Below, one piece after another: positions 1-47,672 of a stretch of 47,672 nt of DNA (its first letter is position 1; the number at the start of each line of letters is the position of its first letter). The stretch lies in contig NZ_JANTPT010000005.1 in assembly GCF_024753565.1 (NCBI RefSeq), forward strand, positions 1 through 47,672, in the 5' to 3' direction. The translations under genes were made by a program, and so were the position numbers. Under the pieces are notes generated by a model. The model ran no database searches. It saw nothing but the letters and a program-made list of their open reading frames with translations, and had not been told where the DNA came from. Source of the DNA: Mechercharimyces sp. CAU 1602. GTDB lineage: Bacteria; Bacillota; Bacilli; Thermoactinomycetales; JANTPT01.

Positions 1-74
1 ACACGATCGTTAAGCCCTCCCGCGCCGATGGTACTTGGGACGCAGGTCCCTGGAAGAGTAGGTCGTCGCCAGGC
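1..74 (+). rRNA. rrf: 5S rRNA, 3' part
   Basis: The first bases carry the conserved 3' half of a bacterial 5S rRNA, including the segment around GATGGTACTTGGGACGC and the closing GTCGCCAGGC helix strand. The gene begins before the window. A strong hairpin with a T-run follows directly, so this is the end of a 16S-23S-5S operon, with no tRNA genes between the 5S and the terminator. Confidence 0.93.
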
Positions 75-85
75 TACATAAACAA

Positions 86-126
86 ACAAAGCCCTCACTT
101 TAATCGAAGTGAGGGCTTTGTTTTTA
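86..126 (+). terminator. rRNA operon terminator
   Basis: A near-perfect stem pairs AAAGCCCTCACTT with AAGTGAGGGCTTT across a short loop and ends in TTTTT. It lies 12 bases after the 5S rRNA, the classic position for the intrinsic terminator of the upstream rRNA operon. Confidence 0.93.
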
Positions 127-145
127 TAAGGAATGTAAAAGTATC

Positions 146-183
146 GAAGTAGCCTGATTCCTATTAGGAAGTCAGGCTACTTC
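146..183. repeat. Perfect 12-bp inverted repeat after the rRNA terminator
   Basis: GAAGTAGCCTGA (146-157) and its exact complement (172-183) enclose a 14-base loop that itself contains TTCCTATTAGGAA. There is no clean T-run on either side. It may be a second-line terminator for read-through from the rRNA operon or for proC arriving on the minus strand. Confidence 0.5.
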
Positions 184-447
184 ATTTACTTTAAAGAGAC
201 CATTGTCCTGACAAATACAAGCAAGCACCCAGTATAGCTTAGCCAGCCTGTGCTGAGTGGTTGAAGTTCGTATGAGGAGGCTACGTCACCAAAAAATGAT
301 TCTGTCGATAACTGCTAGTGAGGAGGCTCTCACAAGAGCGTACAGGATGTTTTCGTCTTTGCCTAAACATTTAGTAGGAACCCCCTCATTTGAGTTGTCT
401 AGCTTGATCTTGTCCTGCTGTGTACAGTAGAAAAGTATTCTTTCTAT
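184..447. other. Intergenic stretch with no supported gene
   Basis: I see no protein-like reading frame with a convincing ribosome binding site, and no RNA gene. A 44-codon frame at 296-430 has a GAGGAGG too far upstream (16 nt) and no recognisable sequence. The stretch is probably the 3' side of proC plus spacer. Confidence 0.5.
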
Positions 448-1287
448 CTATTGAGATGCTTTTGTCTCTAAGCTATGCCCGAGCTCTTGTGCCCGTTGCT
501 TCGCTCGTAATACGGCTTCTTGTAAAACTTCTTTCCATTGCTTCTCTTCTAATGTTGCTATCCCTGCTTCGGTTGTTCCACCAGGCGAGGTTACTTGCTT
601 GCGGAGTGTTTCAGGTGATTCATCAGCCTGTTCTAACATGTGCGCGGCTCCTAACAGCGTTTGTATCGTCAGTGTGCGTGCTACATCTGGATCCAAACCT
701 ACTTGTGTACCGGCTTCAGTCAACGCTTCCGCCACATAATAGATATAGGCAGGTCCGCTTCCTGAGAGTGCTGTCACCGCATCCATCTGTTCCTCTTCTA
801 TCTGGATGACGGAACCGATGGAAGTGAGAAGAGCTTCTGTATACTGTAGGTCCCGAGCAGAAGACCAGCTTCCCTTACAGATGGCTGTGGCAGATAGTCC
901 GATCGAGCTGGACGTATTGGGCATGACGCGAATGACAGGGAGGCGGTAGGGAAGAGCCTTTTCAATGACAGAGGTATGCACACCAGCGGCAACGGAGATG
1001 ATTCTTTGATGTTCTTGTAAATAAGGTTTCCAAGTCTTAATAGCATCAGAAATATCTGCAGGCTTTACCGCGAGAATGAGGGTATCAGCACTTTGAACGG
1101 CTTCTGCTTGCTCCCATGTCTCTTCAATTTGATGCGCCTGACAAAGACGTTGCAATTTCTCTTTATTAGAGCGATTGATGATACGCACATCCGTAGGAAG
1201 AATGACTCCCTTTTTTAAAAAGCCTTGGAGCAGGGCATTGGTTATTGCACCCGCGCCTATAAAACAGATGATGTTGTTTTGTTCCAT
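448..1287 (-). CDS. proC: Pyrroline-5-carboxylate reductase
   Basis: Reduces 1-pyrroline-5-carboxylate to proline with NAD(P)H in the cytoplasm, the last step of proline synthesis. The 279-residue length fits the family. The N-terminal Rossmann fold shows GAGAITNALLQGF near residues 11-23, followed by VMPNTSSSIG and the C-terminal family signature around ALSGSGPAYIYYVAEAL and SPGGTTEAG. The ATG at 1287 is preceded by AAGGAG at a good distance. The gene is transcribed alone toward the rRNA operon and sits behind a proline-type T-box, so uncharged tRNA-Pro should switch it on. No proA or proB is adjacent. Confidence 0.96.
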   Translation of the reverse strand: MEQNNIICFIGAGAITNALLQGFLKKGVILPTDVRIINRSNKEKLQRLCQAHQIEETWEQAEAVQSADTLILAVKPADISDAIKTWKPYLQEHQRIISVAAGVHTSVIEKALPYRLPVIRVMPNTSSSIGLSATAICKGSWSSARDLQYTEALLTSIGSVIQIEEEQMDAVTALSGSGPAYIYYVAEALTEAGTQVGLDPDVARTLTIQTLLGAAHMLEQADESPETLRKQVTSPGGTTEAGIATLEEKQWKEVLQEAVLRAKQRAQELGHSLETKASQ

Positions 1288-1302
1288 TGTTCATGCTCCT
1301 TT

Positions 1303-1585
1303 TCAACACAAAAAACCCTTATTCGTATAAGGACGAAAGAGGGTTTTCTTCCGCGGTACCACCTTGGTTGGCACATTTGAGGTGCCCGGCTCAGCTGCGC
1401 TTTAGATCCGCATTCCTTGATAACGGAGAGTACTCCGGTGCGGCTTTGTCACCGACCGCTGTTGTAGGGTGGGTTCCGATTTCCTCTGTGGTAAACCTTC
1501 CAGCCACTGGGTTTACTCTCTGTTATACATAGATAGGAATCGTACTGGTCCTAGTCATCGCGTTTAGACCATCACAATTGTTATT
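1303..1585 (-). promoter_or_regulatory. T-box riboswitch of proC (tRNA-Pro)
   Basis: The minus-strand leader carries the T-box core AAGGTGGTACCGCGG (1365-1351), which pairs with the free CCA end of uncharged tRNA. Immediately after it comes a terminator hairpin (1347-1311) with AAAACCCT and AGGGTTTT arms and a T-run. Upstream is a long stem I region containing the usual ACAGAGAG box. The likely specifier loop reads GGAA-CCC-ACC (CCC at 1473-1471). Shifting by one base gives CCA, so both readings are proline codons, in agreement with the downstream gene. Boundaries are approximate. Confidence 0.93.
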
Positions 1586-1591
1586 TTTATA

Positions 1592-1620
1592 ATTATGCAT
1601 CTGTATAAGAAAGATGTCAA
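1592..1620 (-). promoter_or_regulatory. Sigma-A promoter of the T-box/proC transcript
   Basis: Reading the minus strand, TTGACA (1620-1615) is followed after exactly 17 bases by CATAAT (1597-1592). This is a near-consensus vegetative promoter and places the transcript start at about 1585, just before T-box stem I. Confidence 0.82.
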
Positions 1621-1722
1621 GAGATGATAACTTAAATATTATGTCTTTTCTTGTTTTAAAACTCTTTCGTTTTGGAAATAAAAGATAAGGGAGAGGAAAG
1701 GCTAGTGATGATGAGGTGATTG

Positions 1723-2259
1723 ATGATGGAGCAGCCCGATGTAGGAGAGCAGGTAGGAATATCAAGTATGAAAAATGATAAAAGTCTATTCCGAATATGG
1801 GAAGATTCTGTTGTACTACATAGAGGTGAACCTTTGGTAGTAGCAAAGAAAAATATGAGGGTGACGGAGAAGAACGGCCAGCAGCAATGGGCAACAGAAG
1901 GATTGGCGATCGGCTTTTTTTCTCAAACCCAGTGGTACCATATCTGGCTTATGTTTAAAAACTCCGATCATTATCATTTTGTTGCTCATGTCGGCTCTCC
2001 ATATAGCTACATAGATCAGAAGATTACTTATGTTGACTATGATGTAAGTGTGCTTGTAACGAAAGGATACCAGTATCGCTTCGTGGAGCAGGATGAGTTT
2101 TTACTCAATCGGGAGAGGCTTCACTATTCACCAGAGATCGTAGAACAAGTAAAAACTGCTTCTTATCAGCTTGAAATCGCCATTCTAACCCGTGAGCCGC
2201 CTTTTTCTGACAAGAGCGTGCAAGCGTGGGTTCATCAATATTTTCTTCAGAAACAATAA
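1723..2259 (+). CDS. ygaC: DUF402 family protein (YgaC/Ntdp-like)
   Basis: About 178 residues, resembling the Bacillus YgaC group of DUF402 proteins; some relatives have been shown to hydrolyse nucleoside tri- and diphosphates. Visible family features are RIWEDSVVL near the N-terminus, the aromatic-rich middle (WYHIWLMF), the central SPYSYIDQKITYVDYDVSV acidic stretch and a following EQDEF, acidic residues that in relatives bind metal. Start choice: GAGGTGAT (1714-1721) serves ATG 1723 best; TTG 1720 and ATG 1726 are alternatives. The nucleotide phosphatase role is inferred from the family only. Together with the ABC exporter gene downstream it forms the ygaC-ygaD pair known next to a rRNA operon in B. 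subtilis. Confidence 0.85.
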   Translation: MMEQPDVGEQVGISSMKNDKSLFRIWEDSVVLHRGEPLVVAKKNMRVTEKNGQQQWATEGLAIGFFSQTQWYHIWLMFKNSDHYHFVAHVGSPYSYIDQKITYVDYDVSVLVTKGYQYRFVEQDEFLLNRERLHYSPEIVEQVKTASYQLEIAILTREPPFSDKSVQAWVHQYFLQKQ

Positions 2260-2283
2260 CATGCAGGAGTGGGACGATGGGTT

Positions 2284-2811
2284 ATGATCAAAATGGGAAG
2301 AAAAACGTTACCGTGGGTTCGCTCGCTCTTCTTTGCATCGCTGCTGGCTTTATTGGTTAATCAATTTGGATTTGTTCTCTCTGTGGTGAATGGTTATTCA
2401 ATGGAACCGACACTGGAGGATGGGGATCGCTTGTTGGTTAACAAATTAGCGATGGTAGTAGATTCCCCTGAGTTGGGAGATGTGATTACCTTCGAAGATC
2501 CGGGGAAAGAAAACCGTTATCTTGTTAAACGTGTGGTTGGGTTACCAGGGGATCGTATAGAGGGTAAAAATGGAAGGGTATATCGCAATAATAAACCCTT
2601 GCGAGAACGGTATGTAGAGAGTACATTAGAAGATGGGGATTTCGGACCGATTGTTGTACAAGCAGGTACACTGTTTGTGTTGGGGGATAACCGGACACAG
2701 AATGCAAGTCGCGATAGTCGCTATGAAAGTGTCGGCTTAGTGCCCATGGATAAAGTGGATGGTAAAGTGATGCTGATTTTATGGCGACCATCACTCGCGG
2801 CATCATTATAA
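2284..2811 (+). CDS. lepB: Type I signal peptidase
   Basis: Membrane-anchored serine protease that removes signal peptides from exported proteins; cytoplasmic N-terminus, active site outside. One transmembrane helix lies near residues 8-30. The catalytic serine is in GYSMEPTL, the general-base lysine in [11 protein letters not shown], and the box [20 protein letters not shown] follows. At about 175 residues it has the short Gram-positive SipS size. Start choice is unsure: an out-of-frame ATG at 2277 sits at the best distance from AGGAG. ATG 2284 and 2293 and GTG 2269 are the in-frame options. It is a plausible processing enzyme for the secreted surface proteins in this window, but genomes of this group usually have several. 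Confidence 0.93.
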
Positions 2812-3028
2812 AAGGTTGACGGGGGACGCTACAAAATTTGGAATACTGAAAACTGTCAAAAACCGTTCACAAATTGGTTTTCCGACAAGCATTTTCATCC
2901 CGCATAATAGGAATGGATGGGGACTTGTCTATTATAAAACCAATAGTGTCCCAGCGCCACCCCCACCGGCCCATGTAATTTTTGCAATAACAACACACGA
3001 GAAACAATTTGAATTGGGGGATTTTAAC

Positions 3029-3808
3029 ATGGATTTGCTTAATAAAACGCGTCGTATCTCGCGTATCCTACAAAAAAACGTAGGACATCACTTGGTGGAT
3101 TTTGACGAAGTTGCACAAGCATTATGCGATGTAATCGGAGCAAACATCTATGTGGTGACACCAGAAGGCAAGATTCTTGGACTGGCTGTTAACCATGAGA
3201 TTGAAAATACACGCATGGAGAAGTATCTGAAAGAACGTCAATTCCCGCAAGAATACGCTACATTGTTGATGGAGGTTAGCAAAACTTCATCCAACCTAGC
3301 AGTGGATAGTCCATATACGGCATATCCAACAGAAATGAAAGATATGTTCCGTACAGGCTTTACAACTTTGGTTCCGATTATTGGTGGTGGGGATCACTTG
3401 GGCACATTGGTTCTCTCCCGCTTAAATGATCAATTTGTCGATGATGACTTGATTTTGGGTGAGTATGGCGCAACCGTAGTTGGAATGGAAGTTCTGCGTG
3501 AACGTGCGGGACAAATTGAAGAAGAGGCACGTAGTCGTGCAGTGGTACAGTTGGCAATCAACTCACTCTCGTTTAGTGAATTAGAAGCTGCTGAGCACAT
3601 TTTCAAAGAATTGGATGGTCATGAGGGCTTGCTGGTTGCAAGTAAGATCGCTGACCGTGTGGGAATTACTCGCTCTGTCATCGTAAATGCACTTCGTAAG
3701 CTAGAAAGTGCTGGTGTAGTGGAATCACGCTCCTTAGGCATGAAGGGAACGTATATCAAAATCCTTAATCCACGTCTGCTGCCAGCATTGGAAAAAGCAC
3801 GTCACTAA
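3029..3808 (+). CDS. codY: GTP-sensing global repressor CodY
   Basis: Cytoplasmic dimeric repressor that senses GTP and branched-chain amino acids and controls nitrogen, virulence and stationary-phase genes in Firmicutes. The 259-residue product matches the usual length exactly. An N-terminal GAF domain starts at [14 protein letters not shown], and the C-terminal winged helix contains [36 protein letters not shown]. The ATG at 3029 follows GGGGG at 7-8 bases. The same frame stays open upstream to 2816 but that part does not resemble CodY. Here codY lacks its usual Bacillus neighbours (xerC, clpQ, clpY). Confidence 0.97.
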
Positions 3809-3813
3809 AAAAG

Positions 3814-3862
3814 TGAAAAAGCTAATCTCTCTTTTAAGAGGGGTTAGCTTTTTTGTTTTTTT
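3814..3862 (+). terminator. codY terminator
   Basis: AAAAAGCTAA and TTAGCTTTTTT flank an inner CTCTCTTTTAAGAGGGG loop-stem and lead into a long T-rich run. It lies directly after the codY stop codon. Confidence 0.88.
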
Positions 3863-3891
3863 CTTTTCCAGCAATGAGAAGTGGTTGAGTC

Positions 3892-3900
3892 TGGTATAAT
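3892..3900 (+). promoter_or_regulatory. Extended -10 promoter for the ABC exporter operon
   Basis: TGGTATAAT is a perfect -10 hexamer with the TGn extension. No good -35 lies 17 bases upstream, which is usual for extended -10 promoters. The predicted leader to the exporter start would be about 200 nt. Confidence 0.55.
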
Positions 3901-4106
3901 GATAAGGGTAGTTGTTTACGCACGTAGCGAAAAATCATAGTTGGCGGTCTTTTATGTACAAAATGCCCTATATATGTAAAAGGGATTAAGTACGCCTCAG
4001 ATCAAACTTACTATTGTGGACATAGTGGTTATACAGTGGGGTGAATCATCGAACAATAACAGCCTTAAAAATGCTGAAATGCTTGCTTTAGCAGGAGTTG
4101 AGTCAA

Positions 4107-5873
4107 TTGGACAGTATGAAACGATATATACGATTTGTGCGTCCGTATCGTAAAGAAATTGTAGTTACGATGATCATTGGAGTGTTTAAGTTTGGTATCC
4201 CTCTATTACTTCCTTTACTCTTAAAGGTGGTAATGGATGACTATCTATTAAGTGATATGCCAGCAGCAGAGAAGATCAATAGTTTACTCTGGTTGATGGG
4301 TGGAGCTCTCTTTCTTTTTACAGTGGTACGATTACCGATTGAATATTTTCGACAATATTTCGCGCAATGGACAGCAAGCAAAGTATTGTACGATATACGA
4401 AATCAATTGTTCGATCACATACAACGATTATCTTTGCGCTACTATCATAACCAAAAAGTGGGGCAAATCATTTCCCGGGTAATTCACGATGTAGAACAAA
4501 CCAAGGAGTTTGTTGTTACTGGATTGATGAATATATGGCTCGACCTAACAACTTTGTCGATTGCAGTCGCAATTATGTTATGGTTAGATCCATGGATGAC
4601 CTTGGTTTCGTTAGCAGTCTTCCCACTCTATGGTGTGGCGGTGAAGTATTTTTATCAAGGGTTGCGCTGGCGAACAAAAGAACGTTCACAAGCGCTTGCT
4701 GAAATGCAGGGTCACCTGCATGAACGGGTACAAGGCATTTCTGTTGTTCGCGCTTTTAATCTGGAAAAGTACGAAAACAATCAGTTTGAGAAGCGAAATC
4801 AGACGTATTTAAATAAAGCACTATCGCAATCAAGATGGAACGCACAAACGTTTGCTGTTGTAAATACCATCACCGATCTTGCTCCCCTTTTGGTGATTAC
4901 CTTTTCCGCTTACCAGGTAATTCAAGGGAATTTATCTATCGGGGAAATGACGGCATTCTATGGTTATATGGGGCTTATCTATGCTCCAGTGCGTCGATTG
5001 GTCAACTCATCAACTACATTGACACAATCACTAGCTTCTATGGATCGGATGTTTGAGTTTATTGACGAACAGGTGGATATCCGTGATCATCCTGATGCGA
5101 AAGTGATAAAGAACTCTAAAGGTGACATCACATTAAAGCAAGTCTCGTTTCGTTATAGTAAGAGTAGCCCTTGGATCTTAAAAGAGATTAATATGCAGAT
5201 GAAACCGGGCAGTACAGTCGCTCTTGTCGGTCCTAGTGGCGGTGGGAAATCATCGCTGGTTTCCCTCATCCCCCGTTTTTACGATGTAGAGAAAGGGCAT
5301 GTATGTTTGGATGGTATCGACATTAAAAAGGTTTCCCAAAAGAGCTTGCGCGACCACATAGGCATGGTGTTGCAAGATAATATTCTTTTTAGTGGATCGA
5401 TCATTGATAATATACGAATGGGTAAGACCGATGCAACGGAAGAAGAGGTTATAACTGCAGCACAAAAAGCTAACGCACATGACTTTATTATGAGTTTACC
5501 CAATCAGTATGCAACAGAGATAGGCGAGCGAGGTGTAAAGCTATCTGGAGGACAAAAACAGCGAGTTGCCATTGCACGTGTTTTTCTTAAAGATCCTGCA
5601 ATCCTTATTTTAGATGAAGCGACGTCGGCACTAGATTTACAATCAGAACACCTGATTCAAGAGTCACTAGCGCGCCTCAGTGAGGATCGGACGACCATAC
5701 TGGTTGCTCATCGCTTATCCACGATAACACATGCTAACTGTATCTATTACATTGATCAGGGTGAAGTGTTAGAGTTTGGTACTCATGAAGAATTGATGTC
5801 ATCAAATGGGCGGTACGCACAATTATATAATATTCAAAATATAGACGGAGCCCAAACATCCATGTCTCGGTAA
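4107..5873 (+). CDS. ygaD: ABC exporter, fused membrane and ATPase domains (YgaD-like)
   Basis: Half-transporter that should dimerise and export an unknown hydrophobic substrate or drug using ATP. About 588 residues. Six membrane segments fill residues 15-300. The ATPase half has Walker A GPSGGGKSS, Q-loop region VLQDNILFSG, signature LSGGQKQR, Walker B ILILDEATSALD and switch histidine VAHRLST. Start choice: AGGAG at 4093-4097 lies 9 bases before TTG 4107, and the resulting N-terminus DSMKRYIRFVRPYRKEI aligns with B. subtilis YgaD. An in-frame TTG at 4098 abuts the binding site. The RsbT-like gene follows after 39 bases and is probably co-transcribed. Confidence 0.9.
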   Translation: MDSMKRYIRFVRPYRKEIVVTMIIGVFKFGIPLLLPLLLKVVMDDYLLSDMPAAEKINSLLWLMGGALFLFTVVRLPIEYFRQYFAQWTASKVLYDIRNQLFDHIQRLSLRYYHNQKVGQIISRVIHDVEQTKEFVVTGLMNIWLDLTTLSIAVAIMLWLDPWMTLVSLAVFPLYGVAVKYFYQGLRWRTKERSQALAEMQGHLHERVQGISVVRAFNLEKYENNQFEKRNQTYLNKALSQSRWNAQTFAVVNTITDLAPLLVITFSAYQVIQGNLSIGEMTAFYGYMGLIYAPVRRLVNSSTTLTQSLASMDRMFEFIDEQVDIRDHPDAKVIKNSKGDITLKQVSFRYSKSSPWILKEINMQMKPGSTVALVGPSGGGKSSLVSLIPRFYDVEKGHVCLDGIDIKKVSQKSLRDHIGMVLQDNILFSGSIIDNIRMGKTDATEEEVITAAQKANAHDFIMSLPNQYATEIGERGVKLSGGQKQRVAIARVFLKDPAILILDEATSALDLQSEHLIQESLARLSEDRTTILVAHRLSTITHANCIYYIDQGEVLEFGTHEELMSSNGRYAQLYNIQNIDGAQTSMSR

Positions 5874-5912
5874 CGATCATGGAGAGCTTGGTACGGGTGG
5901 AGGCGAAAAGCA

Positions 5913-6329
5913 ATGCCACAGCATTTTCGGGTTAATTACGAATGGGACGTGGTAGCCATTCGTAAAGAAGTGAGGGAATTTGCGCGCGAAATTGGGTTTG
6001 ATGAATTGGATCAGACACGCATTGTTCAATCGGTTTCGGAACTAGCGCGTAATATCGTTCATCACGCAGACGAAGGAACCATCTCGATTGAGAAAATCGA
6101 ACAAGAGGGTAAGTATGGCTTACAAATACGGGTGCAAGACTGTGGGCCTGGCATTGGGGATATCGAGGAACTGATGCGGAAAATCCTGTCGCCTATTAAC
6201 ATGGAAGCATCAGGGCTTCTGCACGTGAAAGAGTTGATGGATAACTTTATTATCCGAGAAGAAGGAGAAGGAACTATTGTTGAAGTTGTCAAATGGCTTG
6301 AAATGACAAGCACGGCCACAGACGCCTAA
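5913..6329 (+). CDS. RsbT-like anti-sigma/switch histidine-kinase-fold ATPase
   Basis: 138-residue GHKL ATPase domain protein of the RsbT/RsbW/SpoIIAB class. The N-box is visible as SELARNIVHHA and the G1 box as VQDCGPGIGDIEE. Such proteins phosphorylate anti-sigma-factor antagonists or, like RsbT, switch on a phosphatase in stressosome signalling. The start ATG 5913 is preceded by GGTGGAGG. No RsbR, RsbS, RsbU or sigma factor gene is nearby, so its partner is unknown. It is encoded just after the ABC exporter, probably in one transcript. RsbT-like is favoured over RsbW because of overall sequence feel only. Confidence 0.8.
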   Translation: MPQHFRVNYEWDVVAIRKEVREFAREIGFDELDQTRIVQSVSELARNIVHHADEGTISIEKIEQEGKYGLQIRVQDCGPGIGDIEELMRKILSPINMEASGLLHVKELMDNFIIREEGEGTIVEVVKWLEMTSTATDA

Positions 6330-6380
6330 GCACAGTGGATGGTTGACTGCAAGTGCAGACAAGCTATGGCTTCCTTTTTG

Positions 6381-6441
6381 TTGACATCTTATGAACCTTT
6401 TCTGCTATACCTTGACGCTTCAGATTGCGTTCAACTAAAAT
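6381..6441 (+). promoter_or_regulatory. Candidate promoters of the first cta operon
   Basis: Two overlapping sigma-A-like pairs precede ctaB. TTGACA (6381-6386) lies 19 bases before TATACC (6406-6411) with a TGC extension. TTGACG (6412-6417) lies 18 bases before TAAAAT (6436-6441). The second leaves a leader of roughly 110 nt. Confidence 0.5.
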
Positions 6442-6558
6442 ATATGTGATCATGAACCGTTTACGTTTCAATAGAGACCTTTGATGTCGTTAAGTCATCT
6501 GTATTTCTGTTGGAGCAGGCTTATTGTTATACGATACCACTGGAAAGGAGGGCAAGCC

Positions 6559-7503
6559 GTGGAACGACCACTTATACAAGACTCTACCACTCCCTTACTT
6601 GCAAGCGAGGGTGTTGGAAAGAAGGGTGAAACAGGTTTGATTGCGGATCTTTGGACCTTGACCAAACCAGGCATCAACGTTTCTAACTCCTTTGCTATGC
6701 TGACCGGCTTCTGGTTAGCCGGTCCAGGATTTCAAGATATCGGACTTTTACTGTTTACGCTGCTTGGTACCGCACTGGTGATTGCAGGTGGGTGTACGTT
6801 AAACAACTTTATTGACCGTGATATTGATCCATTGATGGACCGCACACGAACGAGGCCAATTCCAGGTGGGCGAATTACTCCTGCATTGGCATTTTGGTTT
6901 GGTACCCTATGCACCGTGTTGGGTTTAAGCGTGCTCGTAATATTGGTCAATCCAATGGCGGCCATGTTGTCGTTAGTTGGCTTCGTGGTATATGTATTCA
7001 TATACTCACTCTGGCTAAAACGGACTACGACACTCAATACAGTGGTTGGTAGTATATCAGGAGCTGTTCCACCGATGATTGGTTGGGTTGCGTTGACAGG
7101 AACCTTGGATCTACCTGCATGGATCTTATTTTTGATTATGTTTCTTTGGCAGCCACCTCACTTTTTCGCGATTGCTATGCGGAAAGTGGATGATTATCGA
7201 GCTGCAGGAATACCGATGTTACCTGTAGTCAAAGGATTTAAAGAAACCAAATGGCAAACTCTTGGTTTCGTCCTACTGCTAGTTCCAGCTTCGTTGATGT
7301 TATTTTTTACTGGCGTGGTGAGCTGGATCTATTTAACAGTAGCAGGTGTATTAGGTCTCTTCTATATCATCTTCGCCGTGCAAGGTATCTTTACGAATGA
7401 TGATCAGGGATGGGCAAGGAAAATGTTTATTTACTCGCTAATCTATCTAACTGGGTTACAGATAGTGATGTTGATTGATGCGACAGGCCCTTTCTCTTCA
7501 TAA
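6559..7503 (+). CDS. ctaB: Protohaem IX farnesyltransferase (haem O synthase), copy 1
   Basis: Integral membrane prenyltransferase that attaches farnesyl to haem B, giving haem O, the precursor of the haem A used by caa3 oxidase. About 314 residues with multiple membrane helices. The diphosphate-binding motif is NNFIDRDIDPLMDRTRTRPIP near residues 90-110, and the second conserved region is LWQPPHFFAIAMRKVDDYR. GTG 6559 is chosen because AAAGGAGGG precedes it at 7 bases; the open frame extends further upstream without family similarity. It is first in the operon ctaBCDEF. No ctaA (haem A synthase) is in the window. Confidence 0.94.
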   Translation: MERPLIQDSTTPLLASEGVGKKGETGLIADLWTLTKPGINVSNSFAMLTGFWLAGPGFQDIGLLLFTLLGTALVIAGGCTLNNFIDRDIDPLMDRTRTRPIPGGRITPALAFWFGTLCTVLGLSVLVILVNPMAAMLSLVGFVVYVFIYSLWLKRTTTLNTVVGSISGAVPPMIGWVALTGTLDLPAWILFLIMFLWQPPHFFAIAMRKVDDYRAAGIPMLPVVKGFKETKWQTLGFVLLLVPASLMLFFTGVVSWIYLTVAGVLGLFYIIFAVQGIFTNDDQGWARKMFIYSLIYLTGLQIVMLIDATGPFSS

Positions 7504-7543
7504 CCCATAAGTAGGAAAGTATTTGATAGAAAGAGAGGTTAGA

Positions 7544-8572
7544 ATGGTGATGATTAGGCGTCGGAGTTGGTTTAAATTACCACTCATCTTTGGCTTGTTG
7601 ATGCTCGTGCTATCGGGGTGTTCAGATATTGATACACTCTCTACCCTGAAGCCGGCGGGACCAGATGCGAAAGAGCAACTAAACATGATGTACCTCAGTC
7701 TTGGAATAATGGTTATTGTTGTTGCGATCGTATTTGCGATTTTCACTTATGTTTTATTGAAATATCGTAGAAAGCCAGGACAGACAGAAATTCCGAAGCA
7801 AGTGGAAGGAAACCATAAGTTAGAAATTATATGGACGGTTATTCCGATTATTTTACTGGCCATTCTTGCTGTTCCAACGGTGAGCTCAATATTCAATCTC
7901 GCAGAAAAACCAGCAGAGGGAGAAGATGTGATCAATATCCGTGTGACCGGACATCAATATTGGTGGGAGTTTGAATATACCGATCTCGATATTCGCACCT
8001 CACAAGATTTATATATTCCAGTAGGAAAAGAAGTGCAGTTGGAGTTAACTTCTGATGATGTTATTCATGCATTCTGGGTTCCAAGCTTGGCGGGGAAACA
8101 AGATGCTACTCCAGGCAAGATTACACCTCTTCGGATTGAAGCGGAACGTGCCGGGACGTTCCAAGGGAAGTGTGCTGAGCTGTGTGGAGCATCACATGCG
8201 CTTATGGACTTTAATGTTGTAGCAACTGAAGAAGGTGAATTTGATGAATGGGTTGCCAACATGCAAAATCCAGAGTCAGAGCCGCAAACGGAACTAGCTG
8301 AACAAGGAAAAGAATTATTCTCTCAAAGTTGTATGGGTTGTCATGCTGTTCGTGGAACGGATTTCAAAACAGAAGGAATGTCTGCTCCTGACTTGACTGG
8401 ATTTGGTGAGCGCAGTTCGATCGCTGGTGTTTTGGATCATGATGAAGAAGCTTTAAAAGAATGGTTAGAAGATCCAGAGGCAGTGAAACCAGAGACGATT
8501 ATGCCTGGCTTTGACCATTTTACAGATGAACAAATGGACGCTATGAGCGAATACTTATTAAATCTAAAGTAA
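7544..8572 (+). CDS. ctaC: Cytochrome caa3 oxidase subunit II with fused cytochrome c, copy 1
   Basis: Receives electrons from cytochrome c at the outer membrane face and passes them to subunit I. About 342 residues. A lipoprotein signal ends in VLSGC and two membrane helices follow. The cupredoxin domain has the CuA ligands in HAFWVPSL and CAELCGASHALM. A C-terminal cytochrome c domain carries the haem motif CMGCH and the axial methionine probably in IMPGF. That fusion defines the caa3 type. ATG 7544 follows GAGAGG at 5 bases. Spacing in the operon: 40 bases after ctaB, 83 before ctaD. Confidence 0.96.
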   Translation: MVMIRRRSWFKLPLIFGLLMLVLSGCSDIDTLSTLKPAGPDAKEQLNMMYLSLGIMVIVVAIVFAIFTYVLLKYRRKPGQTEIPKQVEGNHKLEIIWTVIPIILLAILAVPTVSSIFNLAEKPAEGEDVINIRVTGHQYWWEFEYTDLDIRTSQDLYIPVGKEVQLELTSDDVIHAFWVPSLAGKQDATPGKITPLRIEAERAGTFQGKCAELCGASHALMDFNVVATEEGEFDEWVANMQNPESEPQTELAEQGKELFSQSCMGCHAVRGTDFKTEGMSAPDLTGFGERSSIAGVLDHDEEALKEWLEDPEAVKPETIMPGFDHFTDEQMDAMSEYLLNLK

Positions 8573-8655
8573 GATCGGAAGACGAGATAAAACCAGTGAA
8601 ATGAGCGACTTGGATAGAGCGTGTCATTGATCACTGGAACAAGGGGAGGGATACC

Positions 8656-10575
8656 ATGGCTACGTTTATAATTGTTACCGTACTAGTCTTATTTCTAGTT
8701 GCGATTTGGACAGGTGGTTACGACAATAACTTCCTCCAACGCGTACGCGGTAGCCAGGCGTGGGACTGGATAACAACAGTTGACCATAAGAAGATCGGTA
8801 TTATGTATCTTGCAGCAGGTACGGTCTTCTTAGTGATTGGTGGAATTGAAGCGCTTCTCATGCGGATGCAGCTTATCATTCCTAATAACGATTTCCTGTC
8901 GGGAGATTTGTTTAACCAACTACTCACAATGCATGGCACGACTATGATATTCTTAGCGGCAATGCCGTTATTATTTGGTTTAATGAACTATATTGTGCCG
9001 TTACAAATCGGGGCACGTGACGTTTCATTCCCATTTTTAAATGCGCTAGGGTTCTGGTTATTCCTAGCAGGGGGAACTTTGCTTAACTTAAGTTGGTTTT
9101 TCGGTGGTGCACCGGATGCGGGTTGGACGAACTACGCACCTATTGCACTTAACGATTACAGCACAGGACCTGGAATTGACTTCTACGTTCTTGGACTTCA
9201 GATTTCAGGTATCGGAACGACCATGGGTGGGATTAACCTGATCGCTACGATCATCAATATGCGTGCACCTGGTATGAGCTTTTTCCGAATGCCGATGTTT
9301 ACGTGGACGACTTTCATTGCATCTGCATTGATCTTGTTCGCATTTCCGGCGCTAACGATTGGACTGGCGCTGATGATGTTTGACCGCCTCTTTGGCACAG
9401 CTTTTTTCGATGCAACACGAGGTGGGGATTCGGTAATCTGGGAGCATCTGTTCTGGATCTTTGGTCATCCCGAAGTGTATATCGTAATTCTACCTGCATT
9501 TGGAATTATGTCGGATATTATTAGCACCTTTTCACGCAAGCGTTTGTTTGGGTACAGTTCAATGGTATTTGCAACCTCGCTTATCGGATTCTTAGGCTTT
9601 ATGGTGTGGGTGCACCACATGTTTACAGTAGGTTTAGGGCCGATGACGAACTCAATTTTTGCTGTCGCTACGATGGCAATTGCGGTACCGACAGGAATTA
9701 AGGTGTTTAACTGGTTATTTACCCTGTGGGGTGGACAGATTCGTTTTACAGCGGCGATGGTATGGGCACTTGGTTTTATTCCCACTTTTGTGTTGGGTGG
9801 GGTAACTGGGGTGATGTTGGCCGTTGTACCCGCTGACTTCCAGTTCCACGATACCTATTTTGTTGTTGCTCACTTCCACTATGTACTCATCGGTGGTACT
9901 GTATTTGGTCTCTTCGCAGGAGGCTACTACTGGTGGCCGCGGATGTTTGGTAAAAAACTTAGCGAAAAGCTAGGCTTATGGCACTTCTGGCTATTTTTTG
10001 CCGGTTTCCATATGACTTTCTTCCCACAACATTTCCTCGGTGTTTTCGGAATGCCGCGTCGGGTATTTACTTATCAGGCCAACGAAGGAATGGATGCGAT
10101 TAACTTTGTTAGCACCATTGGCGCTTTTGCGATGGCTCTTGGTACGATTATATTTGTTTACAATATTTATCGTACAACGCGCTTTGCAGAAAAAGCACCA
10201 GCAGATGCATGGGATGATGGGCGTACATTGGAATGGGTAATTCCTAATCCAACCCCAGAGTATAACTTTGCTCAATTACCACGTGTTCGTTCTAATGATC
10301 CACTATGGGCAGAAAAAATGGCAGGAAATAAAACAGTGGAAGCAGCAGAACCACTCGGTCCCATTCATATGCCGTCTGCTTCCTATGTGCCTGCACTAAT
10401 GTCGCTCGGTTTCTTTATCGCAGGATTTGGCTTTATCTTGCGCGCAAATGAAATTGGTGCGCTCGGATTAGTAGTCGTGGTGATTGCGATGTTTATGCGT
10501 TCCTTCGATCAAGACCATGGTTATCATATTGAACAAGAAGAGGTAGAACGTGTGGAGAAGGAGGCGAGAGCATGA
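8656..10575 (+). CDS. ctaD: Cytochrome caa3 oxidase subunit I, copy 1
   Basis: Catalytic haem-copper subunit that reduces oxygen to water and pumps protons. 639 residues and about 13-14 membrane helices. Diagnostic ligands are visible: low-spin haem histidine in TMHGTTMIF, the CuB histidine and cross-linked tyrosine in GHPEVY, further CuB histidines in VWVHHMF, and haem a3 and haem a histidines in VVAHFHYVLIGG. The tyrosine in GHPEVY marks a type A oxidase. ATG 8656 follows AGGGGAGGG. It overlaps ctaE by ATGA, implying coupled translation. Confidence 0.97.
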   Translation: MATFIIVTVLVLFLVAIWTGGYDNNFLQRVRGSQAWDWITTVDHKKIGIMYLAAGTVFLVIGGIEALLMRMQLIIPNNDFLSGDLFNQLLTMHGTTMIFLAAMPLLFGLMNYIVPLQIGARDVSFPFLNALGFWLFLAGGTLLNLSWFFGGAPDAGWTNYAPIALNDYSTGPGIDFYVLGLQISGIGTTMGGINLIATIINMRAPGMSFFRMPMFTWTTFIASALILFAFPALTIGLALMMFDRLFGTAFFDATRGGDSVIWEHLFWIFGHPEVYIVILPAFGIMSDIISTFSRKRLFGYSSMVFATSLIGFLGFMVWVHHMFTVGLGPMTNSIFAVATMAIAVPTGIKVFNWLFTLWGGQIRFTAAMVWALGFIPTFVLGGVTGVMLAVVPADFQFHDTYFVVAHFHYVLIGGTVFGLFAGGYYWWPRMFGKKLSEKLGLWHFWLFFAGFHMTFFPQHFLGVFGMPRRVFTYQANEGMDAINFVSTIGAFAMALGTIIFVYNIYRTTRFAEKAPADAWDDGRTLEWVIPNPTPEYNFAQLPRVRSNDPLWAEKMAGNKTVEAAEPLGPIHMPSASYVPALMSLGFFIAGFGFILRANEIGALGLVVVVIAMFMRSFDQDHGYHIEQEEVERVEKEARA

Positions 10576-11198
10576 GTCAACTAGATCCAAATTTGGATAT
10601 GTCACCAAAGATGCCAGATACGATCGAGTTTTCTACCATGGAAGGTAAAAACAAGATCTTAGGATTTTGGCTGTTACTGGGAGCTGAGACTGTTCTCTTT
10701 GCTTGCTTGTTCGGAGTTTATCTCGCTTTAAACGGAAGTACTGCAGGCGGACCTTCAGCCGAAGAGTTGTTTAGTCTGCCACTCGTCGGAGTAGCCACGT
10801 TCTTGCTATTGTTTAGTAGTTTAACCAGTGTGCTTGGGATTATTGGTATGCATCGTAATAACCTCAAGTCGATGTTGTTCTGGTTCGGAGTTACAGTTCT
10901 TTTAGGCTGGGGCTTTCTTGGTCTGGAGATCTACGAGTTTTACCACTATGTACATGAAGGACTAACTTTGTCCGGCAGTGCTTTCGGTTCTGCATTTTAC
11001 GTGTTGTTAGGCACACACGGAGGCCACGTTTTATTTGGTTCTATTTGGATTTGCACACTAATGTTTCAGGCGCGTAAACAAGGAATCAATTCCTTTACTG
11101 CACCTAAATTTTACGTGGCCAGTCTCTACTGGCACTTTGTTGACGTAGTCTGGGTGTTTATCTTTACGGTTGTTTATTTGATGGGGAAGGTGGGGTAA
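10572..11198 (+). CDS. ctaE: Cytochrome caa3 oxidase subunit III, copy 1
   Basis: Membrane subunit of the heme-copper oxidase, thought to stabilise subunit I and proton uptake. 208 residues with five predicted helices, the short Bacillus form. Typical segments are GFWLLLGAETVLFACLFGVYL, GLEIYEFYHYVHEG, LLGTHGGHVLFGS and SLYWHFVDVVWVFIFTVVY near the C-terminus. The start overlaps the ctaD stop (ATGA). Confidence 0.95.
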   Translation: MSQLDPNLDMSPKMPDTIEFSTMEGKNKILGFWLLLGAETVLFACLFGVYLALNGSTAGGPSAEELFSLPLVGVATFLLLFSSLTSVLGIIGMHRNNLKSMLFWFGVTVLLGWGFLGLEIYEFYHYVHEGLTLSGSAFGSAFYVLLGTHGGHVLFGSIWICTLMFQARKQGINSFTAPKFYVASLYWHFVDVVWVFIFTVVYLMGKVG

Positions 11199-11201
11199 TC
11201 G

Positions 11202-11513
11202 ATGGCAAAAGTAGAATCTGCTACGAATAGTGTCAGCAGTCATGCGGGTAGTGGAGAAGAGAAAAAGCAAATCTTATCCTTCGCTATTATGATCCTTTTG
11301 ACAGTGGTCGCCTTTGCGATCGTGATGTTGGAGATAGTTCCAGCAGCGCTAATCATTCCCATTATCTTGTTTTTAGCAGTGATTCAAGTGTTTTTACAGC
11401 TCTTTACCTTTATGCATTTGAACCAAAAGGGAAGTGCGGCTGCGATTATCTTTATCTCTACTGGAATGTTTGTGGCTATTATCTCTGCTGTTGGGATAAT
11501 GATTTTGAAGTAA
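11202..11513 (+). CDS. ctaF: Cytochrome caa3 oxidase subunit IV, copy 1
   Basis: Small membrane subunit of the COX4/CyoD-like family, 103 residues with three helices and the conserved LFTFMHLNQKGS between helices 2 and 3. It starts 3 bases after ctaE, closing the core oxidase operon. Confidence 0.93.
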   Translation: MAKVESATNSVSSHAGSGEEKKQILSFAIMILLTVVAFAIVMLEIVPAALIIPIILFLAVIQVFLQLFTFMHLNQKGSAAAIIFISTGMFVAIISAVGIMILK

Positions 11514-11526
11514 TGGATTCTTACAG

Positions 11527-11556
11527 GTCCCCGTCCTCTTTTCTAATAAAGGGGAG
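11527..11556 (+). terminator. Imperfect hairpin between ctaF and ctaG
   Basis: CCCCGTCCTCTTT pairs with AAAGGGGAGGGGG with one mismatch and one G-T pair across TCTAATA. The following bases (ATTGCTTTTA) are only weakly T-rich. It is probably a partial terminator that lowers ctaG relative to the oxidase subunits. Confidence 0.5.
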
Positions 11557-11613
11557 GGGGATTGCTTTTATAACTGTGTGAGATTTGAAGGAGAACAGAA
11601 GGGGGGAGAAAAA

Positions 11614-12474
11614 ATGGCAGGCAATCCTTTTTTTGCTCAGTTTACCTATCTAGAGAATTGGGATGTGGTGTATAGTCTTATCTTAGTGGTAATTGGTATA
11701 GGTTATTTGTATTTAGTAGGCCCGTATCGAGTCTCTAATGGGAAAGAAGTTGTCGAAGGGGAAAAGAAGTTCTACTTTATATTAGGGCTATGGGTCTATT
11801 ATATGGCACAAGGAAGTCCTCTTGCCATGATGGGACATGAGTTGTTTAGTGTTCATATGTTGCAGATGTCCTTATTGTATTTGGTGGTGCCCCCACTCAT
11901 CTTAGCTGGGTTACCAGCATGGGTAGTGCGACCAATTGTAACACATCGCTTGATCAAGCCAGTGTTTCGCTTTTTCACGTCTCCATTAATTGCCTTGGTT
12001 TTATTTAATGGATTCATCTCTATTTATCATTTTCCATTTATCTTTGACAGTGTGATGTCGAGCAGCTTGCTCCATGTTATCTCCCATCTTCTATTGTTAC
12101 TTGCATCATTTGCTATGTGGTGGCCACTTTTGTGTCCTATACCAGAATTGGATCGCCTGAGTGGTTTACAAAAGATGGGTTACATCTTTGCAGATGGCGT
12201 ACTCCTTACCCCAGCATGTGCTATGTTAATTTTTGCAGGTACGCTCCTATATGATTCGTATCAGGGTTCACATGTGTTTCCAATGGTAGAGACTCTTGCT
12301 GACCAACAGTTGGGTGGCGTAATCATGAAGATCATGCAGGAAATCTCTTATGGAATTGTATTGGGTACTGTTTTCTTTCAATGGGTGGCAAAAGAGAAAG
12401 TGAAAAATGAAAAGGAGAAGATTGTTAAGCGAGACGAGTCTAATGAATACTCTTTTCAATCTACCTCTCTCTAG
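11614..12474 (+). CDS. ctaG: caa3 oxidase assembly factor CtaG, copy 1
   Basis: Polytopic membrane protein needed for formation of active caa3 oxidase in Bacillus, probably in copper-centre assembly. 286 residues with about seven helices. Family features are YYMAQGSPLAMMGHELFSVHMLQMSLLYLVVPPL, with histidines and methionines suited to copper, and WWPLLCPIPELDRLSGLQKMGYIFADGVLLTPAC. ATG 11614 follows GGGGGGAG at 5 bases; a GTG 36 bases upstream is less likely. A strong terminator follows. Confidence 0.94.
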   Translation: MAGNPFFAQFTYLENWDVVYSLILVVIGIGYLYLVGPYRVSNGKEVVEGEKKFYFILGLWVYYMAQGSPLAMMGHELFSVHMLQMSLLYLVVPPLILAGLPAWVVRPIVTHRLIKPVFRFFTSPLIALVLFNGFISIYHFPFIFDSVMSSSLLHVISHLLLLLASFAMWWPLLCPIPELDRLSGLQKMGYIFADGVLLTPACAMLIFAGTLLYDSYQGSHVFPMVETLADQQLGGVIMKIMQEISYGIVLGTVFFQWVAKEKVKNEKEKIVKRDESNEYSFQSTSL

Positions 12475-12502
12475 TCAAATAGGGCGTTAGTGATCGTTTA
12501 AA

Positions 12503-12557
12503 GAAACCCCTACTGTCATAAAGGACAAGTTCCTTTTTATGATAGTAGGGGTTTTTA
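12503..12557 (+). terminator. Terminator after the first cta operon
   Basis: AAACCCCTACTGTCATAAA pairs nearly perfectly with TTTATGATAGTAGGGGTTT and is followed by TTTT. It separates the two oxidase modules. Confidence 0.93.
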
Positions 12558-12624
12558 TTTGGATATTTATCCGTCAGGTTGAAAAGAATAGCAGTTGATG
12601 ACCCGGTGAAAAGGAGTGAAGTGT

Positions 12625-13539
12625 TTGGATAAAACTTTTCCACAGGCGTCCCAGGGCCTGTCAGTCTCTGTCCCTTCGAATCGAGCTAGCTGGGGCGATT
12701 TCATAGAATTAACCAAACCGGGGATCAATCTCTCCAACTTGATTGCCGTATTTACGGGCTATTGGCTAGCAACTAGTGGAAATATCCAGGGTTGGACATT
12801 GGGCTTCACCTTACTAGGAGCTGCACTTGTGATTGCAGGTGGTTGTATATGTAATAACGTTATTGATCGCGATATTGACCCACTGATGTTTCGTACTAGT
12901 GAACGGGCAGTTGCGTGTGGGCGAATCTCGGTTGCGCTTGCGCTTACGATTGCTATAGGGATGACGATTACTGGATTGATCGTTCTTTGGAAGTGTGCTC
13001 ACCCACTTGCTGCACTTCTAGCCTTACTCGGTTTTGTCGTCTATGTCGGGATATACAGTGCATGGTTAAAGCGAACGCATTGGAGTAATACCATCATTGG
13101 TGGTATGGCCGGGGCAGTTCCGCCAATGATTGGGTATGCAGCAGATGCAGGAAAGCTAGATGGTGTCGCGTGGGGATTATGCCTGCTCTTATTGTTGTGG
13201 CAGCCTCCGCATTTTTACGCCCTTTCCATGCGAAGAGTTAAAGAGTATCGTCAGGCAGGCATACCAATGCTTCCTGTAATCAAGGGCTTTTTATCAACAA
13301 AACGGCAAATCCTTCTCTTTGTAATCTTATTGTGGTTAGCCAGTTTAATGATGGCTTGGTCAACGGCATTGGGTAGTTTTTACCTGGGTGGGGCGCTTGT
13401 TTTGGGTGGTATCTATCTGTTTCTAGCTAGTAAAGGTTTTTTTACACAGGAAACAAGCAAGTGGGCACGTGTGATGTTTCGTTATTCGCTCTACTATTTG
13501 TTAGGGATATTTATCACAATTATTATTGATGTGTTGTAA
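12625..13539 (+). CDS. ctaB: Protohaem IX farnesyltransferase, copy 2
   Basis: Second haem O synthase, about 304 residues, paralogous along its whole length to the copy at 6559-7503. The prenyl-diphosphate motif reads NNVIDRDIDPLMFRTSERAV and the second region LLWQPPHFYALSMRRVKEYR. TTG 12625 is preferred: AAGGAG ends 8 bases before it, while the in-frame GTG 12616 overlaps that site. It opens the second oxidase module. Having a second copy suggests the two modules were duplicated, or acquired, as whole units. Confidence 0.93.
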   Translation: MDKTFPQASQGLSVSVPSNRASWGDFIELTKPGINLSNLIAVFTGYWLATSGNIQGWTLGFTLLGAALVIAGGCICNNVIDRDIDPLMFRTSERAVACGRISVALALTIAIGMTITGLIVLWKCAHPLAALLALLGFVVYVGIYSAWLKRTHWSNTIIGGMAGAVPPMIGYAADAGKLDGVAWGLCLLLLLWQPPHFYALSMRRVKEYRQAGIPMLPVIKGFLSTKRQILLFVILLWLASLMMAWSTALGSFYLGGALVLGGIYLFLASKGFFTQETSKWARVMFRYSLYYLLGIFITIIIDVL

Positions 13540-13574
13540 GTAATGAGATGTATGTTGATCGGAGGAGGAAGGGG

Positions 13575-14588
13575 ATGCGTCAAATGAAGAAGTGGCTCGT
13601 TCTTCTGTGTTCATTCTTAGGAATCAGTGTTAGCGCAGGTTGTACAGATGCGAACTTGTCCGTGCTAGACCCTGCTGGACCCGTAGCAGAAGAACAGTTA
13701 TGGCTGATGAAATTAAGTATAGCGATTATGGTAGTTGTCTTTCTGGTCGTATCGGTCGTCTTTGTCTATGTGGTGATCCGTTATCGAGAAAAACCAGGTG
13801 ATACTTCGATTCCAAAACAGGTGGAAGGCAGCACGATACTGGAGTTGACGTGGACCATTATCCCAATCATTTTGCTGGTGATATTATCTATACCGGCTTT
13901 TCGAATTACGTTCTCCCAAACAGAGATACCACCTAAAGAAGAGTCGATTACGATCAACGTGATCGGTCATCAGTATTGGTGGGAGTATATCTATCCTGAT
14001 CAGGATATTCGATCCTCACAGGATCTTCATATCCCTACTGGGAAAAAAGTGAATCTAGTGCTTAGATCAGATGATGTTATTCATTCGTATTGGGCACCTA
14101 ACCTGGGGGGAAAGCAGAATGTAATTCCAGGAAAAGACGTCCCTCTTGTCTTGCAGGCGGATAAGCCTGGTATTTATAAGGGAAAGTGTGGGAAAATATG
14201 TGGCTCTGGACATGCATTAATGAACTTTCGCGTAGTCGCACAGACGCCTGCGGAGTTTGATAGCTGGGTTCAAGGGATGAAAAACCCAAAGTCTAAAGCA
14301 ACTTCTGAAAAAGCAGCGTTGGGTGAAACCTTGTTTAGTCAAAATTGTATGGGTTGTCATGCTGTAAGTGGAGGAGGCTTTAAGTCACAAGGCGTGGTAG
14401 GTCCCGATTTGACTGGTTTTAGTCAGCGTCTCCTGGTGGCAGGAGTAGTGGAAAATAACCGGGAAAATTTAGGGCTTTGGCTTGAAAATCCACAGTCAAT
14501 CAAGCCGGGCAATCGTATGCCTGCATTTGAATTTCTAACAGATGAACAGCGGGATGGCTTGATTGAGTATTTGATGAACCTGAAATAG
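13575..14588 (+). CDS. ctaC: Cytochrome caa3 oxidase subunit II with fused cytochrome c, copy 2
   Basis: About 337 residues, organised as copy 1: lipoprotein signal ending SAGC, two membrane helices, CuA domain with HSYWAPNL and CGKICGSGHALM, and a C-terminal cytochrome c domain with CMGCH and MPAF. All electron-transfer ligands are kept, so this is not a decayed copy. ATG 13575 follows GGAGGAGG at 6 bases. Confidence 0.95.
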   Translation: MRQMKKWLVLLCSFLGISVSAGCTDANLSVLDPAGPVAEEQLWLMKLSIAIMVVVFLVVSVVFVYVVIRYREKPGDTSIPKQVEGSTILELTWTIIPIILLVILSIPAFRITFSQTEIPPKEESITINVIGHQYWWEYIYPDQDIRSSQDLHIPTGKKVNLVLRSDDVIHSYWAPNLGGKQNVIPGKDVPLVLQADKPGIYKGKCGKICGSGHALMNFRVVAQTPAEFDSWVQGMKNPKSKATSEKAALGETLFSQNCMGCHAVSGGGFKSQGVVGPDLTGFSQRLLVAGVVENNRENLGLWLENPQSIKPGNRMPAFEFLTDEQRDGLIEYLMNLK

Positions 14589-14603
14589 GAGGCGAACGAT
14601 GAA

Positions 14604-16535
14604 GTGGCGACATTAATTATTGTCATCGTGTTGTTATTGTTCCTCACAGCGATTTTTTTGGGAGGATATAATTTCCGCCCTACAGAGCGGTTTGATGGCA
14701 GTACGATATGGGATTGGTTGACGACAGTCGATCATAAAAAAATCGGGATACTCTATGTCGGGTCAGGACTTATCTTTTTTCTGATTGGAGGCGTGGAGGC
14801 GCTCCTTATTCGACTACAGTTAATTGTGCCTGATTCGGGATTTGTAACACCCGAAACATATAACCAGCTGATGACTATGCATGGAACCACCATGATTTTC
14901 TTGGTGGCGATGCCCCTGTTGATTGGAATAATGAATTATGCGATGCCGCTACAGATTGGAGCGCGCGATGTTGCATTTCCGTTTTTAAACTCCCTTGGGT
15001 TTTGGCTCTTCTTCGTGGGTGGGTTGTTACTAAACTTAAGTTGGTTCTTTGGAGGAGCTCCAGATGCAGGTTGGTCTTCCTATACATCCTTAGCCCTTAA
15101 CGATTACAGTCCTGGACCTGGGGTGGATTATTATGTGCTCGGATTGCAAATCTCGGGGATTGGTTCGTTGATTGGGGGAATCAACTTTATCGTTACGATT
15201 GTAAATATGCGGGCACCTGGTATGACGTATTTACGGATGCCACTTTTTACTTGGACCACTTTTGTTACTTCGGCACTGCTTCTCTTTGCGATTCCGCCGT
15301 TGACAGTGGCGCTCCTTTTGCTCATGCTGGATCGCTTGTTTGGAACGGGCTTCTTCTCCGTTGCTCTGGGAGGTGAAGTGGTCATTTGGGAACACTTATT
15401 CTGGATTTTTGGTCATCCGGAAGTGTATCTCGTGGTTTTACCTGTATTTGGTGTATTTTCAGATGTGATCAGTGCATTTTCCAAGAAAACCTTGTTTGGA
15501 TACTTGTCTATGGTATTTGCGACGGTATTGATTGGCTTCATCGCCTTCATGGTATGGGTTCATCATATGTTTACAGACGGACTGGGTGCGATGGCCAACA
15601 CGATTTTTGGAATTGCGACCATGGCAATTGCGGTACCGACAGGGATTAAAATATTTAACTGGCTGTTTACAATGTGGGGAGGTAAGATTCGTTTTACGAC
15701 AGCGATGTTGTTTTCAGTCGCCTTCATCCCTACTTTTGTCATGGGAGGAGTTACAGGAGTGATGTTGGCAGTTGTTCCAGCAGACTGGCAATTTCACGAT
15801 TCTTACTTCGTGGTGGCTCACTTCCACTATGTATTGTTAGGGGCAACTGTGTTGGGCCTGTTCTCCGCTCTATATTACTGGTGGCCCAAAATGACCGGGA
15901 AGTTATTAAATGAAACATGGGGAAAGTGGCATTTTTGGCTCTTCCTCTTTGGTTTTCATCTCACCTTTTTGCCGCAGCATTTTCTGGGTCTGTACGGGAT
16001 GCCACGACGAGTGTACACATATGAATCCAGTCCGATGGTTGACAACATCAACATGATTAGTACGATTGGTTCGCTGGGAATGACATTGGGGACGATTTTT
16101 TTCCTCTACAATATTGTTGTAACACAGAAGCGTGGTCAACGAGCGGGTGCTGATCCATGGGATGGGCGAACATTGGAGTGGACTATTCCTTCACCGACAC
16201 CGGAGTATAACTTTGCTCAGTTGCCGTTAGTGGAAAGCTATGATCCATTGTGGGAAGCAAAAATGAATGGGGATGGTAAAGTCCCTGCAGCTGAACCACT
16301 CGGGTCCATTCATATGCCTTCCTCTAGTTATCTTCCGCTCTTTATCTCTATTGGAATGTTTGTTGCAGGCTATGCTTTGATTCTTCATTCCTATTTTGTC
16401 GCTGTGATTGGAATGATTGTTGTCTTTGCTGTAATGGGAGTGCGTTCATTTGAAGTTGATCATGGATATCACCTTGAGGCGGAAGAATTAACAGGCTCAT
16501 CTAATTTGAGTGGGAAAGGGGTTCATGGTCGATGA
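14604..16535 (+). CDS. ctaD: Cytochrome caa3 oxidase subunit I, copy 2
   Basis: 643-residue catalytic subunit retaining TMHGTTMIF, WEHLFWIFGHPEVY, VWVHHMF and VVAHFHYVLLGA, so every haem and copper ligand is present. The GTG at 14604 gives the N-terminus VATLIIVIV, which aligns with copy 1 (MATFIIVTV). AGGAGG lies 11 bases upstream. An out-of-frame ATG at 14599 would give only five codons. It overlaps ctaE copy 2 by ATGA exactly as in copy 1. Confidence 0.96.
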   Translation: MATLIIVIVLLLFLTAIFLGGYNFRPTERFDGSTIWDWLTTVDHKKIGILYVGSGLIFFLIGGVEALLIRLQLIVPDSGFVTPETYNQLMTMHGTTMIFLVAMPLLIGIMNYAMPLQIGARDVAFPFLNSLGFWLFFVGGLLLNLSWFFGGAPDAGWSSYTSLALNDYSPGPGVDYYVLGLQISGIGSLIGGINFIVTIVNMRAPGMTYLRMPLFTWTTFVTSALLLFAIPPLTVALLLLMLDRLFGTGFFSVALGGEVVIWEHLFWIFGHPEVYLVVLPVFGVFSDVISAFSKKTLFGYLSMVFATVLIGFIAFMVWVHHMFTDGLGAMANTIFGIATMAIAVPTGIKIFNWLFTMWGGKIRFTTAMLFSVAFIPTFVMGGVTGVMLAVVPADWQFHDSYFVVAHFHYVLLGATVLGLFSALYYWWPKMTGKLLNETWGKWHFWLFLFGFHLTFLPQHFLGLYGMPRRVYTYESSPMVDNINMISTIGSLGMTLGTIFFLYNIVVTQKRGQRAGADPWDGRTLEWTIPSPTPEYNFAQLPLVESYDPLWEAKMNGDGKVPAAEPLGSIHMPSSSYLPLFISIGMFVAGYALILHSYFVAVIGMIVVFAVMGVRSFEVDHGYHLEAEELTGSSNLSGKGVHGR

Positions 16536-17155
16536 GTGTGATGAAGTTGTCTAAGCAAGATATGGATCCATCAATACGGTTGGAGACAGCTACTTTGGAA
16601 GGGAAAAATAAGATATTGGGTTTTTGGCTGTTTCTAGCGGCGGAGACGGTTTTGTTCTCCTGTTTATTTGGTACTTACCTCGCTCTACGAACGCATGCTA
16701 ATGGTGGACCTACTACACAGGAACTTTTTCAACTACCCTTGGTAGCGATTGCTACGTTTATCCTATTGACGAGTAGTTTGACCAGCGTGTTGGGAATCGT
16801 GGCTATGCACAAACATGATGTGAATCGGTGTTTTAACTGGTTGTTCGTGACGGTCTTGTTTGGTCTTTCCTTTCTAGGGCTGGAGATCTACGAGTTCGCA
16901 CATTATATTCATGAGGGCTTAACCATGTCAACGAGTGCATTTGGTTCTTCCTTCTATACATTAGTAGGAACCCATGGTTCTCATGTGCTCTTTGGTTCCA
17001 TCTGGATCTCATTTATTTTGATCCAACTAAAGTCGCGCGGACTTAATACGGATACCGCTCCCAAAGTGTATGTTGCAAGCCTTTACTGGCACTTTGTCGA
17101 TGTAGTATGGGTGTTTATCTTTACTTTGGTATATTTATTGGGAACGTTGGAGTAG
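16532..17155 (+). CDS. ctaE: Cytochrome caa3 oxidase subunit III, copy 2
   Basis: 207-residue paralogue of the first ctaE with the same landmarks (GFWLFLAAETVLFSCLFGTYL, GLEIYEFAHYIHEGL, SLYWHFVDVVWVFIFT). Unlike in the first module, ctaG rather than ctaF follows directly. Confidence 0.94.
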   Translation: MSVMKLSKQDMDPSIRLETATLEGKNKILGFWLFLAAETVLFSCLFGTYLALRTHANGGPTTQELFQLPLVAIATFILLTSSLTSVLGIVAMHKHDVNRCFNWLFVTVLFGLSFLGLEIYEFAHYIHEGLTMSTSAFGSSFYTLVGTHGSHVLFGSIWISFILIQLKSRGLNTDTAPKVYVASLYWHFVDVVWVFIFTLVYLLGTLE

Positions 17156-17167
17156 GGGGAAGTAGCA

Positions 17168-18025
17168 ATGACTTCGGTTGAGGTATGGCGGCAATTTTTA
17201 ATGCCAGGTATGTGGGATCTACGTCTCAATCTTTTGCTCTTCCTGGTTGGTTTAGGGTTAACGATTCAGATGGTAATGGAAAGACGAAAGCCGGTGTGGG
17301 AGCGAAAAATTTCCGGAATGGAGGTAGCCTTCTCTCTAACTGCCCTTCTCCTCTTTTATATGGCGGAAGGGAGCCCCATTAAAGTGATTGGACATGAGTT
17401 GTTTAGCTTTCATATGGTAGAGATGTCTATGCTATATCTCGTGTTACCTCCATTTATCCTATTAGGTGTTCCGAAAAAAAGCTGGCGCTCTTTATGGAAT
17501 AGGGGTGGTACTCGCCTTGTCATGCAGATGGGTACGCACCCGATTATATCACTCATTCTTTTTCACGCCTTTCTTTCTTTGTATCATGTACCATTAATAT
17601 TTGAGCAAGTGATGGCAGTACCACTACTTCATGCTAGCGCCCACCTGATTTTGTTGTTGACAGCCATGTTGATGTGGTGGCCAATCATCTGCCCTATATC
17701 AGAGCTGGATCGCCTAAGTGAGATTCAAAAAGTAGGGTATATCTTTGCTGCTTCGGTTCTATTAACGCCGGCGTGTGCTTTGATTATTTTTTCACAACAC
17801 CTGCTCTTTCCTTCTTATATGGGTTCATCGGTTTTTGCTGATGTAGTGGCGTTGGATGATCAACAATTGGGCGGAGTTTTAATGAAAGTGATTCAGGAGA
17901 TTGCGTACGGATCTGCGCTCGGATATGTGTTTTTTTCATGGGCACGTAAAGAACGAGCACGAGATCGGAAAGAAGAAAGTTTACGTCAAAAAAACGTCCG
18001 CCGCGATCCCTATCCCAAAATGTAG
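17168..18025 (+). CDS. ctaG: caa3 oxidase assembly factor CtaG, copy 2
   Basis: 285-residue membrane protein paralogous to copy 1, with YMAEGSPIKVIGHELFSFHMVEMSMLYLVLPPF and WWPIICPISELDRLSEIQKVGYIFAASVLLTPAC. It starts 12 bases after ctaE copy 2, with AGGGGGA as binding site. The slot occupied by ctaF in module 1 is missing here. Confidence 0.93.
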   Translation: MTSVEVWRQFLMPGMWDLRLNLLLFLVGLGLTIQMVMERRKPVWERKISGMEVAFSLTALLLFYMAEGSPIKVIGHELFSFHMVEMSMLYLVLPPFILLGVPKKSWRSLWNRGGTRLVMQMGTHPIISLILFHAFLSLYHVPLIFEQVMAVPLLHASAHLILLLTAMLMWWPIICPISELDRLSEIQKVGYIFAASVLLTPACALIIFSQHLLFPSYMGSSVFADVVALDDQQLGGVLMKVIQEIAYGSALGYVFFSWARKERARDRKEESLRQKNVRRDPYPKM

Positions 18026-18063
18026 ATTTTTATCGTTGTTAAAGTAAGAGAAGATGGAGCAGA

Positions 18064-18098
18064 AGAAATCCCTATCCTGCACTAGGATAGGGATTTCT
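18064..18098. terminator. Bidirectional terminator between ctaG2 and inverted ctaF2
   Basis: AGAAATCCCTATCCT and AGGATAGGGATTTCT form a perfect 15-bp stem over a 5-base loop between two convergent genes. Confidence 0.85.
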
Positions 18099-18116
18099 GG
18101 GTGAAAGGATGGAAGG

Positions 18117-18395
18117 TTATTTAAAGTACATGAGTGAAAAGGCGATAATAATACTGAAGAGAAAGCCAGTGAGAATAAAAATACGCTGCATCTGACTCCC
18201 TTTTTCATTGAGGTGCATAAACGTATACAACTGAAAAAAAACCTGGACCCAAGCAAGCACAAAGATCGTCCAAAAAATCCATGTGATGCTCAAGTTTTTA
18301 GTTGCAACGATTAAAAAGGACGCAACAGTTAAACCTAACATAATAAAGAAAGAGAAAATAAGCTTACCACTACTCGCTGAAGATGTATCTGCCAT
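18117..18395 (-). CDS. ctaF: Cytochrome caa3 oxidase subunit IV, copy 2 (displaced and inverted)
   Basis: 92-residue member of the COX4/CyoD-like family with three helices and the marker LYTFMHLNEKGSQ, clearly paralogous to 11202-11513. It is on the minus strand, convergent with ctaG2, whereas the other seven-gene order places ctaF between ctaE and ctaG. AGGAG precedes the ATG on the minus strand. It must have its own promoter, upstream toward 18400-18500, so its expression is uncoupled from the other subunits. Confidence 0.92.
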   Translation of the reverse strand: MADTSSASSGKLIFSFFIMLGLTVASFLIVATKNLSITWIFWTIFVLAWVQVFFQLYTFMHLNEKGSQMQRIFILTGFLFSIIIAFSLMYFK

Positions 18396-18667
18396 CTCTA
18401 CTGTTCACTCCTGAAAAAAGAGGTTCGTTTTTAAGTATGTGTAACCAAAGAGACAAGTATCCGTCAGTGGCAATGTTTTATCTAATTAAAATATGGATAT
18501 GACTCCATTCTGTTTGTCATCGTCAAACAATCGCCAAATCTTATGCATGAAAGTCGTTGCAACGAATGGGGTGGGTCGGTACACTCGAAAGAGAAGATTT
18601 ATGATATAACATTAACCTTAATGGGAAGTAAGGTAGATAAATACGATGGAAGTAAAGGAGTGAAGTG

Positions 18668-19318
18668 ATGCGAAAGGCGATCATTTTAACGAGTATCATT
18701 TTGATTATGGCAGCTGTCATTATGATTGCATTTGCCAATATAACAGCGCCCGACAAGCCGGTGGTAGAGAAGAAAGAAACAGAAGAACCGGTACAAGAGG
18801 AAGCGCTTAACTGGGAGGTTCCGGCTTTCTCATTAACTAATCAGATGGGGGAGACGGTTTCGTTAACTGATTTCAAGGGGAAAGTATGGCTTGCCAACAT
18901 GGTGTTTACGCGTTGCCCAGATGTATGCCCTCCAATGACTAGCAAAATGAGTGGTGTACAGCAAACACTGAAGGAGAAAGGGTTGGATGTGGAAATTGTC
19001 TCATTCAGTGTCGATCCTGAGTATGATCAACCGAAACAGTTGCAAGAGTTTATTGAAAAGAATGGAGTAGACACAAGTAACTGGTCTTTTCTCACCAATG
19101 AAGGCGATTATGAAAAAATGAAATCCTTTTTAACCAGCACCTTTCGCTCAGCTGTGGAGAAACAAGAAACAGGTTCAGAGGATCTACCTGTTCTTGTTAG
19201 TCACTCGACCAATTTCTTCTTAGTCAACAAAGAAGGTAAGATTGTGGATCACTATGATAACCTGGATCCAGAAACAGAAGAAGTGATCCGTGCAGTGGAA
19301 AAACTGAAAAATAAGTGA
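18668..19318 (+). CDS. SCO1/SenC copper chaperone
   Basis: Membrane-anchored thioredoxin-fold protein that delivers copper to the CuA site of subunit II; about 216 residues. An N-terminal helix (residues 3-22) anchors it outside. The copper-binding cysteines are in FTRCPDVCPPM and the distal histidine in VSHSTNFFLV. ATG 18668 has AAGGAG 7 bases upstream; GTG 18665 is less well placed. It lies beside the two oxidase modules, consistent with serving both. Confidence 0.93.
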   Translation: MRKAIILTSIILIMAAVIMIAFANITAPDKPVVEKKETEEPVQEEALNWEVPAFSLTNQMGETVSLTDFKGKVWLANMVFTRCPDVCPPMTSKMSGVQQTLKEKGLDVEIVSFSVDPEYDQPKQLQEFIEKNGVDTSNWSFLTNEGDYEKMKSFLTSTFRSAVEKQETGSEDLPVLVSHSTNFFLVNKEGKIVDHYDNLDPETEEVIRAVEKLKNK

Positions 19319-19324
19319 TAAATG

Positions 19325-19367
19325 AACCTCAGATTGTGTGCCCTAGTGTCAAGGCAATCTGGGGTTT
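19325..19367 (+). terminator. Terminator after the SCO gene
   Basis: AACCTCAGATTG pairs with CAATCTGGGGTT (one G-T pair) over an 18-base loop and ends in TTTT. Confidence 0.75.
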
Positions 19368-19426
19368 TCTATTATATATATAATGTGTCTAAATATTGAA
19401 CTTAATAAAAATTGGTAGAAAAATGG

Positions 19427-19451
19427 ACTAAAAAATATGGTAACTCTCGAA
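19427..19451 (+). promoter_or_regulatory. Shared surface-protein promoter element, copy 1
   Basis: ACTAAA (19427-19432), 15 bases, CGAA (19448-19451) followed by ATACTATATG, 56 bases before the GTG start of the next gene. A further TGAACT lies at 19397. The same arrangement precedes all five surface-protein genes. It resembles no sigma-A promoter; an alternative sigma factor with a CGAA-type -10 is the likeliest reader. Confidence 0.65.
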
Positions 19452-19507
19452 ATACTATATGTAAGGTTAAGGGATACATATAGATATATTTAGAGGGGGA
19501 AACAGTA

Positions 19508-21193
19508 GTGTTTAAACGTAGTATTGCAATCATGATGGCAGTCATGATGCTATTTACTCTCGCCATACCGTCGGTATTTGCTACCACGGAAGAGGCGAAA
19601 TTGAAGGTTGCAGTAAACAACGATGGAACGATCACCGGAACTTTTGATAAGACAGTAAAAGAAGCAGAGGGTGTCTGGATAGTACGTGTAACGAGTGACG
19701 AAAAAGATTTGCGTATGCAAGAAGTGTCTCAAATCAAAGATATAAAAGGCATGTTGGATATGATGTCGGCTAGCGAAAATGTAGAAATTAGTGGAGATGT
19801 CGATAACACAACCACAGGTACTAGTTATACGTCTACTCAAAAGTTCGCTGAGCTTAATAAAGAAGGGAAACATTATATCCATATCAGCTTTGCGGGTCAA
19901 ATTAATGGAGAAGAAACCGTTCGTCATTCTGAAATTCTTCCGTATGAAATGAAGCTTAACGAAAAAAAGAATGATGACGAAAAAAAGAAAGATGATGGGA
20001 AAAAGATCGACGCAGAAACCTTAATCCAAGCAAAAGTAAATGAAGAAGGTACAGTTACTGCCTCGTTTGTCGACTCTGTGCAAACAGCAAACGGTCGTTG
20101 GGCTGTCCGTGTAGCTCCTGACCTTGAAACACTCTGGTTAGAAGAAACCTATCAAGAGAATAATTTACTGCTGGATAACCTGCCAAGCGGAATGGCAACA
20201 GAGTTTTCTGCTACAGGACTGACTGAACTTTCCTATACTACTATTAAGACGTTTAACGAGTTTAATATAGTAGGTAAATACTATGTTCAGGTCACTTTCG
20301 GAGGAACTGTTAATGGTGAAACCGGAGTGATTCATTCTGAGCCAATGATGTATGAAGTAAAACAGAAGGAAAACGAGGAGAAAAGGGATCATAACTTCAG
20401 CATTTCAGCGGACCACGAATGGGATGAGGGTGTGTTTTACCTTTATGCCAACGTAATGGATCTCAATGCTGATCAAGTTGAAGAAGGTGAGTTTACCTTT
20501 GAAATAGAAGGCCTAGAGACAAAAAAAGTGAAGCTGGATGGAATGAGTGGTTCAGTTGAGTATGCCCTTAATAATGAGTTGATGGAGGGTACAAAGTATA
20601 ATGCTCATATCACCTTTAAGGGTGTAGTCGATGGTAAAGAAGTGGAAGAGGAGACCTCATATGCATTTGGTGTTCAGGGTTTAAAAATCTCCTATGAGAA
20701 AAAAGATGGAAAGCATGTTTTTGCAGGTGAATTGTTAGAGGCGATCGGTGCTGAGGGTGACTGGTACATGGTGATCGCGGATGCAGAGACGAAAGAGGTA
20801 GTTGAGCAATATGAGCTATTAGATGCAGAGGGAATCAAGCAGGAAAATATTGTGGAAGAGTTGTCTCATGGGAAGTATGTAGCAGGTATGTACTTTGAAG
20901 GTCAAACCGAAGATGAATATGAAAACCTATGGGACGTTACCCATTACAGTGAAGTTGAATTCGAAGTATCGAAAAAAGGGGTAGAAATTATCCCTGAGAA
21001 AGAAGAGAAGTCAACGATTGTAACGGATTTAAAAGAAAAAGAAGAAATTAAAGAGCAGTTGAAAGGCGGTAAGTTGCCGAGCACTGCTACGGAAGAACCA
21101 AAAGGGATGTTGTATGGATTAATCGCAGCTGCATTAGGATTGTTTGTTCTTGGATTTGTATTTCGTAAGAAAATTGTAGGGATGTTCCGTTAA
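19508..21193 (+). CDS. Sortase-anchored surface protein A, Ig-like modules, LPSTA signal
   Basis: 561 residues. A signal peptide (1-25) ends SVFA. Four diverged beta-rich modules follow, each closing on a G-x-Y-x-V/I-x-F-x-G-x-V-x-G pattern: GKHYIHISFAGQINGE, GKYYVQVTFGGTVNGE, GTKYNAHITFKGVVDGK and GKYVAGMYFEGQ. A Lys/Asp linker sits near residue 155-170. The C-terminus is a complete cell-wall sorting signal: LPSTA at 523-527, TEEP, a hydrophobic helix and RKK. The GTG start 19508 follows AGAGGGGGA. I do not recognise a named family or ligand. An adhesive or cell-surface structural role is inferred from architecture. It is closest to protein B in signal peptide, leader and tail. Confidence 0.9.
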   Translation: MFKRSIAIMMAVMMLFTLAIPSVFATTEEAKLKVAVNNDGTITGTFDKTVKEAEGVWIVRVTSDEKDLRMQEVSQIKDIKGMLDMMSASENVEISGDVDNTTTGTSYTSTQKFAELNKEGKHYIHISFAGQINGEETVRHSEILPYEMKLNEKKNDDEKKKDDGKKIDAETLIQAKVNEEGTVTASFVDSVQTANGRWAVRVAPDLETLWLEETYQENNLLLDNLPSGMATEFSATGLTELSYTTIKTFNEFNIVGKYYVQVTFGGTVNGETGVIHSEPMMYEVKQKENEEKRDHNFSISADHEWDEGVFYLYANVMDLNADQVEEGEFTFEIEGLETKKVKLDGMSGSVEYALNNELMEGTKYNAHITFKGVVDGKEVEEETSYAFGVQGLKISYEKKDGKHVFAGELLEAIGAEGDWYMVIADAETKEVVEQYELLDAEGIKQENIVEELSHGKYVAGMYFEGQTEDEYENLWDVTHYSEVEFEVSKKGVEIIPEKEEKSTIVTDLKEKEEIKEQLKGGKLPSTATEEPKGMLYGLIAAALGLFVLGFVFRKKIVGMFR

Positions 21194-21215
21194 GATAGCA
21201 GTTAAATATACATGT

Positions 21216-21245
21216 AAGACTGGCTTTTTAGCCGGTCTTTTTTTG
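21216..21245 (+). terminator. Terminator after surface protein A
   Basis: AAGACTGGC and GCCGGTCTT form a stem with one G-T pair over TTTTTA, followed by seven T residues. Confidence 0.9.
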
Positions 21246-21332
21246 AGTGCGCTTGGCATGGGCGCGATCTATAGTGTGAAAGTCATGAAGCCATTCCGGT
21301 CTACTTGATTGGAGAGTCAGTCTATCATAAAT

Positions 21333-21404
21333 GTGACTAAAATGTGAACATCATTTAAGATTGATAGAAAAGTGAACTAAAATTAATAGAAAAGTGAACT
21401 AAAA
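21333..21404 (+). repeat. Iterated GTGAACTAAAA motif upstream of surface protein B
   Basis: GTGACTAAAA occurs at 21333, GTGAACATC at 21344 and GTGAACTAAAA at 21372 and 21394. The last two are part of a 22-bp-period tandem repeat of ATAGAAAAGTGAACTAAAA. The final copy supplies the ACTAAA of the promoter element. The phasing of about two helical turns suggests binding sites for a regulator. Confidence 0.7.
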
Positions 21405-21422
21405 ATCTTAGTATCTCTCGAA
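21398..21422 (+). promoter_or_regulatory. Shared surface-protein promoter element, copy 2
   Basis: ACTAAA (21398-21403), 15 bases, CGAA (21419-21422), 61 bases before the GTG start. The surrounding CTCTCGAAATACTA and TATGTAAGG are nearly identical to copy 1. Confidence 0.68.
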
Positions 21423-21483
21423 ATACTATTATGTAAGGCTAAGGGATTAATATACTATATAGGTTTACTAGGGGGAAACAGTA

Positions 21484-22968
21484 GTGTTTAAACGTATAGT
21501 TGCATCTATGATGGCAATCATGATGCTATTTGCACTTGCCATCCCGTCTGCGTATGCGACTGCGGGAGAGGCAAAAATTGAAGTGACGGTTACAGAGGAT
21601 AAAGTAGTAGCTCAATTGGCTACCGTAACGGGAGCTAGTGGGGTATGGTCACTCTCCGTAGCTGACAAAGAAGATGTTGAAGGATCTGTTCTTCAAACTT
21701 CTACAGAGGTTGGCGCGACAGAATACACTTTTGAAAATGTCGAAGAGTTAAAAGCAGCAGGTACGCACTATGTAACGGTTACATTTGCGGGAACTGTAGA
21801 CGGCTTAGCAACAACACTTAACTCGGCTGTGACGGAAGTAAAGGGAGAAGTTAGTGCAGGAGAAGGTTCATCTGATGAGGAGAACCAAGATCCAACTGAA
21901 AACACTAACACCACTAACACGGATGAAACCACAACTGAGAACACTGATGGGGTAGTAGAAGAAGAGACCACCGCTACAGAAGAGGTAAAAGAAGAAGCAA
22001 AGGAAAAGAAGCTTCATATCTCCGCTAGTAGTGAAGAAATAATTGCTACTAAAGAGTGGGAAGATGAAGAGACCGGTGAAGTATTCGAGTATACGGATGC
22101 TGTCGCGCGGGTAAATGCACAGCTAGACGGAATTGGTGAAAACAAAAAAGGTAAGACGAAGAAAGTAAAAGGAACATGGACATTTGAAATTGATGGAAAG
22201 CCAGTGCAAACTGTAAAATCGACCAAAGATGGGAAAGGATTTGCGGATTACACTCTTTGGTATGAGGAAGATGACTTCTTTTTGCAAAGTGGACAAACCG
22301 TCAATGTTAAGATCTCGTTTGATGGTAAAGTAGGTGGCAAGAAAAAGTCGGAGTCGATCGACTATGAACTCGTATTACGTGATGTGATGGCTAGTTACGA
22401 TTACGCAAACGGAAAAAACATTGTAACGGGTGAATTGCTAGAGTCCAAATCAGCAGCAGGCGATTGGCTATTTGAACTTATCAGAGTAGATGTAGCCGAA
22501 GGATTTGATGAGTTAATTGAAAATGGTGCTTCTGAAGAAGAGATTGATGAGTACTATGAAAAGTACTTTACTGAAGATGCCTATAAGCTTGTTACTTATG
22601 AGGGTGTAGAAGGCTTGACGAAGTCCCATGAGTTTGGAAATTTAGAAGAAGGAAGTTATATTTCTTATGTTAGATTTGACGGCACGATTGATGGCAAAAA
22701 AGCATCATATATAAATGTTGTTGAATTTGATATTGAAGGAAAAAAAGGAACAGAAGTTCCAAAGGGTGAAGATGAAGAAGTAGTAAAAATTGATCCGAAA
22801 CAAGATGGAGATACGATTGTAGAACAAGTAGCAAAAGGCGGTAAATTACCAAGCACTGCTACAGAAGAACCGAAGGGGATGTTGTACGGTTTGATTGCAG
22901 CTGCTCTTGGTTTGATGGTTCTTGGCTTTGTGTTCCGCAAGAAGCTCGTTTCTATGTTTCGTTCATAG
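21484..22968 (+). CDS. Sortase-anchored surface protein B, Ig-like modules, LPSTA signal
   Basis: 494 residues. Signal peptide 1-25 (ends SAYA). The first module closes with GTHYVTVTFAGTVDG. A Thr/Glu/Asn-rich linker covers about residues 120-175. Two further modules close with GQTVNVKISFDGKVGGKK and GSYISYVRFDGTIDGKK. The sorting signal LPSTA is at 455-459, followed by TEEPKGMLYG, a hydrophobic helix and a basic tail. It lacks one module compared with protein A but shares its GTG start, the leader GGGGGAAACAGTAGTG and most of the signal peptide, so A and B arose by a recent duplication followed by divergence. No cysteines are evident. Function beyond surface display is unknown. Confidence 0.9.
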   Translation: MFKRIVASMMAIMMLFALAIPSAYATAGEAKIEVTVTEDKVVAQLATVTGASGVWSLSVADKEDVEGSVLQTSTEVGATEYTFENVEELKAAGTHYVTVTFAGTVDGLATTLNSAVTEVKGEVSAGEGSSDEENQDPTENTNTTNTDETTTENTDGVVEEETTATEEVKEEAKEKKLHISASSEEIIATKEWEDEETGEVFEYTDAVARVNAQLDGIGENKKGKTKKVKGTWTFEIDGKPVQTVKSTKDGKGFADYTLWYEEDDFFLQSGQTVNVKISFDGKVGGKKKSESIDYELVLRDVMASYDYANGKNIVTGELLESKSAAGDWLFELIRVDVAEGFDELIENGASEEEIDEYYEKYFTEDAYKLVTYEGVEGLTKSHEFGNLEEGSYISYVRFDGTIDGKKASYINVVEFDIEGKKGTEVPKGEDEEVVKIDPKQDGDTIVEQVAKGGKLPSTATEEPKGMLYGLIAAALGLMVLGFVFRKKLVSMFRS

Positions 22969-22997
22969 AGCTAAATAGAAGAGCAAAGAAGTAAAGA

Positions 22998-23046
22998 AAG
23001 AACCGGCCCAGAGGCGTGTGATTTCGCTGTGGCCGGTCTTTTTTTT
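22998..23046 (+). terminator. Terminator after surface protein B
   Basis: AAGAACCGGCC and GGCCGGTCTT form the stem, with a GC-rich loop, ending in eight T residues. Confidence 0.9.
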
Positions 23047-23070
23047 CCAAAAATCGGGGCTGAAAATTAG

Positions 23071-23106
23071 AGTAAAAGTGTACTAAAAATTTGCTTCCCC
23101 TTCGAA
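23071..23106 (+). promoter_or_regulatory. Shared surface-protein promoter element, copy 3
   Basis: AGTAAA (23071) is followed one helical turn later by ACTAAA (23082-23087), then 15 bases and CGAA (23103-23106) with AATATAATATAGG after it; 55 bases to the ATG. Confidence 0.65.
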
Positions 23107-23161
23107 AATATAATATAGGATAATATATTCACTATAAATGGTATGGTTTTAGGAGGCACAT

Positions 23162-24466
23162 ATGTTGAAACGAAACGTCGTCTTATCTACTGCTTTAGCG
23201 CTAGGATTGATGGTAAGTGCATCACCTGCTCTGGCTAATGAAGCAGATGATAAAGGAGTAACAGAGATTACAGAAGAAAAAAGTGTGGAAGTAGTTGTAG
23301 GAGAAGTAGCAACGGATGCTACTGAAGACGCAGGGGCAGTTGAAGAAGAGCTTAGCGTTTCAGAGCCAACCGAAGAGGCAACAGGTGAGAATGCGACGCA
23401 GACTGATAAAGAGCTTGAAAATAACGATGAAACCGTTCATAGTGAAGATAGTGGGACTACAGTAGAAGAGAATTCAGCAGCAAGCGTGACGGAGCAAGAA
23501 GAGGGTGCTGTAGTTGAACATGAAAAGAAAGCTGATGAGAAAGAAAAGAGTGTTGAAGCCCCAGCAGCCAAGTGGACGATTGCTAGCATGCACTCTTTTG
23601 AGACGATAGACGAAAAGACATATCTTCGCCTATCTGTAGCTATACAAGGTAAGGAACAAGCAAAAGTAGCAGGTTCATTTACGGTTACGATTCCAGGACA
23701 AGGAAGTAAAGTAGTGAAGAGCAACGCAGAAGGGATGGCCTTCGTCGATTACCTGCTGAATGAAGAAAGTTCTTTACTCATGGGTGAGCAATATCATGCA
23801 CATATCACTTTTACCGGGACCATTGGTGAGCTTTCTTATGTGAATGCACCGCTTAATAGTCAACACCTCATCAGAATGCCTGGTTTGGAGTTGTTTTTTG
23901 GAGAAAAATCGACTGATACAGATGCAGAGTTCGGCGGTAAAATTATTCAAGGGGAAGAAGCAAGCGGTGACTGGACCTTTACAGTAGAAGAGGTTGAATC
24001 TGGTGAAGTGATCGCTCGTGAAACATTGTTAGGTGTGAAAGGCTTACAACAATCATATCTATTCCTTGATTTAGCCAATATGTTGACAACAGGAAAGAGC
24101 TATTGGTTTACTGTTAATTTTGAAGGTGAAGTGGATGGCGTGTTTTTGGCGATGGATAGCTCCTTTTCATTAGAATTGAATGAAGAAGAGGTTGAATTGC
24201 CAGCAGCAACAGAAGAGGAAGAGCAAGTGGAGCAAACAGAAACGTTGAAAGAAACCAAGAAGGGGATAGCGAAGGAAGAAAATCTTAGCCAGCTTACCGA
24301 CGCTAAAGAGAAAGAGAGTGTAAAAGAAGTGGCTAAGGGTGGTAAGCTACCGGAAACAGCAGCTACAGAGCCACATCAGATGCTTTTTGGTGCACTACTT
24401 GTTATGCTGGGAGCTCTCCTACTCGGGTTTGTTTATCGCAGATTGTCGACTCATCCCCTTCGCTAA
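23162..24466 (+). CDS. Sortase-anchored surface protein C, acidic stalk, LPETA signal
   Basis: 434 residues. Signal peptide 1-25 (ends PALA). Residues 26-135 are a low-complexity Glu/Thr/Val stalk. A module near 137-250 closes with GEQYHAHITFTGTIG, and one near 255-345 closes with GKSYWFTVNFEGEVDG. A second acidic stretch leads to the sorting signal LPETA at 396-400, a hydrophobic helix and RRLS. ATG 23162 follows AGGAGG at 5 bases, the best ribosome binding site in the island. It is 34 bases upstream of the sortase gene and surely co-transcribed with it. The signal peptide is less like those of A and B, so C is a more distant relative. Confidence 0.9.
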   Translation: MLKRNVVLSTALALGLMVSASPALANEADDKGVTEITEEKSVEVVVGEVATDATEDAGAVEEELSVSEPTEEATGENATQTDKELENNDETVHSEDSGTTVEENSAASVTEQEEGAVVEHEKKADEKEKSVEAPAAKWTIASMHSFETIDEKTYLRLSVAIQGKEQAKVAGSFTVTIPGQGSKVVKSNAEGMAFVDYLLNEESSLLMGEQYHAHITFTGTIGELSYVNAPLNSQHLIRMPGLELFFGEKSTDTDAEFGGKIIQGEEASGDWTFTVEEVESGEVIARETLLGVKGLQQSYLFLDLANMLTTGKSYWFTVNFEGEVDGVFLAMDSSFSLELNEEEVELPAATEEEEQVEQTETLKETKKGIAKEENLSQLTDAKEKESVKEVAKGGKLPETAATEPHQMLFGALLVMLGALLLGFVYRRLSTHPLR

Positions 24467-24500
24467 GAATCAGATCCAACTAAGATGAGGATGGGTGTGA

Positions 24501-25106
24501 ATGAGAGCCGTATTAGGTTTGATTGGTTGTGCACTTTTGATCGGTGGACTATATCTATTCTTGAGCAATGGGCTCTCCTTTTGGGAACAGTATCAAGTGG
24601 CTGAGGTAGATGTGGAAGCGGCACGTAAGGTGGATCAGAACTGGGATGATCGTAAGCTGCTCCCTGTCATAAAGGGAGAGGACCAACAGATGAATCCACT
24701 GCGGGGCGAACAGATTGGGAAACTAATCATTCCGCGTGTCGGTTATAACCTGCCGATTGTGGAAGGAACGAGTGATGCGGATCTAAAAAAAGGTGTGGGC
24801 AGATATATAGGAGAAGGAATGGTTTTCCCCGGTGAACAGGGCCATGTTTCTCTAGCTGGTCACAATAATACGGTTTTTTCCGAGTTGGGTGAACTGGAGA
24901 ATGGTGATCGCATCACGATTAAAATGAATAGTAAACAGTTTGTTTATCAAGTGCATAAAACCTATATTGTGGATGCGGACGATACCAACGTGTTAGTGCC
25001 GACAGAAGATGCAACCCTAACGCTTGTGACGTGCTATCCCTTTGGGTTATTATCCGAAGCAAAAGAGCGTTATATCATCGAAGCAAAGTTGATTGAAGCA
25101 AAGTAA
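24501..25106 (+). CDS. srtD: Sortase, class D-like, of the surface-protein island
   Basis: Membrane-anchored cysteine transpeptidase that cuts LPxTA-type signals and joins the protein to the cell wall. 201 residues with an N-terminal anchor helix (residues 3-23). The catalytic triad is visible: His121 in LAGHNNTVF, Cys178 in LVTCYPFG, Arg190 in KERYIIEA. Size, the TCYPFG context and the LPxTA substrates fit class D, which in Bacillus handles LPxTA/S signals. It follows protein C after 34 bases; a terminator follows. The other four substrates are monocistronic around it. Confidence 0.93.
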   Translation: MRAVLGLIGCALLIGGLYLFLSNGLSFWEQYQVAEVDVEAARKVDQNWDDRKLLPVIKGEDQQMNPLRGEQIGKLIIPRVGYNLPIVEGTSDADLKKGVGRYIGEGMVFPGEQGHVSLAGHNNTVFSELGELENGDRITIKMNSKQFVYQVHKTYIVDADDTNVLVPTEDATLTLVTCYPFGLLSEAKERYIIEAKLIEAK

Positions 25107-25110
25107 GTAC

Positions 25111-25150
25111 AAAGGCCTTTACATCGAAAGATGTGGGGCCTTTTTTATTT
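25111..25150 (+). terminator. Terminator after the sortase gene
   Basis: AAAGGCC-TT-TACATC pairs with GATGT-GG-GGCCTTT over a GAAA tetraloop and ends in a T-run. Confidence 0.9.
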
Positions 25151-25235
25151 TTTAATCAGAAGGAGATGGTATTCACTTATTTCAAGGCTTATATGCAAAT
25201 AAAAAAATAAAAATTAATTATAATGTAACAATTTT

Positions 25236-25270
25236 GCTAAAGTGAACTAAAAAGGGATTGTTGTTTCGAA
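25236..25270 (+). promoter_or_regulatory. Shared surface-protein promoter element, copy 4
   Basis: GCTAAA (25236) and ACTAAA (25246-25251) are repeated at 10-bp period inside GCTAAAGTGAACTAAAA. Then come 15 bases and CGAA (25267-25270), 66 bases before the ATG. Confidence 0.66.
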
Positions 25271-25336
25271 TAAGGTAATATAAAGGTTTTTTATTCCATC
25301 TATCAAGTATTTTATAAATGGAAATGAGGTTATGTG

Positions 25337-27157
25337 ATGACGAAGAAATTGGTATCTGCTTTTATGACACTGATTATGGTGTTTACTCTTATGGTACCGT
25401 TGGCAATAGCCACACCTTCCGAGGAGTTGGAAGTAAAACTGGATTTGGTGAAAGGAAAGTTGAACGCACATGTTCTCCCGAGCGGACAGACCGATGGATT
25501 CTACTCATATTCGATTTATGAGAAAGGTGGAAACAGAGCTAGTTGTGACATTGATTGTACTCCCGCTGGTGGAGAGATTGCAGGTGCGAGGTTAGATGTG
25601 GATATTAGCACTGCGATTGCAAAAATGGATATGAAGAAATCTTATGAAATTTATGTTGAGTATAAGTTTGGTGAACAAGGTCCTGCAATCAGTAAAACGA
25701 TAGATCTAGTCTTCCCAGATAAAATGAAGATCGATGCGAATTTTAATGAGAAGACCGGGAAGATCAAAGGTAAAATGATGAAACGTGATCTCACCTATGG
25801 TATGTGGAACGTGTTTGCCAAGAAGAAAGGCGAAGGGGAAAAGAAAATCTCATTGTTGCGCTCTGATAAGAAAGTTTGGAACAAAAAAGAGTTTAAAGCT
25901 GATATCAGTGATGCATTGTTTGATTTGGAAGCGGGAGAGTACACTCTCACTGTAAAGTTTACAGAGCTTTTCGCAGGTGGACTGAAGCGGGACTCTAATA
26001 AAGTGAAATTTAACTATGTGGTAGAGGAAGTACCAAACATCGATATTATGACCATTCCACTGTATGATGACCATGGAGGATTAGAAGGGTATGATGTGCG
26101 TGCTTCAATCAACGATGATCGTTTTACCGATCAAGTGAAGGGAACATGGTATTACAAATTTATTGATGAACAGAGCAGTATCGTTGTTGATGAAGATGTA
26201 TCTGATCACAATACTGGGTACCAGTGGGTGAACATTTATTATAATACACCCGGAAAGTATACCGTACAAGTCGACTTTGCAGGAACGAACGATGGAAAGC
26301 CGGTAGAGCTAACTGGTGAAAAAGAGTTAATTATTCCAAACGACTCAGATTCATCTACGGTAGGGATTGATGCTTCTCACTCCTTTGTCGATTTCATGAA
26401 TCCAGAGGGTGGAGTAGAAGATGTAATGGCAGTGATCGATGTGGAGTTATACAACTTGCCTGCAGGTGAAGTAGATGGGACATGGACTTTTGAAGTTGTA
26501 GACAAAGATAATTTCAAAACGTATAAAGGTCAGGAAAAGCAATCCGTTCAGTATTCTTTGGAACAATTTAAGGAATTGGAAATGGGCAAAGGCTACGAGA
26601 TTATCATCACATTTTCTGGGAAGGTTGGGAAGGAGCACGATATCGAAGTAAGTACTTCGTATGTGTTGCCGATACCTGGATTTGAAACTAACTATGAGTG
26701 TAAAGATGGCAAGATAACGTTAAGTGGTGCTGTTCTTAATGGGAAGTACATCGAGGGAGATTGGTACTTTAATCTTTGGAAAGATGAGAAGCACGTTGCA
26801 GGGGGTGAACTGCTAGATCATAGCGGACAATTGCAGGCATCGTATACTTTTGATCAATTAGGTGCTGCTGATTTAGCTACGATTACATTTGAAGGAATGA
26901 TTGATGAAGAAGAGATTGTTCTGTGGTCTGTACTCCCAGTGAATGAGGGATGTAAAGCGGATCCTGGAGATAGTACTACTGTTATTACCAATCCAGATGA
27001 CGGAAAAGAGATTGTGGATGATATTAAGGGAGGGAAGCTGCCAAGTACTGCAACAGAAGAACCGAAAGGAATGCTATATGGTTTGATTGTCGCAGTGTTA
27101 GGCTTGATGGTTTTGGGATTTGTCTTTCGTAGCAGAATCGTGGCCTGGTTTCGGTAA
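25337..27157 (+). CDS. Sortase-anchored surface protein D, five beta modules, LPSTA signal
   Basis: 606 residues. Signal peptide 1-25 (ends AIA). Modules close with KKSYEIYVEYKFGEQG, AGEYTLTVKFTELF, PGKYTVQVDFAGTNDGK and GKGYEIIITFSGKVGK, and a last module carries Cys455 and Cys539. A second cysteine pair (Cys70 and Cys74) lies in the first module. The sorting signal LPSTA is at 568-572. ATG 25337 with GAGGT at 6 bases is preferred to the in-frame GTG 25334. It is closely paralogous to protein E over its whole length, sharing TPSEEL and the YSYSI-EKGGN region. I know no named family. The paired cysteines suggest a disulfide, unusual for Gram-positive surface proteins. Confidence 0.9.
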   Translation: MTKKLVSAFMTLIMVFTLMVPLAIATPSEELEVKLDLVKGKLNAHVLPSGQTDGFYSYSIYEKGGNRASCDIDCTPAGGEIAGARLDVDISTAIAKMDMKKSYEIYVEYKFGEQGPAISKTIDLVFPDKMKIDANFNEKTGKIKGKMMKRDLTYGMWNVFAKKKGEGEKKISLLRSDKKVWNKKEFKADISDALFDLEAGEYTLTVKFTELFAGGLKRDSNKVKFNYVVEEVPNIDIMTIPLYDDHGGLEGYDVRASINDDRFTDQVKGTWYYKFIDEQSSIVVDEDVSDHNTGYQWVNIYYNTPGKYTVQVDFAGTNDGKPVELTGEKELIIPNDSDSSTVGIDASHSFVDFMNPEGGVEDVMAVIDVELYNLPAGEVDGTWTFEVVDKDNFKTYKGQEKQSVQYSLEQFKELEMGKGYEIIITFSGKVGKEHDIEVSTSYVLPIPGFETNYECKDGKITLSGAVLNGKYIEGDWYFNLWKDEKHVAGGELLDHSGQLQASYTFDQLGAADLATITFEGMIDEEEIVLWSVLPVNEGCKADPGDSTTVITNPDDGKEIVDDIKGGKLPSTATEEPKGMLYGLIVAVLGLMVLGFVFRSRIVAWFR

Positions 27158-27200
27158 ATAAAGAAAATAACGCAAGTGATTCAGTGTAAATAGGTAATCT

Positions 27201-27233
27201 AACCTCTTCATTTTTGGTGAAGAGGTTTTTTAT
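27201..27233 (+). terminator. Terminator after surface protein D
   Basis: AACCTCTTCA and TGAAGAGGTT form a perfect stem over TTTTTGG, followed by a T-run. Confidence 0.93.
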
Positions 27234-27274
27234 TAAGTATTGAGTAAACTTAGTGATATTTTCTATTTCTTTTC

Positions 27275-27308
27275 ACTAAAGTACACTAAATAATTTTTTG
27301 GTTACGAA
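27275..27308 (+). promoter_or_regulatory. Shared surface-protein promoter element, copy 5
   Basis: ACTAAA at 27275 and again at 27285-27290 (10-bp period), then 14 bases, one fewer than in the other copies, and CGAA (27305-27308); 61 bases to the ATG. Confidence 0.6.
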
Positions 27309-27369
27309 TAACTAGATGATAAGATAGAATTACTACCTTGAAATCCAAAATAAAGAAGGGGATTACACA

Positions 27370-29196
27370 ATGTCGAGAAAATTTTTAGCTAATTTTATGG
27401 CAGTAGTCATGGTGTTTACATTACTAGCACCGATGACTTTTGCTACACCAAGTGAAGAGTTGAATGTCGAGGTAGATTTAAAGAGTGGAGAATTGAAAGC
27501 GGCATTGCTCACGGGTGGACAAGCAGATGGTCTTTACTCATACTCTATATCTGAAAAAGGTGGCAACCAAATTGCTTCAGCTGAGCATGTCTTTGAAGGC
27601 AAAACCCTCCATGAAAATATTAGTGATGTGCTCTCTGAGATGGATCTAAAGAAATCTTACGAGATTCGGGTAGAGTACCAAGCAGGTAAAGATGGGGATA
27701 TGATTAGTAAAACCATTGATTTCCAATTCCCGGACAGGGTGAAGATTGAAGGGATATTTAAAGCAGAAGAATCTATCATTACGGGTGAATTGACAAATCG
27801 CGAGTCAGCGTATGGCGGTTGGTATATTACTGCCAAGAAAAAGGGTGAGCAAGAGGAGACCTTACTACATACCTCTGACAAGATTTCCTGGGGTGATGAT
27901 AAGGGGTTTAAAGCTGAAATTCATGATGCGCTACGTGAACTTGAGGCAGGTGAATATACCTTAACCTTAATGTTTACGGAGAATGTAGCTGGATTAAAGA
28001 GAGATTCCAATAAGTTGACATTTGATTATGTGGCGGAGGAAAAGTCAATATCACAACCTAAAGTGGAGGTCGAGACGCTTCCGTTGTATGATGCTAACGA
28101 AGAATTAGAAGGCTACGATGCGCGCGCGACCATAAAGGGTAAAGATTCTACAGCTGAAGTACATGGAAAGTGGAACCTTCAATTCGAGGATGAGCATGGG
28201 GAAACATTATATCGTAAGGAGATAGATAGTAAGGATGGCATGAATTCAATATCATTGAAGGCTTACATGGAGGATGCTAATCTAGCGATCAATGTAATAG
28301 TAGACTTTAAAGGAAGGGTAGATGGAGTCCCAGTGGAGTTAAGTAAGATACAAGAGATTACGATACCCGACAACACTATGAGTGTAGATATTGAGTCCTC
28401 TCATTCTTTTGAGTATATCTCTAGCCCAGATGGAGAAGAGGAGCGCTTGTTGGCAGTAGTCGATGCCAACCTAAAAAACCTACCCGAGGGTAAGGTTGAG
28501 GGGAAATGGGAATTTAGTGTTGTAGATTATGATGTTTCAAGAGGAATGCAAGGTTCAGATCAACAGTCGGTAGAGTTTGATGAGCTTGGTATGGGTATGA
28601 CTTATAATGTTCTGATAAGTTTTAAAGGTACGGTAAATGGCGAGAAGATTAATGCGGAAACCATTCACATTTTAGCGATACCAAAATTTGAAGCTGGTTA
28701 TGACTGTAAGGATGAGAAAGTAACACTTAACGGTGAGGTATACATCGATACGACAGCCGAGTTCCTTAACGAAGATTGGTCACCTGAAATGGCTGAAGGA
28801 GATTGGTATTTTTCTCTCTGGAAAGATGATGAAAATATCGCTAGTGGAGAAAAATTAGGGGTGAGTGAGTGGGGAAGTTCGTATACTTTCGCTAGTATGG
28901 GAGAAGCAGATACAGCTGCTGTAGTGCTTGAGGGAACGGTTGATGAGCAAGAAGTTATTATGTGGTCAGTGTTCCCTGTAAATAAAGAGTGTAAAAAAAT
29001 CCCGGGTAGCGGGAAAACCGTGATCGACAACGCAGAAGATGGAAAGAAAGTTGCTGAAGATATCAAAGGGGGCACATTGCCGAAAACTGCAACAGAAGAA
29101 CCGAAAGGAATGCTATATGGTTTGATGGCAGCAGTAGCGGGTCTAGTTTTGCTTGGCTTTGCTTTCCGTAAGAAGCTGGTCTTACTTTTTCGTTGA
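27370..29196 (+). CDS. Sortase-anchored surface protein E, five beta modules, LPKTA signal
   Basis: 608 residues. Signal peptide 1-25 (ends MTFA). The module order is the same as in protein D, with closing motifs KKSYEIRVEYQAGKDG, AGEYTLTLMFTENVAG and GMTYNVLISFKGTVNGEK, and a last module with Cys446 and Cys541 in positions equivalent to Cys455 and Cys539 of D. The CxxxC pair of the first module of D is absent. The sorting signal LPKTA is at 570-574 with TEEP, a hydrophobic helix and RKK. ATG 27370 follows AAGGGG. D and E are a tandem duplicate pair that has diverged. A terminator separates it from the convergent glutamate synthase gene. Confidence 0.9.
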   Translation: MSRKFLANFMAVVMVFTLLAPMTFATPSEELNVEVDLKSGELKAALLTGGQADGLYSYSISEKGGNQIASAEHVFEGKTLHENISDVLSEMDLKKSYEIRVEYQAGKDGDMISKTIDFQFPDRVKIEGIFKAEESIITGELTNRESAYGGWYITAKKKGEQEETLLHTSDKISWGDDKGFKAEIHDALRELEAGEYTLTLMFTENVAGLKRDSNKLTFDYVAEEKSISQPKVEVETLPLYDANEELEGYDARATIKGKDSTAEVHGKWNLQFEDEHGETLYRKEIDSKDGMNSISLKAYMEDANLAINVIVDFKGRVDGVPVELSKIQEITIPDNTMSVDIESSHSFEYISSPDGEEERLLAVVDANLKNLPEGKVEGKWEFSVVDYDVSRGMQGSDQQSVEFDELGMGMTYNVLISFKGTVNGEKINAETIHILAIPKFEAGYDCKDEKVTLNGEVYIDTTAEFLNEDWSPEMAEGDWYFSLWKDDENIASGEKLGVSEWGSSYTFASMGEADTAAVVLEGTVDEQEVIMWSVFPVNKECKKIPGSGKTVIDNAEDGKKVAEDIKGGTLPKTATEEPKGMLYGLMAAVAGLVLLGFAFRKKLVLLFR

Positions 29197-29246
29197 GCTG
29201 TATGTATAAGCGATAGGAAATGCTGAAGACGGATGAAAAGAGTAAC

Positions 29247-29276
29247 CCCCTCATTCTTGAGGGGGTCTTGTTTTGT
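29247..29276. terminator. Terminator between surface protein E and glutamate synthase
   Basis: ACCCCCTCA and TGAGGGGGT form a perfect stem over TTCT, with TCTTGTTTT after it. It serves the plus-strand gene and may also stop the convergent minus-strand gene. Confidence 0.85.
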
Positions 29277-29285
29277 TCTGGTATT

Positions 29286-32200
29286 TTATTCTGTCGAGAT
29301 AGAAGGATCAGCCTGTACGCTATCAGGAATGACTTGCAAGAAGGAGGAGTCTAAGGCTGTTAATAGTGCAGTAATTTTCTCCGCTTCTTTAGCTTGTTCT
29401 GCTTTTCCTAATTCCTGTATATATAGAGTGAGCAATTCATTTAGATCTTCTTTTCCTTTTGCCGATAGGGGTTGTAGGCTTACTTTCGCGCCTTTGGCGA
29501 TACGACGTTGGAGGGCCTCTTCATCCAACCCCAATTCAGGTTGTAGTCGCAAATAGACTACTCCTCCAGTCATTCCTGCACAAATCCACGGGCCAGGGTC
29601 ACCTAGTACCACAGCTCTTCCCTCCGTCATATACTCAAAAGCGAACCCTTTGATGTTAGCACGATTACCGATCATTCCAAGAGAATCGGTCAAGGGCTGT
29701 TCGATTTGACCACCGATGATGATATCGGCACCTGACAGACGGATTCCGGCACGAGAGTCCGCGTTTCCTTGTACGATGAATAATCCTTTTTGCGCACCAT
29801 AGCAGAAGCTTTTTCCGACGGAACCGTTAATCAGTTGTCCGTTTGCATTTGGAGATTTTAAGATAGAGACTCTACCTCCGAATGAGGTTTTACCAACTCC
29901 ATCTTGCGCACCTCCCTGGACGATGACGTTCATTCCCTCTGCTTGGAAAGAGGAGAACCCATTACCAGGGACAGAACCCTCAGTAAATTGCAAGTTGGTT
30001 TCAGGGAGTTTGCGATAGCTGCCATCCAACCGATTGCGTACTCGTGCGCCGGACAAACTACTGACCAGGACACGTTCAGCACAGTGGGCACCAGCATAGG
30101 CGTAAGTTCCTCCTGCCTCGATGACGACACTGTTAGCTAAGGTAGCTTCTGCTTCTCCTCCAGCAGCGATCAACATATCTGATTGAATTGTTGTAGCTGC
30201 AACTTCGGCTCCATCTAGTTCCTTCCAGGTATCAGGTGTGGGATGTAAGAGGTCGTCTAAGCTCAAACGGGTGAGAGCTCGCTTCTGTACCAGAAGGTCA
30301 GAGCGTCCTACAAGGTCTTGTGTCCGCTCGAAGCCGAGTTGAGCCGTTAAGCGCTGTACTTCGCTACCTAGTGCGGTAAAGAGCGTCATCAAGCCTTGCA
30401 CAGCTGCTTCTGACTGGCGTGGGACAAAGCGACGTAAGCCATGCTCTTTCGCCTCTTCCTCTGATTCGATTTGGGTCGCGATTCCGACATGACAAGTATC
30501 GAGATGACAGCCGCGGCAGGCTGTACAACCAATGGCCATCATGGCAAGCGTTCCAAAACCGATTCGGTTTGCACCTAATAATATCAGTTTGATGACATCG
30601 AGTCCGCTTTTAACCCCTCCGTCAGCCCAAATCTCTACTTGGGTGCGGAGATTGGCTTCTACTAATGCAGTATGAGCTGCTTTGACTCCGATTTCTGCGG
30701 GCAGGCCTACATGTTGCAATGCATGGATACGGGCTGCACCCGTACCACCATCAAACCCACTCAAGGTAATGATGTCTGCTCCTGCTTTCGCTATCCCGAC
30801 AGCAATAGTTCCGATATTAGGGACGATAGGTACCTTAACGATAACTTTGGCTTTATTGTTGGCGGTTTTTAATTCAGTGATGATTTGGGCTAAATCTTCA
30901 ATTGAGTAGATGTCATGATTATTGGAAGGAGAGATAAGGTCTACTCCCGTATTGGCATTACGTGCGGCTGCCACTTTGGCAGATACTTTTTTCCCTGGCA
31001 GGTGTCCTCCTTCACCAGGCTTGGCCCCTTGTCCGATTTTAATTTCCAGGATATTGGCCGAATTAGCTAGCTCCACATTAACTCCGAAGCGACCGGATGC
31101 GATCTGGTGACCCCGTGTGCGTGGATATTTGCCCAGCATATCTTTGATCTCTCCACCTTCACCGTTGAGACTCACCATATTTAAACGATCAGCCGCTTCT
31201 GCATAGGCACGGAATGGGATCTCGCCTTGCGAGCCGAAAGACATTGAACTGATGGCGAAGGGAAAGGCATGATCACCGATAGATAGATCAACGCTGTCTG
31301 GTGTTACGGTCGTCGGACCATCATTCTTTAGGTCAAGGACATGACGTAAACTGATCGGAGTCTTCTCTTCGATCTCAGTTAGTTTGGTAGCAAACTCCTG
31401 ATAGTCAAGGGTGCCAGCGGCAACTTGGGTGAGCGGCTTCCACAAGCGTGGCCATGCGTGAAACGTGCGTGCAGGTCGTACTTTCTCCTTGTGATAATCC
31501 TCATAGCGCATGAGAGCATCTGTGTGAAAATCGTCCCACGATCTACCTGCCTCGTTTGTACCTGCGTAATTTACAATCTGCAGTACATCTGCTACTTCTT
31601 GATGCAAACCAATGGCGGAGAATAGGCGTGCGTAACCCCGTAATTCATGGATACCAATAGTGGAGAGAATCTTCTCCAGTCCTTTGTTGATCGCTTCAAA
31701 CAGTTGGGTCTCCGATTTTTCTTCTTTGTCAGCGATACTAGCAAACATAAGTGATGGCGAAATCGCATCAGCTCCCAACCCTAAAGCGATAGCAATATCG
31801 TGTAGATTGCGGATAGCTGATGAACGAAGAACCAGGCTGGTACGACGACGTAACGTATCTTCACCCTGAGCAACGGTTGCCAGCTTTAATGACTGGTCAA
31901 CTTTAGAAATTGCTAAATGAGGATCTAAGAAGAGGCGATCTTGTGTATGACAGCCCTCATCACTGAAGATTAAGCATGTCATCCCTGCTATAACGGCTTT
32001 CTCTGCTTCTCGAGCGAGAGCATCTAATCTCTCTGGAATGGTCTCTTCTTTGCTATACGTAAGAGAGAGTGTTGCTACCTGACCTCGTTGAAAAAAGTAG
32101 TGGAACACTTGCTCATAAGAGAGTGTGGCAAAGGATGTAACAACCTCACTTGCATGTGGTCCTTCTATTAAGAGTGGTGAAGGGAGTTCCAACTGATCGA

Positions 32201-33803
32201 GTGCGTGTTGATCAGCCCTGTTTTGCAGGGAAGGGCGCCGACCTAGATAGACACGAGTAGAAAAATGCTCCTGCTCCCGTTCACGATCAATAGCAGGGTT
32301 GGTAACGACTGCAACACTTTCTTTGATAAAGTCAGGGATATTTTGACGAGAATCTGCCAAGCAAGCCAGTGGTCCATCGTGTCCTAAAGAACGGATGGGA
32401 TCACTACCTGTATCGGCCATTTGCTCCACCATCTGAATATGTTCGCGATCCCAGCCAAATGCAGCGTATGCTTGATCTGTTGCTTGCGGAAGGGCTGGGA
32501 TTTGTGGTTTGGTTAAGTTGGTTCCCGAATCCTCTAGTGTTGATGCAAAGTATTGATGCAAGTTGATCCGTTGTTGGCACCGTTGTAACACTATTTGTTG
32601 TAATTCATGGTGCTCAAGGATTTGTGGTTGCGGTGTTAGTGTTACCCCGATTGTCTCTCCTGGGGCGAGAGGCTTTGGCTCGCGTACCATTTGATGGACA
32701 GGAATAACACCTTGCTCAGAGGAGAAATAAAAAGATCGATTGCTTTCAACAAGCCACAGGGGCCGTAGACCTAGAGCATCCACACTAAAAGCGCACTCAT
32801 CGCCGTAACGAGAAACAATGCCAGCAGGGCCTTGAGCAAAAGGTCCCCACGCCCTACGGTAATAGGTATAAAGGTTTTGTAATGGTAGTGGAAGTTGTTC
32901 GATCTCATGTTTGATAACTGGAAAGACCATCTCAATCGCTTCAAATAGAGAAAACTGATGATGATGGATCAGTGTTTCAATCGTGCGGTTGAGGTCTTGC
33001 GAGTCACTGCCAAAAGAAGTGATAGGAATGTCTAGCATATGCGCCTCGTCACGTAGTTTGGAGATCGTATTAATTTCACCATTGTGTCCAAGTAGAGAAA
33101 AGGGCTGTACACGCGAAAAGTTAGATAAGGTATTGGTTGAATAGCGGTTGTGTCCGATAGAGGCCGCCGTTTTAAATTCTATATTGGTTAAGTCTTCGTA
33201 GTATTTAGGCAGTAAATTTGCTGCACCCATTGCTTTATAAACAACGGTACGATTACTAAGTGAAGAGATGTGGATTGGAAACTGTTCTTCCAGTTGGACT
33301 GCCAAGTCGAAACAGAGGCGCTCTATTTCATCTACCTGTGGGGATTGGAGCGCTATTTGCCAGAAGTGAGGTTCATCTGAACGTGCATGGTTTCCCAAAA
33401 CATGGCTATGAACATGATCCAGTTCTTCATGCATAATAAAAAATCCTTGCCGGTCAAATAACTGCCGAATGGAAGCTTGGATCGAAGTGGCATGCTCAGT
33501 TTTAGGAATAAAGATGTGAGCAACAACAAAAGTGTCATCATTTACAAAGTCTGCATTTTTACCTTGTAACGATATCTTTTGTGACCATAAAGCACGGGGA
33601 AGATCTGTGAGTAGACCCGTTCCATCCCCTTCTCCAAGAGCAAAGCCGGAGCGGTGTTCCATTTTGACTAAAGCATCAATTGCATCTTGCATATTTTGAT
33701 AAGTAGGGTTTCCATCTTTTTCAATAACGGCAACGATACCGCAACTATCATGTTCGTCTGCTAATAAATGTTGAAATCGTCCGATATGTTCATGTCTATT
33801 CAT
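29286..33803 (-). CDS. gltB: Glutamate synthase, large subunit
   Basis: Converts 2-oxoglutarate and glutamine to two glutamates. 1505 residues, normal for the large subunit (gltA in B. subtilis). After a 20-residue propeptide the N-terminal nucleophile Cys21 opens the glutaminase domain (CGIVAV). The central FMN/synthase domain includes PGEGGHLPG and GADIITLSGFDGGTG. The 3Fe-4S cysteines are in CTACRGCHLDTC. The C-terminal GXGXG beta-helix has the repeated glycine-rich strands near VIVQGGAQDGVGK. ATG 33803 follows AGGGGTGA on the minus strand. No small subunit gene (gltD) is adjacent, so partner or electron donor must come from elsewhere. Confidence 0.96.
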   Translation of the reverse strand: MNRHEHIGRFQHLLADEHDSCGIVAVIEKDGNPTYQNMQDAIDALVKMEHRSGFALGEGDGTGLLTDLPRALWSQKISLQGKNADFVNDDTFVVAHIFIPKTEHATSIQASIRQLFDRQGFFIMHEELDHVHSHVLGNHARSDEPHFWQIALQSPQVDEIERLCFDLAVQLEEQFPIHISSLSNRTVVYKAMGAANLLPKYYEDLTNIEFKTAASIGHNRYSTNTLSNFSRVQPFSLLGHNGEINTISKLRDEAHMLDIPITSFGSDSQDLNRTIETLIHHHQFSLFEAIEMVFPVIKHEIEQLPLPLQNLYTYYRRAWGPFAQGPAGIVSRYGDECAFSVDALGLRPLWLVESNRSFYFSSEQGVIPVHQMVREPKPLAPGETIGVTLTPQPQILEHHELQQIVLQRCQQRINLHQYFASTLEDSGTNLTKPQIPALPQATDQAYAAFGWDREHIQMVEQMADTGSDPIRSLGHDGPLACLADSRQNIPDFIKESVAVVTNPAIDREREQEHFSTRVYLGRRPSLQNRADQHALDQLELPSPLLIEGPHASEVVTSFATLSYEQVFHYFFQRGQVATLSLTYSKEETIPERLDALAREAEKAVIAGMTCLIFSDEGCHTQDRLFLDPHLAISKVDQSLKLATVAQGEDTLRRRTSLVLRSSAIRNLHDIAIALGLGADAISPSLMFASIADKEEKSETQLFEAINKGLEKILSTIGIHELRGYARLFSAIGLHQEVADVLQIVNYAGTNEAGRSWDDFHTDALMRYEDYHKEKVRPARTFHAWPRLWKPLTQVAAGTLDYQEFATKLTEIEEKTPISLRHVLDLKNDGPTTVTPDSVDLSIGDHAFPFAISSMSFGSQGEIPFRAYAEAADRLNMVSLNGEGGEIKDMLGKYPRTRGHQIASGRFGVNVELANSANILEIKIGQGAKPGEGGHLPGKKVSAKVAAARNANTGVDLISPSNNHDIYSIEDLAQIITELKTANNKAKVIVKVPIVPNIGTIAVGIAKAGADIITLSGFDGGTGAARIHALQHVGLPAEIGVKAAHTALVEANLRTQVEIWADGGVKSGLDVIKLILLGANRIGFGTLAMMAIGCTACRGCHLDTCHVGIATQIESEEEAKEHGLRRFVPRQSEAAVQGLMTLFTALGSEVQRLTAQLGFERTQDLVGRSDLLVQKRALTRLSLDDLLHPTPDTWKELDGAEVAATTIQSDMLIAAGGEAEATLANSVVIEAGGTYAYAGAHCAERVLVSSLSGARVRNRLDGSYRKLPETNLQFTEGSVPGNGFSSFQAEGMNVIVQGGAQDGVGKTSFGGRVSILKSPNANGQLINGSVGKSFCYGAQKGLFIVQGNADSRAGIRLSGADIIIGGQIEQPLTDSLGMIGNRANIKGFAFEYMTEGRAVVLGDPGPWICAGMTGGVVYLRLQPELGLDEEALQRRIAKGAKVSLQPLSAKGKEDLNELLTLYIQELGKAEQAKEAEKITALLTALDSSFLQVIPDSVQADPSISTE

Positions 33804-33997
33804 ACGTAACCATTCACCCCTAATCGCAATAATTTAATAAATTTTTTAAGGGCACGCTTTTTTGTGCAACATACGTACAGTTAAGTAAATATAGAATACC
33901 ATGAAAATACACGAGAAACAAGATGAGTAGATTGATGTTTATTCAATTTTGGTGATTGGAGAGGAGAAAAGAGTAGGAGTTTCCTCAGTTAATCTGT

Positions 33998-34006
33998 ATT
34001 ATAACA
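33998..34006 (-). promoter_or_regulatory. Extended -10 promoter of glutamate synthase
   Basis: On the minus strand TGTTATAAT (34006-33998) is a perfect TATAAT with TGn extension and a poor -35. It predicts a leader of about 185 nt before the ATG at 33803. The leader has a short GCAC/GTGC hairpin near 33855-33870 but no feature I can name. The 388-base gap 33804-34191 otherwise holds the cre-like site and a terminator. Confidence 0.55.
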
Positions 34007-34062
34007 GAGTTGCTATATCAATGTTTATGTGTTGCATACAGCAGTGATGATCATTGAAGAGG

Positions 34063-34076
34063 TGAAAGCGCTTTCG
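34063..34076. promoter_or_regulatory. cre-like CcpA site upstream of glutamate synthase
   Basis: TGAAAGCGCTTTCG matches the CcpA consensus TGWAANCGNTNWCA at 13 of 14 positions. It lies about 75-80 bases upstream of the predicted start of the glutamate synthase transcript, a position that in Bacillus can give activation. Confidence 0.6.
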
Positions 34077-34141
34077 TTTATTATTTATAAATATACAAAA
34101 AAGCTTATTAAATTCTATTTTTTGCGGCATATGAAAAGGAG

Positions 34142-34180
34142 CGAGCAACCGCTCTTCTCCAATCTTTAGAGCGGTTGCTC
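34142..34180 (-). terminator. Terminator of the hemL-haemoglobin transcript
   Basis: CGAGCAACCGCTC and GAGCGGTTGCTCG form a perfect 13-bp stem just after the haemoglobin stop codon. The T-run on the minus strand is short (CTCCTTTTC). Confidence 0.72.
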
Positions 34181-34191
34181 GTGTGGGTTAT

Positions 34192-34584
34192 TTACGATGG
34201 TGGTTCGGGGGTGTTGATCATATGGCGTGCCGTCGCAAGCAGTCGTCCCCATAACTCTTCTCGCACAATCCCTGTGAGTTGAATCTCATCTAAGGCTTCA
34301 TACATACATTGTAGCCATGCTTCTGCGCGAGTAGGGGTAACCTCAAAGGGGAGATGACGAGCTCGTAGCATCGGATGACCATGCTTTTGTGAGTAAAGCC
34401 CTGGTCCACCGAGGAATTGAGTAAGAAATAAGGTTTGTTTCTCCATTACAGGTTGAATATCTTCGGGAAAGAGAGGGGCTAAATCGGGATGTGCCTGTAC
34501 CCGTGGATAGAAGGCTTCTACAAGTTCTTTAATCGTTGCTTCTCCTCCCATGCGTTCATAGAGGGAAAACGCTGTTTCGGCCAC
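34192..34584 (-). CDS. yjbI: Truncated haemoglobin, group II (YjbI-like)
   Basis: 130-residue 2/2 globin that binds haem; relatives handle oxygen, nitric oxide or peroxide. Visible features are SLYERMGGEATIKELVEAFYPRV at the N-terminus, FLTQFLGGPGLYSQKHGHPMLRARHLPFEVT, which contains the proximal histidine, and AWLQCMYEALDEI. It lies 6 bases after hemL on the same strand, so haem precursor synthesis and a haem protein are co-transcribed. Confidence 0.92.
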   Translation of the reverse strand: MAETAFSLYERMGGEATIKELVEAFYPRVQAHPDLAPLFPEDIQPVMEKQTLFLTQFLGGPGLYSQKHGHPMLRARHLPFEVTPTRAEAWLQCMYEALDEIQLTGIVREELWGRLLATARHMINTPEPPS

Positions 34585-34590
34585 TCTAAA

Positions 34591-35895
34591 TCACTCCTGC
34601 TCCATGGTTTTCATTTGTTTAAAGCATCTTTCTACAGCGAGTAAAGTAGTGTCAATATCATGGTCGGTATGAGCTGTAGTTAAAAACCAAGCTTCGTATT
34701 TTGACGGAGCAAGGTAGATTCCTTCTGCCAGCATCAATCTAAAGAAGAGCGAAAAGGCTTCACTGTCTGTGCTTTGTGCGGTTTCATAATTAGTGATGGG
34801 GTGATCACTAAAATAAACAGTAAGAGCTCCGCCGATGCGATTGATTTGGATTGAGATCTCATGTTTTTTTGCGGCTGCGGTGATGCCATCTTCTAATCTG
34901 CGTGCCAGTCGTTCCATGCGTTCATATACTCCTGGTTGTTGTAAACATTCTAGACAAGCGATACCTGCTTGAATAGAAAGAGGATTGCCAGCCATAGTAC
35001 CTGCCTGGTAAGTTGGACCAGTTGGTGCAATTTTATTCATCAATTCCCGTCGTCCTCCATAAGCACCAATGGGTAATCCCCCTCCGATGATTTTGCCTAA
35101 CGCAGTTAGATCTGGCTCTACTTGATAAGCGCTTTGGATTGCCCCGTAGTGGAAACGGAAGGCAGTGATCACCTCATCATATATGACAAGAGAACCATAA
35201 TGATGTGCAAGGTCATTAACACCTTGTAAAAATCCTTCATGTGGAGCGACGATACCAAAGTTACCGACCAAGGGTTCAACAAGCACCGCTGCTACTTCTT
35301 CACCCCAGTGCTCAAGGGCTTCTTTTAGCGCGTCTAAATCGTTGTAGGGGACGGTGATTACTTCTTTAGCAATACTTTGTGGGATGCCTGCACTGTCTGG
35401 AATACCCAACGTTGACGGGCCTGACCCTGCTTGTACAAGTACGAGATCAGAGTGTCCATGATAACAGCCGGCAAATTTGATAATTTTATTACGTGAAGTA
35501 ACGGCACGTGCCAAGCGTATCGTGGTCATAACGGCCTCAGTACCGGAATTAACAAAGCGAATTTGTTCCATAGATGGAATAGCATCGCGTAGCATTCTTG
35601 CAAACTTCACCTCTTTTTTTGTCGGTGTTCCATACAAAGTTCCATCGGTAGCTGTTTGAACGATGGCAGCTGTGACAACGGGGTGGGCATGACCGAGGAT
35701 TATAGGACCAAAAGCCCCTAAGTAGTCGATATAGCGACTACCATCCTCATCCCAAAAGTAGGCTCCCTTAGCTTTTTTCATAAATACGGGGGTGCCACCT
35801 CCAACCCCTTTAAAAGAACGTGACGGGCTATTTACTCCGCCGACGATTACATCTTGTGCTTCTAGATATAGTTGTTCTGAGCGATGTCGTAACAA
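34591..35895 (-). CDS. hemL: Glutamate-1-semialdehyde 2,1-aminomutase
   Basis: PLP enzyme that forms 5-aminolevulinate, the haem precursor. 434 residues. Substrate and cofactor regions are [14 protein letters not shown], the phosphate-binding [28 protein letters not shown] and the PLP lysine in [23 protein letters not shown] start at 35895 is chosen because GAGGAGG lies 7 bases upstream on the minus strand. Its place between ygaD and bcp orthologues suggests it corresponds to the B. subtilis second copy, gsaB; I cannot tell whether another hemL exists elsewhere. Confidence 0.95.
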
Positions 35896-36147
35896 TCGTG
35901 CTCCTCCTCAAATGTGGTTCCATGTACTCTTATCCATTCTAGAGGCTCTCTTCCCTTATCTGCAAGATATAATCTCAAAGGGGGAGAAGTTTTGTGTGCA
36001 AATAGAGGAAAAACATGCTTAAAAGCCTGTGAGAAACAGCGGAAATGTGGTATTCTGACAAGGAGCTAACCTTATTTTGCACATTTTCGAGAACCCACTG
36101 TAGTGTCTTATTTTTAGAATGTGAGTTTTATTGGAGGAGAGAGTCCA

Positions 36148-38052
36148 ATGGCTTTCTTTAAAGCGGGGGACCGTTATAGAGATTATCTAGTTGAACAAAC
36201 CTACCCTTTCTTCAATGGAGAATGGGCAATTGCGCAAAAAAACAACGAAAAATGGCATTTGCATCAAATTCCTTTAGTTAAACAGGCGCCACCCAGATCG
36301 ATCCAGCAATATTTAGCTTTGCGGGATGAGATTATGCTTCCAGTAGTAGAAGCGTTTACGGAAGAGCGATCCTTGGTTTTGATTCATCCATATGAAGATT
36401 TGCAGTCGTTCCAATCGATTGCCTCTCACGAGCCTGTAAAGGAAGAACAGGTGATAGAGTGGGCAAAGCAGTTGTTAAGAATGGATGCCAAACTACGTAG
36501 TCAAGCTTTGCCTATGTATTTCTTACTAGATCCTCGCAATATAGCGTTAACAGTAACAGGAGATCTCCGCATCTGTTTCTGTGGTGTTCATCGCGTGACA
36601 GAACAGCAACAGAAAAACGATTGGGGAACTTTTTTTTACATAATGGTTACTGGCAAGCTAAATGCAGAGAAGGTTGATAAAATACCTGATTCTATTTCAG
36701 TAAGTAAATATATGGTTCGACTAATGCAAAAGTGTCTGCGTACAGAATCTGTGGATGAAGTTTTATCACAAATTGAGGCATATGAGCGGAAGAAGTATTC
36801 AAAAGGGTTCTTAAGTAAACTTTTTGGGGGCTCAGATCAGAACAAAGAGGAAGAAGAAAGCGTTGATTCTCACCAAGGCGATGAAAAAAAGTTTACGCCT
36901 GATTCAACAGCATTAAGCGAAATTCAGCAACATAAGACCGAGGTAGATGTAGAGACGGAACGACTTCAACGAGAGCGCTTAGAGCGAGAGCGTCTGGAAC
37001 GAGAACGTCTCGAACGAGAACGTCAACGCCGGGAAGCGGAAGCAGAGGCACAGCGCATAGAAGAAGAACGTCAACGCCGGGAAGCGGAAGCAGAAGCAAG
37101 GCGCCAAGAAGAAGAGCGTCAACGCCGGGAAGCGGAAGCAGAAGCACAGCGCATAGAAGAAGAGCGTCAGCGCTGGGAAGCGGAAGCAGAGGCACAGCGC
37201 CAAGAAGAAGAGCGCCAGCGCCGGGAAGCGGAAGCAGAGGCAAGGCGCCAAGAAGAAGAGCGTCAACGCCGAGAAGCGGAAGCAGAGGCACAGCGCATAG
37301 AAGAAGAACGTCAACGCCGGGAAGCGGAAGCAGAGGCACAGCGCATAGAAGAAGAACGTCAACGCCGGGAAGCGGAAGCAGAAGCAAGGCGCCAAGAAGA
37401 AGAACGTCAGCGCCGGGAAGCGGAAGCAGAAGCACAGCGCATAGAAGAAGAGCGTCAGCGCTGGGAAGCGGAAGCAGAGGCACAGCGCATAGAAGAAGAA
37501 CGTCAGCGCCGGGAAGCGGAAGCAGAGGCAAGGCGCCAAGAAGAAGAACGTCAGCGCCGGGAAGCGGAAGCAGAAGCACAGCGCATAGAAGAAGAGCGCC
37601 AGCGCCGGGAAGCGGAAGCAGAAGCACAGCGCCAAGAAGAAGAGCGCCAGCGCCGGGAAGCGGAAGCAGAGGCACAGCGCCAAGAAGAAGAGCGTCAACG
37701 CCGGGAAGCGGAAGCAGAGGCACAGCGGATAGAAGAAGAGCGTCAACGCCGGGAAGCGGAAGCAGAGGCACAGCGCATAGAAGAAGAGCGTCAACGCCGG
37801 GAAGCGGAAGCAGAAGCACAGCGCCAAGAGGAAGAGCGTCAACGCCGGGAAGCGGAAGCAGAAGCAAGGCGCCAAGAAGAAGAACGTCAGCGCCGAGAAG
37901 CGGAAACAAAGCGCTTGGAAGCAGAGCGCTTAGAGCGAGAACGTCTTGAGTTGGAGCGATATAAGGCTGAGCGCTTGAAATTGGAAAAGAAAGCGCATGA
38001 GGAGCTAGCCAATCAATTTAGAGAATATAACGATCATATGGGGATGGACTGA
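36148..38052 (+). CDS. Kinase-fold-like (pseudokinase) protein with giant charged helical repeat
   Basis: About 634 residues. Residues 1-210 look like a degenerate protein kinase: an N-lobe-like start (YRDYLVEQTYPFFNGEWAIA), then FLLDPRNIALT (126-135), where a catalytic loop would be, and ICFCG (142-146), where DFG would be. The HRD histidine and aspartate pattern, the DFG aspartate and an obvious ATP lysine are missing. Residues about 211-291 are a polar linker. Residues 292-579 are eighteen perfect-register copies of a 16-residue unit (consensus RQRREAEAEAQRIEEE), and a basic/acidic tail ends the protein. No membrane segment is seen. ATG 36148 follows GGAGGAGA. Two Spo0M-like genes follow at 60 bases. 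Function unknown. Confidence 0.85.
   Translation: MAFFKAGDRYRDYLVEQTYPFFNGEWAIAQKNNEKWHLHQIPLVKQAPPRSIQQYLALRDEIMLPVVEAFTEERSLVLIHPYEDLQSFQSIASHEPVKEEQVIEWAKQLLRMDAKLRSQALPMYFLLDPRNIALTVTGDLRICFCGVHRVTEQQQKNDWGTFFYIMVTGKLNAEKVDKIPDSISVSKYMVRLMQKCLRTESVDEVLSQIEAYERKKYSKGFLSKLFGGSDQNKEEEESVDSHQGDEKKFTPDSTALSEIQQHKTEVDVETERLQRERLERERLERERLERERQRREAEAEAQRIEEERQRREAEAEARRQEEERQRREAEAEAQRIEEERQRWEAEAEAQRQEEERQRREAEAEARRQEEERQRREAEAEAQRIEEERQRREAEAEAQRIEEERQRREAEAEARRQEEERQRREAEAEAQRIEEERQRWEAEAEAQRIEEERQRREAEAEARRQEEERQRREAEAEAQRIEEERQRREAEAEAQRQEEERQRREAEAEAQRQEEERQRREAEAEAQRIEEERQRREAEAEAQRIEEERQRREAEAEAQRQEEERQRREAEAEARRQEEERQRREAETKRLEAERLERERLELERYKAERLKLEKKAHEELANQFREYNDHMGMD
37021..37884 (+). 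repeat. Eighteen 48-bp tandem repeats inside the pseudokinase-like gene
   Basis: Each unit is 48 bp and encodes 16 residues, starting CGTCAACGCCGGGAAGCG in the first copy. Variants differ mainly at three codons (Q/R, I/Q and R/W). Units 2-6 and 8-12 have the same variant order, so a six-unit (288-bp) block was duplicated. The repeat length is likely to vary between strains. Confidence 0.95.
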
Positions 38053-38112
38053 TGCCGCTCATCCTGATTTGAAAGTTATGTGAAGTGAACAAGTGGGAGG
38101 AGGTGTCTTACC

Positions 38113-38871
38113 ATGCTGCAAAAAGCTTTGGCTAGCTTTGGTGTGGGCACAGCAAAGGTGGATACCCGTTTAGAGAAGAAACGGTATTGTCCGGGTGAGG
38201 TTATTGATGGTGAGGTCTTCATTCGTGGTGGACAAGTCGCACAGCGAATTGACGATATTTATCTATATCTTGTTACGCATGTAGAGAAAGAAGAAGAAGT
38301 GGTTCCTTACGTAATGAAAAAGTATTGCTTGTGTGAGGTCTTTACAATAGAGCCTGGTGAGTATAAGATTGTCCCTTTTAAAATACGTCTTCCGTATGAA
38401 ACCCCTATGTCAACAGGGAGATTTCCGGTTTACTTTAAAACGGGATTGGATATAAAACTGGCCGTTGATCCAAGCGATATTGATCGAGTGGAAGTAGAAT
38501 TACACCCTGCAGCTGATCAGATGATTAAAGAGATTGAAGAAGCTGGGTTCATCTTAAAAAAGGTGTTTTGTCAGAAAGAAAAAGGGCCACAGGAATTTGT
38601 GCAGGTTTTTCACTTTCGTCCTGCTGGCCGCTATCACGGGTATGTAGACGAACTGGGAGTGGTGTTTCATTTGGACGCTGACACAGTTCGAATGGAAATC
38701 GATATATTGCGCGGTTCCCTTACTTTAACAAGTACATTTATGTGGGCGATTGATCATCCCGAAGATTCATTTAGAGTAAATAACGAATTGCAGGAAGGAC
38801 AACGTTCTAATCCGTTTGAAAGCATGAAGTCTTTACTGCGGCAAGGGATTCCCATTAGAGGAGGAAGTTAA
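38113..38871 (+). CDS. Spo0M-like (arrestin-fold) protein, first copy
   Basis: 252 residues of the sporulation-control Spo0M family, with the signature region KALASFGVGTAKVDTRLEK, PGEVIDGEVFIRGGQVAQRIDDIYLYLVT and the strand-rich core LPYETPMSTGRFPVYFKTGLDIK. Spo0M in Bacillus affects sporulation and cytoskeleton-linked growth by unknown means; its fold resembles arrestins. ATG 38113 follows GGGAGGAGGTG. The second copy starts 2 bases after its stop. Confidence 0.9.
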   Translation: MLQKALASFGVGTAKVDTRLEKKRYCPGEVIDGEVFIRGGQVAQRIDDIYLYLVTHVEKEEEVVPYVMKKYCLCEVFTIEPGEYKIVPFKIRLPYETPMSTGRFPVYFKTGLDIKLAVDPSDIDRVEVELHPAADQMIKEIEEAGFILKKVFCQKEKGPQEFVQVFHFRPAGRYHGYVDELGVVFHLDADTVRMEIDILRGSLTLTSTFMWAIDHPEDSFRVNNELQEGQRSNPFESMKSLLRQGIPIRGGS

Positions 38872-38873
38872 GA

Positions 38874-39632
38874 ATGTCATTTTTTTCAAAAGCACTCGCC
38901 AGTATGGGAATTGGTGCTGCGCGTGTAGACTCACGCTTGGAAAAGTCGGTCTACCATCAAGGGGAAACGATATTTGGGGAGATCTATATTCAGGGTGGGC
39001 AAGTTCGACAAAAAATTGATGAAATATATCTTTATCTCATCGTCCGTTACCATGAGGGAGATGCAATGAAAGAGTATAAGATCGATGAATATCGGATCTC
39101 AGAAATCTTTGAGATTGGCCCGCAGGAAAATCGAGTCGTTCCATTTGAGATTCAACTGCCGTATGACACGCCTTTAACTACTACTGATACCCTGATTTAC
39201 TTGAAGACGGGCTTAGATATTCAAATGGCTATTAATCCCAATGACGAAGATGGAATAGAAGTACGTGCCCATTCAATGGTGGAGAGAATTGTGACTGCGA
39301 TTGAAAGTGTTGGGTTTCACTTAGAAGAAGTGGAATGCGAATTAAGTAATCACTACTCGCGGTATCCGTTTGTACAAGAATTTAAATTTGAGCCTAACTA
39401 TGGGTATAAGCAAGATATTGATGAATTAGAAGTTATTTTCCATGTTGGTGAACATCAAGTAGAGGTGGACATGGAAATAGATCGTAAGGCGAGTGACTGG
39501 ATGGGTTCACTTGAAGAAGCTTTAGCATTAGATGAGCGAATTGTTCGTTTTACGGTTTTAAGAGAAGATGTGGAAGAGCGTTCTAACAACCTCGAGTTAA
39601 AAATCCGTGATATATTAGAAGAACATGTGTGA
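38874..39632 (+). CDS. Spo0M-like (arrestin-fold) protein, second copy
   Basis: 252 residues, the same length as its neighbour and paralogous throughout (KALASMGIGAARVDSRLEK, QGETIFGEIYIQGGQVRQKIDEIYLYLIV, LPYDTPLTTTDTLIYLKTGLDIQ). The C-terminal third differs most. GAGGAAG precedes the ATG. The pair may form a heterodimer or bind different partners. A strong terminator follows, closing the three-gene unit. Confidence 0.9.
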   Translation: MSFFSKALASMGIGAARVDSRLEKSVYHQGETIFGEIYIQGGQVRQKIDEIYLYLIVRYHEGDAMKEYKIDEYRISEIFEIGPQENRVVPFEIQLPYDTPLTTTDTLIYLKTGLDIQMAINPNDEDGIEVRAHSMVERIVTAIESVGFHLEEVECELSNHYSRYPFVQEFKFEPNYGYKQDIDELEVIFHVGEHQVEVDMEIDRKASDWMGSLEEALALDERIVRFTVLREDVEERSNNLELKIRDILEEHV

Positions 39633-39639
39633 TTAAGGA

Positions 39640-39679
39640 AAGCGACGAAGACTCTAGTATCACAGTCTCGTCGCTTGTT
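39640..39679. terminator. Terminator between the Spo0M pair and gerPC-like gene
   Basis: AAGCGACGAAGACT and AGTCTCGTCGCTT form a near-perfect stem and TGTTTT follows; convergent genes on both sides. Confidence 0.85.
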
Positions 39680-39694
39680 TTACAAGTAAACCTC

Positions 39695-39991
39695 TTACTT
39701 TTTCTTTTTTTGTTCTGCTCCTAATCCACCTAGCTGTAAATCTGCATTTCCCCCTTCTCGTATGTCTTCCATCATACGTTCCATTCCTTCAGCATCTCCT
39801 TGAGTGGTTAGCCCTACATTTAAGGTTCCACTTAATGTATCTACATTTAATTCTTGGATTTTATATTCTATATTTTCAATTACTAAGGGCTGGATTTCAC
39901 TGAGTTTCGTTCTTAACTCAGCATTTTCTTTTTTTACTCCCTCAATTTCTTTTTGTAGTTGATTGATACAGTCCCATAGATAGGCATACAT
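39695..39991 (-). CDS. gerPC: GerPC-like spore germination protein
   Basis: About 98 residues. A coiled coil (LQKEIEGVKKENAELRTKL) is followed by the GerPC marker IENIEYKIQELNVDTLSGTLNVGLT and a Lys-rich end. GerP proteins sit in the spore coat and help germinants reach their receptors. ATG 39991 is preferred because GGAGG lies 8 bases upstream on the minus strand; the frame is open further up. A CATATACT at 40031-40024 fits a sigma-E/K type -10, about 25 bases before the predicted transcript's start codon, but no clear -35 is seen. It is transcribed away from the other spore genes. Confidence 0.83.
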   Translation of the reverse strand: MYAYLWDCINQLQKEIEGVKKENAELRTKLSEIQPLVIENIEYKIQELNVDTLSGTLNVGLTTQGDAEGMERMMEDIREGGNADLQLGGLGAEQKKKK

Positions 39992-40149
39992 ATATTTTCC
40001 CTCCGCTGAAGTGATATTGTTAAAGTATATGGGAAATCCAATATATTTGAACCGATAGAACGAAGGATGGCACTTTTTTTGTGTGGGCGAATAAAATAGG
40101 GGTAGGAGCATATAGATTTGTGTGAAATCGAGAAGGGAGAGAGCATCGT

Positions 40150-40542
40150 ATGTATGACCCTCAATCCTTTCAAAAGTGGAGTGTACTAGCTAAAAAATTT
40201 TTTGGAGAAGAGTTTTGGTCTGAGACGATGGGCGATACAGAAGGGGCTTTTTCAGGACCTAAGGTAGATGTGTATCATACACAATCAGAAGTAATTGTGT
40301 TGATCGATATGCCAGGGATTGAAGATGTTTCGCAGGTTACTTCCCGGGTTCAAAATCAAACACTTCATCTAAAAGGTGCATACCGCTCTCGTTATCCAGA
40401 ATACGAGGCAGTTCTAAGAGAACGTGACTCAGGCGCGTTTGAGCGGGACATCGATTTAAATGTACCAGTTACTACTAAGAACAGTTCGGCATCGTACAAA
40501 AAAGGTATTTTGGAAATACGACTACACCGGTTAGATCTGTAG
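40150..40542 (+). CDS. Hsp20/alpha-crystallin-like protein, probably spore-associated
   Basis: 130 residues with an alpha-crystallin-type domain: VDVYHTQSEVIVLIDMPGIED, LHLKGAYRSRYPEY and a GAFERDIDLNVPV strand followed by ASYKKGILEIRLHR. Relatives in spore formers include coat proteins CotM and CotP and the GerT germination protein of Bacillus cereus. The neighbouring GerP-type genes support a spore role, but a general small chaperone is not excluded. ATG 40150 follows GGGAGAGAG. A CATATAGAT at about 40109 could be a sporulation -10. Confidence 0.78.
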   Translation: MYDPQSFQKWSVLAKKFFGEEFWSETMGDTEGAFSGPKVDVYHTQSEVIVLIDMPGIEDVSQVTSRVQNQTLHLKGAYRSRYPEYEAVLRERDSGAFERDIDLNVPVTTKNSSASYKKGILEIRLHRLDL

Positions 40543-40613
40543 TTAATGTTCACATGATTTTGCTTCCCCACATAGGATACGTTAGCAGGCGGTTGACGTA
40601 GGAGGGGTGAGCA

Positions 40614-40820
40614 ATGGCCACTATTAATAATATTTTCAATTTAAAGATCCAAAGTGTTTCCAGTGCTGGTTCTGTCAACTTTGGGAATACCATTAATATT
40701 GGGGCGGAAAGTAACAGTAAGTCGTTGGGCGGCTCATCCCCAATCGGTGATTTTGCGAAAAATATTGACTTTGAAAGGAACTTAGAGATTGATCCGGATG
40801 TATTCGATCAATCACGTTAG
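40614..40820 (+). CDS. GerPA/GerPF-like spore germination protein
   Basis: 68 residues with the family pattern LKIQSVSSAGSVNFGNTINIGAES near the N-terminus, like GerPA/GerPF of Bacillus (I-K-V-N-S-I...G...N-V/I-G). Expected in the inner spore coat. ATG 40614 follows GGAGGGGTGAG. It lies 71 bases after the Hsp20-like gene and just before a second family member. Confidence 0.82.
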   Translation: MATINNIFNLKIQSVSSAGSVNFGNTINIGAESNSKSLGGSSPIGDFAKNIDFERNLEIDPDVFDQSR

Positions 40821-40844
40821 TGGCAAGGTGAAGGGGTGCTTCAC

Positions 40845-41204
40845 TTGATTCGAATCATGATTTTTTCCGTTAATGTGGACACTGTAAGCGATGCGGGATC
40901 GGTTAACATCGGCAACACAATGAACCTTGTCAACAAGTCACCTCAAGGCTCTTTACCCCCACCTGTAGATCAAGATCAGCCAGCTCCTGAACAACCTACC
41001 CCGGCATTGCCAGGAGCTGAAACCCCGCAAAGTCCTGGTACGATCACTCCTCCTCTATCAATGCAGGAGCAGATGGTATCTGCATATTCTTATACTCAAA
41101 CTTATCCATACAATACGGATAAATGTATTCACTTAGGTAACATGAGTGTGCCAGGAATCGCAAATATAGCTCAATTGTTCGATGGTAGTGAAAAGGAGCG
41201 GTAG
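40845..41204 (+). CDS. GerPA/GerPF-like protein with proline-rich extension
   Basis: About 119 residues. The first 40 (FSVNVDTVSDAGSVNIGNTMNLV) repeat the GerPA/PF motif of the preceding gene. Residues 45-85 are proline-rich (PPPVDQDQPAPEQPTPALPG), and a Tyr/Thr-containing tail follows. Typical GerPA/PF proteins end at about 70 residues, so the extension is unusual and may mediate coat contacts. Start uncertain: TTG 40845 has AAGGGG at 8 bases and aligns with the neighbour; GTG 40836 is the alternative. Confidence 0.72.
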   Translation: MIRIMIFSVNVDTVSDAGSVNIGNTMNLVNKSPQGSLPPPVDQDQPAPEQPTPALPGAETPQSPGTITPPLSMQEQMVSAYSYTQTYPYNTDKCIHLGNMSVPGIANIAQLFDGSEKER

Positions 41205-41287
41205 ATAGAAAGTAGATGGGGAATCATGGTTTTGAACGGCACCTTTTGTGGTAAACTTATGGGGATCATGCTATGGAGGTGCTTATT

Positions 41288-41758
41288 GTGATAAAAGAAG
41301 GAGATATCGCTCCATCCTTTTCCTTGCCTGCTTCAAATGGCGAGAAGGTTTCATTGGCAGACTTTAAGGATGAAAAAAATGTTGTTCTCTATTTTTACCC
41401 TAAAGATATGACACCGGGATGTACGACAGAATCATGCGAGTTTCGTGATCAAACAGAGGCATTTGCTGATTTAGATACGGTTATTATAGGTGTTAGCATG
41501 GATGATCTCGATTCTCATGAAAAGTTTATTGCTAAGTATAACCTTCCTTTCTTGTTATTAAGCGATACTGATGCGGAAGTGAGTAAAGCGTACGATGTGT
41601 ATAAAGAAAAAAATGTATTTGGAAATAAGAAGTTAGGTATCGAGCGTTCCACCTTTATTATTGATAAAGAGGGCAGGATCGCCAAGGCATATCGGAAGGT
41701 GAAAGTGGACGGTCATGTGGACGAGGCGTTAACATTTGTAAAAGAACAGCTAACCTAA
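41288..41758 (+). CDS. bcp: Thioredoxin-dependent thiol peroxidase (Bcp/PrxQ)
   Basis: 156-residue cytoplasmic peroxiredoxin that reduces peroxides. The peroxidatic cysteine lies in YPKDMTPGCTTESCEFRD with the resolving cysteine five residues later, the PrxQ arrangement. GTG 41288 is chosen, since GGAGGTG (41276-41282) would overlap the in-frame ATG 41273. Encoded two genes before the peroxide regulator perR, as in B. subtilis (ygaF), where the two are adjacent. Confidence 0.94.
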   Translation: MIKEGDIAPSFSLPASNGEKVSLADFKDEKNVVLYFYPKDMTPGCTTESCEFRDQTEAFADLDTVIIGVSMDDLDSHEKFIAKYNLPFLLLSDTDAEVSKAYDVYKEKNVFGNKKLGIERSTFIIDKEGRIAKAYRKVKVDGHVDEALTFVKEQLT

Positions 41759-41779
41759 TAAAAAGAAATGTACATATTG

Positions 41780-41818
41780 AGATGGTGCAGTGTGAACAGC
41801 GCACCGTCTTTCTTTTTG
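41780..41818 (+). terminator. bcp terminator
   Basis: GATGGTGC pairs with GCACCGTC (one G-T pair) over an 11-base loop, followed by TTTCTTTTT. Confidence 0.83.
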
Positions 41819-41872
41819 TGTATAATGAGGGATAAGAGAGTTTAGTCATGAGAAAGGTGTGTAAGGAAAAAG

Positions 41873-42520
41873 ATGACAGCTAAACCGAAGCGAGTTCAGA
41901 CAAGAAAGATTTTAGATTCGCTTGCACAGATGTATCCGGATGCTCATTGCGAATTAGACTACCGCAACCCGTTTGAATTACTAATTGCCACAATCTTATC
42001 TGCCCAATCAACAGATCGACAGGTTAATAAAGTTACAAAAACATTATTTACCAAGTATCCGACGCCGTCTGCGTTTTGTGAAGTAACGGATGTAGAAATT
42101 GCAGAGGAGATCAAAGGATTAGGTTTATATAGAAATAAAAGTAAAAATATCCTGAAAACATGTCGGATTTTAGTGGAAGACTATAATGGAGAGGTACCTG
42201 CGAACCGAAAAAAATTAGAGCAACTACCCGGTGTAGGACGAAAAACAGCCAATGTTGTCTTAAGCAATGCTTTTGATATTCCTGCCTTGGCGGTCGATAC
42301 TCATGTACTGCGAGTAGCTAATCGTCTTGCCCTAGCCGATAGCGATTCGCCACTTCAGACGGAGAAACAGCTAATTCGGCGAATTCCACGTAGAGAGTGG
42401 ACAGATGCACATCATCGAATCATTTGGCATGGACGACGTGTTTGTTCAGCTAGAAAGCCAAAGTGCTCCTCCTGTGAGTTGTTGCCTTACTGTTGGTATG
42501 GGAAACAAGCGATCCATTGA
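41873..42520 (+). CDS. nth: Endonuclease III
   Basis: DNA glycosylase/AP lyase for oxidised pyrimidines in base excision repair, 215 residues. The helix-hairpin-helix with catalytic lysine reads LPGVGRKTANVV, the catalytic aspartate is in AVDTHVLRVANRL, and the 4Fe-4S cluster has the spacing C-x6-C-x2-C-x5-C in CSARKPKCSSCELLPYC. ATG 41873 follows AAGGAAAA. It is inserted between bcp and perR relative to the B. subtilis order. Confidence 0.95.
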   Translation: MTAKPKRVQTRKILDSLAQMYPDAHCELDYRNPFELLIATILSAQSTDRQVNKVTKTLFTKYPTPSAFCEVTDVEIAEEIKGLGLYRNKSKNILKTCRILVEDYNGEVPANRKKLEQLPGVGRKTANVVLSNAFDIPALAVDTHVLRVANRLALADSDSPLQTEKQLIRRIPRREWTDAHHRIIWHGRRVCSARKPKCSSCELLPYCWYGKQAIH

Positions 42521-42544
42521 CAAAAGGTTGATTTCGCCTATACA
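42517..42544 (+). promoter_or_regulatory. perR promoter
   Basis: TTGACA (42517-42522) overlaps the nth stop codon and lies 16 bases before TATACA (42539-42544). The leader to perR is about 60 nt and contains ATTCT-AATTAA-AGAAT (42556-42571), an imperfect palindrome that could be an autoregulatory site, though it is a poor PerR box. Confidence 0.68.
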
Positions 42545-42608
42545 CTATTGATAGATATTCTAATTAAAGAATCATTTTATAGACTGGGATGCAAAGTGGG
42601 TGATGTAG

Positions 42609-43052
42609 ATGGCCATGATAGATATGAATGGTCGGTTAAAACGGGCGATCACAAGGTTGAAAAATAATAGCGTACGCATCACACCACAGCGGCATGCGAT
42701 TCTCGAGTATCTGTTGGAAACATCAGGGCACCCAACTGCAGATGAGATATATAGAGCGCTTGAGGGGAAATTCCCCAACATGAGTGTTGCAACAGTGTAT
42801 AATAATCTGCGGGTGTTTAAAGAAGCAGGGCTTGTACGTGAGTTGAACTTCGGGGATGCATCCAGTCGCTTTGATGCAGACATGAGCGATCATTACCATG
42901 TCATCTGTAATGACTGCGGAAAAATGGAAGACTTTGAGTATTCATTGCTGCTGGATATGGAAAAAGAGGCGGCTATAAAAACAGGCTTTATTGTAGACTC
43001 CCATCGATTGGAGTTTTATGGATTATGCCCCGCTTGCCAGAAGCGGGAATAG
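42609..43052 (+). CDS. perR: Peroxide-sensing Fur-family repressor PerR
   Basis: 147-residue metal-dependent repressor of peroxide defence genes. A winged helix (ITPQRHAILEYLLETSGHPTADEIY ... VATVYNNLRVFKEAGLV) is followed by the sensing metal site RFDADMSDHYHVIC and two structural zinc CxxC pairs (CNDC, CPAC). The aspartates and histidines of that site match PerR rather than Fur. Context supports this: bcp upstream and ygzB downstream as in B. subtilis. Confidence 0.94.
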   Translation: MAMIDMNGRLKRAITRLKNNSVRITPQRHAILEYLLETSGHPTADEIYRALEGKFPNMSVATVYNNLRVFKEAGLVRELNFGDASSRFDADMSDHYHVICNDCGKMEDFEYSLLLDMEKEAAIKTGFIVDSHRLEFYGLCPACQKRE

Positions 43053-43088
43053 AAACCCCCCTTTGCCAACTTTGCAAAGGGGGGTTTT
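43053..43088. terminator. perR terminator
   Basis: AAACCCCCCTTTGC pairs with GCAAAGGGGGGTTT over CAACTTT and ends in TTTT. It lies between convergent genes and could work both ways. Confidence 0.92.
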
Positions 43089-43161
43089 CAGTGAGTCCAG
43101 CATGGGAGTTTATAGGCTTATAAGTTGAGTACGATGAGGGAGAGGGTAAATGCTATTCCAA

Positions 43162-44991
43162 TTATGCTTGTGCAACAGGAGTTAAGTGCGCCCCTTCAAG
43201 TGGATGGTCAGATGAGTGATATAGGGTAGCGATGGTATCTGCATAATTTTTCTCCACTTGAGAGATACGGATCTTGAGAGTAGGGGTAAGTTCTCCTTTA
43301 TCGGCTGAAAAAGGCTCTTTCAAGATCGCAAATGTTTTTGGTTTTTCGTAGGAAGCAAAATCTTTTAGTAAACGATCCATTTCCTGCTGGATCAGTTGTG
43401 AAAGTGCAGGGGATTGATTCCACTGCTCAGGAGTGGTTTCTGACCAGCCGTGCTTTTCTGCATGCGCTTTCAAAACTGAAAAATCAGGAACAATCAGAGC
43501 CGATACATATTTGCGGTTGTTGCCGATTACGGCAGATTGCTGTATAAAGCGGCTCATGGAGAGCCTTTGCTCTACTGCTTGGGGGGAAACATTTTTACCT
43601 GTAGATAAAACGAGAATACTTTTTTTGCGGTCTACAATTCTGATACAGCCATCTCCGTCCATCTCTGCAATATCCCCAGTATGGAGCCACCCATCTGTAA
43701 TCGTCTCTGCAGTTTTTTCCGGTAAGTTGTAATATCCCATCATGACGCTCGGGCTTTTCGCAAGCAACTCGTTATCGGCACCTAAACGAACCTCTGTACC
43801 AGGCGCAGGTCTACCGACCGTACCAGGACGTGGTTCTGTTAGTCTTGTACAGGCGATGAGGGGGGCACATTCTGACATTCCATACCCTTCAACAATAGGA
43901 ATGCCGATTTTTGTAAAGAATTTGCAAATCTCTGCGTTTAGCGGAGCGCCACCAGAAACCATCAGACGAATTCGACCGCCCAGTTGCTCATGGATTTTTG
44001 TAAAAATAATCTGTTTTGCAAGAAGGTATTTCCATTCGAGTGAAGAAGGCAGCGGGTTATTATACGACTTAGCCGTGTGTTGATAGCGTTGTTCTGCAAT
44101 GGACAATCCCCAGTAAAAAAGCTTTTTCTTTAAGGATGAGCCCTGATGGACCTGTTCAAATATACCTTGATAAATTTTTTCGAATAAGCGAGGCACACTG
44201 ACGGCAAGCGTGGGTTGTACTTCTCGCAAGTTTTCCGATACAGTGTGGATACTCTCAGCATAGGCAATGGTACCACCTTGGTATAAGAGGCCAAAATGAG
44301 CAACGGTTCGTTCGAAAATATGAGATAATGGTAAGAATGACAATGTTCGGTCACGATAGCTTACATCTACAAATTGTTGCATAGATTCAATGTTGTTTAG
44401 GATGTTGCCGTGTGAGAGCATTACACCTTTAGGTTTTCCTGTGGTTCCTGATGTAGGGACGATGGTAGCTAGCTGTCCCCGCTGGCATTCTTTCCATGAG
44501 GTAAGAGATTGTAAGTGATTAGAGCGCTCTCCTTCTTCTAATAACTGTGAAAAATTAAGGATGCGTTCATCACTCGTATCTACTTCATCACTCATCAACA
44601 CTAGCTTCGTTAGCGATTGAGGCCAGGAGGAGACCTGTTGGAGCCGGTTGCGATTCTGAACAAAGATAAGGTTGACATCGCAATCTTCCAGAATATAAGT
44701 TACCTTTTCCCCGACGAGTGTAGGGTAGATTGGGACAACGACAGCTCCTAAGCTTAAAATAGCAAAATCAGCGATTGCCCAGGCGGGGGAATTGTCGGAT
44801 AAGATTGCTACCTTGTCATTGGGACCCACTCCTAGTTTTTTAAGCCCACTGGCAGCGTGAGTAACTTGCTTCCATAACTCTGCATACGTACAAGACCGAT
44901 AAGCCCCGTCTTCTTTCCACATCAGTGCCTTTTTGCTAGGGTAGCGATGGGATGAACGATGTAACATATCCACTAGATTTTGTGGTAGCAC
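43162..44991 (-). CDS. Long-chain fatty-acid-CoA ligase (FAA1-type AMP-forming)
   Basis: 609 residues. Activates fatty acids with ATP and CoA through an acyl-adenylate. The P-loop-like motif is PTSGTTGKPKGVMLSHGN, the adenylate site VEGYGMSECAPLIA, and the hinge GWLHTGDIAEMDGDGCIRIVDRKK. The long insertions and FLPLSHIFERT put it in the eukaryote-like COG1022 group rather than the LcfA/FadD type. GTG 44991 follows AAGGGGG on the minus strand. The leader carries two perfect cre sites, so glucose repression through CcpA is expected. It interrupts the perR-ygzB neighbourhood. Confidence 0.93.
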   Translation of the reverse strand: MLPQNLVDMLHRSSHRYPSKKALMWKEDGAYRSCTYAELWKQVTHAASGLKKLGVGPNDKVAILSDNSPAWAIADFAILSLGAVVVPIYPTLVGEKVTYILEDCDVNLIFVQNRNRLQQVSSWPQSLTKLVLMSDEVDTSDERILNFSQLLEEGERSNHLQSLTSWKECQRGQLATIVPTSGTTGKPKGVMLSHGNILNNIESMQQFVDVSYRDRTLSFLPLSHIFERTVAHFGLLYQGGTIAYAESIHTVSENLREVQPTLAVSVPRLFEKIYQGIFEQVHQGSSLKKKLFYWGLSIAEQRYQHTAKSYNNPLPSSLEWKYLLAKQIIFTKIHEQLGGRIRLMVSGGAPLNAEICKFFTKIGIPIVEGYGMSECAPLIACTRLTEPRPGTVGRPAPGTEVRLGADNELLAKSPSVMMGYYNLPEKTAETITDGWLHTGDIAEMDGDGCIRIVDRKKSILVLSTGKNVSPQAVEQRLSMSRFIQQSAVIGNNRKYVSALIVPDFSVLKAHAEKHGWSETTPEQWNQSPALSQLIQQEMDRLLKDFASYEKPKTFAILKEPFSADKGELTPTLKIRISQVEKNYADTIATLYHSSDHPLEGAHLTPVAQA

Positions 44992-45061
44992 AGTTTAACC
45001 CCCTTTTAAAAGAAATGATAGAAAAAGCAAAGAACTTCAGAAAGTACAGTTTTAACAGAAA

Positions 45062-45075
45062 TGAAATCGGTTTCA
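45062..45075. promoter_or_regulatory. cre site 1 (CcpA) in the acyl-CoA ligase leader
   Basis: TGAAATCGGTTTCA matches TGWAANCGNTNWCA at all 14 positions. It lies downstream of the predicted ligase promoter, where bound CcpA would block elongation. Confidence 0.82.
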
Positions 45076-45081
45076 ATTTGG

Positions 45082-45095
45082 TGTAAACGATTTCA
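45082..45095. promoter_or_regulatory. cre site 2 (CcpA) in the acyl-CoA ligase leader
   Basis: TGTAAACGATTTCA also matches all 14 positions of the cre consensus. Its start is 20 bases from that of site 1, close to two helical turns, allowing two CcpA dimers on one face. Confidence 0.82.
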
Positions 45096-45112
45096 AATAA
45101 ACTCTTACTCGT

Positions 45113-45118
45113 ATTATA
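45113..45118 (-). promoter_or_regulatory. -10 box of the acyl-CoA ligase promoter
   Basis: TATAAT on the minus strand, with a poor -35 (TTCTTT, 17 bases upstream). Both cre sites lie between it and the GTG start. Confidence 0.5.
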
Positions 45119-45457
45119 ACGAATGATAGCGAAAAAAAGAACACTCTTTGACGATAAATTGTCATTTTTACTCTCTAAAATCAAAGGAGATTCCAATTTA
45201 AAATGATATGAAGCTTTGCTTTTGCAATATTCTATCGGTCAGAAAAATATAGCTTTATAACCATTTACAACTCTACATTTCCATAATATAATCAAAGATG
45301 TACAAGCCCAACTTACGCCTATCAGAGGAAAGTTTATAATATAGTGTATACTTATGGATGTTATAGTGTGCTATATGTACAACGTTATGAGCAGTTATTC
45401 TCGTGGGTAGTAAGGCAGTGTAGGAACCTAATCTACTATATAGTATGTTTCATTTTG

Positions 45458-45486
45458 TTGCTACACCCGATCGTTGATTCTATGAA
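45458..45486 (+). promoter_or_regulatory. Candidate promoter of the LAKTG surface protein
   Basis: TTGCTA (45458-45463) and TATGAA (45481-45486) are 17 bases apart, each 4 of 6 to the sigma-A consensus. Weak; leader about 70 nt. Confidence 0.35.
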
Positions 45487-45560
45487 ACGAGAAGCTGGTC
45501 ATTCCGATGGTAGAAGTTAGTATGGGGTATATTTGAGTAGGGTCTAGAGGAGGAAACAGT

Positions 45561-46289
45561 TTGAAAAGAAGAACACTCACTACTTTGCTATTATTAGCGG
45601 TATTTGGGTTTATGACAGTCGCTGGATTTTCGTTAAGTGTTACGACATATGCAAATCCAGCTAATGATCCAGGGGATCCACCAACGGATCCAGAGGATCC
45701 ACCAACGGATCCAGATAACCCACCAACGGATCCAGAGGATCCACCAACCGATCCAGAGAATCCACCAACCGATCCAGGGGATCCACCAACTGATCCAGGG
45801 GATCCACCAACTGATCCAGGGGATCCACCAACGGACCCAGGGGATCCACCAACGGACCCAGGGGATCCACCAACGGATCCAGAGGATCCACCAACGGATC
45901 CAGAGGATCCACCAACGGATCCAGAGGATCCACCAACGGATCCAGAGGACCCACCAACTGATCCAGAGGATCCATTAACTGAGCCAGATACGGGTAACTC
46001 CGGCGATGGGGAAGCCAATGTAGGTAACGATAGCGGATATTCCCAAGGTGAGCAGGGTACTTCTAATGAATCGATCGTTAATACTCAAGCAGGGATAGGT
46101 TCAGATAGCATTTTACTAGCCGATAGTTCAGCTGCGAGTGATGGTGAGTTAGATAAGAATCAACCTAAAACAGAGGATGGCGGTAAATTAGCCAAGACAG
46201 GTGCTAGCCCACTTCCTTTGTTGCTCATGGGTTTTGGGATGCTTGGAATGGGCGCTACTCTGTTTCAACATTACCGCAAAGTAGTATAG
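45561..46289 (+). CDS. Cell-wall protein with DPxDPPT repeats and LAKTG sorting signal
   Basis: 242 residues. A signal peptide (about 1-31) ends TYA. Residues 36-140 are fifteen 7-residue repeats DP(G/E)DPPT, a rigid acidic/proline stalk. Residues 140-200 are a Gly/Ser/Asn-rich segment, and the C-terminus is a sorting signal with LAKTG at 210-214, a hydrophobic helix and HYRK. TTG 45561 follows GAGGAGG at about 7 bases. LAxTG signals are best known for class E sortases, yet the sortase 3 bases downstream looks like class D. The protein is nearly all stalk with no folded domain, so it may act as a spacer or wall-spanning protein. Confidence 0.88.
   Translation: MKRRTLTTLLLLAVFGFMTVAGFSLSVTTYANPANDPGDPPTDPEDPPTDPDNPPTDPEDPPTDPENPPTDPGDPPTDPGDPPTDPGDPPTDPGDPPTDPGDPPTDPEDPPTDPEDPPTDPEDPPTDPEDPPTDPEDPLTEPDTGNSGDGEANVGNDSGYSQGEQGTSNESIVNTQAGIGSDSILLADSSAASDGELDKNQPKTEDGGKLAKTGASPLPLLLMGFGMLGMGATLFQHYRKVV
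45666..45980 (+). repeat. Fifteen 21-bp tandem repeats
   Basis: The unit GATCCAGAGGATCCACCAAC plus one base repeats 15 times in exact register. Variation is mainly GGG/GAG and the base before GATCC. BamHI-type GGATCC palindromes recur throughout. Low divergence suggests recent expansion and strain variation. Confidence 0.95.
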
Positions 46290-46292
46290 AGG

Positions 46293-46934
46293 ATGCGTCA
46301 GATTGGCTTGCTGGTTAGTGTTTGGTTGATGTTGTTAGGCGGCTTAGTCGTATTTGACCAAGGACAGCAGTGGTTAAACCAACAACAAGCGATCAGTGAG
46401 TGGCGTAAAGCTGGAATCAAGGAGCCCCAACCTAAAGCAACTGTGGTTAATTTCACGCTCAAATTAGCCCGTCAACTGCAACACAAGAAGCTTATTTTTT
46501 CGCCACAGGGGATACGGTGGGAACAGAGGCCGCGGAGCGGAGAAATATTTGCGCAAATCTTTATTCCTAAGTTGGGTGTAAAAGTTCCCATTGTTGAAGG
46601 GACATCAGAGAAAGAGTTAGAGCGTGGGGTAGGGCACCATATAGCATCTGTACTGCCCGGAGAAGGAGACAATGCGGTGTTAGCAGGACATAATAATACC
46701 GCTTTTACTGGACTGGGTAAACTTGTCGAAGGGGATCAACTCATAGTGGAATCAAAAGAGGGTGTGTTTACCTATATTGTAGAGAAAACCTGGATTACAA
46801 GCATGGATGATCGCACGGTAATCGTCTCACACGAACAACCTCTTTTGACTGTTTATACATGTTATCCATTCGATGAGATAGGCTTTGCAGAAGAACGTTA
46901 TATCGTACAGTCACGATTAATTGGAATAGAATAA
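46293..46934 (+). CDS. Second sortase, class D-like
   Basis: 213 residues. The N-terminal anchor helix is at 4-22. The triad is His133 in LAGHNNTAF, Cys190 in VYTCYPFDEIG and Arg202 in EERYIVQS. It is similar to the island sortase in the core (IFIPKLGVKVPIVEGTSEKELERGVGHHI). Its gene starts 3 bases after the LAKTG protein with only a weak GAGG, suggesting translational coupling and a dedicated enzyme-substrate pair. A strong terminator follows. Confidence 0.92.
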   Translation: MRQIGLLVSVWLMLLGGLVVFDQGQQWLNQQQAISEWRKAGIKEPQPKATVVNFTLKLARQLQHKKLIFSPQGIRWEQRPRSGEIFAQIFIPKLGVKVPIVEGTSEKELERGVGHHIASVLPGEGDNAVLAGHNNTAFTGLGKLVEGDQLIVESKEGVFTYIVEKTWITSMDDRTVIVSHEQPLLTVYTCYPFDEIGFAEERYIVQSRLIGIE

Positions 46935-46957
46935 CTTTTGTACCCATCTATTTTAGT

Positions 46958-46995
46958 AAAGGGATATAAGGGTTTGGACCCTTATATCCCTTTTT
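46958..46995. terminator. Bidirectional terminator between sortase 2 and ygzB
   Basis: AAAGGGATATAAGGG and CCCTTATATCCCTTT form a perfect 15-bp stem over TTTGGA, with T-runs on both strands. Confidence 0.93.
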
Positions 46996-46997
46996 GT

Positions 46998-47318
46998 TTA
47001 TTGCTTTACGTCATGATCAGACATGGGCGCGTGTTTTGGATCAACCGATAAAATAGCTTTACAATACATACACTCATCTGTTTTCCCCAGAAGTTTTGTC
47101 ACGCGATGACATTGAGGACATTTTACCTTAGGGGCATTTGTGGAAAGGGTGCCAATCCAGAAATAGATCCCAACACTTGCAAATACAGCGAGCATGCCAA
47201 AAATAAAGAAGATCGGCATTGCTTTTGGCCATAGGAAACCAAGGTACATGATTCCGAAGCCAATAAAAATGAGCAGTAGGGCAAAGGTACGAATTTTATT
47301 TAATTTGCCGGATAGCAT
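46998..47318 (-). CDS. ygzB: UPF0295 membrane protein YgzB
   Basis: 106 residues. Two membrane helices (about 12-30 and 35-57) are followed by a zinc-ribbon-like CPQCHR...CMYC. This is the YgzB family found beside perR in Bacillus; function unknown. AGG-rich sequence precedes the ATG on the minus strand. It lies last before the rRNA operon, as in B. subtilis. Confidence 0.92.
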   Translation of the reverse strand: MLSGKLNKIRTFALLLIFIGFGIMYLGFLWPKAMPIFFIFGMLAVFASVGIYFWIGTLSTNAPKVKCPQCHRVTKLLGKTDECMYCKAILSVDPKHAPMSDHDVKQ

Positions 47319-47439
47319 AGAAAAACCTCCATCATGAAATGCGATTATGAATGTAGTATATCATGCTGTGGTTATAGGTTAAAAGAACGATTAGTGAAGA
47401 ATAAAAGGGTGGAAGTGTGTAAAAAGTTTGCCATGAGGG

Positions 47440-47468
47440 TTGACTCCACGAGATTATAATGCTACCAT
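47440..47468 (+). promoter_or_regulatory. rRNA operon promoter
   Basis: TTGACT (47440-47445) and TACCAT (47463-47468) are 17 bases apart. A perfect TATAAT at 47455-47460 inside the spacer offers a second -10 with a poor -35. About 110 bases of leader precede the 16S gene. Confidence 0.6.
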
Positions 47469-47516
47469 AGTACTTGTCGCTACAATAGAGTGTAGCACGA
47501 AAGAAATGATAGAAAA

Positions 47517-47536
47517 CGTTCCTTGAAAACTGAAGA
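47517..47536 (+). promoter_or_regulatory. rRNA leader box (antitermination-type)
   Basis: GTTCCTTGAAAACTGAAGAG resembles the TTCTTTGAAAACT leader sequence that commonly precedes 16S genes in Bacillales and is linked to rRNA antitermination and processing. Confidence 0.5.
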
Positions 47537-47580
47537 GCGAAAGATAGATCCAAGTCAGTGAAATTTGAGCAATCAAATTC

Positions 47581-47672
47581 TTTTATGGAGAGTTTGATCC
47601 TGGCTCAGGACGAACGCTGGCGGCGTGCCTAATACATGCAAGTCGAGCGGAGGAAACACCTTCGGGTGTGGA
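47581..47672 (+). rRNA. rrs: 16S rRNA, 5' part
   Basis: Begins TTTTATGGAGAGTTTGATCC and continues through the universal CTGGCTCAGGACGAACGCTGG and TGCAAGTCGAGCGG segments. It runs off the window end, so this is the start of a second rRNA operon in the same orientation as the 5S at base 1. Confidence 0.97.

Follow-up and report, generated by a model that had tools for sequence, protein, structure and literature searches.

A predicted sigma-I promoter common to five LPxTA surface-protein genes and the sigI-rsgI operon of Mechercharimyces sp. CAU 1602

Five adjoining genes for wall-anchored proteins and a sortase gene of Mechercharimyces sp. CAU 1602 appear to be placed under one common switch read by the stress sigma factor SigI and present at sigI as well. 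Judged from the sequence, the two-part element in front of them is very probably a sigma-I (SigI) promoter serving five LPxTA units and the sigI operon. The best reading is a predicted sigma-I regulon of five units, one including the sortase, plus sigI; the promoter is of a known kind and its specificity region differs from the published ACCCCC. The window referred to below is the whole stretch of DNA analysed, 47,672 nt of contig NZ_JANTPT010000005.1.

The Element and the Genes Behind It

The two-part element proposed for five surface-protein genes in the original prediction was recovered at all five sites on the + strand by a site scan, as ACTAAA-N15-CGAA before genes A–D and ACTAAA-N14-CGAA before gene E (Table 1). 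CGAA lies 56, 61, 55, and 61 bases before the start codons of A, B, C, and E, respectively, and 63 (GTG) or 66 (ATG) bases before that of D. The window contains seven matches to the motif against 0.41 expected; the remaining two (352 and 43345, both − strand) are not upstream of surface genes A–E. The chance of a match per 140-nt upstream region of such composition is ~0.001.

Table 1. Coordinates of the predicted promoters, genes, and hairpins of the island.
Feature	Position	Strand	Evidence or score
Candidate sigma-I-type promoter of gene A, ATGGACTAAAAAA...CTCGAAATACTAT	19427..19451	+	site scan; matrix 16.4, second-best separate match in the window
Gene A, 561-aa secreted protein, LPSTA sorting signal	19508..21193	+	weak TIGR04383, 27.1 bits
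Terminator-like hairpin 3' of A	21216-21239		
Candidate sigma-I-type promoter of gene B	21398..21422	+	site scan; matrix 6.0
Gene B, 494-aa surface protein, LPSTA	21484..22968	+	
Candidate sigma-I-type promoter of gene C	23082..23106	+	site scan; matrix 18.3, top match in the window
Gene C, 434-aa surface protein, LPETA	23162..24466	+	
Class D sortase	24501..25106	+	Pfam Sortase 109.7 bits; NF058671 SrtD 186.5 bits, cut-off 140
Terminator-like hairpin ending the C-sortase unit	25117..25138	+	
Candidate sigma-I-type promoter of gene D	25246..25270	+	site scan; matrix 7.8
Gene D, 607-aa surface protein, LPSTA	25334..27157	+	
Terminator-like hairpin 3' of D	27201-27227		
Candidate sigma-I-type promoter of gene E, spacing 14	27285..27308	+	site scan; matrix 13.1, third-best separate match in the window
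Gene E, 608-aa surface protein, LPKTA	27370..29196	+	Gram_pos_anchor 20.6 bits, cut-off 20
Terminator-like hairpin 3' of E	29245-29266		

The class D sortase, above the cut-off of the SrtD model, adjoins its likely LPSTA, LPETA, and LPKTA substrates, as in class D sortase systems. It follows gene C after a gap of 34 bp and is presumably co-transcribed with it, so that the promoter of gene C would also serve the sortase. The model of processed acidic surface proteins, TIGR04383, matches the products of A, C, D, and E at 18.7–27.1 bits, below the cut-off of 50, in the C-terminal part carrying the sorting signal, and gives no match to B. The product of gene E is predicted to be a chain of beta-sandwich domains; its Foldseek matches are generic chained beta-sandwiches (complement, cytokine receptors), and no function was therefore assigned from the fold.

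The conserved stretch exceeds the motif originally noted and is about AAAGTGnACTAAAA. The A-tract, within ACTAAA, is present at all five surface-gene sites and at sigI, and CGAA follows it after 15 nt at A–D and sigI and after 14 nt at E. T stands five bases past CGAA at A, B, C, E, and sigI, and the AT pair three bases past CGAA, important for SigI6, is seen at C only. Upstream of the A-tract, A and sigI have GAC, and B–E have AAC, TAC, or CAC. The layout of a variable region, an A-tract, 13–15 nt, and CGAA is that of published sigma-I promoters, described as 'ACCCCC--AA 15(N) CGAA----T' for Bacillales (PMC4711584, in part) and as 'CNNAAA, 13-14, CGAA' for SigI6 (PMC6056542, in part).

The upstream regions of A and B are 82% alike across ~100 nt, so their two sites are not independent. 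This similarity and the 49% identity of the D and E proteins would fit a functionless residue of gene duplication, but the upstream regions of C, D, and E show little in common beyond the motif when aligned, and the element recurs at sigI, a gene unrelated to these, and in further families of the order; such an origin is scarcely credible.

The original prediction also held that sigma-A hexamers are absent at matching places, which is partly wrong. TATAAT is found a few bases 3' of CGAA at C, and TACTAT likewise at A and B, but the consensus scan listed no TTGACA-like partner for these sequences. An activator site, for example of the OmpR type with CTAAA repeats 10 bp apart, could be imagined to assist sigma-A at the TATAAT-like sequence behind CGAA: D and E contain GCTAAAGTGAACTAAA and CACTAAAGTACACTAAA, the promoter of gene B has an extra copy of the −35 region ~22 bp upstream, which has no CGAA of its own, and C has TATAAT. 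Yet A, C, and sigI lack the 10-bp repeat, the spacing to CGAA is fixed, and the pair of boxes has the published sigma-I layout, all of which makes an activator with sigma-A highly improbable. A helper activator may act in addition to SigI, as exemplified by WalR in B. subtilis (PMC7478892, in part).

The sigI-rsgI Operon

Beyond the five genes, the clearest copy of the motif is that of the sigI-rsgI operon. It is an exact copy, ending 28 bp 5' of the sigI start, immediately before AGGAAGAGGTG, and through it sigI would be autoregulated; the genome search for the motif that the original prediction had proposed points to SigI. The assembly was found to contain a single sigI-rsgI operon and one RsgI_N locus above the cut-off. 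SigI matches TIGR02895 at 194 bits (cut-off 185), each of the nine other SigI models listed being below its own cut-off, and Pfam recognizes in it Sigma70_r2 alone, region 4 being replaced by the SigI C-domain. Its nearest solved relatives are SigI6 and SigI1 (8i24, 8i23), with both of which its KHR motif at 170–172 is aligned; KHR is the A-tract-binding motif of the solved SigI structures, and mutation of the counterpart residues is described in PMC10575876 (in part). The rsgI gene overlaps sigI, forming an operon, and its product, with one apparent membrane-spanning stretch, contains by Pfam only RsgI_N (49 bits) and RsgI_M (86 bits) within the 355 aa scanned.

A dedicated alternative sigma factor, SigI or ECF, had been proposed. 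SigI is indicated, because the exact copy adjoins sigI-rsgI and the sigI promoters of relatives have the same architecture, while none of the 22 exact matches in the genome lies before the ten other Sigma70_r2 loci. Recognition by an ECF factor or another sigma factor, with TGAAC as −35 and CGAA as −10, could appeal to GTGAACT, which resembles ECF −35 boxes, to the short sigma factors encoded at C1:129775, 325550, and 447324, and to a relaxed match, ACTTAAA, ~240 nt upstream of the sigma region at C3:159460. It is nonetheless very unlikely, as the exact match precedes sigI and none of these sigma genes, the relaxed C3 site scores −2.4, A and sigI have GGACT rather than GAACT, and in relatives the element accompanies SigI. 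On the above evidence, neither an ECF factor nor an activator alone explains the element as well as recognition by SigI does.

sigI Promoters of Relatives

In 24 of 29 relatives, sigI is preceded by [GA]GAC-nn-AAA and an equally spaced CGAA; one more has an AGCC form. A matrix was trained solely on the sigI promoters of these relatives, with five of the 29 left out (L070, a near-repeat of L067 that does have the element; L074, which lacks it; and three with a CGTA variant) and two duplicates also removed. Its three top separate matches in the window are C, A, and E, in that order. Only C lies above the 95th percentile for random windows (16.5; highest of 100 windows, 20.4), A falling just short. 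B and D score poorly, and their assignment comes mainly from the motif common to the sites within this genome.

In a wider survey of sigI, an alignment query gave 80 loci, of which 40 were examined. Fourteen of the 15 records from Thermoactinomycetaceae genera have [GA]GAC-nn-AAA, one has AGCC, and none has ACCCCC; these records are not independent of the 29 relatives, because the species probably overlap. Two unplaced near relatives have no element and ACCCCC, respectively. Among 23 other records, eight have ACCCCC (Paenibacillus, Thermobacillus, Alicyclobacillus, Bhargavaea), three are of the GAC type (Planococcus, Planomicrobium), and 12 are neither by the filter used. The ACCCCC of Bacillales is replaced here by GGAC or nAC, which points to a variant and does not speak against SigI, because the specificity region differs among SigI factors.

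Distribution of the Motif

The genome-wide enrichment that had been expected of the string was not found, with 22 exact matches on both strands versus 64 for the reversed pattern; the weight of the motif comes from its position, not from its frequency. Nine of the 22 lie outside open frames of >108 codons, namely the five surface-gene sites, sigI, a terminator-like hairpin, a site 78 nt before a frame of a mere 52 codons, and one at a contig edge with no start within the 375 nt available. The last three have matrix scores of −0.9, −2.5, and −14.0, versus 23.3 for sigI. Relaxed patterns in this genome also match less often than their reversed controls do (49 vs. 108; 60 vs. 92). The surroundings were inspected for 31 of the 49 and 30 of the 60 sites, so the set may have further members. 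One weak additional candidate among those inspected (L148, C3:70414, matrix 15.4) precedes a 156-codon frame; L133, L140, and L146 also lie outside long frames and score at most 2.4, as do L328, L334, and L348 with scores below 0.

Across genomes, the GGAC form GGACNNAAA-N13-15-CGAAT gives 151 matches versus 48 for the control in 30 genomes with SigI, and 15 versus 12 in 12 without it, one of which (G038) has only a weak SigI match of 24% identity and was so classed. The significance is modest (Fisher p 0.035) and the enrichment uneven, 21 of the 30 being above the control, two equal, and seven below; at least 19 of the 151 matches are the sigI promoters themselves.

In G009, G016, G026, and G030, the sortase gene has a matching promoter upstream (scores 23–33), as it does, marginally, in G033 (13.0). 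Such a promoter also stands before a decayed LPxTA gene of G013 (19.4) and before xPxTA genes of G025, G026, and, in two cases, G027; the LPxTA gene of G026 was counted after the use of longer flanks. From 110 sortase matches listed, 46 loci were scored, 45 in relatives and one more in this genome, and 40 of them lack one up to 350 nt from the sortase or an LPxTA gene. Sortase D exceeds the cut-off in 41 of 42 genomes, some of them without SigI, so the wiring of SigI to sortase is not general; no such link was found in the literature searched.

Proposed Mechanism and Related Systems

In the proposed mechanism, the 5' part of the element (about AAGTGnACT or ATGGACT) would be the specificity region, which the C-terminal domain of SigI would recognize through the major groove; the following AAA would be the A-tract, contacted in the minor groove through KHR, and CGAA the −10 element. 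RsgI, the putative anti-sigma factor from the overlapping operon, would restrain SigI until a surface signal inactivates it. SigI thus released would transcribe its own operon and turn on the five separate LPxTA units, along with the class D sortase behind gene C, which would fix the LPxTA proteins to the wall.

Sigma-I promoters of Bacillales (B. subtilis sigI, bcrC, and mreBH; lytE) likewise have AA, 15 nt, CGAA, and a T five bases on, and Bacillales also have a sigI-rsgI operon (PMC4711584, PMC7478892, both in part). In contrast to those promoters, with ACCCCC and targets of the mreBH/lytE wall-gene type, the specificity region here is GGAC or nAC and the predicted targets are LPxTA proteins and a sortase. 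In cellulosome clostridia (SigI1–SigI8), an A-tract and CGAA are similarly combined with specificity from the bases upstream of the A-tract, and sigma-I also governs a surface-displayed protein system (PMC6056542, PMC10575876, both in part). Clostridia have several sigI copies and sugar-sensing RsgI, whereas the pair here is single. By analogy with the control of clostridial cellulosomes, it is conceivable, though rather doubtful, that SigI-RsgI is an order-wide surface-display switch that responds to the condition of the wall or surface and has the entire class D sortase branch, both the enzyme and its substrates, under its control via a lineage-specific GGAC-type −35 recognition derived from or existing beside ACCCCC.

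LPxTA-type substrates beside a sortase are also known from sortase C (LPNTA) of B. anthracis, which is described as driven by the SctRS two-component system, with basH under sigma-F, and not by SigI (PMC3297441, in part). Bacillus cellulosilyticus has sortase D, many LPxTA proteins, and one sortase adjoining a substrate; unlike here, its LPXTA substrates are mostly enzymes (carbohydrases), and SigI goes unmentioned in the main text consulted (PMC3617157).

If the assignment is true, SigI, already known to act in heat and wall stress and in cellulosome control, would also serve the anchoring of proteins to the wall, and sigma-I promoters with another specificity region would be available across a whole family. 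Comparison of these would then allow a test of the rule that governs −35 recognition by the SigI C-domain. The LPxTA proteins of Thermoactinomycetaceae relatives, themselves of unknown function, would gain a candidate regulator.

A shared promoter-like motif and its probable cognate sigma factor

The window holds seven matches to the motif ACTAAA-N14-16-CGAA where 0.41 would be expected, and five of them lie, as originally noted, on the + strand 55-66 bases 5' of the LPxTA surface-protein genes A-E, the probability of a chance match per 140-nt upstream region of the same composition being about 1/1000. Upstream, A and B are partial duplicates of each other; the corresponding regions of C, D and E can be aligned to this pair chiefly within and around the motif. 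Across the 2.93-Mb genome the string is not over-represented (22 matches versus 64 for the reversed pattern), and the anticipated genome-wide enrichment was thus not borne out. Nine of the 22 matches fall outside any open frame longer than 108 codons: the A-E sites, L004 (inside a terminator-like hairpin), L008 (followed only by a 52-codon frame), L015 (at a contig edge, with no start within 375 nt of available sequence), and a copy on contig C1 directly 5' of the ribosome-binding site AGGAAGAGGTG of a gene for a 258-aa sigma factor, sigI. Of the dedicated sigma factors proposed, SigI or ECF type, the former was thereby located near the motif; none of the 10 other Sigma70_r2 loci has an exact match in front.

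The C1 sigma factor passes TIGR02895 (194 versus a cut-off of 185), is recognized by Pfam in region 2 and not in region 4, and can be aligned, K-H-R triplet included, to SigI6 and SigI1 from the solved open complexes. Its gene overlaps an anti-sigma gene carrying RsgI_N and RsgI_M domains, and RsgI_N exceeds the cut-off at this single locus in the genome.

As published, the sigma-I promoter is 'ACCCCC--AA 15(N) CGAA----T' in Bacillales and 'CNNAAA, 13-14, CGAA' for SigI6 (PMC4711584); such promoters comprise a CGAA tetrad, an A-tract and, 5' of it, a divergent region of specificity (PMC6056542). The A-tract is contacted in the minor groove, for which K170, H171 and R172 were mutated, and the SigI helix-turn-helix binds the specificity region through the major groove (PMC10575876). 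Compared with these published forms, the spacing is alike at the A-D and sigI sites and one base shorter at E, whereas the specificity region of the Mechercharimyces sites differs from the Bacillales ACCCCC.

Coordinates of features in the window, the Mechercharimyces genome and its relatives
Location	Position	Feature
Window	21363-21405	~22 bp tandem duplication upstream of B giving two -35 regions and one CGAA
Window	35966, - strand	Fourth-ranked matrix hit, 12.6
Window	36121-38052	ORF with long tandem EAEAQRxEEERQRR repeat
Window	45561-46931	PTDPxDP-repeat protein with LAKTG end, then another class D sortase (174.2 bits with NF058671); no sigma-I-type promoter seen in front
Contig C1	1961354-1961378	Motif copy ending 28 bp 5' of sigI
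Contig C3	159194	Relaxed match 240 nt before another Sigma70_r2 locus; score -2.4
L148 (Mechercharimyces)	395-432	Weak further sigma-I-type site, score 15.4, before a 156-codon frame
L054 (G003)	271-2283	SigI and the sequence after it read as a single 671-aa open frame, unlike Mechercharimyces, where sigI and rsgI are distinct frames
L115	4231-4267	Strong sigma-I-type promoter (21.6) without clear gene behind; what follows is a short segment closed by a hairpin-like repeat and a T run, possibly a SigI-dependent small RNA
L240	2347-2739	Short protein downstream of a strong sigma-I-type promoter; Excalibur-like NCSDF...DLDRD stretches; MPxTA sorting signal
L241	6635-7051	As L240

Sigma-I-type promoters among relatives

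Of the 101 genomes searched, 66 gave a SigI match, a count that includes weak hits and Mechercharimyces itself, and the best-matching records with names belong to Thermoactinomycetaceae genera. In 24 of the 29 best relatives [GA]GAC-nn-AAA precedes sigI, with CGAA at the same distance, usually followed by TA; the remaining five have AGCC (one), a CGTA variant (three) or none (one). The [GA]GAC form occurs in 14 of 15 Thermoactinomycetaceae sigI records (AGCC in the other), and ACCCCC in 8 of the 23 more distant records examined.

A matrix trained solely on the relatives' sigI promoters gives the Mechercharimyces sigI promoter 23.3, and its top separate hits in the window are C (18.3), A (16.4) and E (13.1); D and B score 7.8 and 6.0. 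The best hit per random window (n=100) averages 11.9 (95th percentile 16.5, maximum 20.4), and that in the reversed window is 9.4. By this ranking three of the five promoters (C, A and E) were recovered independently, and the putative ones of B and D therefore rest on the motif common to sites within the Mechercharimyces genome.

The pattern GGACNNAAA-N13-15-CGAAT has 151 matches versus 48 in reversed controls in 30 genomes with SigI, at least 19 of the 151 being sigI promoters themselves, and 15 versus 12 in 12 genomes without it (Fisher p 0.035; rank test p 0.037). SigI and the promoter thus tend to go together, with seven of the 30 SigI genomes below their own reversed control.

Sortase systems and the island

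Sortase D exceeds the cut-off in 41 of 42 genomes. Among the 110 matches listed, 46 sortase loci were scored (45 from relatives, one from Mechercharimyces), and the sigma-I-type promoter was found at five sortase genes (G009 23.2, G016 26.1, G026 32.6, G030 27.8, G033 13.0) and at a decayed LPxTA gene of G013 (19.4), all other genes scored in this set reaching at most 7.3. Scoring of longer flanks added the LPKTA gene adjoining the G026 sortase (21.4) and MPxTA genes elsewhere in the genomes of G025 (24.8) and G027 (29.6 and 30.9). Since some sortase and xPxTA genes have the promoter and others do not, SigI control of the anchoring system seems recurrent in the order, not universal.

No published link of SigI to sortases, LPXTG proteins or cell wall anchoring, Thermoactinomycetes sortases included, was found in literature in which subscription journals are thinly covered. 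In their accessible text, PMC8938561 mentions sigI once in another context and sortase in a reference only, PMC11557425 has sigma-I in a reference only, and PMC13251363 treats a class E sortase without SigI. The proposed link would be new as far as the literature seen extends, which does not establish that no such paper exists.

A terminator-like hairpin lies downstream of each of A, the class D sortase gene, D and E, so that every promoter is likely to drive a separate unit, that of C including the sortase. Each of the five proteins begins with a signal-peptide-like sequence and finishes in an LPxTA-type motif. In the structure model of E, of moderate confidence (pLDDT 70.6, pTM 0.37), beta-sandwich domains are strung together in a chain, an arrangement that would be compatible with a stalk-like or adhesive function.

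In six relatives (L182, L188, L192, L199, L202 and L210) a GGAC-type promoter precedes a short secreted-looking peptide of 57-69 aa; these peptides form one loose family and are a possible sigma-I target.
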